A stretch of 64,000 nucleotides of DNA from [Leptolyngbya] sp. PCC 7376. Lineage in GTDB: Bacteria > Cyanobacteriota > Cyanobacteriia > Cyanobacteriales > MRBY01. This document shows, piece by piece, positions 1 to 64,000 of the stretch. Below the pieces are notes generated by a model. It was given only the letters and a program-made list of their open reading frames with translations. It did no database searches and was not told where the DNA came from. The translations under genes and the position numbers were made by a program. The stretch spans positions 4,386,036 through 4,450,035 of the forward strand of contig NC_019683.1 of NCBI RefSeq assembly GCF_000316605.1, in the 5' to 3' direction. Every line of letters begins with the position of its first letter. Positions within the stretch are counted from its first letter, which is position 1.

Positions 1-463
1 CCACTAACCAATGGTTTTCTGTAGTTTCCCACAGAGCGATCGCCCCGAAACTTACGGAGACGGCGATCGCTCCACTGGCTACGGACATCAGTAACCGTTG
101 ATAATCACTGCGCCATATCCGATAAAAAACGTCTAAATATTTTGTCCAAGGTAGGTCGTAGGATGCATATATTGCGCCCATCACTGCCGCGCCGATACCC
201 GTTGCTGCCACGAGTTCCCATTGCCACGCCCAAAGATTTACTGAAGCAGCGCTCACACCACTAATCAAAATAAATCGTTGCCAATTAACCGAGCGGCTAA
301 GGGCAACAACATCCTGTAAACCAACTAAATCTCGACTGATATCGCGTCGAAACTTGTTCGGTCTCTCAGGTTGAGTGTGGGGAAATCTAGTCACAGGTAA
401 TCTGAAACGGCGAAATGAAAGAGTCAAAATCGCGAGCAAAGCAGCGAACGACCCCCTAAGCAT
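1..463 (-). CDS. Conserved membrane protein, N-terminal part (cut by window edge)
   Basis: The reverse strand is open from an ATG at 463 to the window edge without a stop, giving about 154 residues of the amino-terminal part. It starts MLRGSFAALLAILTL, followed by a basic stretch rich in Arg, then two or three hydrophobic segments, one around WQRFILISGVSAASVNLWAW and others after it. Codon use and two HIP1 sites match the neighbouring core genes. I do not recognise the family; it looks like a multi-pass inner- or thylakoid-membrane protein of cyanobacteria. A GTG about 23 codons downstream is an alternative start. The carboxy-terminal part lies outside the window. Confidence 0.6.
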   Translation of the reverse strand, partial: MLRGSFAALLAILTLSFRRFRLPVTRFPHTQPERPNKFRRDISRDLVGLQDVVALSRSVNWQRFILISGVSAASVNLWAWQWELVAATGIGAAVMGAIYASYDLPWTKYLDVFYRIWRSDYQRLLMSVASGAIAVSVSFGAIALWETTENHWLV

Positions 464-491
464 ACCGTAAATTTACAGTGATAAAAGACCT

Positions 492-728
492 TTAGCCCCG
501 ACGTAAACCGGCAAACATATAGCCCAAAATAAAGCCCCCGATCATCGCCCAAAGCTGACCAGATTCTACGAAATTAGTGAGACCTGTTTGGATTTGACCG
601 AGAACATCAGGATCCTCAACGTAACCGCTGAGTTGCTGGCCAATCACCAGTTGGGGTTGCGGTAAAGTTTCGATTAATCCAGCTTGTTGAGCGTCGGCGA
701 TAGACTGTAAAGGCTTTTGCAAAGACAT
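492..728 (-). CDS. Small single-pass membrane protein, 78 aa
   Basis: The protein has a soluble amino-terminal part of about 55 residues and one hydrophobic segment near the carboxyl end (AMIGGFILGYMFAGL), closed by Arg-Arg-Gly. It lies 17 bp downstream of the phosphatase gene on the same strand and 28 bp upstream of the edge membrane protein, so the three may be co-transcribed. The family is unknown to me. Its compact position and normal codon use support a real gene. The likely topology is a tail-anchored protein with its amino-terminal domain in the cytoplasm, which is inference. Confidence 0.6.
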   Translation of the reverse strand: MSLQKPLQSIADAQQAGLIETLPQPQLVIGQQLSGYVEDPDVLGQIQTGLTNFVESGQLWAMIGGFILGYMFAGLRRG

Positions 729-745
729 GGCTTATAGAGAAGGTT

Positions 746-2212
746 CTACTGACAGGGTTTAACAGTTTCCGATTGTACCTGTACAACCACGAGAGTCATA
801 TCATCACTATTGCGGATCTTTGGATAAGTGAATTGACTGACTTTTTTAAACAGCGCATCGACAATTTCATTAGGATTATTGTGGGTGCGGCAGGCCGTTT
901 GGAAACTCTCATAGAGATTTGCTTCATCGAAGCGATCGCCGTGGGCATTTACCGCATCTGTGAACCCATCGGTGTAATACAAAATAATATCGCCTGGCTC
1001 TAGGGTGACTTCCCCTTCCTCATATTTGGAGTCCATATCTAGACCGATTAGCATTCCCCAGGTATCGAGTTGCTCAATGGTATCGGTTTGCGCACGCCAG
1101 AGGAGAGGTGGATGGTGAGCCGCATTACAGAAAGATAATTTACGGCTGACTGGGTCGTACTCAGAATAAAATAGGGTGACAAAACGGTGGGAGTTGTCGA
1201 GGTCGGGATACATCACCCGATTCAGGTGAGAGAGTACCTGTGCGGGAGTGTGACGATTGAGGACTTCTGCCCGCAGCATCCCCCGCGTCATGGTCATAAT
1301 CAAACCAGCTGGCACACCTTTACCCATGACGTCACCGATCACAATGCTCCAAGGGACACATTGCACAAGTTTGGGGTCGTCTTGGTGACGCACTCGGTCA
1401 TAATTCGAAGGGATAAAGTCGTAGTAATCACCCCCAACTCGATAGGCATTGCGGCATTCAGCGGCGAGCGCCAAGCCACTAATACGAGGACATTCGCGAG
1501 GCAACAGATGATTTTGGATTTCGGAAGCGATTTCCAATTCGCGGTCTTGCTTCTCTTTTTGCCGTAACTTGCGAGTGAGATCATTGTTGGCGATCGCCAC
1601 AGCAGTTTGATCAGCGACTAACTGCACCAATTTACGGCGCGTAATATCCCAAATATAATTTTCGCTGGTACTAAAAATGAAGAGTCTACCGCGCTCTATA
1701 TTTTTAACAAGAATTGATGTGCTATGCAGGATAGCTACATTTTCTAACGCTGACTGTAACCAATCATCAAGCTCATCTAATTCTAGTGCTTCAGTGTTAC
1801 CAGAGCCGAGACTCTCTAATTTTTCAAAAGTCTTTTTAATGACATCAATACCTTCGCCCTGACCACAGTAAATCGCTTCGAGACGGATGCGACCCTCTTT
1901 CGTGAAGGTCAATAATACGCCCCCATCGGCATCGGAAACTCGTGCTGAGATGAGTGGCGTTAATTCTAAAAATTGATTGAGATTATTAAAACTGCGGAGT
2001 GCAAAACCTAAGGAACTCAAAAGATCTTGAATTTTGGTCTGTTCGCGACTGAGCTTCGCAATTTGGGCCTTGAGAAATTCGACATCCTCTTGAATAGGGT
2101 CTGCGGACACGACTTCTGCCTTTGGTTGATGACTAAGTGCGACTAACCGTGACTCTTGGTGCTGAGAGCCCGATCTATTGGCTGGAGGCTGGATGCTAGA
2201 GGTTGAGGTCAC
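746..2212 (-). CDS. GAF-PP2C/SpoIIE-type serine phosphatase
   Basis: The 488-residue protein has a coiled region (about 45-65), a GAF-like domain (about 65-215), a short helical linker with KEKQDRELEIASEIQNHLLP, and a carboxy-terminal SpoIIE/RsbU-type phosphatase domain (about 245-480). Visible metal-binding signatures are GGDYYDF, VIGDVMGKGVPAGL and YYTDGFTDA. RsbU-type enzymes dephosphorylate STAS-type anti-anti-sigma proteins in partner-switching pathways. No anti-sigma kinase or STAS antagonist is adjacent, so the target is unknown. The start is a GTG at 2212. The gene runs toward two small membrane-protein genes on the same strand. Confidence 0.88.
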   Translation of the reverse strand: MTSTSSIQPPANRSGSQHQESRLVALSHQPKAEVVSADPIQEDVEFLKAQIAKLSREQTKIQDLLSSLGFALRSFNNLNQFLELTPLISARVSDADGGVLLTFTKEGRIRLEAIYCGQGEGIDVIKKTFEKLESLGSGNTEALELDELDDWLQSALENVAILHSTSILVKNIERGRLFIFSTSENYIWDITRRKLVQLVADQTAVAIANNDLTRKLRQKEKQDRELEIASEIQNHLLPRECPRISGLALAAECRNAYRVGGDYYDFIPSNYDRVRHQDDPKLVQCVPWSIVIGDVMGKGVPAGLIMTMTRGMLRAEVLNRHTPAQVLSHLNRVMYPDLDNSHRFVTLFYSEYDPVSRKLSFCNAAHHPPLLWRAQTDTIEQLDTWGMLIGLDMDSKYEEGEVTLEPGDIILYYTDGFTDAVNAHGDRFDEANLYESFQTACRTHNNPNEIVDALFKKVSQFTYPKIRNSDDMTLVVVQVQSETVKPCQ

Positions 2213-2548
2213 AATAGTTAGCGCAGGAAATAAAAGGGTTTTGAAATAGTCTTGCGGGTCGTCAGTTTAGCCTCGACATGGAGAACAGAACCTCAGTTCT
2301 ACTTACTAGTTCAGTGTGTTGACGCAAATTATCTTGGGCGGCGATCGCCATAGCCAGTTGCGACATATTTTTCTTCAATTGCAAATCAAAAAATTACGGG
2401 ATTTTTTTAGGTCTCGTACATATTTACCAGTAAAGGTTGCTAATTGATAGCTTAATGAATACACCTATGTCAAGTAATTTGTGGGATTGTCATGAAGTTT
2501 TATGACGTGGTGGCTGTCATCAAAAGATACGCCCCAAATTCATATTTT
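2213..2548. other. Intergenic region between phosphatase and glycosyltransferase genes
   Basis: This 336 bp stretch lies upstream of the phosphatase and downstream of the glycosyltransferase gene, both on the reverse strand. It holds one HIP1 site near 2342 and AT-rich runs at 2380-2410 and 2430-2480. The reverse strand has a 34-codon open frame starting MSQLAMAIAAQD, with no clear ribosome-binding site, which I do not call. No RNA gene or convincing terminator was seen. Confidence 0.4.
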
Positions 2549-3502
2549 TTATGAGGAGCTACGAGCTTCACGGTAGGCCGCGTAAACTCCTTGGACGTTA
2601 TACCAATTGAGAAAAATACGGGCGACTTCGAGGGCAAGCTGAGAATTGCCACGTTTAATGAGCCAGCTGAGAAGGGGCTTCAGACGTTTTTCATTGAGCC
2701 AACCACCGAGAGAAAGAATCCCCCAGAGGATACGGTGTAAGACAGTCATCTGAATCATCATGCGAACTTCCCAGGTAGGATGCTTTTCATAGAAAACAAC
2801 ACCCATCTTGCCGCGCTGAATTTCTTGGTCGATGAGTTTTGGGATTTGCTCCAAGCTAAACGGAGGATGCCAATGGTAGCCCACGGCATCGGGACATTTA
2901 ATTAGGGTGAGGCCTAGTTTTTTGAGACGTACACCGAGTTCGAGATCTTCCCAGCCGTAGAGCTGAAAGCCAAGATCAAAGAGGCCTGCTTCGAGGAGCC
3001 ATTTGCGGGCGATCGCCACATTGCCTGTCGCAAAATAAGCAGCTGAATAATCGGTCAATTTATAAGGTTCAGCGGTGGGTTCCTCAAAATTAGCGGTATT
3101 GATCACGCGGCCATAGGTGAAGAGGCGATCGCTGCGGAGTTTACGTTTGCCCTGACGAAGACCTTCGAGGTGAGCAGCGAGAAACGTTTCGGTAACAACT
3201 AAGTCGCTATCAATAAAAATAATAATGTCGCCCTGCGCTTGCTCTACTCCAAGATTGCGGGCAGCGGCGGCACCTTTATGGGCCTGCTCAAATAGTCGGA
3301 CATGAGGATATGAATTTGCGTCAGTCTGGAGCCATTCAACGGTGCCATCTGTTGAGCCGTCATCCACCACGACAATTTCGTAGCCCTCATTTTGTAACTC
3401 TTCAGGGACTTGCTGGTGTTCGAGGGCATTGAGGCATTTTGTCAAAATCGGTTTGCGGTTGTATGTCGGAATCACAACGCTGATATAAACCAAAATTTTC
3501 AC
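2549..3502 (-). CDS. Family 2 glycosyltransferase
   Basis: The protein opens directly with the GT-A fold signature VSVVIPTYNR-like (residues 7-16), followed by EIVVVDDGSTDGT, the AAARNLG segment and IIFIDSDLVV, which carries the DxD-like metal/nucleotide-sugar site. A later GWEDLELGVRLKKLG segment matches the catalytic ED region of GT2 enzymes with a galactosyltransferase-type carboxy-terminal part. The length of 317 residues is usual for soluble GT2 enzymes; there is no clear transmembrane segment. Such enzymes add sugars to surface polysaccharides or lipids. The substrate cannot be told, and no polysaccharide cluster is present nearby. Confidence 0.85.
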   Translation of the reverse strand: MKILVYISVVIPTYNRKPILTKCLNALEHQQVPEELQNEGYEIVVVDDGSTDGTVEWLQTDANSYPHVRLFEQAHKGAAAARNLGVEQAQGDIIIFIDSDLVVTETFLAAHLEGLRQGKRKLRSDRLFTYGRVINTANFEEPTAEPYKLTDYSAAYFATGNVAIARKWLLEAGLFDLGFQLYGWEDLELGVRLKKLGLTLIKCPDAVGYHWHPPFSLEQIPKLIDQEIQRGKMGVVFYEKHPTWEVRMMIQMTVLHRILWGILSLGGWLNEKRLKPLLSWLIKRGNSQLALEVARIFLNWYNVQGVYAAYREARSSS

Positions 3503-3732
3503 CCAACAGAAAAAGACTGCTTTATGTTACTGGATTTTAATAATGTCTTGTGGGGGGATATCCGGTGGCGATCGCCGTAAAGAAGGCGAGTGAGGATGTG
3601 TTCTGTCGGTGAACCTGTAATTTCTGCGCACGGTTGCTCAAACAATAGGTTGATTGCCGTACTTTTAAATCAGTTCGTGTGAGGAAATCCCCCTATATCT
3701 ACTGCTTTATATTTGCCATAATAAATCCATCA

Positions 3733-3750
3733 ATTGACTGAATGGTCAAT
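3733..3750. promoter_or_regulatory. Putative operator (perfect inverted repeat) before the ene-reductase gene
   Basis: ATTGAC-TGAATG-GTCAAT is a perfect inverted repeat with 6-bp arms and a 6-bp spacer. It sits 28 bp before the ATG at 3779 and just after a CATAAT that could serve as a -10 box at 3717-3722. The spacing fits a repressor site at the transcription start. The arm style resembles TetR-family operators, which often control Old Yellow Enzyme genes. No TetR-type regulator is encoded in the window. Confidence 0.5.
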
Positions 3751-3778
3751 AATTAGGCGCAAGTTAGAGCACAAAACT

Positions 3779-4882
3779 ATGACGACATCTTCCCCAAAGT
3801 TTCTCGAATCTTTTGATCTCAAAGGTTTAGCGTTACAGAATCGTGTTGCGATGGCTCCGATGACAAGGGCGCGGGCAGGAAAAGAGCGTATTCCGAATGA
3901 ACTGATGGCGGAATACTATGCGCAGCGGGCAGCCACAGGACTGATTATCACAGAGGCCACTACAATTTCTCCCCAAGCGAATGGTTGGAATGAATCCCCT
4001 GGTATTTATAGCGACGCGATGGTCGAGGGTTGGAAGAAAATCACAGAGGCCATTCATGCTAAGGGCAGTAAGGTTTTTATGCAGCTCTGGCATTGTGGTC
4101 GGGCTTCCCACAGTTCGTTTCATGGTGGGAAACCGGCGATCGCCCCATCTGCAATCAAAATTGAGGATGAGGAGGGATTGATCCACACGCCTAATGGCAA
4201 ACAGCCCTATGAAGTGCCTCGCGCCATCGAAACAGAAGAAATCCCTTTGATTGTTGAAGAATATCGTCTTGCGGCGGAACGTGCCAAGGCAGCGGGTTTA
4301 GACGGCATCGAAGTTCACTCAGCCAATGGCTATTTGCTCGATACTTTTTTGCAGTCGAAAACTAATCACCGGACTGATGAATACGGCGGTAGTATTGAAA
4401 ATCGTTTTCGGATGTTATCGGAAGTTCTCAAAGCTGTGTTGACTGTTTGGGATTCTGAGCGTGTCGGTGTTCGTCTCTCCCCGAATGGCATGTTTAATGA
4501 CATGGGTTCGCCGGATTATCGAGAGCAGTTTCTCTATGCCGCAAAGCAGTTAAATCAATACAATTTGGCCTATCTTCATGTGATGGATGGTTTGGCATTT
4601 GGCTTCCATGAGCTGGGTGACCCAATGACCCTTGATGAATTTCGTGAGGCCTATGATGGCGTACTCATCGGCAATTGTGGCTATGACCAACTCAGTGCGG
4701 AAGCGGCGATCGCTTCGGGTAAGGCTGACATGATTGCGATTGGTCGTCCATTTATTAGTAACCCAGATTTAATTGCGCGATATGCCAACGATTGGGAGCT
4801 AAATCCCCCTGCGGATGTGACAACTTGGTCAGCTCCAGGTTCGGCTGGCTACACTGATTTCCCGACCTATCAATCCGTATAG
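3779..4882 (+). CDS. Old Yellow Enzyme family ene-reductase (NADH:flavin oxidoreductase)
   Basis: This is an FMN-dependent TIM-barrel alkene reductase of the NemA/OYE type, reducing activated double bonds or nitro compounds with NAD(P)H. Seen in the sequence: LQNRVAMAPMTRARA near the start, MQLWHCGRASH, the substrate-binding EVHSANGYLLDTFLQ with the His/Asn pair, the TNHRTDEYGGSIENR motif, and the FMN-phosphate region IAIGRPFISNPDLI. The open frame extends upstream to a TTG at 3734, but the ATG at 3779 (MTTSSPKF) matches the usual family start and leaves the upstream inverted repeat as promoter. An intrinsic terminator follows. The gene looks monocistronic. Confidence 0.92.
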   Translation: MTTSSPKFLESFDLKGLALQNRVAMAPMTRARAGKERIPNELMAEYYAQRAATGLIITEATTISPQANGWNESPGIYSDAMVEGWKKITEAIHAKGSKVFMQLWHCGRASHSSFHGGKPAIAPSAIKIEDEEGLIHTPNGKQPYEVPRAIETEEIPLIVEEYRLAAERAKAAGLDGIEVHSANGYLLDTFLQSKTNHRTDEYGGSIENRFRMLSEVLKAVLTVWDSERVGVRLSPNGMFNDMGSPDYREQFLYAAKQLNQYNLAYLHVMDGLAFGFHELGDPMTLDEFREAYDGVLIGNCGYDQLSAEAAIASGKADMIAIGRPFISNPDLIARYANDWELNPPADVTTWSAPGSAGYTDFPTYQSV

Positions 4883-4904
4883 GGTCGAAACCTATTTGTT
4901 CTCT

Positions 4905-4958
4905 GGGCTGGCATGACCAATGACTTTTATTGGAAAATGTGACCAGCCCTCTTTTTAT
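4905..4958 (+). terminator. Intrinsic terminator after the ene-reductase gene
   Basis: The outer stem GGGCTGG (4905-4911) pairs with CCAGCCC (4943-4949), and an inner CCAAT/ATTGG pair extends the hairpin. The stem is followed by TCTTTTTATT. It lies 22 bp after the stop at 4882 and before the ATG at 4967. Confidence 0.7.
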
Positions 4959-4966
4959 TCCGCCTA

Positions 4967-5548
4967 ATGACTGCCACCCTCGAATTTCTCGATCTAGATA
5001 AAAATCGTCCAGCTCCAGGGGAATTGATTACGCAATTACTCGCCCTCGAAAAGTCCGCAAAAAAGGAACGGCGAGTGTATGGCTTTGAGCAGCTCCTCGG
5101 TCAATGGCGACTCACCTTTATTACGGGGACAAAAAAAGCCCAGAAACAGGCGGGCAATGTATTGGGAAAGGGGCGTTATCTTCCAGGTTTTGTCACGGTG
5201 GCGATCGCCTATTCTGAAGCTCCGGATAATGACCCCACAGCAGAGTGGCAAAAAGGAACGGTTTTAAACTCAGTCAAATTTGGCTTATTAAATCTGGCTG
5301 TGTCAGGGGCAATTAAATTTCAGGCGCAGAAACGCTTATTAGCATTTGATTTCACCCACATAACAGTAAAGCTTGGAGGCATTCAACTTTACGATGGCGA
5401 TATGCGTGGCGGAGATGAAGCTGCTGCAAAATTTCACGCAACCCCAATCGGGAAGCTCCCATTTTTTAGTTATTTTTATGTCGCAGAAAAGGCGATCGCC
5501 GCGCGTGGAAAAGGTGGCGGTGTAGCGCTATGGACAAAACTTGATTAG
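4967..5548 (+). CDS. Fibrillin/PAP-like conserved cyanobacterial protein
   Basis: The 193-residue protein resembles small lipocalin-like PAP/fibrillin relatives: a short helical start, GQWRLTFITGT, then alternating beta strands and a carboxy-terminal end with GKGGGVALWTKLD. In plastids fibrillins bind lipids and protect photosynthetic membranes; here the assignment rests on general pattern and is tentative. No signal peptide or membrane segment is visible. The last 20 codons (5486-5548) recur at 7267-7329 beyond the LuxR and rhodanese genes, in the same orientation. The gene is convergent with the LuxR gene that follows. Confidence 0.65.
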   Translation: MTATLEFLDLDKNRPAPGELITQLLALEKSAKKERRVYGFEQLLGQWRLTFITGTKKAQKQAGNVLGKGRYLPGFVTVAIAYSEAPDNDPTAEWQKGTVLNSVKFGLLNLAVSGAIKFQAQKRLLAFDFTHITVKLGGIQLYDGDMRGGDEAAAKFHATPIGKLPFFSYFYVAEKAIAARGKGGGVALWTKLD

Positions 5549-5646
5549 CCTCTTTATGTCCTCTTTGTTTTTATAGTCATTCCACATAATTTTGAAACAG
5601 ACAAGATCGCCAAAAAATCCAGTAAGTCATCACCTATTTTTAAGGA

Positions 5647-6315
5647 TTACTGCGTTGCATAAATCTGTCTCACCATTGCCGCACGAGAAGATACCTCAAG
5701 CTTACGAAATATCCGTTTCAGAGCCTGTTTTACCGAATTTTCTGTGATCCAAAGTTCAGTGCCAATTTCAGCATTTGTTTTTCCCAAAGCAACCAATTCA
5801 GCAATTTGTAATTCACGGGAAGTGAGCCGCTCTGTACAAAGAGGTTTTTGCGGTGATCGCCGGGCTGCAACCCAGACAGATACGTGTAAGCAAATTGCAC
5901 TCAAATCAGCTAAATTCTGCTCATCAAAAGCGGGCATTGACTGTTCACGAGTGCAGCCGATAACGCCAACTAATTGATTATTACTAACGATCGGTCCCGC
6001 CATAACATGCCAATGATCAGGTCGAGGACAAATCATTGTCCAAACTTTTGGGGATGTAACCAAAGCCTCATGCACTGGCGTATGACGTTCTGTGAGATAG
6101 CGCAACACTGGATTCTTGTTTACTGACAACCCGGTTTCTATCGCTTTTTGTAGTTTTTTATTTGCTAAAGGTAATTGATCAAAAAATAGAATGCCTCGAC
6201 GCTTTGCCTCAAAATAGTCACCGATTTTGGCAGCAAAATTAGTCTGCAAATCCTGTTCGCTCTTAAGCTGCTGGAGAGATTCAAATAAAAATTTTAGGGG
6301 ATGGGTCATAGTCAA
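5647..6315 (-). CDS. LuxR-family transcriptional regulator with GAF-like sensor
   Basis: The 222-residue protein has an amino-terminal GAF-like domain (about 20-145, with YLTERHTPVHEAL and MAGPIVSNNQLVGVIGCTRE) and a carboxy-terminal LuxR-type helix-turn-helix (about 158-222, LTSRELQIAELVALGKTNAEI and ITENSVKQALKRIFRKLEV). There is no receiver domain, so it probably responds to a small ligand or redox state rather than phosphorylation. It is transcribed divergently from the rhodanese gene across 87 bp, so control of that gene is a reasonable guess. It lies inside the segment bracketed by the repeated gene tail. Confidence 0.85.
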   Translation of the reverse strand: MTMTHPLKFLFESLQQLKSEQDLQTNFAAKIGDYFEAKRRGILFFDQLPLANKKLQKAIETGLSVNKNPVLRYLTERHTPVHEALVTSPKVWTMICPRPDHWHVMAGPIVSNNQLVGVIGCTREQSMPAFDEQNLADLSAICLHVSVWVAARRSPQKPLCTERLTSRELQIAELVALGKTNAEIGTELWITENSVKQALKRIFRKLEVSSRAAMVRQIYATQ

Positions 6316-6402
6316 AACGGTGAAAAAGAGTACCCGATCGAGGACTAGGCGGGGTCAGGGATTTTTTTTAATCTTAGCTTTATTGATTAGGAGAAGAAAT
6401 CG

Positions 6403-7236
6403 ATGTCCCATTACGCTCACCCCGAAGCTTTGGCAGATACACAATGGTTAATGGATCATCTCAGTAATCCGTTGGTGCGTATTGTAGAAGTCGATATGAG
6501 TCTAGATTCCCACAAGGATAATCATATTCCCGGTGCAATTTTTTGGAACGTTTTTGCAGATTTACTTCAGCCTGACCACAGTATCAATCTCGATCCTGCG
6601 GCGATCGCTCGCTTACTTTCACGCTCAGGTATTACCCCAAAGACAACGGTTATTGCCTACGGTAGCTATCCTGGCACAGGGGCATGGATTTTTTGGTTAT
6701 TGAAACTTTTCGGTCACGAAAAAGTATTGGTGCTGAACGGCGGGCATCAAAAGTGGGTAGCCGAGAATCGCCCTGTAACCTCAGAACTTTCTGAGTTTGC
6801 CCCTACGCAATATCCTCAAAAAACAATTAATTCGAGTCTGAGAGTGCTTCAAGCCGAAGTACAAGCTTCTTTGGAACAGCCAGATTGCATTTTGCTAGAT
6901 GTTCGTAGCCAAGAAGAATATCGAGGCGAAATATATTTGCTGCAACCGCCGAAAGAGGATGAACGAGGCGGGCATATACCCGGTGCGATTCATCTCGAAC
7001 ATGCGTTGACATTAAATGAAGATAGCACTTTCAAATCTCCGGCAGAATTAAGCAATCTCTACAATAGTAGTGGCATTACAGCGGAGAAAGAAGTGTTTCC
7101 TTACTGCGCTATTGGGGGACGTTCTGCATATATTTGGTTTGTTCTAAAATACTTGCTCGGATATCCTAAGGTGCGAAATTATGATGGTTCTTGGAATGAG
7201 TGGAGTCGTTTACCCAATGTCCCAATCGAGCAATAA
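6403..7236 (+). CDS. Two-domain rhodanese (sulfurtransferase)
   Basis: Two tandem rhodanese domains are visible (about 10-125 and 150-275). The first has VRIVEVD and HIPGAIFWN; the second has ILLDVRSQEEYRGE, GHIPGAIHLEHA and the active-site loop PYCAIGGRS with the catalytic Cys near residue 235. The end VRNYDGSWNEWSRL is the conserved carboxy-terminal signature of thiosulfate or 3-mercaptopyruvate sulfurtransferases. The active loop does not settle which donor is used. The gene is divergent from the LuxR regulator. After the stop the same frame leads directly into the copied gene tail at 7267-7329. Confidence 0.92.
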   Translation: MSHYAHPEALADTQWLMDHLSNPLVRIVEVDMSLDSHKDNHIPGAIFWNVFADLLQPDHSINLDPAAIARLLSRSGITPKTTVIAYGSYPGTGAWIFWLLKLFGHEKVLVLNGGHQKWVAENRPVTSELSEFAPTQYPQKTINSSLRVLQAEVQASLEQPDCILLDVRSQEEYRGEIYLLQPPKEDERGGHIPGAIHLEHALTLNEDSTFKSPAELSNLYNSSGITAEKEVFPYCAIGGRSAYIWFVLKYLLGYPKVRNYDGSWNEWSRLPNVPIEQ

Positions 7237-7266
7237 TCATCCACGATTAGATATTTAGAAACTCAA

Positions 7267-7329
7267 GAAAAGGCGATCGCCGCGTATGGAAAAGGTGGTG
7301 GTGTAGCGCTGTGGACAAAGCTGACTTAA
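7267..7329 (+). pseudogene. Detached copy of the 3' end of the fibrillin-like gene
   Basis: Read in frame, this encodes EKAIAAYGKGGGVALWTKLT and a stop. It corresponds codon for codon to the last 20 codons of the gene at 4967-5548 (5486-5548), with about nine base differences. The upstream 30 bp have no counterpart in the parent gene. No start or upstream coding sequence exists, so it is a remnant, either of a tandem paralogue or of the displaced 3' end of the parent gene after an insertion. Confidence 0.8.
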
Positions 7330-7347
7330 TGGATTTGGAATGGAAGC

Positions 7348-8784
7348 TTAACCAAAAATAGCAGCCGTAGGTGCACTGATTTTTAACTTACCCATCATGC
7401 CTAAATCTTCATGATCAAGAATGTGGCAATGGTAGACTGTCTCACCAGTGAAATGCTCAAACTTCATTCGGATTTTGATGGTTTCGCCGACTTTTACTAA
7501 AACTGTGTCGTGCCAGACAATCATCTCTTCTGGAATGCCATTGCGGCTAATAATCTGAAATTTGTTGGTATGGATATGGAAAGGGTGATCCATCGTTCCC
7601 ATATTCTTAATCTCCCAATCTTCCACCGTATCGAGAGTGACTTCAGTTTGCACTGCACCGGAATAGGATTCGCCATTAATCAAAAATGCCATCCCCTGCC
7701 CTTTCACCATGCCATGGTTGAGCGTGAATTGCCTTGTTTGCTGAGGTTCTGGTAATTGCTCAATAGGCTGTAAGGTCTCAGGCAAATACACAACATCAAA
7801 ATCTTTTGCTGCCCGCTTAAAGTCGGCGATCGCCTCAATTGTTTGCGGAGTTTGGTTTCCCATCATGCCCATTTGAGTACGTTTATAAGGGAGATTAAGG
7901 AGATGAATCGGAATATCCGGTAAATCGGCGGTATGGATTAAAAGTTCAGCTCTTTGTCCGGGGGTGAGCAGCAATTTATCGATTTCGATGGGTTGAGATA
8001 ATGCCCCACCATCATTGGAAATTTGGACTAGCTTTTGTCCCTTGATTTCCAAATGGTAAAACCTTGAAGGGGAAGCATTAACCAGACGCAACCGCAGCAA
8101 ATCTTCTGTCACCTCAATGCTCGGATGGTAACTGCCATTCACCAATCGCAATGAGCCTTCCCGACCTGCCATTAAATTCATGTGGCGGCTATTGGCATCC
8201 GGTGACGCAAAATCCTGCAACAGAAAAAATTCTTCCTGAGCCACCGCAATTTCTGGAATCTCATCCAATGCCCCTCGCACGACAATGATGCCAGCTAGTC
8301 CTCGAAAGAGCTGTTCTGCGACCGAGCCATGGAGATGAGGGTGATACCAGTGGGTTCCAGCTCGCTGTTGGGGATGAATATCTAGCTCATAGGTATGGCT
8401 TTGACCTGGGGCAATTTTTAGAAAAACATTGTCCTGATCTGGCGATAGGTGCAAGCCATGGAAATGTAAATTTGTCGCTTGGTCGAGATCATTTTTGAAA
8501 TGGATAATGAGGCGATCGCCGGCATTAACTTCTAGGCGAGGCGCTGGAATTTGACCGTTGTAGGTCATCATCTGTGGGAATGGCTGTTCCGCTAAAACCA
8601 AGTCACTATACTGCGCAGTTAAATCAATTTCTAGTAACCCATTCTCGCTACGAAATACCTGAGTAGGAGTTTCATTATTAGCCGGAGTGTTTGGGATAGA
8701 AGAATTCCCACAACTCTTCAGTGCGAAAGCTCCCAATGTTCCTAGCGCTCCCATTGTGATAAATTCTCGCCGCCGAATTCCCAT
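7348..8784 (-). CDS. Multicopper oxidase, Tat-exported (CueO/laccase type)
   Basis: A three-cupredoxin-domain enzyme that oxidises Cu(I) or organic substrates in the periplasm. All four copper-binding blocks are visible: HFHGLHL, HWYHPHLHG, HPFHIH and HCHILDHEDLGMM. The amino terminus starting MGIRRREFITMG is a twin-arginine signal, followed by a hydrophobic stretch ending at a Cys. The open frame reaches back to 8862, but that would overlap the upstream gene and bury the Tat signal, so I place the start at the ATG at 8784, preceded by AGGTAAAG. It follows the DUF411 gene on the same strand by 40 bp, likely one metal-responsive operon. Confidence 0.93.
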   Translation of the reverse strand: MGIRRREFITMGALGTLGAFALKSCGNSSIPNTPANNETPTQVFRSENGLLEIDLTAQYSDLVLAEQPFPQMMTYNGQIPAPRLEVNAGDRLIIHFKNDLDQATNLHFHGLHLSPDQDNVFLKIAPGQSHTYELDIHPQQRAGTHWYHPHLHGSVAEQLFRGLAGIIVVRGALDEIPEIAVAQEEFFLLQDFASPDANSRHMNLMAGREGSLRLVNGSYHPSIEVTEDLLRLRLVNASPSRFYHLEIKGQKLVQISNDGGALSQPIEIDKLLLTPGQRAELLIHTADLPDIPIHLLNLPYKRTQMGMMGNQTPQTIEAIADFKRAAKDFDVVYLPETLQPIEQLPEPQQTRQFTLNHGMVKGQGMAFLINGESYSGAVQTEVTLDTVEDWEIKNMGTMDHPFHIHTNKFQIISRNGIPEEMIVWHDTVLVKVGETIKIRMKFEHFTGETVYHCHILDHEDLGMMGKLKISAPTAAIFG

Positions 8785-8824
8785 TTTCTTTACCTGATTG
8801 ACCGCTCGATTTCGCAATGATTTT

Positions 8825-9343
8825 CTATTCGTAACTGGCAAACACTGATGTTGAGCCATCACGATTTAACGCCAAAACATCATAGGGCTGAGTTTTATTC
8901 GCCATTTCCATACCAGGAGAACCAATGGGCATTCCCGGCACAGTGAGGCCAATAGCTTCTGCGGGAGGGTTAGCGAGGAAGTGTCTTACTTCTGCTGCTG
9001 GGATATGTCCTTCAAAAACAAAACCTTCAGCAATAGTCGTATGGCAAGACGCAAGCTCGGGGGTGATGCTGTACTGTTCTTTGATTGATGTGATGTTTTC
9101 CTGCTGGCGATCGCCAATGACAAAGCCATGGGTTTGAGCATGGTCAATCCAAAGTCCACAACACCCGCAAGTCGGTGTCCGAAAAACCTCTGCTTCAATA
9201 GGTTGGGTCTGAGACACAGTTGTATGGGTCGATTCAGCTGTCGTAGAAACAGAGCGGGATTGAGTAAACCAATACCAACTACCACCAATACCCAAGCCAA
9301 TAGCAACCAAACTTCCGATCATTAACCGCTTCATAGATTTCAA
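8825..9343 (-). CDS. DUF411 metal-binding periplasmic protein
   Basis: The protein has an amino-terminal signal or anchor (residues 7-26, LMIGSLVAIGLGIGGSWYWF) and a DUF411 domain with PTCGCCGLW (Cys 59, 61, 62), a downstream ASCHTT and PGMPIGSPGME. DUF411 proteins commonly sit next to copper oxidases or copper efflux genes and are thought to bind copper. Here the gene leads the multicopper oxidase, and a mer-like promoter lies just upstream. ATG at 9343 and a second ATG three codons later are both possible starts. Confidence 0.88.
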   Translation of the reverse strand: MKSMKRLMIGSLVAIGLGIGGSWYWFTQSRSVSTTAESTHTTVSQTQPIEAEVFRTPTCGCCGLWIDHAQTHGFVIGDRQQENITSIKEQYSITPELASCHTTIAEGFVFEGHIPAAEVRHFLANPPAEAIGLTVPGMPIGSPGMEMANKTQPYDVLALNRDGSTSVFASYE

Positions 9344-9370
9344 GAAATATTTCGATAGGGCATTTCGTCC

Positions 9371-9402
9371 ACCTTAAACTCTCTAGTTCACTGGAGAGTC
9401 AA
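9371..9402 (-). promoter_or_regulatory. MerR-type metal-responsive promoter for the DUF411-MCO operon
   Basis: On the reverse strand there is TTGACT (-35, 9402-9397), a 20-bp spacer and TAAGGT (-10, 9376-9371). The spacer carries a dyad, ACTCTC...GAGAGT (9399-9394 and 9383-9378). A long spacer holding a dyad and the sequences TTGACT/TAAGGT are hallmarks of promoters activated by MerR-family regulators such as MerR and CueR. Transcription would start near 9364, about 20 bp before the ATG. No MerR gene is in the window. Confidence 0.7.
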
Positions 9403-9450
9403 GGTGTTTTAATGAAGTTTTGAAGAGACTTAGATCGAAAATTCCAAGCG

Positions 9451-9729
9451 ATGACTAATGCCCATGAAATATTGCTCGCCCATGATCCCAAATTCCATAC
9501 AGGTGAGACTCAAGAGTCGGAAGTAAATCAATCTGAATCAACACTAGAGCTTTCTGATGAGAAAGCGGAAGAGTTTGCTCCACCTGTAGAACCTTTGGAA
9601 ATAACGGCAACGGAACTCACGCCTATTTATGAAAATGCCATCAGTGTTGAGCAGATTGTTAATGTTACGAGCTTTGCTTTGCTGTTGATTGTGCCGGTTG
9701 TTTTTTGGTTATTCCGATATCGGCAATGA
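9451..9729 (+). CDS. Small tail-anchored hypothetical protein, 92 aa
   Basis: An acidic, probably disordered amino-terminal part (residues 1-65, rich in Glu) is followed by one transmembrane segment near the end (FALLLIVPVVFWLFRY). It is divergent from the copper operon and precedes gatD by 94 bp. I do not recognise the family. The layout, a negatively charged cytoplasmic arm on a carboxy-terminal anchor, suggests a partner-binding membrane protein, but nothing in the sequence points to a function. Confidence 0.6.
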   Translation: MTNAHEILLAHDPKFHTGETQESEVNQSESTLELSDEKAEEFAPPVEPLEITATELTPIYENAISVEQIVNVTSFALLLIVPVVFWLFRYRQ

Positions 9730-9823
9730 AGTTGAGTTGGTTTGGCAAAGAATTATTCCTTTGCGGAGGTTCGCAGGTTAGAATCGTTTGCACAAATCTT
9801 GACTTAATTCCCCTTAATTTTTT

Positions 9824-10618
9824 ATGCACCTAAAGCTCGGCTGGCTCTATCCAACTCTGATGGGAACTTACGGTGATCGCGGTAATGTGATTTGTCTCGA
9901 AAAACGGGCGCAGTGGCGAGATATTGAGGTGGAAATTGTGGCGCTCGATCAGGAAGCACCGCTAGAGGCTTGGTCAGATATTGATCTGATTGTGGGTGGT
10001 GGCGCGCAGGATCGTCAGCAAGAAATTGTGATGCGAGATTTGCAGGGAGCGAAGGCCGCAAAATTCAAATCGCTTATTGAGGACGGCGTGCCTGGTGTGT
10101 TTACCTGTGGGTCGCCGCAACTGCTCGGAAAATACTATGAACCTGCTGTCGGACAACGCATTGAAGGGTTAGGGATTTTAGATTTGGTCAGTAAGCATCC
10201 CGGCTTTGATGCGAAACGGTGTATCGGCAATGTGGCGTTTGAAATTACAGCAAATCCTTTAGCTGATGACCTTGCGAAAAAATTAGGTTCTAAACCAGTG
10301 GCGCTTGGTTTCGAGAATCATGGCGGTCGAACCTATCTCGGTGATGTGCAGCCTCTAGGTAAAGTGCTGACTGGCTATGGTAATAACGGTGAAGATGGTT
10401 GGGAAGGTGCGTTTCATAAGATGGCGATCGCCACCTATGCCCATGGCCCCCTCTTGCCGAAAAATCCATTTATTGCAGATTGGCTCCTCGAAAAAGCCCT
10501 CGAACGTAAATATGACAAAACGGTGGAATTCTCTGCACTTGACGATCAGCTGGCGACCGATGCCCGTGAGACTATGTTTAACCGCCTAAATTTAACCGAA
10601 CTAAACACTTCTGCCTAA
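9824..10618 (+). CDS. gatD: GatD-like glutamine amidotransferase (lipid II amidation subunit)
   Basis: This is a class I glutamine amidotransferase of the cobyric acid synthase/GatD type. In characterised bacteria GatD supplies ammonia to MurT, which amidates the D-glutamate of lipid II. Motifs seen: LMGTYGDRGN at the start, the nucleophile elbow FTCGSPQLLG (Cys95), FENHGGRTYL, and the late catalytic His in TYAHGPLLPKNP. The length of 264 residues fits. No murT gene is present within the window, and the upstream neighbour is a small membrane protein, so the partner must be encoded elsewhere. Confidence 0.85.
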   Translation: MHLKLGWLYPTLMGTYGDRGNVICLEKRAQWRDIEVEIVALDQEAPLEAWSDIDLIVGGGAQDRQQEIVMRDLQGAKAAKFKSLIEDGVPGVFTCGSPQLLGKYYEPAVGQRIEGLGILDLVSKHPGFDAKRCIGNVAFEITANPLADDLAKKLGSKPVALGFENHGGRTYLGDVQPLGKVLTGYGNNGEDGWEGAFHKMAIATYAHGPLLPKNPFIADWLLEKALERKYDKTVEFSALDDQLATDARETMFNRLNLTELNTSA

Positions 10619-10747
10619 ACTAAGCTCGTACAATGAAGGGCGCAGCTTGGCGATCGCCTAATCCAGCTAAAGATACATTCGTGTGAATAGCTTGATTCTT
10701 GACGGACAAAAGCATTATTTTTTCTGAACACTGAGTTTCGAGAACCG

Positions 10748-11482
10748 ATGGACAACGAGTCAAAAGGCCTTTTAATTCTAATCCTTCCCTTCGCGATGGT
10801 GATGACCTTTGTCGTTACCGCTTGGCCGTTAATCGTTCTGGCGATCGCCTTTTCGATTGCGTGGCGACTGTGGCAAGAATACCAATGGCAACAGCTGTCC
10901 CTTGCGATTAATCCCGATTTTCGGCGGCTCATCGAATCAAACCAAGGCAAAATTACCGTCGCGGATCTTGCCCTCGAAACAGGTTTATCCGGCGGTTCTG
11001 CTCGATGGTTCCTCACTCGCAAAGCGAAAGAATATGGTGCCCAGGCGATCGCCTACGAAAATCGCGGCATTATCTACTACTTCCTGACGGTTTCTGCGTT
11101 GGGGAATATGTTTGACGATAGCGATCCAGACTTTGAACTTGAAGAGCCAGAGTTTGAACTGGATAGTTTTGAACTCGCTGATGCAGTGCAACCAGAGCCA
11201 GAAGAAGCTTCTTCTTCCCCAAATGACATTGCCCAACTGCTAGATATGGACGATGATTCCTCGCGGGTGAGTGATATTTCGTCGTTGGTGGATTTACACT
11301 CAGCCCAAGCCCTCGATCCACTTATTCAGGCAGACCTCGCAAAACGTCTCGATGTTCACCCCAGCACCCTCCGCAAACGTCGCACTGAAGAAGGTTTTCT
11401 AGAGTGGAGTCGCAGCAAAGACCCTCAAAATGTTGGCTGGGAATTTGATACTGAATCCAGACAGTTTCTCCCTAAGGTTTAA
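10748..11482 (+). CDS. Membrane-anchored protein with helix-turn-helix-like repeats
   Basis: The protein begins with one or two hydrophobic segments (residues 8-38, ILILPFAMVMTFVVTAWPLI and following), then a small winged-helix-like region with VADLALETGLSGGSARWFLTRKA (about 70-115), an acidic low-complexity linker (about 120-175), and a second HTH-like end (QADLAKRLDVHPSTLRKRRTE, about 200-220). I know no function for it. The second helix-turn-helix resembles DNA-binding helices, so a membrane-bound regulator is possible. Codon use and HIP1 sites are native. Confidence 0.65.
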   Translation: MDNESKGLLILILPFAMVMTFVVTAWPLIVLAIAFSIAWRLWQEYQWQQLSLAINPDFRRLIESNQGKITVADLALETGLSGGSARWFLTRKAKEYGAQAIAYENRGIIYYFLTVSALGNMFDDSDPDFELEEPEFELDSFELADAVQPEPEEASSSPNDIAQLLDMDDDSSRVSDISSLVDLHSAQALDPLIQADLAKRLDVHPSTLRKRRTEEGFLEWSRSKDPQNVGWEFDTESRQFLPKV

Positions 11483-11525
11483 TTCGCCTCACTTTTTTTA
11501 ATTAATACTCCCCTCAATATTTCCT

Positions 11526-12686
11526 ATGACAATGGATCTCGAACAGTTGCATCTACAGTTTCCGGCGATCGCAGCGAAGTCCTATTTTAATTTTGGTGGA
11601 CAGGGGCCTCTATCTCAAAAATCCCTGAATGCAATCATCTCCAGCTACGACAAAGTGCAAGTGCAAGGGCCATTTTCTATTGCGGTGAATGATTGGGCAC
11701 AGGATGTAATGGCTGCCACAAAACAGGCGATCGCCACAGAGATTGGTGCTCAGCCCAGAAATATTGTCCTCACTGAAAATGTCACGATTGGCTGCAATAT
11801 TGCGTTGTGGGGTATCGAGTGGCAAGAAGGTGATGAAGTTTTGGTGGGGGATTGTGAGCATCCCGGCGTCATTGGCACGCTCCAAGAATTGGTGCATCGC
11901 TTTGGCATAAAAATAAATTTCTGCCCAATTTTTGACACGCTTAACGAAGGCAATCCTACTGAAGTTATTGCCCAGCATCTAACCCCGAAAACCCGCTGTT
12001 TAGTGATTAGCCACTTGCTCTGGAATACCGGACAGGTTTTACCAATAAAAGACATTTGTGAGCTATGCCATAAACAAGATGTCCAGGTGATGGTGGACGC
12101 TGCGCAATCCGTCGGCAGTCTCGCCCTAAATTTAGAAGATATCGGCGGTGATTTTTATGCGTTTACTGGCCATAAATGGTGTTGTGGTCCAGCAGGTGTA
12201 GGTGGTTTGTATGTGTCTGAAGCTGCAATGCCAACTTTGCGACCGACATTTATCGGCTGGCGTGGTGTCAAAATTTGGCCTTCCCCTTTCGACGTCAAAC
12301 TCAAAAACGATGGCAATCAATACGAAGTTGCGACCTCAGCCTATCCGCTGCAAGCAGGCTTAACGGAAGCGATTAAGCTCCACCAAAGCTACGGGACAGC
12401 AGAGGAGCGCTACGCCAAAATTTGTGAGATGAGTGCTTACGCTTGGGAAAGATTAGGTTCAATTGATGCAGTGTCTTGCCTTAAAAATACTCCACCAAAA
12501 TCAGGCTTAGTTTCCTTCACCGTTGACTCTCCTATCGGTCACAAAAAGCTCGTCGAAATCCTCGAAGAAAAGGGGTTTTGTCTGCGGACTCTCACCTATC
12601 CAGATTGCATTCGCGCTTGTACTCACTACTTCACAAGCCATGCTGAAATTGATCAATTGATTATTGCAATAAAAGCTCTGCTGTGA
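11526..12686 (+). CDS. L-cysteine/cystine lyase, C-DES-like (class V aminotransferase fold)
   Basis: The enzyme is a PLP-dependent, NifS-fold protein of 386 residues. Signals: YFNFGGQGPLS near the start, LTENVTIGCNIALWG, VGDCEHPGV, VMVDAAQSVGSL and the Schiff-base lysine in FTGHKWCCGPAGVGG (Lys217). Overall wording closely follows the cyanobacterial C-DES, a cystine lyase that releases persulfide sulfur able to support FeS cluster assembly in vitro. The usual desulfurase catalytic cysteine loop of IscS/SufS is not evident, which supports lyase rather than desulfurase. It is convergent with the gene at 12802. Confidence 0.85.
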   Translation: MTMDLEQLHLQFPAIAAKSYFNFGGQGPLSQKSLNAIISSYDKVQVQGPFSIAVNDWAQDVMAATKQAIATEIGAQPRNIVLTENVTIGCNIALWGIEWQEGDEVLVGDCEHPGVIGTLQELVHRFGIKINFCPIFDTLNEGNPTEVIAQHLTPKTRCLVISHLLWNTGQVLPIKDICELCHKQDVQVMVDAAQSVGSLALNLEDIGGDFYAFTGHKWCCGPAGVGGLYVSEAAMPTLRPTFIGWRGVKIWPSPFDVKLKNDGNQYEVATSAYPLQAGLTEAIKLHQSYGTAEERYAKICEMSAYAWERLGSIDAVSCLKNTPPKSGLVSFTVDSPIGHKKLVEILEEKGFCLRTLTYPDCIRACTHYFTSHAEIDQLIIAIKALL

Positions 12687-12801
12687 ATACCGCTTACTTA
12701 AGTTAAAAATACTTTTCCTCTTGTACATAACAGAAAAAATACATTTAGGTAAATCAGTTTTCCTCGGCTACCATTCAGAGAAATATCTTTTTTAAAAGTT
12801 A

Positions 12802-14355
12802 TCAAGAGCCATAGAAAAAATTATTCACCATATTATTATTTAGAGGAGAAATATCTCGAACACGGACGCGATTTAACTTTTTAAGTTGTTGAATATCCGT
12901 GAGCAATTCAGAAATGGTATTTCCTTTTTTGAGTATGACTTGAGTTAAAACTTGAGAACTTCTATTTTCTTTGATTGGTTGAACACTATGAATATTATAT
13001 TCCCAACAATAGTCTTTATCTAAAAAAACTATCAGCTCTGATAAAGCACCGGGTTGATTATATAAATTCAGCTGTAAGTTGACTCCGAGTAAGTCACAAT
13101 TCCACTGCAAATCAATCAAATCATCCGAATGCATGTGCTTAATATAATCGCAGCATTTAGTATGAACACGAATAGGCCTTCTACCAGAAGATATAATACC
13201 GGCTATATCATCATTAAGGCTGGGATTACAGCATATGGATATGTTATATCTTTTAGTTTTGAGTAGATCTTTATTGTAGGGTGATAAGAAAAAGCTGTAT
13301 TCAACATTTTCAATACTATCTAGAAGCATTTGAAGTTCTTCGATCTTAATCCTGCCCAGACCTAAATATAGAACCAAATCTCTTCTGGATTTTATTCCTT
13401 TCAAAGAGTTAAGATCATTATATATAGATGCCTCTTCAAGCATTCTTCTTTGATTTTTATTGAGGCTTTTATTAATTATCTTCCAACCTTTTTTTCTGTA
13501 AGATCTCTCAAAAGCTTTTGTTAAAGCTTTTACAGTGCTTTTTTTTCGGCAATATAGCCTTAGATATTTTTCAAGATCAGAATACAAAGTAGCATTTAGA
13601 TTAGTAGATTTAAATATATCATTTGGCTTTCCTCGAACGATTTCAATAGTTTCCCCTCCTCTTAAAATATGATTTAAAGGGACTTGGATTCCATCTACTA
13701 CAGCTCCTATACAACTTGTTGTGAATTTTGTATGTAGAGAATGGGCAAAATCAATTGGTGTGGCGTTGCAAGGCAACTCGACAATCCTTCCTTTCGGAGT
13801 CTTAACAAAAATAGAATTATTACAACTCTCAATCTTTGGAATAAAGCGGACATCTTGATTTAAATGGGCCAAAAACTCTCCCAGATCATAAATGGGAGTT
13901 TGGAAATGCTTAAAGAACTTCGGGTTCAACTCTAAAATCTGCTTTAAAATTACTTTACTGTCTTCCGTACAAACAACAGCATCTGCCTTAATCATTTTTG
14001 CAGAGACTAGTATTAAACCTTCATGATAACAAGACTCTTCTGGCAAATCTAACTCTACAAAATCCTCACCGCATTGATCCAAAGAAATGTTATTTTCAAG
14101 AGTTATATATTGATTTAATTGTCTCATTTGATCACGAAATTGCTGTCTAGAAGAACACGAATCTTCGATAGACACCTGGATAAAGCTACTCAAACCAGGA
14201 TGCAGATAAACTGAAACAATATCTGCTTCTATAAGTTTTTTAAATACCTGAGCATTTTCTATTTTTTTGTATAGATTTTCTTCTTCAGGAGTGGACCACC
14301 CATTGCTCAGTATCCAATCAACTAAAAGATGCCCACATACGGTTACCTTAATCAT
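12802..14355 (-). CDS. PIN-like domain fused to RelA/SpoT regulatory half (TGS-helical-zinc finger-ACT)
   Basis: The 517-residue protein lacks the HD hydrolase and (p)ppGpp synthetase domains of RSH enzymes but keeps the whole carboxy-terminal regulatory half. TGS (about 181-243): IFVKTPKGRIVELPCNATPI, DFAHSLH, CIGAVVDG, GGETIEIVRGKP. Helical region: about 250-345. Zinc-finger-like region: Cys375-Cys376, His398, Cys402. ACT (about 425-505): NLQLNLYNQPGALSEL. Residues 1-168 look like a PIN fold: KVTVCGHLLVDWIL, HEGLILVSAKMIKADAVVCTED and a closing TPIYDLGEFLAHL. The first acidic position of PIN nucleases appears replaced (Cys7), while Glu112 and Asp132 could remain. It follows a ribbon-helix-helix-like gene by 23 bp. 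The C-terminal assignment is firm; the PIN call is inference. It is AT-rich and HIP1-free. Confidence 0.8.
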   Translation of the reverse strand: MIKVTVCGHLLVDWILSNGWSTPEEENLYKKIENAQVFKKLIEADIVSVYLHPGLSSFIQVSIEDSCSSRQQFRDQMRQLNQYITLENNISLDQCGEDFVELDLPEESCYHEGLILVSAKMIKADAVVCTEDSKVILKQILELNPKFFKHFQTPIYDLGEFLAHLNQDVRFIPKIESCNNSIFVKTPKGRIVELPCNATPIDFAHSLHTKFTTSCIGAVVDGIQVPLNHILRGGETIEIVRGKPNDIFKSTNLNATLYSDLEKYLRLYCRKKSTVKALTKAFERSYRKKGWKIINKSLNKNQRRMLEEASIYNDLNSLKGIKSRRDLVLYLGLGRIKIEELQMLLDSIENVEYSFFLSPYNKDLLKTKRYNISICCNPSLNDDIAGIISSGRRPIRVHTKCCDYIKHMHSDDLIDLQWNCDLLGVNLQLNLYNQPGALSELIVFLDKDYCWEYNIHSVQPIKENRSSQVLTQVILKKGNTISELLTDIQQLKKLNRVRVRDISPLNNNMVNNFFYGS

Positions 14356-14378
14356 TAGTACACTCCTGATTTATTTAT

Positions 14379-14723
14379 CTACTGTTTATTCTTTTTCCTT
14401 TGTGTTGTAGGTCTAAATTTCTTTAGATTCATTCTCTCTCGAATGATTTTTCCTTTCTCTGTCCTTTCCTGTAATCTTTTTTTGATGTTCTCTTTTGTAT
14501 CAGGACTAGCAGGAACAACCATCAGCTCTCCTTCACCAATCTTTCTCAACAAACCTGAAATCCAAGGCTTATCGCCATAATAAATCCCGTACTCTTCTGC
14601 AATATCCTCTAAGACTAAACAAGTCTTAGATGGTAAGCGCATACTAATGGATTCATTATCCTCTTTTGGGCGTTTGCCTCTACCTTTTTCCAGCCCACTA
14701 ATGTTGGGATTAGGATTTGCCAT
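14379..14723 (-). CDS. Ribbon-helix-helix-like small protein, putative antitoxin or regulator
   Basis: The 114-residue protein has a basic amino terminus (GLEKGRGKRPKEDN), then ESISMRLPSKTCLVLEDIAEEYG, a pattern of one beta strand followed by helices as in CopG/Arc ribbon-helix-helix proteins, then WISGLLRKIGEGEL, and a very basic Lys/Arg tail. It is the first gene of a two-gene unit, 23 bp before the PIN-like/TGS/ACT gene. The order, size and spacing are typical of type II antitoxin-toxin pairs, with the antitoxin first and likely to bind its own promoter. Function is inferred from context only. Confidence 0.7.
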   Translation of the reverse strand: MANPNPNISGLEKGRGKRPKEDNESISMRLPSKTCLVLEDIAEEYGIYYGDKPWISGLLRKIGEGELMVVPASPDTKENIKKRLQERTEKGKIIRERMNLKKFRPTTQRKKNKQ

Positions 14724-14867
14724 AGCTTTATTACTCTTTCAATTTCCTCAGATCAAGTGGGAAACACCTCTTTTAATATCCATTATCGTAAGAACCTCAT
14801 TCAAGTTCGTCAATAGTCTTTCCAAAACTGACCAGAAGTATGACTTTTTGTTAACGAGAAATGGACA

Positions 14868-14904
14868 GACTATACACAAAGCACCTAGGTGGGTATACAC
14901 TTTT
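14868..14904. promoter_or_regulatory. Palindromic candidate operator between the two-gene unit and the next small gene
   Basis: A perfect 10-bp palindrome CACCTAGGTG (14882-14891) is flanked by TATAC-containing sequence on both sides (CTATACAC before, GGTATACAC after). It is about 150 bp upstream of the ribbon-helix-helix gene and 50 bp upstream of the small gene at 14941. Ribbon-helix-helix proteins bind short palindromes, so this is a reasonable but unproven autoregulatory site. Confidence 0.35.
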
Positions 14905-14940
14905 GGGACAAGTATCAGTAACCTAATAGAGGTATTGGAT

Positions 14941-15156
14941 ATGAGAAATTCTTATGAAGCACTTTGTGGCAAGGTCGCAGACAAGCTAGACGAAATAGAA
15001 TTTCAGGTAATTGTTGGCGGCCGCTACCTCATGGCTGAAGCATATTATCTCGGGACTCATGTCGTAATTGAAGTAGGGGATCAGGTATTAGTGCTAGGGA
15101 CAAAAGGAGCAAAAGTCTTGATCGCACCATTCTATGAAGATGCTTTTTTGACATAG
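14941..15156 (+). CDS. Small hypothetical protein, 71 aa
   Basis: The open frame extends upstream to 14647, but that part runs antisense through the start of the ribbon-helix-helix gene and reads as low-quality sequence. The ATG at 14941 is preceded by GAGG at a good distance, giving a 71-residue protein starting MRNSYEALCGKVADKLDE. The carboxy-terminal part has alternating hydrophobic residues suggestive of beta strands (HVVIEVGDQVLVLGTKGAKVL cut here for length). No family is recognised. It lies in the AT-rich island and may be a mobile accessory gene. Confidence 0.45.
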   Translation: MRNSYEALCGKVADKLDEIEFQVIVGGRYLMAEAYYLGTHVVIEVGDQVLVLGTKGAKVLIAPFYEDAFLT

Positions 15157-15462
15157 TACGCTCATAGAAATTTGGATGAGATTAGGCGGTGAGAAAAAGA
15201 TTTTCACTTGATAGAAAGATAACTAAGGCTGAATTTTAGAACTATCAAAAAATGATATCTGCTGTCCTATAACCAACCCAATATCAAGAATCTGAATTCG
15301 ATCATTTATGTTTAAAGCAAGAGTATTTTCGGCAGTATTCTATGAGTTTTGATATTCTCCTAGGCTTCTGAATCTTTTATCTAAACATGATCTTTAGGGA
15401 CTAAGCAATTGGATTTGCTTCTAGAAAAAAATATTTTGAAATCGTAGTGATTAAGGAGTTCG
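15157..15462. other. AT-rich intergenic region in the island
   Basis: No open frame of interest was found on either strand in this 306-bp stretch. It holds AT-rich sequence and, at its right end, an AAGGAG ribosome-binding site about 9 bp before the next gene. No HIP1 site is present. Confidence 0.4.
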
Positions 15463-15732
15463 ATGATGATAACTCAATATGACTGCAGGCGGAGCGGTTG
15501 CGAAATTTTGATACACCCTGATGACCCACGACAATGGTATTGCCGCTATTGCAATCAGCGCTTTTATAAGTCCAATAATAAAACTGATGACAAATCCAAT
15601 GGAAGTTTCTTTCTATTGTTTATAGGTCTTCTAATACTGATCTTATTATTGAGCTTGTCTTTTTCTGAGGAAATCAATAATTCACCTCAGGAGTTCCCTT
15701 CTAGCGGAATATCATCAAAAACTCACATGTGA
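15463..15732 (+). CDS. Zinc-ribbon plus transmembrane small protein, 89 aa
   Basis: The amino-terminal third carries a CRRSGCEI...WYCRYCNQRFY pattern, i.e. two cysteine pairs about 20 residues apart, typical of a zinc ribbon. A strongly hydrophobic segment follows (FFLLFIGLLILILLLSLSF), then a short polar tail. A good Shine-Dalgarno site (AAGGAG) precedes the ATG. The stop codon lies inside a perfect 34-bp palindrome that can act as terminator. It is probably membrane-anchored with the zinc ribbon in the cytoplasm. Function is unknown. Confidence 0.6.
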   Translation: MMITQYDCRRSGCEILIHPDDPRQWYCRYCNQRFYKSNNKTDDKSNGSFFLLFIGLLILILLLSLSFSEEINNSPQEFPSSGISSKTHM

Positions 15733-15744
15733 GTTTTTGATGAT
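15711..15744. terminator. Perfect 34-bp palindrome over the stop codon, likely terminator
   Basis: Two 17-base arms, ATCATCAAAAACTCACA and its exact complement, meet with no loop. The right arm contains GTTTTTG, so the transcript can form a hairpin with a U-rich side. The TGA stop of the zinc-ribbon gene is at 15730-15732 in the centre. A perfect stem including coding sequence is unusual for a plain terminator. Confidence 0.6.
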
Positions 15745-15760
15745 TAATAGCAAGAATTAG

Positions 15761-15789
15761 TCAATTATGATTGAGCAAATCATAATTGA
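15761..15789. repeat. AT-rich inverted repeat
   Basis: TCAATTATGA (15761-15770) and TCATAATTGA (15780-15789) are perfect 10-bp inverted arms with a 9-base loop, 16 bp after the 34-bp palindrome. It may be a second hairpin of a terminator pair or an end remnant of a mobile element. Confidence 0.5.
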
Positions 15790-15833
15790 CTTTAAAGGAT
15801 AAATGGAAAGATCTACATGCAACCTTTTTGTAA

Positions 15834-15874
15834 ATCAAGATGGAAATGAAATCAAGATGGAAATGAAATCAAGA
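15834..15874. repeat. Short tandem repeat, 17-bp unit
   Basis: ATCAAGATGGAAATGAA occurs twice in tandem (15834-15850, 15851-15867) and a third time as its first seven bases (15868-15874). Such slippage repeats are common in decaying non-coding sequence. Confidence 0.7.
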
Positions 15875-15987
15875 TTCTATACGATAAATCTAGCAAGCAT
15901 AAAGACGCATTAATCAAACCGAAGAACTTTTCCGAACACTTTGAATGGCAATGTCAACTTAAGCAAGAGGTATTCACAGCAAGGTGC

Positions 15988-16200
15988 ATGGGAAGATTCA
16001 AATCCCCTGGCCATGCCCAACGATTTTTATCAGCATTTGAACCAATACGAGGATACTTCTACCCACATCAACCCCAGCATCCGGCCAGAGAATATCGAGA
16101 AATAATGAGTCAACGAATAGAGAGTTGGCGGAAATTAATACGTTTAGAGAAGGGCTCCCAAATCAGAGACAGCCGCTCCTTCCTTACAAAAAAATTGTAG
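15988..16200 (+). pseudogene. IS6-family transposase C-terminal remnant
   Basis: The encoded fragment reads MGRFKSPGHAQRFLSAFEPI and continues with REYREIMSQRIESWRKL. FKSPxHAQRFLS followed by a Y-R-x-x-M-x-x-R-F/I-x-x-W segment is the usual carboxy-terminal end of IS6-type transposases. The DDE catalytic part is missing upstream, where the sequence is interrupted. The final residues after about 16150 are not part of the match. This is debris of an insertion sequence in the AT-rich island. Confidence 0.65.
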
Positions 16201-16345
16201 CTACTTTCCTCAAATCTTCAGTTAAGTTGACAATGCCCCAACGAGAAATGCGCGAAGAAACTAATTGGTCACATCTCCAAATATTGGGCTGCTTTTATTC
16301 TGTGAGGAGAATGGAATTAGAAGTAATGGGCAAAGGATGAAAACA

Positions 16346-16490
16346 TCAGGCTAAATCCTGAAGTCGATTAATCGCGGAACGAAGAGGTTTCTCGTTGTAG
16401 GGCATAATATGAGGGAACATTTCGCGAAAAAAAGACGTTTCAAGACCTGTAACCCCATGCCTATTCACCGAGCGATCGCCTAAATTATTG
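16346..16490 (-). pseudogene. 3' fragment of an unidentified gene
   Basis: Reverse-strand reading gives NRHGVTGLETSFFREMFPHI then MPYNEKPLRSAINRLQDLA and a stop at 16346-16348. The fluent protein-like sequence, with no start codon before it and a HIP1 site inside, indicates the tail of a once longer native gene cut by rearrangement. The rest of the gene is not in the neighbouring sequence. I do not recognise the family. Confidence 0.4.
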
Positions 16491-16492
16491 TT

Positions 16493-17083
16493 ATGCGCCC
16501 CAGTCTCCAAACGGTTACTGCTCCTGCATCACTGGAGGATCTAACCCTGACCCGGACTCCCGATGGTCAGCAGTTGGAGAATATCAAAAGTCATCTTGAC
16601 TTGATTTTGTTGGCGCTGGAGTCTCTCGCGGGGATTGGTTCAGAAGCGATGTTATTGGCAGCGAAGGAATTAGACCTCGAATCTGTGATCGGCGATCGCG
16701 TTACCCTGTGGCGACTGCGGCAATCCAACCCCCTACGAAAAAGTAGTGGTGGTCGAAAAAAGTTAGACGTTGAGGAGGCACGGTCTCTCGTATTAATCAT
16801 TTGTCATCTCGCACAGCAGGAGCAGGAAAATATTCGCCGTGCCTGTGCCCTCTTGGAGCAGGTGACCGAGCAAGGAAAAGAACCCCATCGCGCGGCATTA
16901 CTTGGGGATTACCTCGATAATTTCAGTAATACGTATCAGGAACGGATGGACGAAGAGAGTCCGGCTCCCCCCGAATTTTTGGTGCGTTTAGCCTTCAAGC
17001 TTTTAATAGATTTGTTATTCTACGGAGCAAATAATGGTCATCGCCGTTTGTGGCTCGCGTTAATGGATCATGCAACAGAATAA
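16493..17083 (+). CDS. DUF3038 family protein
   Basis: A cyanobacteria-specific family of unknown function. Recognisable segments are LDLILLALESLAGIGSEAML, VTLWRLRQSNPLRKSSGGRK and the helical middle around EARSLVLIICHLA. The length of 196 residues is normal. The gene is followed after 57 bp by the DUF4335 gene on the same strand; this neighbour pair is commonly seen in cyanobacteria, so the two probably act together. The protein is predicted to be mostly helical and soluble. Confidence 0.85.
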   Translation: MRPSLQTVTAPASLEDLTLTRTPDGQQLENIKSHLDLILLALESLAGIGSEAMLLAAKELDLESVIGDRVTLWRLRQSNPLRKSSGGRKKLDVEEARSLVLIICHLAQQEQENIRRACALLEQVTEQGKEPHRAALLGDYLDNFSNTYQERMDEESPAPPEFLVRLAFKLLIDLLFYGANNGHRRLWLALMDHATE

Positions 17084-17140
17084 ACCCTCATTTTTGTCCA
17101 AGTTACCTAACCCTTTTGATTTGACCGAAGTTTAGATTTT

Positions 17141-18610
17141 ATGCTCACACCCACCCTAATCCGACGATATACACCGCCGACTTGCAGCCTAGAAGTGGTT
17201 GCAAAGACTTCTGCGTTGTCCCAATGGACAGGGAATCCGGTGATCAAAGAATTAGACTTTGAACTGAGTCTCGATGATCCACGCCTCGTCACTGAAAATA
17301 AAATCTTGCTCACGGGCGATCGCCAACAACTGGAAGATTTGGTGGAAGTGGTCACGGATTATGTCCAGAATTTTCTCCAGCAAACGAATCCCGTTTTTGA
17401 TTTTGCGCCGACCCAAAATATTTACACTTATCAAACCCCCGGTAGTAACGCTGGCAATATTGCGACGATTGCACGACCCCAACTAGAAACAAAAGGATTA
17501 CTTTCCCACCGATTACATTTAGGACGCTTGGCGAACGATGTTTCTGGGCAAACAATTCAGCTTAGTGCCACACAACTTTATGACCTCGCCAACGCTCTAG
17601 AATCCTATAGTGCTGACATGGTGGCGCTACCCACTTTAACCGCTGGCCGTAATCGGAAAAATGTGATGCGTTGGGGGGCGATCGCCGCATCATTCCTCAT
17701 CGTTGTGGGTGTGAGCAAAACAGCCTTTGATTTACAGCAATCCTCACAAAATGAAACTGCTGCCAGCCTTGAAGCTGTCGAAGAAACTGCGACTGAGTTT
17801 GAACAGCAAGTTGTTCCACCAGATTTGCATTCGTCCTATACATTCACAGAAGTCCCCGAGCTCGAAGAAGCCTTAGAAGCAGAAAAAGCCGATCCCTCCA
17901 CTGTGCAGCTAGAGGCGATCGCCACGAATCCTACACCTGCCGGTTCACCAAAACCGGCTAGTCCACAACCCGCTGCGAGTTCTGCACCGCCGCCATCAGA
18001 GACTGCAACTGCTGGAGGAAGTCTGGAGTCAGTGCCGCGACCCCCTGCAATTGCGAATGCTCCGACACCAATTATTCCTCGCCAGCAAGCGAGTAGTGGC
18101 ATTGAATCTGCTGCACCGTCTGTAGCTCGCGAAGCTCCTATTGCTACAGCCTCTCCCCCAGCGCCAGCACCAAGCGTTACGGCTGCAGCACCTGCCGATG
18201 GCAATTTTGGCACTTCTGCACAACGAGGCGCTTCAATCGGTTTGAATAGTGTTGCTGCCGACTATAGTTATAGTGCGGATGCCTATGATGATTCTGTCAG
18301 TGGTGAAGTCACAGCCGCTCCAGTTGACCCAGTATTGACAGGCGATCGCCTCGAACAGACCCAACAGTATTTTGATTCTCGTTGGCAAACTCCTGAAGGA
18401 TTAGAAGAAACCCTCGAATATCGTCTCAATATCGATCAAACGGGTAACCTCCAAAAAGTTGTGCCTCTTGGCAAGGCATCAGAGCTCTACCAAAGTCGAT
18501 TAAGCTATCTCGCCACTGGAAACAAGATTGTTGGTGCTACTGAAAATCCTGCGCAAACGATTCGTTTAGTGCTTGACCCAGATGGCACTGTCCAAACTTT
18601 TGAGGAATAA
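17141..18610 (+). CDS. DUF4335 family protein with transmembrane segment and Pro/Ala-rich linker
   Basis: The amino-terminal 170 residues form the DUF4335 domain (IRRYTPPTCSLEV near the start, LTGDRQQLEDLVEVVTDYV). A single membrane segment follows (AIAASFLIVVGVSKTAF, about 178-195). A long low-complexity region rich in Pro, Ala, Ser and Thr (about 250-400) leads to a carboxy-terminal folded part (EETLEYRLNIDQTGNLQKV and on). The topology suggests a cytoplasmic amino-terminal domain, with the linker and carboxy-terminal domain across the membrane. It follows the DUF3038 gene and is convergent with the next gene by only 9 bp. Confidence 0.85.
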   Translation: MLTPTLIRRYTPPTCSLEVVAKTSALSQWTGNPVIKELDFELSLDDPRLVTENKILLTGDRQQLEDLVEVVTDYVQNFLQQTNPVFDFAPTQNIYTYQTPGSNAGNIATIARPQLETKGLLSHRLHLGRLANDVSGQTIQLSATQLYDLANALESYSADMVALPTLTAGRNRKNVMRWGAIAASFLIVVGVSKTAFDLQQSSQNETAASLEAVEETATEFEQQVVPPDLHSSYTFTEVPELEEALEAEKADPSTVQLEAIATNPTPAGSPKPASPQPAASSAPPPSETATAGGSLESVPRPPAIANAPTPIIPRQQASSGIESAAPSVAREAPIATASPPAPAPSVTAAAPADGNFGTSAQRGASIGLNSVAADYSYSADAYDDSVSGEVTAAPVDPVLTGDRLEQTQQYFDSRWQTPEGLEETLEYRLNIDQTGNLQKVVPLGKASELYQSRLSYLATGNKIVGATENPAQTIRLVLDPDGTVQTFEE

Positions 18611-18619
18611 TTCGCGACA

Positions 18620-19105
18620 TTAAGCAAGACGAGTCGAGTCGCTTTTTTCTTGCTTATACTGCTTAAGTTTCTTCTGGATTGCCCCTTGTAAATCGCGGCG
18701 ATGGACTTCAGTGCCATTATTTAAATCACCTGCCGTTTCGAGGAAAACGATACTGTCTAATTTCTTTAGAGCAAACAGCTGAAACAAAATATGAGTCACT
18801 GGAATGAGTTGCGCCGTGAGATCTGGATCCGGGCGATCGCCTTCCATTTGCTCAAATAATTTGGCATCTTCGAGGGTTGTGAATGCGTAGATTACTTTTT
18901 TCTCCAGCATCGGATCGCGACGATTGCTGAGGGTGGTGAGGAGCCAATTTCCCTGCACCGATTGATATGCAAAATATTCGTTGTGTTTGAGCTGAGTCGC
19001 AAAGCTTTTGAGGACAGGGTTCACAGCCTTCGCAATAACATTGGGAGTCACACCATCCTTGGGGGCTTGGTCAACGAGGATTTGCAATTGTTGCTCTAAA
19101 TTCAT
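18620..19105 (-). CDS. Conserved cyanobacterial hypothetical protein
   Basis: The soluble 161-residue protein starts MNLEQQLQILVDQAPKDG and has a helical amino terminus, a central mixed region (FAYQSVQGNWLLTTLSN, VIYAFTTLEDAKLF) and a basic carboxyl end. The open frame reaches a GTG at 19132, but the extra nine residues encode only a HIP1-derived WRSPPELA, so I prefer the ATG at 19105. No catalytic motif is seen and no function can be given. Confidence 0.65.
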   Translation of the reverse strand: MNLEQQLQILVDQAPKDGVTPNVIAKAVNPVLKSFATQLKHNEYFAYQSVQGNWLLTTLSNRRDPMLEKKVIYAFTTLEDAKLFEQMEGDRPDPDLTAQLIPVTHILFQLFALKKLDSIVFLETAGDLNNGTEVHRRDLQGAIQKKLKQYKQEKSDSTRLA

Positions 19106-19211
19106 CGCTAACTCCGGGGGCGATCGCCACAAATCAATAGTGCAATTATATCGAGTTTATGATGAGGCGAATTTATCTTGCGTTATTCCCAAACTCAGGG
19201 CGATCGCCGAA

Positions 19212-19928
19212 TTATTTTGCTTTTTCTGCACTGAGCAATAATGAGCCTGCTGCACAATAAGCCTGATAGATATCGTAGGTCGGGAAGTAGGCCGATGGCG
19301 TAAAATCACTGGCCGAAATTTTGGCTGGTAGCGTAACACGACGATGCTTGATATTTGTCCAACCTGCTGAGGCCAAAAGCGTTTCCCACTCTGCAACGGA
19401 AAAATTGTGGGCTGTGACCGATAAGGCATTAACCCAATGGTGAGCAGCGGGATTATCTTGGTACAGATCGAGCACAAGACCAAGGCGACCACCCGGCATC
19501 GAGATCCGCAACCATTCTTGCAAGGTGTCAAGCGGCTCGGCATTGTAATAGAGGGATTCGACCGAGATGATGTGGGAAAACTGATCATTCCCGAAGGGTG
19601 TTTTTGCACTATCGGCAGTTAAAAATTTTAGGTGGGGCCGCTTACATCGGGCAGAGGCGATCGAGATCATTTCTGGCGCCAGATCTATGCCTACCCCTTC
19701 AGTAATCTGTGAGCCAATTAAATCATTTAAGATCCAGCCAATCCCGCAACCTGCGTCAAGGACAACGGAATTTTCGGCGATCGCAAAGTCTTTTAATAAT
19801 GTTTGGGTGGCATGGAGATGACCTTCCGCCATCGAATCGCCTCGGCCGATCTCTGCCCACTTATCAAATTCGGTGGCAATTTCATGGGTACTGGAGAAAG
19901 AGTTTTGTTGCGATAATGCTGAACACAT
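19212..19928 (-). CDS. Class I SAM-dependent methyltransferase
   Basis: A Rossmann-fold methyltransferase with motif I VVLDAGCGIGWIL, motif II region EGVGIDLAPEMI, motif III-like KFLTADSAKTPFGNDQF and a post-motif MPGGRLGLVLD. The domain arrangement resembles UbiE-type small-molecule methyltransferases. Substrate is unknown. It lies 19 bp downstream of a second methyltransferase gene on the same strand, and the two may form an operon. Confidence 0.88.
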   Translation of the reverse strand: MCSALSQQNSFSSTHEIATEFDKWAEIGRGDSMAEGHLHATQTLLKDFAIAENSVVLDAGCGIGWILNDLIGSQITEGVGIDLAPEMISIASARCKRPHLKFLTADSAKTPFGNDQFSHIISVESLYYNAEPLDTLQEWLRISMPGGRLGLVLDLYQDNPAAHHWVNALSVTAHNFSVAEWETLLASAGWTNIKHRRVTLPAKISASDFTPSAYFPTYDIYQAYCAAGSLLLSAEKAK

Positions 19929-19947
19929 AAATAATTTTGCTCAAAGT

Positions 19948-20571
19948 CTAGGTCGCTTTTTTTGCCACGATAAAAACTGCTTTTTTCTTACCCGGCTGCC
20001 ATTGATAATCAATCGAAAAGCCTGCCTGAGTCAAACTATTTACTAAAGCCTCGACTTTAAAAACCTTGACCAGTGGGAAAAATCCGAGCAATTTGCCGAT
20101 GGGTGCAATCAATTTAAACCATCCCATCGTATCCCCTAAACAAACGGTACTGGTGACAAATAAACCACCTGGCTTCAACATTTTATAGACTTTGGCGATC
20201 GCCGCTTCCTTATCCTCCAGCAAATGCAAAATACTCATGCCCATCACCACACCTAGGCTTTCGGCAGCAACGTTTAAATCATCAATGCTGGATTGCTCAA
20301 AGGTGACATTTTCGACATTTTGGGCTGCGGCTTTTTCACGGGCGATCGCCAACATCTCTTTAGAAAAATCAGTCGCTCGAATATGTTTAACATAGGGGGC
20401 ATGGAGCAATGCCGTGGAGCCAGTACCACAGCCGATTTCTAAGACCTCTGTGTCTGGCTGAAAATAGGTGCGGGTGACTTCTAATTTCTTTTGATAAGAC
20501 GCTTCATCCTCGATGGGTTGCTTGGAATATTTAGCCGCGATCTTGTCCCAGAATTTTGTTGATTGTGCCAT
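19948..20571 (-). CDS. Class I SAM-dependent methyltransferase
   Basis: Motif I is VLEIGCGTGSTALLHA, followed by IRATDFSKEMLAIAREKA, VTFEQSSIDDL and MLKPGGLFVTST. The carboxy-terminal part contains a hydrophobic patch (WFKLIAPIGKLLGFFPLVKV) that may form a lid for a lipophilic substrate. The ATG at 20571 (MAQSTKFWDKIA) is preferred over the frame's upstream ATG at 20595 because MxxxxxFWDKIAxKY is a common start of this family. It overlaps no other gene and precedes the methyltransferase at 19928. Confidence 0.87.
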   Translation of the reverse strand: MAQSTKFWDKIAAKYSKQPIEDEASYQKKLEVTRTYFQPDTEVLEIGCGTGSTALLHAPYVKHIRATDFSKEMLAIAREKAAAQNVENVTFEQSSIDDLNVAAESLGVVMGMSILHLLEDKEAAIAKVYKMLKPGGLFVTSTVCLGDTMGWFKLIAPIGKLLGFFPLVKVFKVEALVNSLTQAGFSIDYQWQPGKKKAVFIVAKKAT

Positions 20572-20606
20572 TGGATTCCCTGCTAAAAAATACAAAAGAT
20601 CAAAGC

Positions 20607-21221
20607 TTAGGCTTGAGGTGGATTTTGTGGCGATCGCTGCATAAACCAGATAGGAGGGCCATCATTTGCAAGGATGTGTTTATGGACAACCTTAAAACCG
20701 TTTTTCTGATAGAAAGCTAGATTTTGCTCCTTTGAATTTTCTAGATAAACAGAGACTTGCTCTTGATCGGCCATCGTTAAAACAGAGGCAAGAAGACGAC
20801 TGGCTGCTCCCTGACGACGAAAGGACAAATTCACACCAATCGCACAGAGATAATAATGAGGCTCTTTCGGGTGATAACGCATCGAAAGATTAGAAGTGGA
20901 GAAAAGACGTTGTAAAGAGCTGAAGGTAAGATTGCGCCTATTCTGCCATAACACTTTAAAAAATCCGAGAGACAGAGCATTTGGATCTTGGCCAGGCTTT
21001 GACCAGAGTGCGCAGCCCATCATTTCACCTTGGTCATTCGCTAGGTAAAAAGAACAATTAAAAGGCAGATAAATATGTTGAAAAAGTGATCTAAAAAAGT
21101 CATAGGCATTACCGGATGCACCTAGTAAATAGGAAATTACAGGGTCATCGTCAAAGGCTTCTCCCAAAGTTTCTGCAATCAAATCTGCATCACTGAAAGT
21201 CGCTTTTATAATGCTGTTCAT
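20607..21221 (-). CDS. GNAT-family N-acetyltransferase
   Basis: The acetyl-CoA-binding core is seen as YLCAIGVNLSFRRQGAASRL, the R/Q-x-x-G-x-A/G pattern of motif A, followed by VYLENSKEQNLAFYQKNGF, a usual end motif of GNAT enzymes that modify small molecules. The amino terminus IIKATFSDADLIAETLGEAF is also typical. The ATG at 21221 (MNSIIKATF) fits better than the one at 21236. Its length of about 204 residues is normal. It lies 12 bp or so upstream of the methyltransferase start region, in the same direction. Confidence 0.87.
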   Translation of the reverse strand: MNSIIKATFSDADLIAETLGEAFDDDPVISYLLGASGNAYDFFRSLFQHIYLPFNCSFYLANDQGEMMGCALWSKPGQDPNALSLGFFKVLWQNRRNLTFSSLQRLFSTSNLSMRYHPKEPHYYLCAIGVNLSFRRQGAASRLLASVLTMADQEQVSVYLENSKEQNLAFYQKNGFKVVHKHILANDGPPIWFMQRSPQNPPQA

Positions 21222-21289
21222 ATCGGCTGTACCCATAAAAATCTTACTCCTGTGGATTTATAGAAGAGTGATGTCAAATATTGGAAGAG

Positions 21290-21763
21290 TTATGAGCTTC
21301 TACTTTTCTGTTGTAGCTCTTTCTCCACTTCCCAAAAGAGCCAAATTGAAATGCCCAAACCAGTCATACCGCTAATGACTAAGGCAGGAGCTTGGAATAG
21401 AGCGTTATTGTAGCCAACCGCATAAGCCCAGATACTCAGAGGTAACATTAAAAAAATTGCGGTGAGGCTACCAGCCCGGATGCTCTGGGTTTTGATGCTT
21501 AAGCCGACATGATCTAGCAATGGATGGGTGAGGCAAACTGAAAGCAAAATGCCACTAATCATCGGCGATCGCCACCCAATCACAGCGAGAACAATTGCGA
21601 AAATAAAGATGGGTATATTTTCAACAATCGGTGCATAATTCAAGATAACTGTGCCCCAAGTGACTTGCCCTTTTTTATATTCACTCACCCACACCTCTTC
21701 GAAGACATGGAGGATTAGGGCGATCGCCAGTAACCACATTATTAAAATTGGAGTCGCCATCAT
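21290..21763 (-). CDS. HXXEE-type multi-pass membrane protein
   Basis: The 157-residue protein is strongly hydrophobic with about four or five membrane segments. The family signature HVFEE (His-x-x-Glu-Glu) is at residues 19-23, and a later CLTHPLLDHVG carries further conserved His residues. HXXEE proteins have a metal-binding look but no known role. It lies 69 bp upstream of the GNAT gene on the same strand. Confidence 0.75.
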   Translation of the reverse strand: MMATPILIMWLLAIALILHVFEEVWVSEYKKGQVTWGTVILNYAPIVENIPIFIFAIVLAVIGWRSPMISGILLSVCLTHPLLDHVGLSIKTQSIRAGSLTAIFLMLPLSIWAYAVGYNNALFQAPALVISGMTGLGISIWLFWEVEKELQQKSRSS

Positions 21764-21859
21764 TGTTTTACCTGCGTGAATCCAAAAGAAAAGAGCTGAT
21801 ACCTGAGTTGTACCAGCCCTAATCCCAAAATTTCAATATTGAGTTAACAGACGTAAAAT

Positions 21860-23059
21860 CTAGGACATTTCACTCAGTTGTGCCGTTCTGATATTCATCT
21901 GCAGTTGGCGATCGCCGCGAGAGAGTTCCACTTTCAGCGTTGCATTAATGCCACTATCTTCAACCACTTCCTGTAATTGTTGAGCATCGGTAATACGCTT
22001 GCCATCGATTTTTGTGATCACATCGCCACGACGGAGACCTGCATCCTGCGCAGGGCTGTTTGGTACAACACCAATTACCAATACACCATCCACCTCAGGG
22101 AGAGTAACAAGAGAATTCGGGTCGTCATTGTTTTGCTTCGCATCTTCGGGGGTAATTGTCACCATACGGATGCCAATAAATGGATGGGGCACTTCTTTCC
22201 CGGAAGCGAGCGTATCCTGCAGAGATTTGGCCTTATTAATCGGAATCGCAAAACCAATACCCATTGCATCGCGGCGAATTGCAGTGTTGATACCAATCAC
22301 CTCACCTTTTGCATTAAGGAGAGGGCCGCCGGAATTACCCGGGTTGATCGCGGCATCAGTTTGAAGGAAATCAACGCGCTTATCAGGAATACCAGCTTGG
22401 GCAGAGGAACGTTCTAGAGTACTGATAATACCGAGCGTCACTGTGTTGTTAAGGCCTACCGGGTTACCTACGGCGATCGCCCAATCACCGACTTGTACCG
22501 CACCAGAATTACCAAGAGGTGCAACGGGAATAGATTCATTGCCGGGGTTGATTTTCACTACAGCAAGGTCAGTAATTTCGTCAGTCCCTTTTACTTCTCC
22601 CTCGAAACTACGACCATCTTTTAGCGTCACTGTCACCTTATCTGCACCACTGACAACATGGGCATTGGTGAGGATGATGCCATTACGATCTGTGATGAAG
22701 CCAGAGCCCTGACCAGTCAAAACTTGCTCCTGCTCGCTAGGTATCTCCACACCGAAGCGATCGCCAAAAAATTCTCTAAAGAACGGATCATTCATGAATG
22801 GATCTTCAAAGCGGCGTACCACTGTTTTCTCTGTATCGAGACGGACTACCGCCGAACCAGTCCTTGCCACCGCATCGGCAACAAAACTGCTTTCCCCAGT
22901 AATCGGTACAGCAGCAACTTGTTGAGGAGTTTGGGTATCAGCGAGAGTTTGATTTGTAGGCTCAGCGGAACCTTGTATTGCACCAAACGTGATCGCACAG
23001 CCAAAGACTAACGCCACAATATGAGTGCTAAATCGCTGTAAAAATTTAGATCGTCGCAT
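21860..23059 (-). CDS. HtrA/Deg-type periplasmic serine protease with PDZ domain
   Basis: The signal segment is at residues 12-35 of the longer frame (IVALVFGCAITFGAIQGSA). The trypsin-like domain shows the triad: TNAHVVSGAD (His), TDLAVVKINP (Asp) and NPGNSGGPLLN (Ser). A single PDZ domain follows (about 290-395, VVPNSPAQDAGLRRGDVITKI). One PDZ and this length match the cyanobacterial HhoA/HhoB/HtrA group, quality-control proteases of the periplasm and thylakoid lumen; I cannot say which paralogue. The ATG at 23059 (MRRSKFLQRF) is the more likely start. Confidence 0.92.
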   Translation of the reverse strand: MRRSKFLQRFSTHIVALVFGCAITFGAIQGSAEPTNQTLADTQTPQQVAAVPITGESSFVADAVARTGSAVVRLDTEKTVVRRFEDPFMNDPFFREFFGDRFGVEIPSEQEQVLTGQGSGFITDRNGIILTNAHVVSGADKVTVTLKDGRSFEGEVKGTDEITDLAVVKINPGNESIPVAPLGNSGAVQVGDWAIAVGNPVGLNNTVTLGIISTLERSSAQAGIPDKRVDFLQTDAAINPGNSGGPLLNAKGEVIGINTAIRRDAMGIGFAIPINKAKSLQDTLASGKEVPHPFIGIRMVTITPEDAKQNNDDPNSLVTLPEVDGVLVIGVVPNSPAQDAGLRRGDVITKIDGKRITDAQQLQEVVEDSGINATLKVELSRGDRQLQMNIRTAQLSEMS

Positions 23060-23077
23060 AGAAGTTTTTCTTCCCAT

Positions 23078-23401
23078 CCAGTCTTATCAGTAAACAGTCA
23101 ACAGCAATGGCGATCGCCCTGAGAGTGAGTGAGCGGTCTACCAAAAATTTATTAAACCAATGGTAACAATTTGGCTTAGTAAATTTGGGTAGGGATTTTT
23201 CGCCATCATCAGGGGAACACTTCAACAACCGTGACGTAGATTCCATAATTTATGTTTAAAAAGCTTGTATTAAAAAATGAAAAGCATGATTCAGGCGATC
23301 GCCTTCTTGTCCTTCCCTGTATTCGGCGACCTCTAGCGCAAAGGGCTCCAGCAAAAATACCAGAACCCCAGCTCTATTGTCTTAGCCAATGCAACTTGTA
23401 C
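23078..23401. other. Upstream region of the HtrA-type gene
   Basis: This 324-bp region lies between the protease gene and a small secreted-protein gene, both on the reverse strand. It contains two HIP1 sites and AT-rich stretches at 23140-23280. Short open frames on both strands show no protein-like sequence. No stress-promoter motif was recognised with confidence. Confidence 0.4.
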
Positions 23402-23731
23402 TTAGATAACTTTCAGTCGATTTGGCAATTCCGCTGTCCGTTCTTCCGCATGCTCAGGATTCGCACACTCTGGTCTGGGATTATTTAGACAAACATAGCT
23501 GCTGCCATATAAATGTCCAAGTTTGCCTGTTTTCTCACTTGCTTCAACCTGAGCCTGTCTCGCACTTCTAGACAACATGACGTGACTCTCAGATAAATGG
23601 CGAAGTTTGCCCTTGGCCTGATTCACTTCATTCGCCTGAGCCGCGTTATGAAAAACGACTAAAGTACTCGCGGAAATGATGCCAATAAATAGAAACTTTC
23701 TATACATCATTACATTGCTCCTGTATTTCAA
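23402..23731 (-). CDS. Small secreted protein of unknown function
   Basis: A signal peptide is visible (FLFIGIISASTLVVFHNAAQA, quoted in part; cleavage likely after AQA). The mature part is about 75 residues, polar, with two Cys residues (YVCLNN and PECANPEH) that could form a disulfide. ATG codons at residues 1, 8 and 9 are all possible starts; MMYRKFLFIG at residue 8 gives a more typical signal peptide. No family is recognised. A large non-coding stretch lies upstream. Confidence 0.55.
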   Translation of the reverse strand: MKYRSNVMMYRKFLFIGIISASTLVVFHNAAQANEVNQAKGKLRHLSESHVMLSRSARQAQVEASEKTGKLGHLYGSSYVCLNNPRPECANPEHAEERTAELPNRLKVI

Positions 23732-24509
23732 TTAGATGTGTAGCCTCTACCTAGAAAAATCACTGTATAAAAGATTTTTTTGAGCGAATTCTCTCAAGGA
23801 AAATGGAGTCTCTCAAATAAGAACTCAGTTTTCCCCTGGAGAAATGCCGTCAAAAACAAAGTAAATCGAATCAGATTACTTATCTATTTCTCTTGTTTAA
23901 GTCTAGATATTCGGCTTTTTTCCTATTTCTATAGTGCTGAGCCATTATGAGTAAATAATAAGTCTCACCAAAAGAGAGCCTGAATATCTCCCTTAGATAA
24001 TGAGATATTTCTGTTTAGCTGATGTGATCGTATGGATTCTATAAATTCTGATTTGATCCAGGTAATTGAGAGGCCTTGTTGAAACTTTTTTTAAAGTGAA
24101 TTAGCCCAGATTTTTTGATATTTTAAACATGAAAAAGATTGCGTTTTGTTAAGAGTTGATTTTGACTGATTCTCTTTTTTCGTAAATTTTTTCCACTTGC
24201 AATTGCTGTTGTGCTTACATCCCAAAAATTGTATATGACCAAAGACTGTTACAATCCTTAACAAAAATACCTGCATTTTGGTAAGTCAAAAATTCAGGGA
24301 TGAGTAGCAGTCGGAAATCAGTAGATGGCGATCGCCGAAACAGGTGTCTGTAGCCCATTGATTGCGTTGTAGATGCGATGAATTGACCCACTGTGAGAAT
24401 TCTGCAAGATCGCACGATGTTCTGATCGATTGTCCGAATTATTGCAACTCCCCTAAATTTTGAGGCCGTTGATTTTTTAACGATTCATCTTGAGGAACAT
24501 ACACACACT
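23732..24509. other. Long AT-rich intergenic region upstream of the BicA-like gene
   Basis: This 778-bp stretch is AT-rich, with one HIP1 site near 24330, and holds no credible coding frame. An imperfect inverted repeat is seen between AGATATTCGGCT (about 23905) and AGCCTGAATATCT (about 23978). Promoter and leader of the transporter gene should lie in the right-hand 200 bp; TTGAGGAACAT just before the ATG supplies the ribosome-binding site. I found no riboswitch or RNA gene I could support. Confidence 0.4.
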
Positions 24510-26195
24510 ATGAGCGTTGTTAACAAAATTTCCTTTCGAAATTTTAAAGGAGATTTTTATGGAGGCTTAACCGCTGCTGTTGTTGCTTTGCCGATGGCTC
24601 TCGCCTTTGGTATTGCATCCGGTGCTGGAGCCGCTGCCGGGATCTGGGGAGCCATATTAATCGGCTTCTTTGCATCTTTGTTCGGCGGAACACCTAGCTT
24701 GATCTCCGAACCCACCGGTCCCATGACCGTGATCTTGACTGCCGTTATTACCGAGCTTGTTGCCAATAATCCAGAAAACGGTTTGGCAATGGGTTTTACC
24801 GTTGTGGTTTTGGCTGGTGTATTCCAAATATTATTTGGGGTATTCCGTCTCGGTAAGTACATCACCATGCTGCCCTATAACGTCATTTCTGGCTTTATGA
24901 CAGGCATTGGTGTCATCCTGATTTTCTTGCAAATTGCACCATTTCTCGGTCAGGCAACTCCCAAAGGTGGTGTGCTAGGCGTACTTCGCAGCCTCCCTTC
25001 GCTGCTGAGCAATGCAAGTCCTGTAGAAGCAGGTTTGGGTGTCTTAACCCTTGCAATTTTGTTCTTTTATCCCAACAAGCTAAAGACGATTTTGCCTCCT
25101 CAGCTTACAGCGTTGGTTATCGGAACAATCATTTCTATCTTGTTCCTCGGCAACATTGAGATTAGGACGATCGCCACAATTGGAGAGATCACGCCTGGTT
25201 TACCTTCCTTGCAGATCCCTTATTTCTCCATGGCAGATGCACGTCTGATCGTGGTGAATGCACTTATCCTGGCGACAGTGGGTTGTATTGATTGTCTTTT
25301 GACTTGTCTCGTTGCAGATAGTTTGACCCGTACAGAGCACAACTCCAACAAAGAGTTAATTGGTCAAGGTGTCGCAAATATTATTACTGGTTTATTCGGT
25401 GGTGTCGCTGGTTCTGGTGCTACAACGGCAACGGTTGTCAGTGTTCAGGCTGGTGGTCGTACGGCAATGGCCGGTATTGTCCGCGCTTTTGTTCTCTTAA
25501 TTATTGCGCTTTGGGCTGCACCTCTAACCTCTGGTATCCCCCTCGCTGTACTCGCGGGTATCGTTCTTAAGGTGGGTATCGATATTATTGACTGGGGTTT
25601 CCTCAAGCGTGTCCACAAGATTTCTTGGAAAGCAGCAGGTATTGTCTACAGCGTTATTCTTCTCACCGTCTTCGTTGACCTCATGATTGCGGTTGGTGTC
25701 GGTGTATTTATCGCGAACATTCTCACTATTGACCGTCTCTCCTCTGTTCAAAAAGACGCGGTTAAAGCAATTACAGACGTTGATGACCAAATTATTCTTG
25801 GTTCTGAAGAGAAGCGAATTCTAGACCTTGCCAACGGTAAACTCCTTCTTTTCCACCTCAATGGCCCCATGATCTTTGGTGTCGCTAAGGCGATCGCCCG
25901 TGAGCATAGTGCAATTGATAGCTATGACGTTCTCATTGTGGATTTAGAGGAAGTTCCAGTAGTTGGTGTGACTTCAGCTCTAGCGATTGAAAATGCAATC
26001 CAAGAAGCATTGGATGTAGGTCGTGAAGTTGTCGTTGTTGGTGCAACTGGTAAAGTCCGCGATCGCCTCGAAAAACTTGGTATTGCAGGCATGATCCCTG
26101 AAGAGCATTGGATGAAAGATCGTCTTATGGCTTTAGAAGAAGGTCTACGGATGATTGAAGATAGACAAGGTATGCCAATGGGCACTTTAGCTTAA
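24510..26195 (+). CDS. bicA: BicA-like SulP-family bicarbonate transporter
   Basis: The 561-residue protein has the SulP membrane core (about 1-420) and a carboxy-terminal STAS domain (about 430-550). Residues match the BicA line closely: GDFYGGLTAAVVALPMALAFG, SEPTGPMTVILTAVI, SGFMTGIGVILIFLQIAPFLG, SLTRTEHNSNKELIGQG. The STAS part has LLFHLNGPMIFGVAKAIAREH and VLIVDLEEVPVVG. BicA is a Na+-dependent, high-flux bicarbonate importer of the plasma membrane, part of the carbon-concentrating mechanism. Cyanobacteria hold several SulP paralogues, so transported ion needs testing. A strong terminator follows. Confidence 0.8.
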   Translation: MSVVNKISFRNFKGDFYGGLTAAVVALPMALAFGIASGAGAAAGIWGAILIGFFASLFGGTPSLISEPTGPMTVILTAVITELVANNPENGLAMGFTVVVLAGVFQILFGVFRLGKYITMLPYNVISGFMTGIGVILIFLQIAPFLGQATPKGGVLGVLRSLPSLLSNASPVEAGLGVLTLAILFFYPNKLKTILPPQLTALVIGTIISILFLGNIEIRTIATIGEITPGLPSLQIPYFSMADARLIVVNALILATVGCIDCLLTCLVADSLTRTEHNSNKELIGQGVANIITGLFGGVAGSGATTATVVSVQAGGRTAMAGIVRAFVLLIIALWAAPLTSGIPLAVLAGIVLKVGIDIIDWGFLKRVHKISWKAAGIVYSVILLTVFVDLMIAVGVGVFIANILTIDRLSSVQKDAVKAITDVDDQIILGSEEKRILDLANGKLLLFHLNGPMIFGVAKAIAREHSAIDSYDVLIVDLEEVPVVGVTSALAIENAIQEALDVGREVVVVGATGKVRDRLEKLGIAGMIPEEHWMKDRLMALEEGLRMIEDRQGMPMGTLA

Positions 26196-26228
26196 TCCTT
26201 CGCTCAATTAACTAAATAAGCATTAGAA

Positions 26229-26265
26229 AACCGCCAATCTTGCGTCATAAGATTGGCGGTTTTTT
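26229..26265 (+). terminator. Strong intrinsic terminator after the BicA-like gene
   Basis: A perfect 13-bp stem, AACCGCCAATCTT (26229-26241) with AAGATTGGCGGTT (26249-26261), has a 7-base loop and is followed by TTTTT. It lies 33 bp after the stop codon. Confidence 0.9.
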
Positions 26266-26461
26266 GAATATGGATCAAGTCTGTTCTTCTTGGGGAAAGA
26301 TTCTCGATCAGTTGCGAAATTGGCTGAAGCTCTTGTCCTTCTCGCAAAGAAGAGTTTGTTTCCAAATCCAATCAGACGTAATTCCGGCATCGGCACCTTT
26401 AACAAATACTGATTGATGGAAAGGATTTGGCTTATCACCAACTGTTGCGCCACTATAAAAG

Positions 26462-26579
26462 CAAGAACTAGATATAGCTCAAGCATTCCATCAGTTTGGC
26501 TTTACCAATCAATCCCAATTCACTCGCACTTTTTAAAAAATATAAGGGCACAACTCCTCGACTTTTTATTAAGTCATAG
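26462..26579 (+). pseudogene. AraC-family regulator C-terminal remnant, frameshifted
   Basis: One frame gives LDIAQAFHQFGFTNQSQFTR followed by TF and a stop; shifting by one base at 26534 continues KKYKGTTPRLFIKS and a second stop. GF-x-x-Q-S-x-F-x-R-x-F-K-x-x-x-G-x-T-P is the unmistakable second helix-turn-helix of AraC regulators. No upstream AraC sequence is intact. The remnant lies between the transporter and the ATPase genes. Confidence 0.7.
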
Positions 26580-26810
26580 GCTTTTATCTAACCGCTGAAT
26601 AGAGCAATTTCATTGAGCGAATGCGGCCTTTTTTGTTGTAACAATTATTCAGAATTTCTTGCTATTGATTTCGGGTCTGATGAATCGAATACTGTGTCAG
26701 GCGTTGGATATTTCTTTGATCTGTTTGGGATGGAAAACATCAATTAAAACGAGTACAAATGCTTAGGTAAATCATTAGGATCGAGATGTCCCCTTGTTGG
26801 ATTAGCCGGT

Positions 26811-29528
26811 ATGACGCAACGACCATCATCACAGCACTCTTTCCACGATTTATCTACACAAAAGGTACTCGATGATTTTGGCAGTAATTTAGAACAAGGA
26901 TTATCAGCAGAGCAAGTTGCCCAGCGTTATGAAACCTATGGCTGGAATGAGCTCACCTTCAAATCAGGAAAGCCTGCTTGGCTAAGATTTTTATTGCAAT
27001 TCCATCAGCCTTTGCTCTATATTTTGCTGTTCGCTGGGGTTGTGAAAGCATTTTTGGGATCTTGGACAAATGCCGCTGTTATCTGGGGCGTAACAGTTGT
27101 GAATGCTGTTATTGGTTATCTCCAAGAAGCAAAAGCTGAAGGGGCGATCGCCTCCCTTGCTAAAGCAGTGACAACGGAAGCCAGTGTATTGCGAGATCAG
27201 CAGCCTTTGCGCATTCCCTCAAAAGATCTGGTGCCGGGTGATCTAGTGATGTTGGCATCGGGTGATAAAGTCCCCGCAGATCTCCGATTAGTCGCCACGC
27301 GCAATCTGCAAATTGATGAATCCGCTCTAACGGGAGAAGCTGTTCCCGTTGAGAAAAATCCCGAATCCTTACCGCTGGATACTCCTCTCGCTGAACGCAA
27401 TAACATGGCCTATGCGGGAAGTTTTGTGACCTTTGGGCAGGGTCGCGGCATTGTGGTTGCCACAGCGAATGCCACGGAAATGGGGCAAATTTCCCAATCG
27501 ATGGAGCGACAAGTTAGTCTCCAAACGCCCCTCACCCGTAAGTTTTCGAAGTTTAGTCGTACGCTTCTCTATGCCATTTTGACCCTTGCAACCTTGACCT
27601 TTGCCATTGGTTTGGGTCAGGGAGAATCTTGGGTTTATATGTTTGAGGCGGCGATCGCCCTGGCGGTGAGTGCCATTCCTGAGGGTTTGCCCGCAGTGGT
27701 CACTATTACTTTGGCGATTGGAGTTAATCGGATGGCAAGTCGCCATGCCATTATTCGTAAGCTTCCTGCCGTAGAAGCATTAGGAAGTGCAACGGTGGTT
27801 TGTTCTGATAAAACCGGAACCCTCACCGAAAATCAAATGACGGTACAGGCGATTTATGCGGGACAAGAGCATTATTCCGTCAGTGGTGGGGGTTACAGTG
27901 CTAAGGGAGAAATTTGTCGTCAAGATGATCGGCGTGCCAATTGTCATCTTGATGGAGAGTTGCCCTCTACCCTCGCCGAATGTTTGTTAGCAGGATTACT
28001 GTGCAATGATTCTCAGCTTAAACAAACTGGTGAAGATTGGTCGGTGGTGGGCGACCCGACGGAGGGAGCATTAATCAGTTCGGCGGCCAAAGCAGGGTTT
28101 AGTCAAACGGGATTTGCGGCAACGAAACCCCGTTTAGATGTCATTCCTTTTGAGTCGGAATATCAATATATGGCGACTCTCCATGATGGGGAAGCTCGCA
28201 CAATTTACGTGAAAGGCTCGGTGGAATCTATCCTCAGTCGCTGTGGTCAAATGTTCGATGAGCAAGGTCAATCGATTCCCGTCGAACAAGACACAATTAC
28301 TCAGGTGGTTAATGACATGGCAGCTCAAGGGCTGCGGGTGCTAGCGTTTGCGAAAAAAGAAGTTAAGGAACATCAGCATTCTGTTGACCATGAAGATATT
28401 GTCGCGAATTTAATGTTCTTGGGATTGCAGGGCATGATTGACCCGCCCAGACCAGAGGCGATCGCCGCAGTCCATGCCTGTCAGAAAGCAGGAATTCGCG
28501 TCAAAATGATTACGGGTGACCACATTAAAACTGCTCAGGCGATCGCTCAACGGATGGGCATCAATACTGCTGGTGAGGTTACAGCGTTTGAAGGACGGCA
28601 ATTGGTGGAGATGGATAAAACTCAGCTTGCCCGCACCGCCGAAACCGGATCCGTATTTGCACGCGTTGCCCCAGCCCAAAAATTACAACTGGTGGAAGCT
28701 CTCCAATTAAAAGGCGATATCGTTGCCATGACTGGCGATGGAGTGAATGATGCTCCCGCTCTCAAACAGGCCGATATTGGTATTGCGATGGGTAAAGGTG
28801 GCACAGAAGTTGCCCGCGAATCGGCTGATATGCTCCTCACTGACGATAATTTTGCCTCCATCGAAGCAGCAGTAGAGGAAGGTCGCACTGTCTATCAAAA
28901 TCTGCGTAAGGCGATCGCCTTTTTATTGCCGGTTAATGGTGGCGAATCGATGACCATTTTGATCAGTGCGTTGCTGGCACGCGATCTACCCATTTTGTCA
29001 TTGCAGGTGTTGTGGCTGAACATGATTAACTCGATCACCATGACGGTTCCCCTCGCCTTTGAAGCGAAATCCCCAGACATCATGCAGTCCGTACCGCGCA
29101 ACCCCAATGAACCACTGATCACCAAACTATTGCTGCGACGAATTTTGGCAGTCTCTGCATTTAACTGGATTCTGATTTTTGGGATGTTTGAATGGGCGAA
29201 ATCAACCACTGGCGATGTGACGATTGCCCGAACAATGGCAATTCAGGCCTTAGTTGCAGCGCGGGTCATTTATCTCCTCAGCATTAGTCAGTTAGGTCGC
29301 AGTTTGCTGCTATATCTACGCGGCAAAACCCAAACCATTACCAATGCACCATTTTTACTTGTGGGAATTCTTGTGGCGATCGTCCTACAAATTGTCTTTA
29401 GCCAATGGAGTGTCATGAATCGTCTTTTCGACACAGCGCCACTTACTTTCTCCCAAGGGTTAATTTGTCTCATTCCAATGCTACCAATGATTCCATTAGC
29501 AATCTTTGCCAATCGTATCGATCCCTAA
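26811..29528 (+). CDS. P2-type cation-transporting ATPase
   Basis: The 905-residue pump has an amino-terminal cation-ATPase domain, about ten membrane segments, an actuator loop with [11 protein letters not shown], the phosphorylation site [11 protein letters not shown] (Asp near residue 333), a nucleotide domain ([18 protein letters not shown]) and the hinge [13 protein letters not shown]. Segment M4 has PEGLPAVVT. In M6 the calcium-pump NLVTDG motif is replaced by NMINSI, so the Asp needed in classical Ca2+ pumps is absent. The ion is therefore uncertain (Na+, Mg2+, H+ or another). It starts 615 bp after the BicA-like gene. Confidence 0.88.
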
Positions 29529-29599
29529 TTTCGCCACAAGCATCGGTTCTCAGATAGCTCCGCTAGAATGCCAGCAAGGTAGATAGTGCGTGGTGAGTG

Positions 29600-32356
29600 A
29601 TGGTAACAGAAGATATTCTTCAACTAATCAAACGAGCAGCGGCAGAAGGCTGGAAAACACTTGATTTGTCGACATATGGATTAAGGAAAATTCCTGAGGA
29701 AATTACCGAACTTAAAAATCTACAACAACTTAATCTCTGGGGTAACAAAATCAGGAATATTCCTTGGAAAATCACGAACCTAAACAATTTACAACGACTG
29801 AATCTCCGTCATAACAAAATCAGAAATTTTCCTGAGGAAATTACGAACCTAAAAAATCTCCAACAGCTTGACCTCTCTGATAATCAAACTTTGGAAATTC
29901 CGGAAACAATCACAAAACTAAGAAATCTCAAAAAACTCAATATTTCCAATAACCAAATCAGGTATCTATCCCATACAATTGCCGAACTAAAAAATCTTCA
30001 ACAGCTTGATCTATCAAACAACAAAATCAAAGAAATCCCGAAAGGAATCACCGAATTAAACAATCTACAAAAGCTTTGTCTTAGTAACAATAAAATCAAA
30101 GAAATCCCCGTAGTAATCGCTAGCCTGAGAAATATCCAACAGCTCTACCTCAATAATAATGAAATCATGAGAATCTCGCCGGTGATTGCCCAGCTTCCAA
30201 AGCTTCAAGTATTAGATATTCGGGGTAATCAAATTAAAATAATCCCTAAATTTCTATGTGATCTACCTAATCTAAACACGTTAATTATTAGAGATATTCA
30301 AAATATTAATCCAGTTAAAATTCCACCTCCAGAGATTGCATTTAAAGGTATCGATGCAATTCGCAATTATTATAAACAACTTACAGAACAAGGAGTTGAT
30401 CATCTCTATGCAGCAAAGCTTTTAGTAGTTGGAGAAGCTGGGGCAGGTAAAACCACATTGACCAATAAAATTCAGGATCCTGATTGCTCGCTGGATACAA
30501 TGACTACCCATGGTATTGATATTCACCCTTGGACATTTCCCTATAATAATCATGAATTTCAGGTAAATATCTGGGATTTTGGTGGTCAGGAAATTTACCA
30601 TGCTACTCACCAATTTTTTCTCACCCAGCGATCACTTTATATACTAGTCACCGATGAACGAAAAGAAGATACAGATTTTGACTATTGGCTAAATATCATC
30701 GAACTTCTGGGTAAAGATAGCCCGATTGTTGTAGCTCAAAATCAACGAGACGGGCGCACCCGAAAGATTGATATTCGTGGCTTGAAAGGACGCTTTGAGA
30801 ATATCAAAGATATTATAGCAACAGACCTTAAAACAGGTACGAATCTAGACGAACTAATTAAGCAGCTTTGCTTCCAACTTAGTAATCTTCCTCATGTTGG
30901 AGATCGTTTACCAAAAATATGGGTTAAGATCCGTGATTTTTTACAGGATAATCCGCGAAATTATGTATCTTTAAAGCTCTTTTTATCTCTGTGTAAAAAA
31001 GCTGGTTTTAAAGCCTCAAAAGATAGCCTCCAACTAAGCCACTATCTCCATGACCTAGGGATTATTCTCCATTTCCAAGATGACCCATTGTTAAAGAAAA
31101 CCGTCATTCTCAATCCCGAGTGGGGCACAACCGCCGTTTACCAAATCCTTGATAACAAAAAAGTCAAAGACAATTTCGGGCTTTTTTCTCGCGCCGATCT
31201 GAGTGATATTTGGCAAGACCCAGAGTACCAACAGATGGCTGATGAACTGCTCCAGCTCATGCTGAAATTCAAACTCTGCTACCAACTACCCCAGCAACCG
31301 GATATCTTCCTTGCTCCTGAACTCCTCAATCCCGAAAAGCCAGACTACAGCTGGCAACCCGACGCGAATCTAATTGTCCGTTATGAATATGAATTTATGC
31401 CCAAGGGTATTCTGACAACCCTCATCGTCGAGATGAACCAATGGCTGAAATCCCAAGATTTGGTTTGGCGCAATGGCATTATTCTGCAAGCTCAAGATAC
31501 CGAAGCCGAAATCATCGAAACCTATAGCAAACGGGAAATCCGAATTCGTGTTCGAGGCCAGCAAAAGCGGGATTTATTGATTAAAATCACCCACGAACTT
31601 GACAAAATCCACCAAACTTTTCCCGGTATTAAATACAAAAAGCTTGTCCCTTGCAATTGCTCTAAAACCTGCCGAGATTCATCCGAACCTCACTTCTACG
31701 ACGACAAAATCCTGAAGCAATTTATGGCCGATGGTCAGCCCATCCAGTGCCAGAAAAGCTATCAAATGATCAATGTTCGTAATTTGCTCGATGATGTCAT
31801 TGCTCGATCTTCTAAAGCCGAGAAGCCAGAGATTTCACGACAACACGATACCACTTCAGAACCTCAATACATTGAGAAGCAATACATTTTTCAATCATCA
31901 GTTAATGACCCAAATTTCTTTGGTGGAGATAAGCTCAACCAAAGCAATAGCAAATTCGGTATGGGCGTTAATGAAGGGTCAATCGGCAGCCAAGCAAGAG
32001 TTGCAGGCGAATACAACGCAAACGGTTCAGATCTCTCAGAAATCACAGCAATGATTCAAGCAATGTGTGTCAATGTCACAGCTTTCCCCAAGGACACCAG
32101 AGACGACTTGTTAGATGAAATTGAAGATTTTGAAGCCGAGTTGGCGAAGCAAAAAGAACAACCGAACTCTAAAAAATTGGTGCGGCGACTAAAGGCGATC
32201 GCCCTGGCCATTCCTGTTATTGACGCACCAACAGCAGAAATTCTAGACTTTGCGTACAATATCGTTGACCTCGCCGAGAAAGTAGAACCCACTCAAACCG
32301 AGGCCATCCGGGGCATTATTCAGCAAGCCTTACCCTCTGCTGACGATAATGATTGA
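29600..32356 (+). CDS. Roco protein: leucine-rich repeats, Roc GTPase, COR, helical C-terminus
   Basis: Eight to nine 23-residue leucine-rich repeats (about 20-235, LxxLxxLxLSxNxIxxIP) lead to a Roc GTPase domain: P-loop GEAGAGKTTLTNK (about 278), WDFGGQEIYHATHQFFL (about 325) and VAQNQRDG in place of the usual NKxD. A COR domain follows (about 440-720), with a Cys-rich patch CNCSKTCRDS, then a Gly/Asn linker and a helical end (SKKLVRRLKAIALAIPVID and on) of the sort attached to many cyanobacterial effector proteins. Roco proteins act as regulated GTPase switches. GTG at 29597 and ATG at 29600 are adjacent; I use the ATG. It follows the ATPase by 70 bp. Confidence 0.88.
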   Translation: MVTEDILQLIKRAAAEGWKTLDLSTYGLRKIPEEITELKNLQQLNLWGNKIRNIPWKITNLNNLQRLNLRHNKIRNFPEEITNLKNLQQLDLSDNQTLEIPETITKLRNLKKLNISNNQIRYLSHTIAELKNLQQLDLSNNKIKEIPKGITELNNLQKLCLSNNKIKEIPVVIASLRNIQQLYLNNNEIMRISPVIAQLPKLQVLDIRGNQIKIIPKFLCDLPNLNTLIIRDIQNINPVKIPPPEIAFKGIDAIRNYYKQLTEQGVDHLYAAKLLVVGEAGAGKTTLTNKIQDPDCSLDTMTTHGIDIHPWTFPYNNHEFQVNIWDFGGQEIYHATHQFFLTQRSLYILVTDERKEDTDFDYWLNIIELLGKDSPIVVAQNQRDGRTRKIDIRGLKGRFENIKDIIATDLKTGTNLDELIKQLCFQLSNLPHVGDRLPKIWVKIRDFLQDNPRNYVSLKLFLSLCKKAGFKASKDSLQLSHYLHDLGIILHFQDDPLLKKTVILNPEWGTTAVYQILDNKKVKDNFGLFSRADLSDIWQDPEYQQMADELLQLMLKFKLCYQLPQQPDIFLAPELLNPEKPDYSWQPDANLIVRYEYEFMPKGILTTLIVEMNQWLKSQDLVWRNGIILQAQDTEAEIIETYSKREIRIRVRGQQKRDLLIKITHELDKIHQTFPGIKYKKLVPCNCSKTCRDSSEPHFYDDKILKQFMADGQPIQCQKSYQMINVRNLLDDVIARSSKAEKPEISRQHDTTSEPQYIEKQYIFQSSVNDPNFFGGDKLNQSNSKFGMGVNEGSIGSQARVAGEYNANGSDLSEITAMIQAMCVNVTAFPKDTRDDLLDEIEDFEAELAKQKEQPNSKKLVRRLKAIALAIPVIDAPTAEILDFAYNIVDLAEKVEPTQTEAIRGIIQQALPSADDND

Positions 32357-32589
32357 GATTTACATCCTTTCTTGAAGAAGGTGATCGAAGACCGGAAGGG
32401 ATTCTCTATAGGTTTCACGATCTTCGGAGAACCCACCCTTAACCTCTCCTAAGAGGAGAACTTTCAAGATTTATGCGAAATGCCTATTAAATTAGCTTCG
32501 TTAGGCGATCGCCCATATTTTATTCAGAAAATCTCTATCGGCTCATTCGTTATCATGAATTGTCCTTCCTCACCAAAAACCTAAGGTGT

Positions 32590-32970
32590 ATGTCGAATTC
32601 TAAGCATGAGCAAAAAGTATTAGCCGCTGTTTCCCAAGCCAGCGAACGATGGAAAAATGCATTTAATACTGGAGATGCTGCTGGCTGCGCCGCAAATTAT
32701 GAGGATGATGCGACGATGCACGCCCGACCCTTCGGCACATTTACTGGGACTGAAGCCATCAAAACATTTTGGCAAGGATTGATCGATGGTGGCTATTCTG
32801 ACGTTGAATATATCGAACCCAAAGTAGAAGTACTGAGTGAAACCGAAGCAATTCTGACATCAGGGTGGCGAATGAACAAAGCCTCTGGTGTTATTCACAA
32901 AGAGCTATGGGTGATCCAAGAAAATGGTGCAGCAAAACTCCGTGAGGATGATTTTGAGGTGATCGCCTAA
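32590..32970 (+). CDS. SnoaL/NTF2-like protein
   Basis: A 126-residue cone-fold protein. The helical start ASERWKNAFNTGDAAGCAANY with YEDDATMHARPFG is typical of the DUF4440/SnoaL-like group, and the final strands WVIQENGAAKLREDDFEVI close the fold. Members bind or isomerise small molecules, often unknown. The frame extends to a TTG at 32560, but the ATG at 32590 (MSNSKHEQK) has AAGG eight bases upstream and fits the fold. It is followed after 20 bp by the hydrolase gene, likely one operon. Confidence 0.8.
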   Translation: MSNSKHEQKVLAAVSQASERWKNAFNTGDAAGCAANYEDDATMHARPFGTFTGTEAIKTFWQGLIDGGYSDVEYIEPKVEVLSETEAILTSGWRMNKASGVIHKELWVIQENGAAKLREDDFEVIA

Positions 32971-32990
32971 CCAATATCAAATAGGTTTTT

Positions 32991-33971
32991 ATGATGCCGA
33001 TTTCGATGCAATTGTTGTTGCTCATCCCGACAATTTTTTTTCAGGCGATCGCCACTTGGCTAGAAGATCAAGAATCCCCACCCGGACAACTCATTGATAT
33101 CGGAGATTACCAGCTACACCTTTGCATTTCAGGAGAAGCAAAAGCTCATCCAACGATTATTTTCGACCATAGTTTAGGTGGAATAGAAGGCTATTTTCTG
33201 ATCGAAGAATTATCGAGACTAACAAGAGTCTGTATCTATGATCGAGCTGGCTATGGCTGGAGTGATCACAGCCCAAATCCTCGAACTAGTGAACAGATTG
33301 CGAATGAATTAGATACCCTTCTGACCCAAGCAAAAATCGAACCACCATATATTTTAATTGGTGATTCTTTTGGCACTTATAACGTCAGGATGTATACCCA
33401 TCTCTTCCCTGAAAAAGTTTTAGGAATTGTGCTCACAGATGGTCTACACGAAATAGGAATGCTTAATATGCCATTGGCGTTGAAGCTACTAAAACTCTTT
33501 TTCATTTCAGGTTTTTTTATGTCGACATTAGGCTCAATGTTAGGCATTATTCGATTACTCAATGTTTTAAAAATATTTGAGTTATTAAAGCCTGAGTTAC
33601 GAAAATTCCCTCAACATTCTCTTAAGTTAGTGAAACGTTCATTTTGTCGCCCGAAACACTGGATTACGATGAGTCGAGAAATGATCAACCTAGAGGAAAG
33701 TGCACGTCAGGTGAGTGTCGCTAAAAACTTTGGTGAAATGCCCATTATGAGTATTAAAGCTAGTTCATTTTTTAAGCCTTCTTTCTTAACTCTTTTTATT
33801 CCTTTAAAAAAGGCAAATAAGTTACGAGATAGGATGCATCAAGAATTGTGCAAACTCTCAACAAACTGCACTCAAATTGAAGCGAATCAAAGCGGACATT
33901 TTGTCTGGGTAGATGAACCACACATAATTATTAATGCTGTAAAAAAATTGCTTGCTCAGATTCCAGAGTAA
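32991..33971 (+). CDS. Alpha/beta hydrolase
   Basis: The amino terminus is hydrophobic (MQLLLLIPTIFFQAIATWL), a signal or anchor. The hydrolase core shows TIIFDHSLGG (oxyanion hole region), RVCIYDRAGYGWSDHSP and the nucleophile elbow IGDSFGTYNVR, in which Asp replaces the more common His before Ser. The late catalytic His is in NQSGHFVWVDEPHII. The segment 145-215 is a helical cap with strongly hydrophobic helices. It is probably a membrane-facing esterase or lipase; substrate is unknown. It follows the SnoaL-like gene by 20 bp. Confidence 0.85.
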   Translation: MMPISMQLLLLIPTIFFQAIATWLEDQESPPGQLIDIGDYQLHLCISGEAKAHPTIIFDHSLGGIEGYFLIEELSRLTRVCIYDRAGYGWSDHSPNPRTSEQIANELDTLLTQAKIEPPYILIGDSFGTYNVRMYTHLFPEKVLGIVLTDGLHEIGMLNMPLALKLLKLFFISGFFMSTLGSMLGIIRLLNVLKIFELLKPELRKFPQHSLKLVKRSFCRPKHWITMSREMINLEESARQVSVAKNFGEMPIMSIKASSFFKPSFLTLFIPLKKANKLRDRMHQELCKLSTNCTQIEANQSGHFVWVDEPHIIINAVKKLLAQIPE

Positions 33972-34042
33972 GGGAGGATACAAAAAGAGAGCTCAACATT
34001 TACTTGTCAAGATCTTGAAAATATTGATTTGGCGATTGAGTT

Positions 34043-34150
34043 TTATTTGGTTGCTTCTTCAACCCAACCTTTAACAGTGGAAACCACTTCATCTAGCGAT
34101 AAATCTTGGCCATGCTGTAATTCTTCATCTTCATAAATCTCATATTTTTA
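34043..34150 (-). pseudogene. Detached copy of the proS 3' end
   Basis: Reverse-strand reading ends [22 protein letters not shown] and a stop, which matches the carboxyl end of ProS encoded at 35714-35776 ([20 protein letters not shown]). A 23-base block is identical at 34050-34072 and 35721-35743. The homologous frame is closed by a stop a few codons upstream, so only about 35 codons remain. It lies in the same orientation as proS and 1.6 kb away, beyond the split membrane-protein gene and the IS630 element. Confidence 0.75.
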
Positions 34151-34432
34151 CGCCTATAACCTACTAATTCTCTCGATATTAAAAATACTTTAAATTTACA
34201 AAAAATTAGCTTCATAAACCCTTGAGAAATTGCGGATAAACTAATCTTTATTGGTAGAACTAAAATAGTATCTGTTAGAAAAATAATATGGATAAAATCA
34301 ATCGTTTTTTATTCGATTTTTCATATGTTAGGAAGCTGCCAGAAGCCTTGGCACTATATCTCACTCACTCGGTACTATCGATTGGTGCGGTATGGATGTA
34401 TAACCATGTGGGTAATAGCTCTATAGCAATTT

Positions 34433-35005
34433 CTAGTCGAGTGAGGTGCAATAGCAGCAATGTGTAAACCAGCATCGAATATCATCAAGGGTAATCTTGG
34501 AAAAAGCTACCTCAATTGCCTTGTCTAGAGCTAGATAAGTTCTTGCCCCGATACTTTTCAAGGTACTTTTCAACTTTGACCAGCAATTTTCAATGGGTGA
34601 AAAATCTGGAGAATAGGGAGGAAGGTAAATCAACTTAGCTCCCACGGCCTCAATCATTGTGCGTACTGACTCTCCTAAATGAATCGAACAGTTATCCATC
34701 ACCACACATGCTCCCGCCCATAAGTTTGGTATTAACTTCTGGCTGATGAATTCTTCAAAGGTTAATCCATCCGTACTCCCCAGCAGATGATAATTAGCGA
34801 CCATTCCCTTGAAGCCTAATGCTCCAATCAAAGGAACATTCTTGCCTCGTTTACTGGATTTCGGACTATAAGCTCGTTTCCCTTTCTCAGAACGTGCCCT
34901 CAGTCTTGTCATGGCTAAGTTCACGCCCGATTCATCGATAAAAATCAAGTTTTTCGCTAGAGTCGCTTGCATTTTCTGCCAAAAATCATATCTGGCTTGT
35001 TGCAC
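34433..35005 (-). CDS. IS630 transposase, second frame (DDE catalytic part)
   Basis: This frame holds the catalytic core: LIFIDESGVNLAMTRLRAR (first Asp), ACVVMDNCSIHLG (second Asp) and YLPPYSPDFSPIENCWSKLK (Glu). All three DDE residues are present, so the element could be active if frameshifting works. It overlaps the first frame by 49 bp. Both frames together give a protein of about 345 residues, usual for IS630. Confidence 0.88.
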   Translation of the reverse strand: MQQARYDFWQKMQATLAKNLIFIDESGVNLAMTRLRARSEKGKRAYSPKSSKRGKNVPLIGALGFKGMVANYHLLGSTDGLTFEEFISQKLIPNLWAGACVVMDNCSIHLGESVRTMIEAVGAKLIYLPPYSPDFSPIENCWSKLKSTLKSIGARTYLALDKAIEVAFSKITLDDIRCWFTHCCYCTSLD

Positions 35006-35415
35006 TCGTTTTGTCGCCTTAAGGTCTGGATAGAATGTTTTTTGAGGCTATATCCCATTCTTCTTAAGGTGCGATGCATGGTGCTATTGGCCACACGGAG
35101 ACCAGTGCGTTTCTCCATCTCATCACATAGTTCCGCTAGCGTCGCATCGTTTTTCTTGGTGAGCAACTGGCGCAATATTGTTTGATGCTCTTCGTTTAAT
35201 TTGGGAGGTGTTTGTTGGCTTCGTTTTTTCGGAGCAATCGACCCTGTCAGTCGTTTTTGGTCGAGGAGCTTTTGTACAAAACTTTTCGCCACTCCAAATT
35301 GTCGGGCAAGACTACTTTGACTCACACCACCCCTTTCGTAGGCATCCACTATTTTCTGTCTTAAGTCTAATGAGTAGGCTTTCGGCAAGATGCTACTTTC
35401 TTCCTCACCAGTCAA
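34957..35415 (-). CDS. IS630 transposase, first frame (DNA-binding part)
   Basis: The 152-residue product carries the paired helix-turn-helix region: AYSLDLRQKIVDAYERGG, SSLARQFGVAKSFVQKLL and a second HTH around ATLAELCDEMEKRTGLRVANS. It ends in TLRRMGYSLKKHS. At the A6 run on the coding strand (35043-35038, CTC AAA AAA C) a -1 shift moves reading into the second frame, giving GYSLKKTFYPDLKATKRVQQ, which is the fluent transposase sequence. Without the shift it terminates at 34957. Confidence 0.85.
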   Translation of the reverse strand: MTGEEESSILPKAYSLDLRQKIVDAYERGGVSQSSLARQFGVAKSFVQKLLDQKRLTGSIAPKKRSQQTPPKLNEEHQTILRQLLTKKNDATLAELCDEMEKRTGLRVANSTMHRTLRRMGYSLKKHSIQTLRRQNECNKPDMIFGRKCKRL

Positions 35416-35713
35416 CTCACCTATACTACTTCATACACCTTGCTAGGCTGAAATTTGCTGTATAGAAACAGATCTACCCATAGCAGCTCTTATCTACACC
35501 GTTGGTATGACAGCCGTTGCTTGTCGTCAGAGAAATCTAGAGAACAGGCAAATTAGTTATCTTATTGCTACTGGTTTGTTAACTATTCTCGCTACTTCTG
35601 CTGGTGGATTAGTACCACTCTTCTACTTGGTTGCAAAAGATACTCAAAAGAAAAGTAAGAAGAGCGGCAAGACAAAGAAAAAGTAGGGCAAAACCCTGGT
35701 AAATTTGAATCAT

Positions 35714-37519
35714 CTAAGCTGTTGCTTCTTCAACCCAACCTTTCACCGTTGCCACCACGTCTTCAATAGCAATATCTTGGCGATCGCCGTCCTTTCTTTT
35801 CACTACCTCGACCTTGCCATCCTTAAGAGATTTTCCAGTGACAATGCGGAAAGGAATACCAATGAGTTCAGAATCCTTGAACTTCACACCAGCTCGCTCT
35901 TTGCGATCATCGAGAATAGTTTCTACACCCGCCGAATTGAGTTCAGTATAGAGTTTTTCTGCCGCAGCCATTTGGTCAGCATCTTTAATATTGGGAACCA
36001 CCACCACCGCATGGTAAGGGGCGATCGCCACAGGCCAGATGATGCCATTTTTATCGTAGGATTGCTCGACGGCAGCTTGGGCGAGACGAGAAACACCCAC
36101 GCCATAACATCCCATAACCAAAGGTTGAGGCTTACCATTTTCATCCATAAAGGTTGCCCCCATCGCCTCGGAATATTTAGTGCCGAGTTGAAAGATATGA
36201 CCGGCTTCGATGCCCCGTGCGGTTTGGAGAATTTGACTAGGGTCATGAACCGCGCGATCGCCAGCCATTGCGAGACGAATATCCACCTGCAACTTAGGCA
36301 GTTTAAACTTAGATCCCCAGTTTGCGCCAAGCACATGGTAACCAGACTCATCCGCACCTGTGACAAAATTCTTTAGCTCAACCGCTGTCTGATCCACCAT
36401 CCGCAAAAACTTAGCCGCAACAGTCTTAGAGCCTTCGATATAGTCATCGGCTAAATCAGGTGAAATATAGCCGAGGGGAAGGGGTTTAGCCGCCCATTTT
36501 TTCTGAGCATCAGCATCGGGAACCGTTAACGCAATGATGGTATTTGCATCGTAATCAGGCGCTAATTTTGTGAGTTCGTTGGTGAGTTTCACCTCATTTA
36601 CATCCTGATCACCTCGGATGGAAATCAGCACTAAAACCGTTTGCCCATTGTCGTAAACTACTTGATAGAGAACATTTTTAACAGTATTAGTCGGGTCACA
36701 GTCAACGGCTTTGCAGAGTGTTGCAATGGTTGCAGTGTCAGGGGTTTCGCGCTTTTCAAAACTAGAAAAAGGAGACTCTACTAAATCTGCAGGTAAGGAA
36801 ACAGCTTTCTCTGTATTTGCAGCGTACTTCTCGTCATCGGTGTAGAGAATTTCATCCTCGCCAGCTTCCGCCAACACCATAAATTCCTGCGAACCAGACC
36901 CACCGATTGCTCCAGAATCCGCCTCGACAGCGCGAAACTCCAAACCACAGCGGCGCAACATATTGCGATACGCTTGATCCATATCTGCGTAGGTTTCCTT
37001 GAGACTTTCCTCATTGGCATGGAAAGAATAGCCGTCTTTCATAATGAATTCACGACCACGCATCAAACCGAACCGGGGACGAATTTCATCACGGAACTTC
37101 GTTTGAATCTGATAAAGATGTTGAGGCAGTTGGCGGTATGAACGAATCATATCCTTCGCCACGGTTGTAATCACTTCTTCGTGGGTGGGGCCAAGACCAA
37201 GTTCACCATCCACGCGATCCGTGAGGGAAAACATGATCCCTTCCGCTTTCGTATAAGTATCCCAACGACCAGAATCTTTCCAAAGCTCTGAGGGTTGAAG
37301 CTGAGGCAGAAGTGTTTCCTGTGCCCCGGTCGCATTCATCTCTTCCCGCACAATCGCTGATACTTTTTGGAGCACTCGCCACATCATCGGTAGATACGCA
37401 TAAATCCCGCGACCAATCCGCCGAATATAGCCCGCCCGCAACAGGAGCTGATGGCTGGAAATCTCCGCATCAGCAGGAACTTCTCTGAGGGTGACAAATA
37501 AACTCTGGGAAAGGCGCAT
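35714..37519 (-). CDS. proS: Prolyl-tRNA synthetase
   Basis: The class II aminoacyl-tRNA synthetase charges tRNA-Pro. Seen: the start [19 protein letters not shown], motif 1 around [19 protein letters not shown], motif 2 with [21 protein letters not shown], motif 3 with [12 protein letters not shown], the YbaK-like editing insertion (about 225-400) and the anticodon-binding end ([31 protein letters not shown]). The length of 601 residues fits the bacterial form with the insertion. The last 20 or so codons are repeated as a detached fragment at 34043-34150. It is divergent from the DUF262 gene. Confidence 0.97.
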
Positions 37520-37703
37520 GATTTCTCTATTCTTTGGCGATCGCTATTGAACCATCGTTTATTATGGGTCACTTTTCGACATTTGGGATAGAGAATTATA
37601 AAACAATTTAAAAATAGAACTTCAAAACAACAATATAATCCCTAATTCAGAAAATACTTAGCAACTACTTTAAAATGAACCAAATCCGATCCTCTTCACG
37701 TAA

Positions 37704-39368
37704 ATGTCATTACCTCAGCCTCAAACTCGAACATTCACTAGCCTAATCACAGATATATTAGAAGGACAGATTCAGATTCCTCAGTTTCAAAGAGATTTCG
37801 TTTGGACAATGCAGAAGTCAGCAGGTCTCATTGATAGCATCGTTAAAGGATATCCGATAGGGACTTTTATCTTTTGGCGAACACAAGAAAGACTTCGCTC
37901 CATCAAAAAACTTGGACAACAATCCCTCCCTGAACCTGATGAAAATCAATTGATTGACTATGTATTAGATGGTCAACAACGTTTAACAAGTCTCTTTGCA
38001 AGTTTACGAGGCATTAAGTTATATAGAGAAGGGAAAAAAGAAGACGATTTCTCCAAGATATTTATCGACTTAGAAGCTAGCAAGTTTGAACAAATAGTTG
38101 TCGTTAATGCTGAAGGGAAAGAAAAAGATCAACTAATAAGTATTTTGACTTTATTAGAAGGTGATTTCACCTCACTTGGCTTATATAAGTCCATCTATCA
38201 TCCAAAGATTAAAGAATACCAAGATAGAATACGAAGCTATCAATTTTCAATTATTCAAGTTCAAGATGTCCCCATTGATATTGCGACAGAGATATTTACA
38301 CGTATTAATGTAGGAGGAAAACCTCTTTCTCTTTTTGAGATCATGGTTGCAAAAACATATGATCATGAGAAAAAGTTTGATTTATCTGAAAAATTTCAGG
38401 AATTATTGGATGTTTTAAAACCTCTGAATTACGAAACCATCTCTGATGCTATTATTCTTCAGACTGTTTCCATGATTCTAGCTAAAGAATGTAATCGAAA
38501 AACGATACTAAAACTTGATAAGAATAAGTTTATTGAAGTGTGGGAAAAAGCAAAAGATGCAATTGAACGTTGTATAGAATATTTCAGAAGTTATTATAGA
38601 ATCCCTGTTTCACAACTTTTGCCTTATAACGGGCTCATTGTGCAATTTTCATATTTCTTTTTTCACCACCCTGATAAACCTACAGGAGACAAGCAAAAAT
38701 TCTTAGAGGATTTCTTTTGGAGATGTTCTTTATCTGGAAGATATTCGTCTTCTCTTGAAAGCAAATTAGCTCAGGATATTAAAAGAATTGATCAAATTTT
38801 GAATGATCAGCTACCTACTTATGACTATGCTGTAGATACTTCTCCTGACTTTATTATTAATAATGGATGGTTTAGTGCGGGCAGAAGCTATATAAAAGCA
38901 ATTTTGTCCATTTATGCATATTTCCAACCTCAATCATTTGTTGATAGTTCACTAGTCAACATCAGTAATTATTGGCTAAAACAAGCAAACAGTAAAAATT
39001 ACCATCACTTTTTCCCAAAAGCTTATTTATTGAAAAGACAAGAAGATTCATTTAGGATAAACCATATTCTGAATATAACAATTGTCGATGATTTTTTAAA
39101 CAAAAGGCTTATTAGAACTAAAGCACCATCTTTATACATGAATGATTTTAAAAATAAGAATAAAGACATTGAATCTGCAATGAAAAGTCATTTAATAGAT
39201 ATTGATGGATTTGGTATTTGGGATGATGATTATGATGTCTTCTTTGAGGAAAGAGCAAAAAAAGTTAGTGAAGAACTCAGTAAAAGAATTATTAGGCAAG
39301 ATGGAGACTTACAAGATCAATCTGATCTAAAAGATGATTATGAAGAGGAGCCAACGATTACAGAATAA
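37704..39368 (+). CDS. DUF262/DUF1524-like protein (GmrSD family), possible defence nuclease
   Basis: The amino-terminal DUF262 domain has IPQFQRDFVW (25-34), the nucleotide-binding signature VLDGQQRLTSL (87-97) and RINVGGKPLSLFE. The carboxy-terminal part has NYHHFFPKAYLLKRQ (His434-His435) and INHILNITIVDDFLNKR, which resemble the DUF1524 His-Asn-His nuclease of GmrSD-type enzymes. GmrSD is a type IV restriction system cutting modified phage DNA, and the same domains occur in BREX and other defence genes. The gene is AT-rich, has no HIP1 site and stands alone, consistent with acquisition. Whether it restricts anything is inference. Confidence 0.8.
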   Translation: MSLPQPQTRTFTSLITDILEGQIQIPQFQRDFVWTMQKSAGLIDSIVKGYPIGTFIFWRTQERLRSIKKLGQQSLPEPDENQLIDYVLDGQQRLTSLFASLRGIKLYREGKKEDDFSKIFIDLEASKFEQIVVVNAEGKEKDQLISILTLLEGDFTSLGLYKSIYHPKIKEYQDRIRSYQFSIIQVQDVPIDIATEIFTRINVGGKPLSLFEIMVAKTYDHEKKFDLSEKFQELLDVLKPLNYETISDAIILQTVSMILAKECNRKTILKLDKNKFIEVWEKAKDAIERCIEYFRSYYRIPVSQLLPYNGLIVQFSYFFFHHPDKPTGDKQKFLEDFFWRCSLSGRYSSSLESKLAQDIKRIDQILNDQLPTYDYAVDTSPDFIINNGWFSAGRSYIKAILSIYAYFQPQSFVDSSLVNISNYWLKQANSKNYHHFFPKAYLLKRQEDSFRINHILNITIVDDFLNKRLIRTKAPSLYMNDFKNKNKDIESAMKSHLIDIDGFGIWDDDYDVFFEERAKKVSEELSKRIIRQDGDLQDQSDLKDDYEEEPTITE

Positions 39369-39633
39369 CTTTTAGAAGAAAATGCTTCTCTTTTCTATAG
39401 TAGAGGTGGGAAATTATAAGGTACTTTGAGCCATGTTGAAAATAATTCAAGTTGATATAACACGATAGAAGGTTAGGCTTGCTGAACGAATAGCATTTGT
39501 TTCGGATGTGTCAGCCGATGACAGAAATGTCCGACAATCGCCCAGCCCTTGAGATTTATGTATTCATCTGGAGTCGAGTGAGAGAAGCTCAGGCACAATG
39601 AGATAATGATTGGCGTGCGTTTTCGAGTGGCTG

Positions 39634-41310
39634 ATGAAATCCCGTTCTTTTTTCGTTTACCTTGGTCTGCTGGCTGTATTGTTGCTCTCTGTGGGAGCAG
39701 CGAGTTGGTATGGCATTTTTGCTCAAAGTCCTTTGCCTTGGCTAAAAGGTGGTGTGGCGACAAACCCTGCAGCAGCGTTATTTGTCCCGCGTCAGGCTCC
39801 CTTGATGCTGTCGATGGTCGTGAATCCAGAGAAATTAGCTGCATTAGGATTAGTGCAGAGTCCCTACGGTAAACGCCGGGAAACCTTGCAGGAACTCCAG
39901 CAAGCAAAAACTAGTTTGATGAGTGCGACGGGATTAGACTACACCAAACAAATTGAGCCATGGCTTGGTAACGAAATTAGTTTAGCGGTGACCACTCTCG
40001 ATGTGGATCGCAATCCTGAAAATGGTGTGACGCCTGGATATCTGCTGGTCGTTGAGGCACGGGATCAAGAACTGGCAAAAGAATTTCTCCAGCTTGCCTA
40101 CACTGAGCAGGCTTTGTCACCGGATTCTGCCTTAAGCTACGAAACCTATAAAGGCGTAAATCTCGTTATTCCAGATGTGAAAACAAAGCAATTTGCCAGC
40201 GCCATTGTTGGAAATTATGTGCTGTTTGCCAGCGAAGGAAAAGTGCTCCGCAGTGCCATTAATACAGTGCAAGTGCCTGATCTCAACCTCAGCCACGATC
40301 CTCAGTACAACGAAGCCCTCGAAACGATTGATCGCGATCATATTGGTATTGCCGTAGCAAATTTACCTGCTCTGAGTGCCTGGATAGCGAACGATATCAA
40401 TCCTGAAGAACCGACTCTAAAACAACGGTTGGCGATTGCCCTAAGCTTACAAACCGATGGCTTAATTGCCGAGACTGCGCTGATTGGGGATACGGAACCA
40501 GCTTTAAACCGTCCGATGTTAACTGAGCCCGTTGAAGCCTTAAACTACATTCCGCCCCAAGCTTTACTGGCAGTGGCTGGACGCGATTTAAATCAGCTTT
40601 GGACAGACGCAACCACTGGACTGAATCCCAGTAGCCCCCTATCCCAAGTGTTACAGCAATCTGTTGTCGCTGTTCAAGAGCCCCTCGGCATTGATTTACC
40701 CGCTGATATTTTTGAATGGATTGCTGATGACTATGCGTTGGCGATCGTCCCCACCGAAGATCCTCGCAAAGTAGATTGGTTATTTGTCGCTGCACGGGAC
40801 GAAGAAACGAATATTGATCCCATCATTGACCATTTCGATGAACTTGCCCAAGCTAAAGGATTAAGTGTCGGTAGACTGCCTTTGGACGATCGCAAAGTAA
40901 CAGCCTGGACCGCCATTGATACTTCCGACCGTGATGATTTAGTGCAATTAAATGCGGAAGTCCAAGGTGCTCACATTAGCGTGGAAAACTATGAACTTTT
41001 TGCCAGCTCAGTCAAAGTTCTCAGCCGTGCTATTAAAGCCAGCAAGAAACAATCCCTACTCGACAATAAAAACTTTAAAACTAGTCTCCAAAAACTCCCC
41101 AGCAAAAATGGTGGTTATCTCTATGCCGATTGGCGGCGCGGTTCTTCCCTTTTTAAAACCCAAGTGCCTATTTTGCGAGTGGTGGACTATGTCGCGAAAC
41201 CCTTCTTTAATCACCTAAATTCTCTTAGCCTCACCAGCTCCGGGAATACTGAAGATATTCGCCGTTCGACATTGTTCTTTACTCTGTCGCCGGAGTCAAT
41301 CCAAAACTAA
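39634..41310 (+). CDS. DUF3352 domain protein, membrane-anchored
   Basis: The protein starts MKSRSFFVYLGLLAVLLLSV, a signal anchor, and continues with a large soluble domain of about 530 residues outside the membrane. Recognisable DUF3352 features are AALFVPRQAPLMLSMVVNPE, the repeated ‘LLVVEARDQELA’ type strands and SYETYKGVNLVIPDV. The family is common in cyanobacteria and has no established function. The open frame reaches a TTG at 39610, but ATG at 39634 places the anchor at the amino end and is preferred. Codon use is native. Confidence 0.82.
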   Translation: MKSRSFFVYLGLLAVLLLSVGAASWYGIFAQSPLPWLKGGVATNPAAALFVPRQAPLMLSMVVNPEKLAALGLVQSPYGKRRETLQELQQAKTSLMSATGLDYTKQIEPWLGNEISLAVTTLDVDRNPENGVTPGYLLVVEARDQELAKEFLQLAYTEQALSPDSALSYETYKGVNLVIPDVKTKQFASAIVGNYVLFASEGKVLRSAINTVQVPDLNLSHDPQYNEALETIDRDHIGIAVANLPALSAWIANDINPEEPTLKQRLAIALSLQTDGLIAETALIGDTEPALNRPMLTEPVEALNYIPPQALLAVAGRDLNQLWTDATTGLNPSSPLSQVLQQSVVAVQEPLGIDLPADIFEWIADDYALAIVPTEDPRKVDWLFVAARDEETNIDPIIDHFDELAQAKGLSVGRLPLDDRKVTAWTAIDTSDRDDLVQLNAEVQGAHISVENYELFASSVKVLSRAIKASKKQSLLDNKNFKTSLQKLPSKNGGYLYADWRRGSSLFKTQVPILRVVDYVAKPFFNHLNSLSLTSSGNTEDIRRSTLFFTLSPESIQN

Positions 41311-41407
41311 ATAAATAAAGTCCATATACATTAATTAAATAGTTATTGTTCTTGCAAAAAAAACAATAATAATACTACTGTAAAAATAGTTAAAGTATTT
41401 TTATCCT

Positions 41408-41797
41408 GTGATTAAAGTCAAAATCATTCCACCAAAAGGGCGAGGAGTTGTCGCTACTACTCTTATCGCAAAAGGAACCTTGATTGAAGCTTCTCCAGTG
41501 TCATCTTTCCCCAAAGAACAATGGGATATGATTAGACAAACTAGTATTTTTAAATATTGCTTTGTACGGCTCTCAGAGTATCGTATTCAAAAGAAGGTGG
41601 ATGGCTATCTTGTTTTTGGAACTTCAACCCTTTGCAACCACTCAGAGAAGCCTAATTCTTACATTGAATGGGTCGAGAATGAACTTGGTTTATGGGCACA
41701 TTTGATTGCCAAAGAAGATATACAGCCTAATGAAGAAGTCTCCATTTTCTATGCCAATATTAATGAGTATTCGTTGGCTAGTAAATTTGTCACTTAA
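41408..41797 (+). CDS. Small SET-domain protein
   Basis: The 129-residue protein matches a minimal SET domain: GRGVVATTLIAKGTLIEASP (the N-terminal GxG region), FGTSTLCNHSEKPNSYIEW (the pseudoknot motif, usually NHSxxPN) and AKEDIQPNEEVSIFYAN (the GEEL/xxxY motif, here with Tyr). SET proteins are mainly lysine methyltransferases of eukaryotes; bacterial ones are sporadic. The start is a GTG at 41408. There is no post-SET cysteine cluster here. It lies 45 bp before the sulfotransferase-like gene, in the same direction. Confidence 0.8.
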   Translation: MIKVKIIPPKGRGVVATTLIAKGTLIEASPVSSFPKEQWDMIRQTSIFKYCFVRLSEYRIQKKVDGYLVFGTSTLCNHSEKPNSYIEWVENELGLWAHLIAKEDIQPNEEVSIFYANINEYSLASKFVT

Positions 41798-41842
41798 TTA
41801 ACTACCACTCTAAACGTTTTCCGAGTTAAAAGATTTAGAATC

Positions 41843-42580
41843 ATGGAACCCGAAGTAAAGCGCATTGCAATGTGGGCGAGTCCCCGTTGTCTGTCTACTG
41901 TTCTATTAAGGTCTTGGTCATCTCGTCCAGATACTTTTGTTCAAGATGAACCTCTTTATCCCCACTATCTTTTTATTAGCGACCGTCAAGATCCAGAGCA
42001 GGCAGAAATCCTGGCTCAATATGAAACAGATTGGCGTAAAATTATCACTCAAGTAACAACAAGAACGTCACCCAATAAATCAATTTATTACTATAAGTTT
42101 ATGGTTTATCGGCTGCTTCCTCACATTGAGACGCACTGGGTTCATCAATTAACCAATTGCTTTCTCATTCGTGATCCACGGGAAATGATTCTATCCTACC
42201 TGAAACTCTGGGGCACAACACCCACTCTAGAAAGTCTCGGTACTTTACGCTTAAAAAAATTATTTAATCAAGTTTGTGAATTTAACAGTCAAATTCCACC
42301 AGTGGTTGATGCGAAAGATTTATTAGAGAATCCCAAACGTACTCTTTCATTGCTTTGTGCAGCGTTGGAAATTGACTTTGATAAAGCAATGTTGTCATGG
42401 CCAAATGGTAATCCGACTAATGATGTTTGGAGCAAATACCATTGGTATGACACCGTTAGGAATTCAACGACTTTTCATCCTGATAAACCGAAGACAGAAG
42501 TGATTCCTCCAGAACTTCATGATTTGCTTAAACAATGCAATCAGGTTTATCAAGAATTATATCAACATCGTCTTGTCTAA
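41843..42580 (+). CDS. Sulfotransferase-like protein
   Basis: The P-loop-like 5' phosphosulfate site is visible as MWASPRCLSTVLLRSW near the start, and the 3' phosphate region as CFLIRDPREMILSYLKLW. The carboxy-terminal part (FHPDKPKTEVIPPEL) is of the kind found in cyanobacterial sulfotransferase-like proteins. Such enzymes transfer sulfate from PAPS to small hydroxylated molecules. The acceptor is unknown. It follows a small SET-domain gene in the same direction. Confidence 0.75.
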   Translation: MEPEVKRIAMWASPRCLSTVLLRSWSSRPDTFVQDEPLYPHYLFISDRQDPEQAEILAQYETDWRKIITQVTTRTSPNKSIYYYKFMVYRLLPHIETHWVHQLTNCFLIRDPREMILSYLKLWGTTPTLESLGTLRLKKLFNQVCEFNSQIPPVVDAKDLLENPKRTLSLLCAALEIDFDKAMLSWPNGNPTNDVWSKYHWYDTVRNSTTFHPDKPKTEVIPPELHDLLKQCNQVYQELYQHRLV

Positions 42581-42753
42581 AATAAATTGTCGAGCGTTGT
42601 TCATGTTCCTGCATCTTTTCAACGTAATCATTTATTAAGAGCATCATGAACGTTAATGGTTGTGCGAATCGCCATTAAGATGAAAATACGGAATCAATTT
42701 TGGGTCTGATGAAGTCTAGAGTCAGATAACCTATATTATTCTGCCATCATCCT

Positions 42754-45039
42754 GTGCCCTCCGAACTCCCTACCATGACGTTGCCTACCGGACAAACGAC
42801 CCTTAATGGACGCTATCGCATCTCCCAAGAACTTGCCCAAGGGGGCTTTGGGGCAACTTTTCTTGCGGAGGACTTGCATCTGCCAGAACATCCTGCCTGC
42901 GTGGTAAAACAACTCAAACCACAAATGGACGATCCGCAATCTCTCAAAACAGCGCGGCGGCTATTTGAAACTGAGGCACAAATTTTATATGAGTTGGGGA
43001 AGTATGATGCCATCCCACAGCTTTTTGCTTATTTCGAGGAGCAACACGAGTTTTATCTCGTTCAGGAATACATTAGAGGGCAAGATTTACGGCAAGAAAT
43101 TCGGCAGCAGGGCAGACTGTCTCAAGATCAAGTTGTCGATATTCTCAAAGAAATTTTAGAGATCTTGGTGTTTGTGCATGGTAGTAATGTCATTCACCGT
43201 GACCTCAACCCCAGTAACCTCATCCGTCGGGCTAGCGATCGCCGTCTCTGTTTAATTGATTTTGGTGCAGTAAAAAGAGTTACCACCCAATTTCAGCAGG
43301 CAACGGGTCGCGCCACAGTGGCCATTGGTACCCAAGGCTATATCCCCAGCGAACAGGCTCAAGGTCGTCCACAATTTGGTAGTGATATTTATGCAGCAGG
43401 GATGATTGCCATTGAAGCTCTTACAGGACAGTTTCCTCATACCCTCGCAACCGATCCTCACACTGCAGAGTTAATTTGGCGAGATACGATCATCCATCTT
43501 GACCCTGAATTTGCTGACATTATCGACAAGATGGTGCGCCATGATTTTCGGGAACGATATTTTTCCGCCCAAGCTGCCCTCGATGCTCTTAATGAAATGG
43601 GAAAAGAAGAGGAATCAAATACTGTGGTGCTCCGTCCCCAAGTGCCCGACCCAGCAAATGTGCCAGCCAATAATGTACAAGCTGCTCCAGTGCCAGTGGC
43701 GACCTCGTCTTTTTATACTCAGGTTCCTCAGGGAGCTGGCCGAGCTTTCACCATTAATCCAAAAGATCGCACAGCAATGGCTGTGGTGATTGGTTTAGGT
43801 CTAGCAGCTGTGGTGAGTTTAGGCGCGACGCTCAATATTGGCATGCAATGGCTGTCTAGTCGTCAGGAACGGATTGAGCAATATGAGCAGGGGCAAGTTT
43901 ATCAAGAGCTGGGTGAAGCCGAAAACGCTCTCGCTAGCTATCAAGAAGTCCTCAACCAAGATGCGAGTCATCAAGGGGCATTACTCGGTAAGGCGCAGGT
44001 TTTACAACAGCTCCAGCGTTATGACGAAGCTTTGGCGACCTATGATGAGTTGCTCCAGCTCAGTCCGAATGATTGGGAAGCTTGGTGGGGGCGGGGCAAG
44101 ATTTACAGCGATCGCCAACAATATGGCCAAGCAATTACGTCTCTAAATCGAGCCATTCAGGGGAACGGCAATAATTTAGAAATTTGGCAAACAAAAGCGC
44201 AAATTCATCTTGCTCAGGATGATCGCGAGAATGCTCTCAGAAGCCTAGAGGCGGTTCTGAAACTAGATAGTCGCCAAGCTTGGGCGTGGTACGAAAAGGG
44301 CTGGATTCATCATCAACAAGAGCAATATAAAGAGGCGATCGCCGCCTATGATCGGGCGCTGCGCATCAATAATTCTGACCCAAATATTTGGTATCAAAAA
44401 GGAAATAGCTATTTCAAACTAGCCAATTATCAAGAAGCAAAAAATGCTTATGGTCGCGTGGTAAAACTTAAGCCGGATCACGCTCCCGCTTGGTATAGCC
44501 AAGGGATTGCTTTCGAAAATCTTGAGAAATTTCGTGATGCCCAGCAGTCTTTTACGAAAGTGGTTGAGTTAGAGCCAGAGAATGATCGCGCTTGGTATCA
44601 TCTCGCGTGGAATGCCCAACAGGCGAATAATCGAGACACGGCAATTATGGCCTACCGTCGCACTGTCAGCATTAAAGGTAATGACCATAGTAGCTGGGTC
44701 AATCTCGGGAACCTCTTCTACGAAGCAAAGAATTATCCTGAGGCGATCGCCGCCTATGAGCGTGCCCTTGCCCTAAAAACCCAAGACGGCAATAGTTGGG
44801 AACTCAAAGGCAATTCTCACCTACTTATCGGGGACTATGCCGAGGCGATCGCCGCCTATGATCAAGCTTTGCAATATAAGCCTGGTGATGAAGAGATTCT
44901 CGCCAATCGTGAGCAAGCCGAAGCTGAACTCGAACGTCGTCGACTCAAAGAAGAGCTCAAGGAAGAACTTAAAGAAGAGCTGGAAGAAACCGCTGAGGAT
45001 ATTAAATCTGGCCTAGACAGTCTATTACCTTGGCTCTAA
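42754..45039 (+). CDS. Serine/threonine kinase with TPR repeats
   Basis: An amino-terminal Hanks-type kinase (about 20-280) shows the glycine loop ELAQGGFGATFLAED, Lys in CVVKQLKP, the catalytic loop VIHRDLNPSNLI and LIDFGAVKR in place of DFG. A membrane segment follows (AMAVVIGLGLAAVVSLGATL, about 345-365), then about ten TPR units (about 375-725, WYEKGxxHxxxxQYxEAIAAYDRAL) and an acidic/basic coiled end rich in KEEL repeats. It would phosphorylate partners gathered by the TPR arm, likely at the membrane. Start may be GTG 42754 or ATG 42775. An IS982 copy begins 5 bp after the stop. Confidence 0.9.
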   Translation: MPSELPTMTLPTGQTTLNGRYRISQELAQGGFGATFLAEDLHLPEHPACVVKQLKPQMDDPQSLKTARRLFETEAQILYELGKYDAIPQLFAYFEEQHEFYLVQEYIRGQDLRQEIRQQGRLSQDQVVDILKEILEILVFVHGSNVIHRDLNPSNLIRRASDRRLCLIDFGAVKRVTTQFQQATGRATVAIGTQGYIPSEQAQGRPQFGSDIYAAGMIAIEALTGQFPHTLATDPHTAELIWRDTIIHLDPEFADIIDKMVRHDFRERYFSAQAALDALNEMGKEEESNTVVLRPQVPDPANVPANNVQAAPVPVATSSFYTQVPQGAGRAFTINPKDRTAMAVVIGLGLAAVVSLGATLNIGMQWLSSRQERIEQYEQGQVYQELGEAENALASYQEVLNQDASHQGALLGKAQVLQQLQRYDEALATYDELLQLSPNDWEAWWGRGKIYSDRQQYGQAITSLNRAIQGNGNNLEIWQTKAQIHLAQDDRENALRSLEAVLKLDSRQAWAWYEKGWIHHQQEQYKEAIAAYDRALRINNSDPNIWYQKGNSYFKLANYQEAKNAYGRVVKLKPDHAPAWYSQGIAFENLEKFRDAQQSFTKVVELEPENDRAWYHLAWNAQQANNRDTAIMAYRRTVSIKGNDHSSWVNLGNLFYEAKNYPEAIAAYERALALKTQDGNSWELKGNSHLLIGDYAEAIAAYDQALQYKPGDEEILANREQAEAELERRRLKEELKEELKEELEETAEDIKSGLDSLLPWL

Positions 45040-45043
45040 TCTG

Positions 45044-46015
45044 AATAACGTGAGTTCGAGATAAGGGAAGAAAAGGAGAAAGTGCATATTGTGGAAGTTG
45101 ATAACCAGTCCACCACCTTCTCCCATGCTCAGTCTAGAACCTTTGTTTTGTGCTGTTGATGATTTCTGCCAAGTCTTTGAACCTCAATGGCAACAACAAT
45201 TACTGGCCTCAAAACAAAAGCGACGGCATCGCCCCAGAAGCCTTAGTCTCAGCGAGATAATGACGATATTGATTGCTTTTCATCAATCTCATTATCGTAA
45301 CTTCAAGTATTTCTATCTCATCAATGTGCGTCATCACTGGCGAAGAGCTTTTCCAAGAGCCGTGAGTGACCAACGTTTTGTGGAGTGGATGCCTTCAACA
45401 TTAGTACCACTGTGTGTCTATTTGCGTCACTGTTATGGTCAATGCACAGGTATTAGTTTCATTGATGCCACCAGTATCAAGGTTTGTCACAATCGCCGCA
45501 TCTCTCAACATCGCGTTTTTGAAGGTCATGCTGCTCGAGGTAAAACCTCTGTGGGTTGGTTCTTTGGCTTCAAACTACATCTGGTGATTAATGACCGTGG
45601 AGAATTACTCAATGTGAAAGTCACACCCGGCAACACTGATGATAGAAAGCCTGTGGTAGAGCTATTGAAAGAGTTATCGGGAAAAGTCTTTGCTGATAAA
45701 GGTTACGTCTCTCAAGCTCTGGCACAGTATTTACAAGAAGAATATGATGTGAGGCTTCTAGCTAAGCCTCGTCGCAATATGAAGAATCACCTGATGCTTT
45801 GGCGTGACAAAGTGCTGGCTCGTAAGCGAGCTTTGATTGAGATAGTCATTGACTAACTGAAGAATATTTCTCAGATTGAGCATTCCCGCCATCGCAGTCC
45901 TGCCAATTTTTGTGTCAACTTGCTGTGTGGTCTCATTGCCTATTCTCATCAGCCCAAGAAACCTTCTCTAAAACTTGATTAGAACCTTTATTCCTTATCC
46001 CGAACTCACGTTATT
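45044..46015 (+). mobile_element. IS982-family insertion sequence, copy 1 (defective)
   Basis: Terminal inverted repeats AATAACGTGAGTTCG (left) and CGAACTCACGTTATT (right) bound a 0.97-kb element. Its transposase gene has an internal TAA. It sits immediately after the kinase-TPR stop codon. A second copy lies at 48132-49092 in the same orientation. Confidence 0.85.
45089..45982 (+). pseudogene. IS982 transposase with nonsense mutation
   Basis: The frame reads LEPLFCAVDDFCQVFEP, SFIDATSIKVCHNRRISQHR, VTPGNTDDRKPVVELL, FADKGYVSQAL and KRALIEIVID, then a TAA at 45854-45856 where copy 2 has CAA. After the stop it continues [18 protein letters not shown] and ends [17 protein letters not shown], the normal family end. 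So a single C-to-T change truncates it at residue 255. Start may be 45089 or the ATG at 45125. Confidence 0.88.
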
Positions 46016-46218
46016 TAGGTAAGCAAAAAAGATAGTAGCTAACCATTTTCTAAAGTCCAATTATTAATCTCTTCATCTCAAACTAACTTGGTATATATTC
46101 ATAATAGCTTTCACTAAAAAAATAGCATCGAGAAATAAGGCTTTAAGATGTAAAAAAATCTGACTTTAGTCTTTTCTACTAGTTTATGTTTGAGCACTAG
46201 TAACACATCAGAGGCCTT

Positions 46219-46689
46219 TTATCTTGTTTTCAGTTCTGTATCCAACTCATGCAGATAAGGAGCAGCAAAACCGTCATAATGTTTTTTCTGTTCTACTGAT
46301 AAATCTTTCCAGCCTGTTACTTGACCTCGACAATTGTCAGCGCCACAAGCACATTGGAGAGGGAAATGTTCAATAATATAATTCCTCATCGCATAATCAA
46401 ATGTGATTTCTTCACCTACTGTGATATCCCGTCTAGCGACAAAATCATGAGCTCCTGATTCATTAAGTTTGACACCACAATTTGGGCCACAGGAGTGATT
46501 TACTTTAGGGATATCACCTGTATGTCGGGCAAATATACCTTTAGCAATCTGCGAGGCATGAGAGTCATTACTACTCAAAATTTCTTTGATCTTACCGACC
46601 ATGACAATCTCAGCAGTTTTAAAATGACGTAGGCTAAAAACTCCTTCATCCTTATTACCGACTGTTCTCAATTCATATCCGTTATGCAT
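46219..46689 (-). CDS. SET-domain protein with post-SET cysteines
   Basis: The 156-residue protein has GVFSLRHFKTAEIVMVG, the NHSxGPNC pseudoknot motif (KVNHSCGPNCGVKL), GEEITFDYAMRNY with the catalytic Tyr region, and a post-SET cysteine set CACGADNCRGQVTGWKDL. This is the arrangement of a full lysine methyltransferase SET plus post-SET zinc site, rare in bacteria. The second SET gene in this window (41408) lacks the cysteines. Its substrate is unknown; bacterial SET proteins may methylate ribosomal or host-like proteins. AT-rich flanks suggest transfer. Confidence 0.87.
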   Translation of the reverse strand: MHNGYELRTVGNKDEGVFSLRHFKTAEIVMVGKIKEILSSNDSHASQIAKGIFARHTGDIPKVNHSCGPNCGVKLNESGAHDFVARRDITVGEEITFDYAMRNYIIEHFPLQCACGADNCRGQVTGWKDLSVEQKKHYDGFAAPYLHELDTELKTR

Positions 46690-47189
46690 CTTTAGTTTTT
46701 CCCGAAAGTCAATGATAACAATATAATTTTTAATGCCGAAACAATGTTTATGACAAAGCGAATTAATTAATATAGGAATATCATGTACTCAGTATTTTCT
46801 GTCAGTAAAGCAATAAAATGTTGTTTTGTATAAAGACAAAGTTTTGGGAATTAGAAAATGCCTGATTATCTACCTTTTATATTAGTGTTATCTAAAAGTT
46901 CTATTCGTTATTTTTTGCATCAATATTTTCTGAAATAATCACACCAATATAATAAGTGATTAAACTATCAATAAATACGTGTGGATAATCATGGGGACAA
47001 GGTAGGTCGATCCATCAAAATCTCAACAGTGATCGCCATTTCTCTTACAGTATTGCTAGAGTATTATTTCACTGAATATTTTGAAATATGAGTTTTAAAG
47101 AGATTGAGTGATCGCCTAATCTCTAAACTTGCCGAGAACTAAATAATCGCCGATAAATGAGACTAGATACTGAGCTGGCGTGAATCACT
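46690..47189. other. AT-rich intergenic region
   Basis: No coding frame of interest was found in this 500-bp region between the SET gene and the DKNYY gene, which run in opposite directions. It is AT-rich, has two short GATCGCC half HIP1 sites (about 47035 and 47110), and should contain both promoters. No repeats or RNA gene were recognised. Confidence 0.4.
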
Positions 47190-47741
47190 ATGGGCAAGAT
47201 TCTGAGTAGGATGGGTCAACTTTATCTCTATGCTGCGTTGGCGATCGTCTTATTCCTTGCATTAGTACTAATTTGGTTCAAAAGTAATAGTGGCTACAAG
47301 GTTAGTGACGGCAAAGTCTATTTTCGAGCTTTTGACAATATGCAATGGCAGTTCAAATCAAAAGAAGTTCGAGGCGCAGACCCCAATACTATTCGGACTA
47401 TTCCGTGGAGTGGAGATCTGTATGGTTCAGACGGCAAAAGAGTATTTTTTGGCGAAGTACAGCTAACGAGTGCTGATCCTAAAAGTTTTGTGGTGGAGGA
47501 TTGGCGTCAAGAATTCAGTCGCGATGCCAACCAGATTTATTGGAAGTCAATACCAGTCACCGAAGATGTTGAACATTGGCAAATTTTGTCTCGGGGTTAT
47601 TCGAAAGATCGTGACAATGTTTACTACCTCAGAAATATTGTCGAAGGCGCAGACCCAGAATCATTTGTTGTCACAGGTGAAGTGACTAGCCATGCTGAGG
47701 ACAAAAATCACTCTTACAATATGGGTCGCCGGATTGACTGA
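47190..47741 (+). CDS. DKNYY-family membrane-anchored protein
   Basis: An amino-terminal membrane segment (LYLYAALAIVLFLALVLIWF) anchors a soluble part with repeated strand motifs of the DKNYY type: YKVSDGKVYFRAFD, GADPNTIRTI, FSRDANQIYWKS, YSKDRDNVYYLRN and GADPESFVV. DKNYY repeats occur in surface or periplasmic proteins of unknown role. The protein is 183 residues. It stands alone between AT-rich stretches and a gene fragment. Confidence 0.8.
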   Translation: MGKILSRMGQLYLYAALAIVLFLALVLIWFKSNSGYKVSDGKVYFRAFDNMQWQFKSKEVRGADPNTIRTIPWSGDLYGSDGKRVFFGEVQLTSADPKSFVVEDWRQEFSRDANQIYWKSIPVTEDVEHWQILSRGYSKDRDNVYYLRNIVEGADPESFVVTGEVTSHAEDKNHSYNMGRRID

Positions 47742-47814
47742 TATTTCAATTGCATTTCGCTGAAAATGATAAGCTGTCTCAATAGTCTTTGGATCGCTAT
47801 TCATCTGAAGTAAT

Positions 47815-47967
47815 TTATCCTACTTTGATGCTTTCAAAATAGGTTTGCCAGCTCATATGCTCTCGACCTGCCGCTTCTCGATAATGACTGGGATTATTAG
47901 ACTTGCCTTCTCGAATACCCTGATAAATCCCCGCAATTACAGTCCCTAAAAAATCGCCTAATTCAAC
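47815..47967 (-). pseudogene. 3' fragment of an unidentified gene, cut at an IS982-type end
   Basis: Reverse-strand reading runs ELGDFLGTVIAGIYQGIREG then SNNPSHYREAAGREHMSW and a stop at 47815-47817. It is fluent protein sequence with no start. Upstream it is cut exactly where an IS982-like end (ACGTGAGTTCGGGATAAG) begins. The 5' part is not found nearby. The family is unknown. Confidence 0.5.
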
Positions 47968-47983
47968 GTGAGTTCGGGATAAG
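47966..47983 (+). repeat. Solo IS982-type terminal repeat
   Basis: ACGTGAGTTCGGGATAAG matches the left ends of the two IS982 copies (ACGTGAGTTCGAGATAAG at copy 1, ACGTGAGTTCTGGATAAG at copy 2). No transposase follows in the next 150 bp. It is a remnant of a third copy. Confidence 0.7.
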
Positions 47984-48059
47984 AACAACAGGAAAAAAGT
48001 CTTTCCTAATCTGGGTTTGAGGCTTCTTGATTCTTTATTGAGCAGCGATTATTTTATGC

Positions 48060-48095
48060 AATATCGTATTGATTGAGCTCAATCAATACGATATT
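48060..48095. repeat. Perfect 36-bp palindrome
   Basis: AATATCGTATTGATTGAG is followed at once by its exact complement with no loop. It lies between the solo IS end and the second IS982 copy. It is not part of the IS982 sequence. It could be a terminator-like hairpin or the fused ends of a lost element. Confidence 0.8.
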
Positions 48096-48131
48096 TTCAA
48101 TTAGAATGTTTTGTTGCGAAATCAGTACATA

Positions 48132-49092
48132 ACGTGAGTTCTGGATAAGGAAAGAAAAGGAGAAAGCCCATATCGTGGAAGTTGTAACGAATCCACGGCT
48201 TTCTCCCATGTCCAGTCTAGAGGCTCTGTTTTGCCATGTTGATGATTTCTGCCAAGTCTTTGAACCCTTATGGCATCAAGCGTTACTCAGCTCTGGCAAA
48301 AAATACCGTCGCCGTCAGAGAAGCCTCAGTCTGAGTGAGGTGATGACTATTCTCATTGCTTTCCATCAATCTCACTATCGAAATTTCAAGCATTTCTATC
48401 TCATCAAGGTGAAATGCGATTGGCAACAAGAGTTTCCTCTAGCTGTGAGCTATCAACGCTTTGTGACATGGATACTTTCGAGCTTGATTCCTCTCTGTAC
48501 ATATCTGCGACGATGCTTCGGACAATACACTGGTATTAGCTTCATTGATGCCACCAGCATCAAGGTTTGCCATAATCGCCGTATCTCTCAACACCGTGTT
48601 TTTGAAGGTTGCGCGGCAAGGGGCAAGACTTCGGTGGGATGGTTCTTCGGCTTCAAACTACACCTGGTCATCAATGAGCGAGGAGAATTACTCAACGTCC
48701 AAGTGACGCCCGGAAATACCGATGACCGCCAACCTATAGTGGAGTTATGGCAAGACTTATGGGGTAAAGTCTTTGCCGATAAAGGCTATGTCTCACAATC
48801 TTTAGCCCAGCATCTTCAAGAGGAACATGAGGTGACCCTAATGGCTAAACCTCGTCGAAATATGAAGCATCATTTGATGGTTTATCAAAATAAACTTTTT
48901 GCTCGTAAGCGAGCTTTGATTGAAACAGTGATTGACCAACTGAAGAATATTTCTCAGATTGAGCATTCTCGCCATCGCAGTCCTGCCAATGTTTGTGTCA
49001 ACTTGCTGTTGTCTCATTGCCTACTGTCATCAGCCCAAGAAACCTTCTCTAAAACTTGATTAGAACCTTGATTCCTTATCCCGAACTCACGT
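48132..49092 (+). mobile_element. IS982-family insertion sequence, copy 2
   Basis: The 961-bp element is bounded by ACGTGAGTTCTGGATAAGG and CCTTATCCCGAACTCACGT. It is about 80 percent alike to copy 1 by eye. It carries a full-length transposase frame with a shifted end. Gene fragments lie on both sides. Confidence 0.87.
48208..49059 (+). CDS. IS982 transposase (C-terminus frameshifted)
   Basis: The DDE-type transposase starts MSSLEALFCHVDDFCQVFEP (ATG 48208; the frame opens at a GTG at 48175). Catalytic residues are in SFIDATSIKVC, VTPGNTDDRQ, FADKGYVSQ and KRALIETVIDQLKN. Compared with copy 1, two bases are missing near 49009 (TTGCTGTTGTCTC against TTGCTGTGTGGTCTC), so the end [17 protein letters not shown] is replaced by [16 protein letters not shown]. 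The catalytic domain is intact; the changed last 16-18 residues may reduce or abolish activity. Confidence 0.88.
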   Translation: MSSLEALFCHVDDFCQVFEPLWHQALLSSGKKYRRRQRSLSLSEVMTILIAFHQSHYRNFKHFYLIKVKCDWQQEFPLAVSYQRFVTWILSSLIPLCTYLRRCFGQYTGISFIDATSIKVCHNRRISQHRVFEGCAARGKTSVGWFFGFKLHLVINERGELLNVQVTPGNTDDRQPIVELWQDLWGKVFADKGYVSQSLAQHLQEEHEVTLMAKPRRNMKHHLMVYQNKLFARKRALIETVIDQLKNISQIEHSRHRSPANVCVNLLLSHCLLSSAQETFSKT

Positions 49093-49165
49093 GTAATAGC
49101 ATTCCCGATTGTCTGGAAGGTTGTGATTTTGACTTCTGTGATTGTAGTGGTTATGACTGCGGTTA
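49093..49165 (+). pseudogene. Cysteine-rich 3' gene fragment beside the IS982 end
   Basis: Read in the forward direction the sequence gives NSIPDCLEGCDFDFCDCSGY then DCG and a TAG at 49163-49165. The pattern of alternating Cys and Asp looks like the tail of a cyanobacterial cysteine-rich protein cut by the insertion. The rest is not on the other side of the element. Confidence 0.45.
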
Positions 49166-49175
49166 GGCGATCGCC

Positions 49176-49997
49176 CTAAAAAGAGAGGGGCGCAAGAGTA
49201 TCAATTAAAATTGCGGTTTTTAGAGATTTGCCGATGTGATATTCACTGTAATCTCGCAATAATCGCTCCAATCGTAACCAAGCCGTTTCTAAAGGAAATA
49301 CGGTTTTACGTTCTGACCATGATGCAAAATCTGGCAGAGTTGCAGCGGCGAGACATTGCAATAAATCCAATTCGAGTGCTGTTAATCGTTGATCGAGCTT
49401 CACACTAGTGGGTCGTTGATCGAGTTTGAGAATACCACCAAGATTATGGCTGAAACCTGTTCGCCACCGAGGGTCTGTGAAGTTTGCCTCCACAACATCT
49501 TGGGTTACATTGCAGCGTTGGGTCTGGGGGGCAAGCCCGGCGATCGCCAGCAAATGAAAAATCGCTTGGGTAAGATGTGCCACAATTTCTGTAACCCGAT
49601 TTTCTGTCGTAACCTCTAACTTCTCCAAACGCTGTAAGTGCTCCAGCAACAGATTATAGAGTTCTGCTTGATACAAATCGCTCGCGCCCAAATAACCAAC
49701 CAGTTCTGCTAAATATTGTCCGGCGGCCAACTTCGCAAAATCCTTACTTAAGCCAGCATGGGATGTTAGCGTTTCTGCTTGGCTTACTCGATTTAGCGAT
49801 CGCCCCTTAACTAACAAAAAATCGTTGACCACTAAAAGTTCAGTGCGTCCCCGCAGCTGCGAACGATGCTTTCGCGCACTCGGCACCACGGCTTTTAGCA
49901 ATCCCAATTCGGGGGACAAAATAGTGACAAGACGATCCGATTCCCCAAAAGGAAAACCTTTAATCACAATGCCAGTCACCTTAAAGGGAGTTGCCAT
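49176..49997 (-). CDS. recO: DNA repair protein RecO
   Basis: RecO helps RecF and RecR load RecA on single-stranded DNA covered by SSB. The amino-terminal OB fold is seen in TGIVIKGFPFGESDRLVTIL and LRGRTELLVVNDFLLVKGRS; the helical carboxy-terminal part contains AAGQYLAELVGYLG and ALELDLLQCLAAATLPD. No zinc-finger cysteines are visible, which is normal for this group. The length of 273 residues fits. It follows deoC by two bases, so translation of the two is likely coupled. Confidence 0.93.
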   Translation of the reverse strand: MATPFKVTGIVIKGFPFGESDRLVTILSPELGLLKAVVPSARKHRSQLRGRTELLVVNDFLLVKGRSLNRVSQAETLTSHAGLSKDFAKLAAGQYLAELVGYLGASDLYQAELYNLLLEHLQRLEKLEVTTENRVTEIVAHLTQAIFHLLAIAGLAPQTQRCNVTQDVVEANFTDPRWRTGFSHNLGGILKLDQRPTSVKLDQRLTALELDLLQCLAAATLPDFASWSERKTVFPLETAWLRLERLLRDYSEYHIGKSLKTAILIDTLAPLSF

Positions 49998-49999
49998 AC

Positions 50000-50674
50000 C
50001 TAGTCCGCCATCGCTTCCCGCTCTTCCATAATTTTTACGCCACGGGATGTGCCTAAACGAGTCGCTCCTGCCTGGACGAGGGCGATCGCCTGTGTGGCAG
50101 TTTTGATCCCACCAGCCGCTTTAATGCCGATACGACCCTTTGTAATACTGTACAAAAGCTCAACATCCTCAACTGTTGCGCCACCGAACCAACCCGTTGA
50201 CGTTTTAAGATAATCAGCCCCTGCATCTAAACAGATTTCCGCCGCCAAACATTTTTCATCATCTGTCAGCAAACCAGTCTCTAAAATCACCTTTACTACG
50301 GCATTTGTTGTCTCACGGATCTGAGCCACTTCTTTATAAATACCATCAGAGTTACCCATCTTGAGTAATCCGAGACTCATCACGACGTCAAGCTCTGTTG
50401 CGCCATTGTCCACAGCCTCTTGGGCTTCATAGAGTTTGGAGGCAGCGGTGTGGGCACCTGATGGAAAGCCAATGACAGTACAAACATTGGTACGACTTTT
50501 ATGCAATGCTTCCTCTGCGACGCGAACCATATTCGGATAAATACAAACACAAGGAAAACGCCATTGATCCGCCGCTTGGCAATAGTGTTTGACTTGCTCT
50601 ACAGTTGCTGCGGGATGCAGCATAGAATGCTCAATGTAGCGAGAAAGGTCAATGTCATACTCGGGAATAGCCAT
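50000..50674 (-). CDS. deoC: Deoxyribose-phosphate aldolase
   Basis: The TIM-barrel class I aldolase splits 2-deoxyribose-5-phosphate to glyceraldehyde-3-phosphate and acetaldehyde in deoxynucleoside breakdown. Seen: IEHSMLHPAATVEQV, VCTVIGFPSGAH, LDVVMSLGLLKMG, VKVILETGLL, the Schiff-base lysine in GADYLKTSTGWF and the second lysine region IGIKAAGGIKT. Length 224 is normal. It is first in a deoC-recO unit, with a 2-bp gap. Confidence 0.95.
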   Translation of the reverse strand: MAIPEYDIDLSRYIEHSMLHPAATVEQVKHYCQAADQWRFPCVCIYPNMVRVAEEALHKSRTNVCTVIGFPSGAHTAASKLYEAQEAVDNGATELDVVMSLGLLKMGNSDGIYKEVAQIRETTNAVVKVILETGLLTDDEKCLAAEICLDAGADYLKTSTGWFGGATVEDVELLYSITKGRIGIKAAGGIKTATQAIALVQAGATRLGTSRGVKIMEEREAMAD

Positions 50675-50782
50675 AATGGGTCGATAACGGACTACTCTAA
50701 TTTTGACAGATTACCGAAAAACCTTGCGCTCACTGATTAAAACGTTTTTATCTGCAAAGAAATGTTGTGATCAGCCAGTCAT

Positions 50783-50811
50783 TAAAAAGCCTCCGCAACG
50801 GTAGCAGAGGA
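50783..50811 (-). terminator. Intrinsic terminator after the petN unit
   Basis: On the reverse strand CCTCTGC pairs with GCGGAGG (one G-U pair) around a 7-base loop, with an outer AGCC/GGCT pair possible, and TTTTTAAT follows. It lies about 60 bp after the stop of the small gene at 50871. Confidence 0.75.
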
Positions 50812-50870
50812 CTTCAGGCTAAAAAATACAATTATTTTTAGCGGTTAAAGCACTAATTCTAGATTAATGA

Positions 50871-51005
50871 TTATCCACGTCGATCTCGCTCTTGACGACG
50901 GCGATCGCGCCATTCAACAAAAGTGAGGTAGGAGATACCACCACTCACAAGGAGCAGGAGAACGAGTGCTCCGAGAAAAAGAGAATTTAAAAAATACGTT
51001 TCCAC
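50871..51005 (-). CDS. 44-residue single-pass membrane protein next to petN
   Basis: This short gene starts at a GTG at 51005, 18 bp after the petN stop, and encodes VETYFLNSLFLGALVLLLLV, then SGGISYLTFVEW and an Arg-rich tail (RDRRRQERDRRG). It has one membrane segment and a strongly basic cytoplasmic end. Such small proteins are typical subunits of thylakoid complexes; size and shape recall NdhP of the NDH-1 complex, but I cannot confirm that from memory. Cotranscription with petN is likely because a terminator follows only downstream. Confidence 0.65.
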   Translation of the reverse strand: METYFLNSLFLGALVLLLLVSGGISYLTFVEWRDRRRQERDRRG

Positions 51006-51023
51006 AACTTTTTGAAAGGTTTT

Positions 51024-51113
51024 TTAGAAACCGTTTCTTGCCCAAACAACCATCGCGATCGACCAAGCAAAAAGAGCGAGCATTGCGCCCCAGCCTAGAG
51101 AGAGAACATCCAT
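51024..51113 (-). CDS. petN: Cytochrome b6-f complex subunit PetN
   Basis: The 29-residue product MDVLSLGWGAMLALFAWSIA followed by MVVWARNGF has the full PetN signature (LGW near the start, FxWSIxMVVWxRNGF at the end). PetN is subunit 8 of the b6-f complex, a single membrane helix needed for complex stability in photosynthetic electron transport. The gene is too short for most ORF callers. It is followed by the 44-residue membrane protein gene. Confidence 0.95.
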   Translation of the reverse strand: MDVLSLGWGAMLALFAWSIAMVVWARNGF

Positions 51114-51225
51114 ATGTCTAAATTATGCTGAATTTTTATCAAGTTATCCCCAACATAATATCGTGAAAGCCGACCCTAGGTGAATGCTCTATCAGAACTT
51201 CTTTCAGATGACTACATTTCATACA

Positions 51226-51254
51226 AAAGCCCCTCACATCATGTGAGAGGCTTA
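51226..51254 (-). terminator. Intrinsic terminator after infB
   Basis: On the reverse strand AGCCTCTCACAT pairs with ATGTGAGGGGCT, with a very short loop, and TTTTG follows. It is about 50 bp after the infB stop and before petN, so it separates the two units. Confidence 0.8.
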
Positions 51255-51300
51255 AAGCTAATTATTTAGTTATTTAGTTCGTTACATTGGCGATCGCCGT

Positions 51301-54240
51301 TTAGCTTTTGCGGCCAGCCAAAGTCCGTTGCTTAAACACCATTTCAAAGGCTTCAATAATGTCGCCCTCTTTCCAAGTGCTAAATTTATCGACGCCGATA
51401 CCACATTCGTAGCCGGAGTTCACTTCACGAACGTCTTCCTTCACCCGTTTGAGAGAATCGAGAGGACCTTCATAAACCACAACACTGCCACGATTGACGC
51501 GCACCATCCGGTTCCGAACGACTTTACCTGACTGGACATAACAACCAGCCACGGAGCCACGACCCACAGGGAAGACTGCCCGCACTTCGGCTTTGCCGAG
51601 ATGCTCTTCGACCTCTTCGGGATCGAGGAGACCTTCCATTGCCCCTTGAATTTCTTCGAGGAAACGGTAGATGACGTTGTATTCACGAATGTCAACGCCT
51701 TCCTGTTCCGCAGCTTGTCGCGCACCGGGAGCAAGGGTTGTATTAAAGCCAATAATGACGGCTCCACTCGCTGCAGCTAGGTCAACATCAGTTTCACTAA
51801 TTTCACCAGGAGCAGAAAGCAAGACGCGAATTTGCACTTCGTCTTGAGGGAGCTGTTGTAGTGATCCCAAGATCGCTTCCACAGAACCCTGTACATCGGC
51901 CTTGAGAATCAGGTTCAATTCCTTGAGCTCGCCTTCTTCTGCTTGAGCAGAAAGACTACTTAAGCTCACACGACGAGAAGACATTGCTTGCTGAAGTCGA
52001 GTCTGACGGTTGCCTTCCGCGCGCTGCTCGGCGATCGCCCGTGCTTCTTTCTCACCAGAATAGACATCAAACTCATCACCGGCAGCAGGAACCTCATTGA
52101 GACCGAGAATTTCCACTGCAAATGATGGTGTTGCTGCTTCTACATGATCACCACGGTCGTCAATCATGGCACGGATTTTACCCATGACAGAACCCGCCAC
52201 GATGACATCACCAACGCGTAACGTACCGTTTTGGATAAGTAACGAAGCTACTGGACCACGGGCACGGTCGAGGTGTGCCTCAATAACAGTACCCTTCGCT
52301 AGACGATCTGGGTTTGCCGATAGCTCCTCAATTTCAGAAACGAGCTGCAACATTTCCAGCAATGTATCAAGGTTCTCACCTGTTAAAGCACTAACAGGAA
52401 CCATAATGGTTTCGCCACCCCACTCTTCAGGAAGAAGACCTTGTTCAGAAAGCTCTTGCTTCACGCGATCAGGCTCAGCTGTGGCTTTATCCATCTTGTT
52501 AATCGCAACAACGATGGGAACTTGGGCTGCTTGGGCGTGTTTAATTGCTTCAAGCGTTTGGGGACGTACACCATCATCAGCCGCTACAACGAGAACAGCA
52601 ATATCTGTGACCCTTGCACCCCGCGCTCGCATTGCGGTAAACGCTTCGTGACCCGGTGTATCTAGGAAGACAATCTGGGAAGGTTTGCCGTTGTGCTCAA
52701 CATCAACATGATATGCACCAATATGTTGCGTAATACCACCTGCTTCGCCCTGTACAACTTTAGTTTCACGGATAGAGTCAAGGAGAGTCGTTTTACCGTG
52801 GTCAACGTGACCCATGATTGTTACGACAGGTGGACGGTTCTGGAGATTATCAAGGTCATCGACATCCAACATCTCAGTGGACTTCGTTGCCTCGGATGTT
52901 TCCTCCGGCGCGTTAACAGTTACTTCAAACTCTTCTGCGACCATTTGAGCGGTGTCATAGTCGAGAGTTTGGGTGATATTAATCGCGATCCCCTTCGTAA
53001 AGAGACGACGAATAATATCTGTCTCGGAAATATGTAGCGCCTCTGCCATTTCCCTGAGGGTCATGGTCTCTGTGAGCGTGATTTCCTCTGGAGGTGCCTG
53101 GACTTCAGGGCGATCACGCTTCTGATTTTTTTGCTGAGATGACGAGTTCGACCCACCACCTTTCTTGGTACTTGGTTTACGAGGCTTAGAAGTTGGTGGC
53201 TTACTTGCCGTTGTCTTCTTCGGTCTCGGAGGACGAGCAATGGAAAGACTAACGGGTGTTGCTTCCTTCTCACTACCTAGAGCTGTTTCTAACTCATCAT
53301 CATCATCATCAATGACAACAGGACGACGCTTGAGTTTGGAATTTTTATTCTTCTGAGCTGCCCGTTGCTCTTCTTCTTCCTCTTCCCACTTCTTGCGCTT
53401 ACTGCTGCTGGGCTTAGTACCTAGAGACTTCTTCGGTTTAGGCTGAGGACGCTTGGGAGGTGCAAGGAGTGTTTCAGTTGAAGCTGCATCATCGCCTGCT
53501 TCCGAATCAGCACTGATTGTTTCTAGTTCGGGCTCCGCTTCTTTGGGCTTTTTGGCATTACGACTGACAGTACCAACAATCTGAGGCTTCGGCCTTAATT
53601 GTGGGCCACCTTTACTCGGTTTTGCATTGCCATCAGCTTTTTTCGCAACTTGTTGCTTGCCATCGGGGCGGGAATTAGATGTTGCGGGCTTGGATGCTGT
53701 TTTTTTACTGGGGCGCGAAGGGGGAGAAACCAATTTGGGTTTAACCACATTTTGTTTCGCTGGTGTTTTTGCTGGTTCTTGCTCTGCAACTTCTGCTGCA
53801 TTAGTCTCAGTTGGTGCGGATGTTGGAGCAGATACAATCTTTTGCACTGCTTTCGGAGCTGTGGTCTTACTGCCACGATTTGGCGGAGACTGTAGCCTCG
53901 GTCGTTCTAATTTACGCCCAGTTGATTGTGGGGAATCATTACTTGGGCTGGGAGCACTTGCTACGTTGTCAGCGGGCGCACTCTGAGTACTTTTAGGACT
54001 GGACTGGACGGCTAAAATCTCTTGTTTCTTCTTTTTCGGACGCTGGGGCTTCGGCTTATTTGCAACTTTAGGTGTAGCGGTTGTTGCATTAGCACGAATT
54101 TGTTCAGCTTCGGCTTCTGTAATAGTGCTGCTATGGCTTTTTGCCGCAATTGAAAGATTCTCGCAGATTTCCAAAATATCTTTATTTTCGAGATTTAGCT
54201 CCTTTGAGAGTTCGTAAATTCTAACTTTGCCGTTATTCAT
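51301..54240 (-). CDS. infB: Translation initiation factor IF-2
   Basis: IF-2 is the GTPase that delivers initiator tRNA to the ribosome. The 979-residue protein has an amino-terminal IF2-N domain ([20 protein letters not shown]), a long Lys/Pro/Ser-rich low-complexity region (about 60-390), a second IF2-N ([19 protein letters not shown]), the G domain with [36 protein letters not shown] and VAINKMDK, and the carboxy-terminal barrels ending [15 protein letters not shown]. The long linker is typical of cyanobacteria. It is last in the rimP-nusA-ylxR-infB unit, and a terminator follows. Confidence 0.97.
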
Positions 54241-54462
54241 TCAATAATGTCCTTTCCTGAGTCTATAGGTGTGTTTTTTGTGTAGTTGTTGCTGTAAGGG
54301 GGTTGGGTTGGGGGGGGTTAGTAAAGGAATGTTCTATCCTCCTGGGTTGTTGTCGAAATCATGTTTTTTCGTGCTCGATAGTGGATTAATGAATGTTTTT
54401 TAGATTAAGAACTTGGGATTAGAAAACGTTTTAGAGAATAACTGAAGACCATGAGGTTCGTG

Positions 54463-54711
54463 TTAATGAAGTCTTGATGTTAGTTGCTGATAAATTTCAG
54501 AGGGTATTTGCTTTCTGAGCGATCGCCCGAGACGATTTTTACGTTGGGCAATGGTCAAGCAGTCAGGGGTCGGACAAAGATAAGCTGAGCGCCCCATACC
54601 TTCATCCAATTGTACCGCCTGGGATGGATAGACTCTAACGACTCGCCAAAAATATTCTTTGGGGGCTAGCTTGCGACAGGCAACGCAGCGGCGGTGATTC
54701 GTCTTAACCAT
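54463..54711 (-). CDS. YlxR/RnpM RNA-binding protein
   Basis: The 82-residue DUF448 protein has the signature HRRCVACRKLAPKEYFWRVV near the start and GMGRSAYLCPTPDCL in the middle. In Bacillus, YlxR (RnpM) binds the RNase P RNA and modulates its activity. The gene lies between nusA and infB, its conserved position. Two CxxC-like sites are visible but the pairing is not certain to bind zinc. Confidence 0.92.
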   Translation of the reverse strand: MVKTNHRRCVACRKLAPKEYFWRVVRVYPSQAVQLDEGMGRSAYLCPTPDCLTIAQRKNRLGRSLRKQIPSEIYQQLTSRLH

Positions 54712-54762
54712 CTGGCTTTTTCAATAAAGGGCGATCGCCCAAGAAACACATTAAGTGTCATC

Positions 54763-56112
54763 CTATTCCTCTTCAGTATCTGATTCAATCGCCTCCACTA
54801 CTTCTGTTTCTTCAATAGACTCGTCTTCTTCAATCTCTTCAACAGGTTCAGCTGCTTCAGATTCAATTGTGTCGGTTTCAAGCTTAGTCTCAGGCTCAAA
54901 GTCAGCATCATCTATTTCGTCGATGTCATCTTCGGGAGGTGCCGCCGCTGCTGCCTCAGCCAAAGCTGCCTGCTCGTCTTCATATTTCTGGCTATCTTTA
55001 ATGTCGATTTTCCAACCCGTGAGACGGGCCGCCAAACGAACATTTTGACCTTCTTTACCGATGGCAAGACTCAATTGATTTTCGGGAACAAGAACGATCG
55101 CCTGTCTTTCTTCAGCATCCACTAAAATCACGCCATCAACCCGTGCTGGGCTAAGGGCATTAGAGATATAAGTCGCTGGGTCGGGAGACCAACGGATCAC
55201 ATCGATTTTTTCGCCACGTAGCTCATTAACGACTGCTTGAATACGAGAACCTCTCGCACCAATACATGCGCCGACAGGATCAACATCGCGTTCAACGGTA
55301 TCAACCGCAATCTTAGTTCGAGGCCCGACATAACGAGTTGGAGGATTTGCTTCCCGTGCTACGGCGACAATTCGAACGATTTCCTCTTCAATTTCAGGTA
55401 CTTCGTTGGCAAAAAGATAAACAACGAGGTCTGCTGCCGCCCGAGAAACCACTAATTGAGGGCCACGGTGGGAACCCTCTTTCACTTTCTTCAGATAAAC
55501 CTTAAAGGTTGCATTGGCACGATAGTTATCGTTAGGAAGCTGTTCGCGGCGAGGCAGTTCAGATTCTGTTTCTGGCTGACCAAAGGCGCTGGTGACAGCC
55601 ATGATAATCGAGTGACGTTCGAAGCGAAGCACTCTTGCCTGTAGGACTTCTCCCTCTAGTTCTTGGAATTCTTCCTGAACGAGTTTACGTTGTTGATCTC
55701 GTAATTTTTGGAGAAGAACCTGTTTTGTTTGGATCGCAGCCATCCGACCAAAATCATTTTGTTCTGGCGTGACATCTAGAATTACGGAATCACCCAGTTG
55801 AGCTTCGGTTGCAACTTCTTGCACTTCCACAAGGGCGATTTGGTGGTCGGTATTATCGACTTCTTCCACAATTAATTTTGTCGATAGTACGCGGAAGCCT
55901 TCGTCTTCTAGGTCTAGCTCCACTTCAAAGTTATCGAAGTAATCTTCGGCGAAAGGAACAACTTGGTCGAGGTTTTGGGAACGACGGTAACGTTCGTAGC
56001 CTTTTAATAAGGCTTCGCAGAGAGCATCTTGAACGGCGGATTGGGGAAGGTTATGGCGATCGCTAATTTCAGCAACGAGCGTACCTAAACCAGTGAGACT
56101 AACAAGGGACAT
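54763..56112 (-). CDS. nusA: Transcription termination/antitermination factor NusA
   Basis: NusA binds RNA polymerase and RNA at pauses. The amino-terminal polymerase-binding domain is about 1-130, S1 about 135-200 (VLQARVLRFERHSIIM), KH1 about 230-290 (ELPR..VSRAAADLVVYLFANEVPE) and KH2 about 300-370 (DPVGACIGARGSRIQAVVNEL, VPENQLSLAIGKEGQN). The carboxyl end is a strongly acidic low-complexity tail (about 385-449). This lacks the acidic repeat domains of E. coli NusA, as usual in cyanobacteria. It is between rimP and ylxR. Confidence 0.97.
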   Translation of the reverse strand: MSLVSLTGLGTLVAEISDRHNLPQSAVQDALCEALLKGYERYRRSQNLDQVVPFAEDYFDNFEVELDLEDEGFRVLSTKLIVEEVDNTDHQIALVEVQEVATEAQLGDSVILDVTPEQNDFGRMAAIQTKQVLLQKLRDQQRKLVQEEFQELEGEVLQARVLRFERHSIIMAVTSAFGQPETESELPRREQLPNDNYRANATFKVYLKKVKEGSHRGPQLVVSRAAADLVVYLFANEVPEIEEEIVRIVAVAREANPPTRYVGPRTKIAVDTVERDVDPVGACIGARGSRIQAVVNELRGEKIDVIRWSPDPATYISNALSPARVDGVILVDAEERQAIVLVPENQLSLAIGKEGQNVRLAARLTGWKIDIKDSQKYEDEQAALAEAAAAAPPEDDIDEIDDADFEPETKLETDTIESEAAEPVEEIEEDESIEETEVVEAIESDTEEE

Positions 56113-56197
56113 AGAAATTTAATTTAAATAAAACAGGAAACTAACAATAAAAAATAGAGGGCTTGATTGCTGGGCAATACTCAAGCTGATGTCTGGC

Positions 56198-56668
56198 TTA
56201 TGATGATTTGGTTTGATCGTCTAACTGCACCTTGGCAACGAGTTCTCTTGGGATGGCGATCGCCTTACCTTTTTGAGTTAAACGAATCATGTCGTCATCT
56301 CGCTGTTGCAAATTCCCTCGCCATTCTTTCTTCTCCTTATAAGGCGCGTAGGTCTTAACGATTACCGGAAAACCGCGAAATGCAATAAATTCACGGTCAA
56401 GGCTAAGGGTCCGTGTGGTTCCTGGACTAGACACTTCCAAAACATAAGCGCCCGGAATCAAATTTTGTGATTCAAGGTGGGGATCAAAAGTACGGCTAAA
56501 CTGTTCGCAATCTTCTAAACCCGTATCTCGCTCCAAATTACGGATATCAATTCGGAGTACAGGGGGCTTTTTATTCGTCTGGAAAATGACATCGACAAGT
56601 TCCAAACCTAAGCTCTCAGCGATCGGTTTAGCACAGGCGATAATGTCAGGAATCAGCGGATGAGCCAT
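56198..56668 (-). CDS. rimP: Ribosome maturation factor RimP
   Basis: RimP is needed for 30S subunit assembly. The protein starts MAHPLIPDIIACAKPIAES, has LELVDVIFQTNKKPPVLRI, GLEDCEQFSRTFDPHL and the hallmark YVLEVSSPGTTRTL, then an SH3-like carboxy-terminal part with GNLQQRDDDMIRLT. The open frame extends to 56686, but the ATG at 56668 is the standard start. It is the first gene of rimP-nusA-ylxR-infB. Confidence 0.95.
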   Translation of the reverse strand: MAHPLIPDIIACAKPIAESLGLELVDVIFQTNKKPPVLRIDIRNLERDTGLEDCEQFSRTFDPHLESQNLIPGAYVLEVSSPGTTRTLSLDREFIAFRGFPVIVKTYAPYKEKKEWRGNLQQRDDDMIRLTQKGKAIAIPRELVAKVQLDDQTKSS

Positions 56669-56956
56669 AAAACAATTAGACAACAAAAAAAGCGGGCTAA
56701 ACCCACTTCAATGAACTTTAATCGAGGTGTGATTCGTAAAGCTTGCCGCTTTACTCTAAATTCCATATTATCATCGTCTCGGTAAAATGACCTCATCGCA
56801 GGGGCACAGCTCCTATCCTGCTGATTTTTTATGTGCTTCTCTCTATATTTTTTCGCCATTATTTTGTAGATAACAGTTAAAAATCAACCGCTTCACTGTA
56901 GAATAGTAGACTGTAAATTTTTGAAACCAATTGTCTATTTGGGTTCGGAGGCTTCA

Positions 56957-57259
56957 TTGGCAGAAAGATTTCTCTTAAAAGTTCTTTGGTTAGATAAAGA
57001 TGTGGCGATCGCCGTTGATCAGGTCGTTGGAAAAGGCACAAGTCCTTTGACTGCATATTTTTTCTGGCCCCGTAACGATGCTTGGCAACAGCTTAAAGAC
57101 GAGATGGAAGCAAAGCATTGGATTTCTGAATCAGAGCGCATTGACGTCCTGAACCAAGCAACAGAAGTTATTAACTACTGGCAAGAAAACGGTAAAAAGA
57201 CAAGTATGGCGGAAGCTCAGGCAAAATTCCCTGAAGTCGCATTTAGTGGCAGCAACTAG
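56957..57259 (+). CDS. Plastid-type small ribosomal protein PSRP-3/Ycf65
   Basis: The protein is [20 protein letters not shown] followed by [19 protein letters not shown] and [12 protein letters not shown], the exact layout of PSRP-3 (Ycf65), a small-subunit ribosomal protein of cyanobacteria and chloroplasts. The open frame can start at a TTG at 56921, but the TTG at 56957 has GGAGG five bases upstream and gives the family's usual amino terminus. It is divergent from rimP and convergent with atpC. Length is about 100 residues. Confidence 0.9.
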
Positions 57260-57438
57260 ATTGACTCAAACTATTTATTTTATTTTGTCTTGTAAAGCAT
57301 AAAAACTATTAGATTAGCGATTATCACTTTGTTTGACGTAAATATAATTGGTATTGAAATCGATTAAATTTTATTTGTAGTTGGGCGTTAGCTCGCCTAC
57401 TCTGTTAACTAAAAACTTACTTGTGATTAAACGAAAAA

Positions 57439-57466
57439 AAGGTAGCCTCATCGGCTGCCTTTTTGG
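57439..57466. terminator. Terminator between PSRP-3 and atpC
   Basis: AAAAAAAGGTAGCC / GGCTGCCTTTTT forms a 7-bp stem with one G-U pair and a short loop. Runs of A before and T after suit both directions, so it can end both the forward PSRP-3 transcript and the reverse atpC transcript. Confidence 0.75.
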
Positions 57467-57523
57467 TTTATTGATATTCTTTGAACTTCTTTTGAAGTGT
57501 TAAAGATTCACTGATTTTCAGAA

Positions 57524-57928
57524 TTAAGCCATACCACCTGCGGCCATGAAAAGTGCCCGAGCACGCTTAAATTCCTGGCGAGCATCAAAATAATCTTTCC
57601 CCGCTTCGCTGCTCATCCCTTCAAACTTGGATTGAGCTGCGTTAAAAGCTTGGCGAGCCTCTTCCAAATTAATATCAGAAGCCTTAGTTGCTGCGTTAAC
57701 GAGAACTTTCACTTCATTCTCTTCAACTTCTGCAAAGCCATCGGTAATGGCAATGTTTTCCCAGCCGTTGATGCGTACTCGCAAAACACCTGTTTCTAGG
57801 GCTGTTAATAGGGGAGCATGTCCAGATAAAATACCGACTAGACCAGAACTGCTGGGCAGAATGACCTCTTCTACACTGTCATCCAAAACCGTTTGGTCTG
57901 GCGTGATCACTCGTACTTTTAAAGCCAT
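57524..57928 (-). CDS. atpC: ATP synthase epsilon subunit
   Basis: The epsilon subunit links the F1 rotor with the c-ring and regulates ATP hydrolysis. The amino-terminal beta sandwich is seen as [41 protein letters not shown] and GVLRVRING; the two carboxy-terminal helices follow ([17 protein letters not shown]). It lies 101 bp after atpD, the normal cyanobacterial pair (called atpB-atpE in plastid naming). Confidence 0.97.
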
Positions 57929-57960
57929 TAGTTTAAAAATTTAATTCAAATAATAGGACG

Positions 57961-58010
57961 ACTTTTGTGTAAAAGGTCAGCACTCCGTTTTACACAAAAG
58001 TACTGACCTT
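57961..58010. promoter_or_regulatory. Interleaved inverted repeats between atpD and atpC
   Basis: Arm X ACTTTTGTGTAAAA (57961-57974) has a perfect complement at 57988-58001, and arm Y AAGGTCAG (57973-57980) has a perfect complement CTGACCTT at 58003-58010. The order X-Y-X'-Y' means the two hairpins cannot form as ordinary nested stems. They are either alternatives or the two stems of a pseudoknot in the atpD-atpC transcript. Confidence 0.7.
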
Positions 58011-58029
58011 AAACTTAGCAATCTAGCGA

Positions 58030-59502
<1,473 letters not shown>

Positions 59503-59636
59503 TTACTAAGCCGAAACGGTGTCTCGGTGACCGAAGTCTTAACCTAATGTAAAATTTTGCCATATTCAGAGTACCATTTCTTGGACTTCTGTAAAGCAGT
59601 TTGAAGCAGGTGCTTTTAGCGCTATGCAGGAAGGGT

Positions 59637-60380
59637 TTAAACGTCGCTTAGGGGTGATTGTTTTGGAACGCCGATTGCTCTGGGAAGGTACTGATCGGTC
59701 GGTTCAATTTTCCGGATGTAAAGGCAAGTCCGTTGGCTCTGGGTCAAGGGAGTAATGAATTGCTCGGTTCGTTCAAGGAAGCCACCACATTGGGCGATCG
59801 CCGGGATTAGTTTTTCTGTTTCACTTTCTGACCATTGCCCTCGATAAAGAATAGCTAGTCCGTCTATTTTTAAGAGAGGCAGGGTGTATTCAACACAGAT
59901 GGCAGCTTTGGCGACAGCTCTAATCGTGACGAGATCAAATTGAGCGCGATACGCTGGGTTCTGGCCAACGGCTTCGGCACGGTCGGCGATTCCGACTGTA
60001 TTTAGAGCGAGGGTCTCGCTGAGTTCGTTGAGGAAGGCAATTTTTTTGCGCGTGGAATCTAATAATGTGATCTGCCACTCTGGGTAGGCGATCGCCAAAG
60101 GGAGTCCGGGAAAACCACCGCCAGTGCCTATATCAATTAGTTTTCCAGTATTGGGTAAGTCAGAAAAGATGGGGTTTAAGGCAACAAAAGAGTCCCATAG
60201 ATGCTTTTCCCAAAAATCTTCTAATGTCGTGATGCGAGTGAGATTAAGCTTCTGATTGCCTGCGCAAATCCCGTCATATAAATCTGTGAGTTTATTGAGC
60301 TGGTTGGCTTCGGGTTGCCACGCTAAGGTGCTTCTATGCAACTCAAATAGTGACTTGAACTGGGTGCAAACATCGCTCAT
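59637..60380 (-). CDS. rsmG: 16S rRNA (guanine-527-N7)-methyltransferase
   Basis: RsmG (GidB) methylates G527 of 16S rRNA. Class I methyltransferase motifs are visible: KLIDIGTGGGFPGLPLAIAYP (motif I) and ITLLDSTRKKIAFLNEL, then FDLVTIRAVAKAAICVEYTL. The amino-terminal part LYDGICAGNQKLNLTRIT and DSFVAL is family-specific. Its length of 247 residues is normal. It appears monocistronic. Confidence 0.95.
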   Translation of the reverse strand: MSDVCTQFKSLFELHRSTLAWQPEANQLNKLTDLYDGICAGNQKLNLTRITTLEDFWEKHLWDSFVALNPIFSDLPNTGKLIDIGTGGGFPGLPLAIAYPEWQITLLDSTRKKIAFLNELSETLALNTVGIADRAEAVGQNPAYRAQFDLVTIRAVAKAAICVEYTLPLLKIDGLAILYRGQWSESETEKLIPAIAQCGGFLERTEQFITPLTQSQRTCLYIRKIEPTDQYLPRAIGVPKQSPLSDV

Positions 60381-60588
60381 CTGATTCTATTTTCGAACTC
60401 TCTATCGCTAAATTTTGGTAGCAGTTATGCCTCATTTCCAGTAAACCATAGGGATGAAGCTGGGGCGATCGCCTAACCCTCAGAAAGAAAATCACTCCCC
60501 AAGAGCTCCTAATGAATAGGGATGAGTCTCGGGAAGTGAGGATTATGTTTGGTGTGAGATGTAGAGAATTGAAATTAGTTGAGATGCC

Positions 60589-61080
60589 TTAGCGGTTACC
60601 AAAGAAGCCACCACGTTGTTTCTGCTTTCCAGCAATAAAATCAACCATCTCTTGGCGTTGGGAAACCGTCAAAATATCACGGATATCCATCATCTGTGCA
60701 AATTTAAGATCTGCCATTTCGTTGCGGAGAGAACTGTTCGCATTGTATTGGGATTCCAATTGGCTACGGCTTGCATTGCTTTGGGCGAGGCTTTTCATTT
60801 CTTCTTGGGCCGCACGAATCTCAGACATGAGATTCGTCATTTGAGGGCGATATTGCTCACGAATTGCCTGGATCTGCTGTTTTTGGGTACTGGAAAGATC
60901 TAATTTACTGAGCAACTCTCCCTGATTTTTTTTGAAGTTATCTTCGAAACGATTAGCAAGGATGTACTCGCTCGATTCTAAAGAGCTCAAAGATGTATCA
61001 GAAGCTTGGGCGATCACCGGACTGACCGTTGCGAAAGAGAGAGCCATAGCACCAGCAAGAAGTAAGGACTGTTTCAACAT
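60589..61080 (-). CDS. Spy/CpxP-like periplasmic protein
   Basis: After a signal peptide (MLKQSLLLAGAMALSFATVS, cleavage likely after VIAQA) the mature part is all helical, with LSSTQKQQIQAIREQYRPQM and MAQMMDIRDILTVSQRQEMV-like repeats that match the LTxxQ motif of Spy/CpxP chaperones. These proteins hold unfolded or metal-stressed envelope proteins. The frame extends to 61116, but the ATG at 61080 gives a clean signal peptide. It is third in the sigma factor operon, which suits an envelope-stress output. Confidence 0.8.
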   Translation of the reverse strand: MLKQSLLLAGAMALSFATVSPVIAQASDTSLSSLESSEYILANRFEDNFKKNQGELLSKLDLSSTQKQQIQAIREQYRPQMTNLMSEIRAAQEEMKSLAQSNASRSQLESQYNANSSLRNEMADLKFAQMMDIRDILTVSQRQEMVDFIAGKQKQRGGFFGNR

Positions 61081-61205
61081 GAGTATTCTCCGGAAGTGAA
61101 GGGTAATTAGGTACAAAAATTGAGTAGGAAGCAGTAGATACAGACAGATCTATCCTGTGCAATGGCGATCCGTTACCAAAGTCGTTGCGTCAATTCGTCA
61201 AAAAT

Positions 61206-61610
61206 TCAGGGAGAGTACATTAGCTCTGAGTAGCCGAAATAACTGTCTGAAGACTCCGACTCCATGAGCGGTTCACTCCAAGTGCTCTCTAGATAAGCTT
61301 CTAAATTTTCTTCTGGGTTTATATCCGGTTGGATTGCCGTAATCACGGGTGGTACGAGATCATAATCAGCGATACCCGGCGACAGTAAATATGATTGGTA
61401 GCGACCCCAAGTGATAGTCATACCAGCAGCGATCGCCGTCGGAATCAACCAAACCACCTTTGATTTTTTCCGTGATCGCGGCTGTGAAATTGGAGCTTGG
61501 TCAGCAATCAGCGCCATTAGAGACTCCTCAGCATCGGCGGGAGCCGGAGGAGGTAAAGGCTCATGCTGTTTCAGAAAATTAATTAAAGACTCGTCATGGT
61601 TGGATTTCAT
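61206..61610 (-). CDS. Putative anti-sigma factor, membrane protein
   Basis: The 134-residue protein has a soluble amino-terminal arm (about 1-45, with SLINFLKQHEPLPPPAPAD), one membrane segment (VVWLIPTAIAAGMTITWG, about 48-66) and an extracytoplasmic end. Its start overlaps the stop of the sigma factor gene by four bases (ATGA), the usual layout of ECF sigma/anti-sigma pairs. No zinc-binding HxxxCxxC motif is present, so it is not a ZAS-type anti-sigma factor. The role is inferred from context. Confidence 0.7.
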   Translation of the reverse strand: MKSNHDESLINFLKQHEPLPPPAPADAEESLMALIADQAPISQPRSRKKSKVVWLIPTAIAAGMTITWGRYQSYLLSPGIADYDLVPPVITAIQPDINPEENLEAYLESTWSEPLMESESSDSYFGYSELMYSP

Positions 61611-62185
61611 AATTGAACTCCTTGTGATTCGAGAAACTGACGTAGCGATCGCCGGGCATGATGAAGGCGTGACTTTACCGTACCCACTGGCACCGTCAAA
61701 ATTTCAGCCACATCTTTTTGAGGCAAATCTTTGAGATCATGAAGCACCAAAACAGCTCGTTGATCCAAACTGAGAGTCTGTAAACCCTGCTGGACAACAT
61801 CTTTGTAATGGAGAGAAGTTAATCCCCCTGACTGAGGAGCAGTCAATTGGGCTGAAGATTCTGAGAGTCCATCCAGAGAAGTGGTTTGTCGCTTCGCAAA
61901 ACGTCGCCGTTGATCCGTCGCCACATTCCAACAAATCCGATAAAGCCAAGTTGCAAAATATTCGGGATTTCTCAACTTGGGTAAACCTTGCCAGACCTTC
62001 AGAAATACCTCCTGTACTAGATCGTCTAAAACTGTTTTGCCACAAAGCTGATAAAGCGTAGATCGCACCTTCTGCTGGTAACGCCGATACAACATCTGAA
62101 AACTTTGGCGATCGCCATTACGGCAATATTCCACCAAGATCTCATCTGAAACCGACGCTAACTGTGCCGCAGATAAACTGGACAT
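61607..62185 (-). CDS. ECF (group 4) RNA polymerase sigma factor
   Basis: Sigma region 2 is seen in RQSFQMLYRRYQQKVRSTLY, DDLVQEVFLKVWQGLPKLR and WLYRICWNVATDQRRR, and region 4 in LSLDQRAVLVLHDLKDLPQK, DVAEILTVPVGTVKSRLHHA. The length of about 190 residues, without region 1 or 3, is typical of ECF sigma factors. The ATG at 62185 (MSSLSAAQLAS) is better than the frame's start at 62209. It precedes the anti-sigma gene and the Spy-like gene, and it is divergent from tRNA-Asn. Confidence 0.92.
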   Translation of the reverse strand: MSSLSAAQLASVSDEILVEYCRNGDRQSFQMLYRRYQQKVRSTLYQLCGKTVLDDLVQEVFLKVWQGLPKLRNPEYFATWLYRICWNVATDQRRRFAKRQTTSLDGLSESSAQLTAPQSGGLTSLHYKDVVQQGLQTLSLDQRAVLVLHDLKDLPQKDVAEILTVPVGTVKSRLHHARRSLRQFLESQGVQL

Positions 62186-62293
62186 TATGTACTCCGAACG
62201 CTCAACCATTGCACGCCTCTTTAGACAAAGCCCAGATCAAAAAGGTTCAAAAGCGCCAAAAACATCCCTTTAAAAGTTTTTTCTGGAAATATC

Positions 62294-62322
62294 TTGCCAA
62301 AATGGAAAAGTATGGTTATGAT
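62294..62322 (+). promoter_or_regulatory. Strong sigma-70-type promoter for tRNA-Asn
   Basis: TTGCCA (62294-62299) and TATGAT (62317-62322) are spaced by 17 bp, close to consensus. Transcription would start near 62329, about 36 bp before the tRNA. Confidence 0.7.
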
Positions 62323-62364
62323 GGTTAACCGTTGGAGTTAAGCGTCAACTTCAACGACCCACTA

Positions 62365-62436
62365 TCCTCAGTAGCTCAGTGGTAGAGCGGTCGACTGTTA
62401 ATCGATTGGTCGCAAGTTCGAATCTTGCCTGGGGAG
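62365..62436 (+). tRNA. tRNA-Asn (GTT)
   Basis: A complete 72-base cloverleaf: acceptor arms TCCTCAG and CTGGGGA pair with one G-U, the D arm has GCTCAGTGGTAGAGC, the anticodon arm has GACTGTTAATC with anticodon GTT, and the T arm has GCAAGTTCGAATCTTGC. The discriminator base is G. CCA is not encoded. The 3' part (62391-62436) is repeated at 63283-63328. Confidence 0.95.
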
Positions 62437-62600
62437 TATAGAAAAAAGAATAAGTACAAGCACATATAGCTTGGAGTTATGAGGTTGGATGGTTAATCCT
62501 GTTGTTATGGTGAGCACAACATGATGCTCTACTACTGGCCCTTTACACATTGACTTAAGATGTTAAGCCAGAATTATTCTCTAATGCGGGTATTGAAGAT

Positions 62601-63257
62601 ATGTGGCCGTCTTGTATTAACCAACTTAATCCCTTTCCCTATGAACTGAAGAGAGAAACTCCAAAGTTTTTAAAAATGGCTTTCCATGCCACTGAGATTG
62701 TGGATGACGCTGCAATATTTATTCCTGTCCGCCCTATCAAACTATTAGGTAAATGTAGTACCGCAAGATATCTTGATTGTCCTAATATCCCTGACGGTCA
62801 TGTTGATCTGGCCTATGACTATCAAGAAGGTAGAGGAAATCCTGATAACTATCACATAGGGCAATATTACTGGTTCGATTTCGATATTCTAGATTCCAAC
62901 ATGAATACATTGCTTGAACTACGTATGGTATTCAATGAGGGTGACGGCGATTGTAATGATGGTTTGTGGGGAGCAGTATGGGAACGAAATACAGAGTCTA
63001 AAATTGCAGATATTTTAAGCAAAAGTGACACTGCAATCATCACGGCACAGCCTACGCTCTTAACTGTCGAAGATCAGCTCCAAGACATCATTATTCCCTC
63101 AAATTCTGATTTTGGTGAAGACAATGATCCACTTGTATGCCCTGATATCGAATTCTCAAATAATTTAAAAATCGAAGAGATTATTGGAATGGCTATAAGG
63201 TGGTGTTGTGTATTTGCCTATGATTGGAATTACAGCGAAAAAGGCTATGACTCCTAA
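62601..63257 (+). CDS. Orphan protein in the tRNA-flanked mini-island
   Basis: The 218-residue protein shows no known motif. It is acidic, mixed alpha/beta by pattern, with a Cys-containing segment (LGKCSTARYLDCPN) and a central HIGQYYWFDFDILD stretch. It begins at an ATG at 62601. The gene is AT-rich, lacks HIP1 sites and lies alone between tRNA-Asn and the copied tRNA end, so it was probably brought in by an integration event. Function is unknown. Confidence 0.6.
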   Translation: MWPSCINQLNPFPYELKRETPKFLKMAFHATEIVDDAAIFIPVRPIKLLGKCSTARYLDCPNIPDGHVDLAYDYQEGRGNPDNYHIGQYYWFDFDILDSNMNTLLELRMVFNEGDGDCNDGLWGAVWERNTESKIADILSKSDTAIITAQPTLLTVEDQLQDIIIPSNSDFGEDNDPLVCPDIEFSNNLKIEEIIGMAIRWCCVFAYDWNYSEKGYDS

Positions 63258-63282
63258 GAACATTCCTATCTCGCTGGAGTAC

Positions 63283-63328
63283 TTGACTGTTAATCGATTG
63301 GCCGCAAGTTTGAATCTTGCCTAGGGAA
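63283..63328 (+). repeat. Copy of the tRNA-Asn 3' part (attachment-site-like)
   Basis: This 46-bp segment matches 62391-62436 with five differences and covers the anticodon arm, variable loop, T arm and 3' acceptor strand. There is no 5' half, so no tRNA can form. It is in the same orientation as the intact tRNA, the pattern left by a site-specific element inserted at the 3' end of the tRNA gene. Confidence 0.85.
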
Positions 63329-63456
63329 TTTTAGTTTTAAATAGAGTCTGATTGAAAAAAAACCTAAAGAGTTTTAAATCGTTTCAGAATTTTAAACGGT
63401 TCGTTCTTTGGTGCTTGATGCAAGTTACAAGGGAATTGATGTAACTGACATTTTTT

Positions 63457-64000
63457 GTGCGACGCATTTTTTCCTCTGGCCGAAAGCTATGGCAACGTTC
63501 TCCTCTCCCAGTAAAAGTTTTGGGAGTGATGGGGGCGATCGCCTTATCTATTCGCATCACTCCCTATCTAATCCCCATTCGTGCCGAAGATATTGCCCAG
63601 AAGGATCAAGCATTTACCTTCTATGATCGCCATGGATTAAGGCTTGGAACGGTGCTCAGCGAAACCCAAGAAGAAACGTCCGTTGTCAGCCTCGACGAAA
63701 TATCGCCTCACTTTAAACAGGCCATTCTCTCAGCGGAAGATAAAAATTTTTACGAGCATGGTGCGCTGGATTTAAAGGCGATCGCCCGTGCGATTGGACA
63801 GGCAGCCAAATATCGCAAAATTGTCAGTGGTGCCTCAACTGTAACCATGCAGTTATCGCGCATGCTGCACCCGAATCCCTGGACGATTCCCGCGAAGATG
63901 CAGGAAATTTGGTTGTCTTGGCGGCTGATGGCGGGGATGACCCACGATGAAATTTTGGCAGCCTACATTAATCGGCTACCTATGGGCGGCAATATTTATG
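63457..64000 (+). CDS. Penicillin-binding protein 1C-type, N-terminal part (cut by window edge)
   Basis: The frame opens after a TAA at 63442 and can start at the GTG at 63457 (VRRIFSSGRKLWQR). A membrane segment follows (VKVLGVMGAIALSIRITPYL). The transglycosylase domain shows FKQAILSAEDKNFYEHGALD, IVSGASTVTMQLSRML (the EDxxFxxH and GxSTxTMQLxRxL motifs) and EILAAYINRLPMGGN. The catalytic Glu is in SAEDKNF. This matches the transglycosylase half of class A PBPs of the PBP1C sort, which polymerise glycan strands; the transpeptidase part lies beyond the window. Confidence 0.87.
   Translation, partial: MRRIFSSGRKLWQRSPLPVKVLGVMGAIALSIRITPYLIPIRAEDIAQKDQAFTFYDRHGLRLGTVLSETQEETSVVSLDEISPHFKQAILSAEDKNFYEHGALDLKAIARAIGQAAKYRKIVSGASTVTMQLSRMLHPNPWTIPAKMQEIWLSWRLMAGMTHDEILAAYINRLPMGGNIY

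Follow-up and report, generated by a model that had tools for sequence, protein, structure and literature searches.

Introduction

What does the regulatory half of a RelA/SpoT protein do when it is joined to something other than an alarmone enzyme? As far as the searches described here show, this half has so far been found only with ppGpp enzymes. A locus of [Leptolyngbya] sp. PCC 7376, lying within the 64,000-nucleotide stretch of contig NC_019683.1 that was analysed (positions 4,386,036 to 4,450,035, hereafter the window), raises the question in concrete form, since it encodes such a half behind an unfamiliar N-terminal domain and, immediately upstream, a small ribbon-helix-helix (RHH)-like protein. 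The source genome, a single 5.13-Mb contig, encodes its Rel elsewhere, in a frame of 775 aa. The composition of the large protein, the reach of its family, the nature of its N-terminal domain and small partner, and the site that the two genes occupy are considered in turn, followed by what the pair might do.

Architecture of the large protein

The larger gene, placed by the sequence-only reading and by the present analysis alike at 12802-14355 on the minus strand, encodes 517 aa; Pfam, NCBIfam and PDB matches together with profile-profile comparison depict the product, referred to as the PIN-RSH protein, as a pseudo-PIN_3 domain followed by a RelA/SpoT regulatory half. Within that half, all on the minus strand, residues 182-240 constitute a TGS domain (13636-13812; Pfam E 2.8e-16), helical (AH) and CC-H-C (zinc-finger/RIS) regions occupy 13084-13635 (TIGR00691 and the PDB RelA alignment), and an ACT-like end lies at 12850-13083, where the TIGR00691 alignment extends to residue 495. 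The NCBIfam model TIGR00691 (spoT_relA) aligns its positions 355-680 of 687 with residues 174-495 (E 1.1e-30), a match that spans the regulatory half of the model only and that, at 106.6 bits, is far under a cut-off (499.2) set for whole proteins. PDB chains of RelA and Rel likewise align with the protein over two parts, the TGS region and the CC-H-C/ACT region. The Pfam model ACT_4 was not found in the window protein itself; TGS and ACT_4 are both matched in its relatives, two of which (G491 and G515) also give weak RelA_AH_RIS matches under the cut-off of that family. Residues 1-173 returned no meaningful Pfam or NCBIfam match, and the HD hydrolase and SYNTH domains are absent from the 517-aa protein. 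The original description of regulatory modules in RSH order, devoid of hydrolase and synthetase, is thus borne out by the TGS, TIGR00691 and PDB matches.

Relatives of the pair

When residues 1-176 were searched as a single sequence against 386 genomes of the phylum, only the gene itself was recovered. With the whole protein as query, 379 of the same 386 genomes gave a match, at 25-28% identity to Rel; among the matches listed, those other than the own gene cover nothing before query residue 155, and their open frames measure 715-827 aa, which is what Rel should give. A search of 72,556 plasmid records yielded one full-length relative, on plasmid pMB05 of Acaryochloris sp. 'Moss Beach' (28% identity over residues 1-505, E 6e-37), whose protein is annotated by NCBI only as 'TGS domain-containing protein'. 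With the resulting two-row alignment, four more members were recognised among 388 genomes of the class (G491, G515, G596 and G617, the large gene of the last stopping at a contig end after 64 residues). A six-row alignment added no member from the order of G491 (36 genomes) or from that of G596 (63 genomes), and a scan of genome contigs returned only a Rel-like match from Bacteroidota, to residues 179-420. The family is rare and scattered, with six places found here: the window, the Acaryochloris plasmid and four genomes that belong to two other families.

In each of these six places an RHH-like gene lies directly upstream of the large gene on the same strand, the arrangement noted for the window at the outset, so that the lack of linkage that would have spoken against a pair was not encountered. 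The two genes are separated by 23 bp in the window, 31 in Acaryochloris, 20 in G491, 25 in G515 and 24 in G596, and they overlap by 41 bases in G617. The large proteins of the relatives are 22-28% identical to that of the window, and the large gene is an open frame of 496-517 aa in four genomes; the Acaryochloris gene is split over two frames (8001-9047 and 8968-9528 of locus L062) and may therefore be dead or misread. In a phylogenetic tree, the five PIN-RSH rows of sufficient length cluster together, separately from 31 Rel rows, with support of 100/99, on a topology in which the branch of the window protein is very long and was flagged by the program.

Residues by which RelA grips tRNA are partly retained in this family. 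In RelA, H432 inserts as a wedge between C74 and C75 of the tRNA in the A site, and A76 is contacted by P411 and K412 (PMC4974054). In the PDB RelA alignment these three residues correspond to H208, P187 and K188 of the window protein; among five members, the equivalent of H432 is kept in 5/5, that of P411 in 4/5 and that of K412 in 1/5. The CC-H-C set of RelA (C612, C613, H634 and C638) aligns with C375, C376, H398 and C402, numbers obtained by counting along the same alignment, and is also kept in all five members. A structural role may account for the retention of some of these TGS and CC-H-C residues.

The N-terminal domain

The domain that stands in place of the catalytic half covers residues 1-176 (13828-14355, minus strand) and is characterised by profile searches and profile-profile comparison. 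As a single sequence, the N-terminus of the window protein matched no Pfam family, a PDB profile search with it returned chance repeat proteins only, and an AlphaFold2 single-sequence model of residues 1-182 was unusable (mean pLDDT 35). It is only with the six-member alignment that a relationship to PIN becomes visible: the six-row N-terminal profile gave just four extra weak matches in the 36 and 63 genomes mentioned above (E 0.001-0.01), and all four are short stand-alone PIN_3 proteins. In a profile-profile comparison (hhalign) with 18 PIN_3 sequences, the N-terminus reached a probability of 96.0% over 138 columns; the reference set had been picked by motif from 30 loci, and the exclusion of one junk row (L117) had raised the value from 93.4%. 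Leaving out the two PIN_3 proteins that the N-terminal profile had itself picked up gave 95.6%; with nothing but the 11 more distant PIN_3 sequences the value was 60.6%, over 55 columns. Controls gave at most 1.1% for ten column shuffles, 0.2% for the reversed alignment and 0.9% for the RHH alignment. Against 14 PIN sequences of PF01850 the N-terminus scored 0.5%, compared with 97.7% for PIN_3 against the same set, which places the link with PIN_3 specifically rather than with PIN as a whole. Judged from these profiles, the N-terminal domain has a PIN fold, with a family-specific insertion after the first strand/helix (PGW...), and the PIN-like features noticed earlier can be narrowed to a PIN_3 relationship; the missing PIN relation that would have counted against the idea is not what the profiles show. 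A degenerate Rel N-terminus was ruled out as an alternative origin by comparisons with Rel HD and SYNTH, which gave 0.1% each.

The active site tells a different story from the fold. With the PIN_3 motifs VLIDTNVVLD, FEDAV and VTRD as references, the first aspartate (D1, in LIDTN) is replaced in all six members, by Cys in the window, G596, Acaryochloris and G617, by Gly in G491 and by Asn in G515. The window protein combines this change (VTVCGHLLVD) with Glu at the D3 position and Asp at the D4 position (CTED). The D3 position is acidic (D or E) in 5/5 members; at the D4 position the window and Acaryochloris retain Asp (2/5), which the other three have lost. As D1 of PIN nucleases is a metal ligand, its replacement throughout the family makes it most likely that the PIN-related domain is not an RNase; taken together with the loss of D4 in 3/5 members, it also means that an RNase toxin, as one sense of the effector originally suspected, is weakened as an idea and is not the best reading. 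Metal binding to some extent is possible in the window and Acaryochloris proteins, since D4 is retained there.

The RHH-like partner

The small gene (14379-14723, minus strand) encodes 114 aa that end in a basic C-terminal tail of 43 residues. Although its product matched no Pfam family, the proposal that it is RHH-like held up in profile-profile comparison, in which its core reached 57.2% against RHH_1 from the six paired proteins alone and 92.3% with a wider family of 33 sequences (five shuffles, 0.3% or less), and in which the beta-alpha-alpha RHH core was recognised. The paired proteins of the relatives are 47-58% identical to that of the window.

Relatives of the RHH-like domain occur in 27 of 386 genomes, the source genome included. 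Besides the own gene, 27 loci were found, at 23 of which the domain forms the N-terminus of a protein of about 290 aa with a shared C-terminus of the L007 type (a faint resemblance to WCX, at E 0.009, short of the cut-off); the remaining four comprise one fusion to ACT domains (L014) and three short proteins. Through its L007-type and ACT fusions, the RHH-like domain emerges as a DNA-binding-like module that has been combined time and again with domains resembling sensors. The ACT fusion, a single protein of 286 aa at 1498-2358 of L014 (genome G118), has a zinc-ribbon-like membrane ORF at 571-846 divergently upstream.

The tails of these proteins differ according to their company. Counted from the end of the VVP motif, they measure 43, 32, 32, 43, 20 and 66 residues in the six paired proteins, as against 5, 11 and 6 in three unpaired ones (L005 and L006, which are two of the three short proteins, L006 being possibly a fragment, and L063 of a Gloeobacter plasmid), around which no relative of the large gene was found in the surrounding 19, 14 and 10 kb, respectively. 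A tail limited to the paired proteins is what one would expect of a partner-binding segment.

Genomic site and divergent neighbours

The site occupied by the pair is variable and AT-rich. GC content is 0.353 over 12654-16382 as compared with 0.466 and 0.476 in the flanking 4 kb, and no HIP1 site (GCGATCGC) occurs between 11727 and 16472. The island was initially described as AT-rich and HIP1-free, both of which are correct; as a gap in HIP1 sites it is not unique, being the second longest among the 84 sites of the window (the longest, of 5.7 kb, is at 37537-43235). A sibling genome, G211, keeps the flanking aminotransferase (84%) and DUF3038 (96%) genes and has, in place of 12654-16382, 1.8 kb with HNH and Uma2 genes; the corresponding stretch (L185 1207-2992, HNH nuclease and Uma2) looks like an exchange site. 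None of the island genes tested was found in stretches from five siblings; four of these stretches do not show the left flank, and one of the four is a contig end.

The divergent intergenic region upstream of the small gene (14724-14940) contains, by word scan, one CCAAAAC and one TTTTGG word and is a weak candidate operator. A 9-mer shared upstream of the pair, AGGTTTTGG/CCAAAACCT, was equalled in 1 of 200 shuffles on one measure and in 11-31 of 200 on others, and two of the three loci that carry it are near relatives; an earlier count with a fixed word was post hoc and is not counted as support. As an operator, the shared word is only suggestive.

Across this region, on the plus strand at 14941-15156, lies a small NfeD-like protein of about 71 aa if translation starts at ATG 14941 (Pfam NfeD E 0.012, below the cut-off); the longer ORF, from 14647, overlaps the RHH gene. 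Divergent NfeD-like genes by or near the RHH gene are also present in G491 (E 2.9e-14), G515 (2.3e-13) and G617 (2.5e-7), and in G596 (4.6e-6, just under the cut-off); none was found on the Acaryochloris plasmid. A short NfeD-like gene of OB type hence occupies the divergent place at 5/6 loci (window 14941-15156, L065 2820-3155, L067 2877-3200, L066 302-559 and L068 1126-1389), weakly so in the window. Farther along the plus strand (15463-15732), a motif scan picked out a protein of 89 aa that combines a zinc-ribbon-like motif with a single hydrophobic stretch; it has no Pfam match and its linkage is uncertain. ORFs of this description lie near RHH-sensor genes in three genomes (window 15463-15732, L071 4903-5256 and L014 571-846), with Pfam support that is weak or absent.

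The suggestion that the locus is a mobile or defence unit was sustained as far as its variable AT-rich site is concerned and not as to a defence role, PADLOC having matched none of six proteins at E 0.1. Among 50,697 phage records there was no match covering 80% of the query, and four scans of viral contigs with short peptide patterns, an insensitive means, gave no relative. The Acaryochloris copy is plasmid-borne (L062 2141-9528), with NACHT and NERD-type genes near it and HicAB and RelE-type genes further on.

Proposed mechanism and alternative readings

It is quite possible, if still short of probable, that the two genes constitute one sensor-regulator pair, in which a dead PIN-RelA sensor acts via its RHH partner. 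The large protein would consist of a PIN-fold pseudo-nuclease and the tRNA- and ribosome-reading half of RelA. Upon amino-acid shortage, its TGS-AH-zinc finger-ACT half would, like RelA, dock on ribosomes with uncharged tRNA in the A site, or bind tRNA, and the docked protein would make no ppGpp. The pseudo-PIN domain may serve as a protein-binding module that grips the C-terminal tail of the RHH-like partner, as in VapBC, and tRNA binding would alter this contact, whereupon the partner would repress or release its own operon and perhaps also the divergent NfeD-like gene, such that the status of uncharged tRNA would be conveyed to transcription without ppGpp. What we infer are the binding to ribosomes or tRNA, the formation of a complex, the contact with DNA and the direction of control; these steps are built upon the computed fusion, PIN_3 relationship, loss of D1, retained tRNA-contact histidine and CC-H-C set, linkage in 6/6 places and tails of the paired proteins. 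In its most specific form, the proposal amounts to alarmone-free starvation sensing, with a ppGpp-free RelA half and a dead PIN domain from a toxin-antitoxin pair reporting uncharged tRNA to a DNA-bound RHH partner, and as such it is put forward tentatively, as a possibility on the doubtful side.

Two alternatives draw on the same parts. In an active toxin-antitoxin pair, the PIN domain would cut RNA, perhaps tRNA presented by the RelA half, and the RHH-like protein would be the antitoxin; most PIN_3 relatives stand alone as short ORFs in the size range of toxins, the gene directly upstream, RHH-like and with a C-terminal tail, has what we take to be the look of vapB, HicAB and RelE genes lie in the vicinity of the plasmid-borne Acaryochloris copy, and an acidic D3 position in 5/5 members is accompanied by D4 in the window and Acaryochloris. 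The metal-binding D1 is nevertheless replaced in 6/6 members and D4 lost in 3/5, and PADLOC gave no match, all of which leaves an active toxin an unlikely reading. Slightly less unlikely is a modulator of the stringent response, whereby a non-catalytic RelA half competes with the genome's own Rel for starved ribosomes, or joins Rel via TGS/ACT, thereby lowering ppGpp, while the RHH-like protein only controls expression. Such a role agrees with the presence of that Rel, with the main contact residues kept in the regulatory half and with the ability of TGS and ACT domains to dimerise in isolation (PMC4974054); it leaves a conserved pseudo-PIN domain with its PGW... motif and the partner's tail unexplained, however, and in sequence the protein stands at a great distance from Rel (25-28% identity).

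An anti-phage or mobile-element unit, for example a detector of tRNA depletion during infection, would suit an AT-rich, HIP1-poor variable site where the sibling genome has HNH and Uma2 genes, as well as a plasmid copy near NACHT and NERD genes. That idea appears improbable in view of the empty PADLOC result, the lack of any recognised effector with an intact active site, and the absence of copies from the phage records (at 80% of the query) and from the four insensitive scans of viral contigs. Least credible of all, and largely refuted, is a decaying relic of full-length Rel with an unrelated N-terminal sequence: low identity, AT-richness and the broken frame in Acaryochloris would accord with decay, but frames that stay open for 496-517 aa in four genomes, a single group in the tree, a conserved partner and an N-terminus with no likeness to HD or SYNTH (0.1% each) argue otherwise. 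The sensor-regulator pair is the reading preferred here. If it is true, ribosome-based starvation sensing can be rewired to another output, and a toxin-antitoxin fold has in this case been turned regulator; the resulting ribosome-to-promoter switch would be a new kind of signalling system.

Comparison with known systems

Several known systems share features with the pair. The long RSH proteins (Rel/RelA/SpoT) have the same TGS, helical, CC-H-C and ACT order, and 5/5 PIN-RSH members retain both the CCA-gripping histidine and the CC-H-C set; the PIN-RSH protein differs from them in possessing a PIN_3-related domain in place of hydrolase and synthetase and in having a dedicated RHH-like partner gene. 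The RSH survey of Atkinson and others was built on the HD and SYNTH domains (PMC3153485) and would thus presumably have missed the PIN-RSH protein. Searches of the open-access literature yielded no description of the pair or of a PIN-TGS or PIN-RelA fusion.

With PIN_3 (PF13470) and VapBC systems, the pair shares the profile-profile relationship (96%), aligned beta1, D3 and D4 regions, and an upstream RHH-like gene with a C-terminal tail; linkage in 6/6 places is what points to a small gene in the same operon in the manner of VapBC. It departs from them in the replacement of D1 in 6/6 members, the PGW... insertion and the large RelA extension, and two stand-alone PIN_3 genes (L077 and L080) are preceded, by eye, by small genes of another kind. 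In toxSAS/CapRel systems, an RSH-related protein that keeps its synthetase domain is encoded beside a small partner gene, whereas the PIN-RSH protein is devoid of a synthetase domain by Pfam, NCBIfam and profile-profile comparison.

Regulators with a fused sensor provide a further parallel. RspWYL1 of CRISPR VI-D is an accessory protein of RHH and WYL parts (PMC6547453). Its RHH N-terminus is joined to a ligand- or RNA-binding module, much as the wider RHH-like family is mostly fused to L007-type proteins, but in the PIN-RSH pair the sensing would fall to a protein of its own, composed of RelA and PIN parts. RtcR, for its part, is a sigma54-type activator with a CARF domain. It activates transcription upon sensing tRNA fragments (PMC7790460), and it supplies a precedent for the direct control of transcription by the state of tRNA, although what it senses is broken and not uncharged tRNA. 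Judged from its architecture and from its departures from each of these systems, and with a function that we infer, the PIN-RSH pair appears to be a new arrangement, in which the regulatory half of RelA, a PIN_3-related domain and an RHH-like partner have been brought together.
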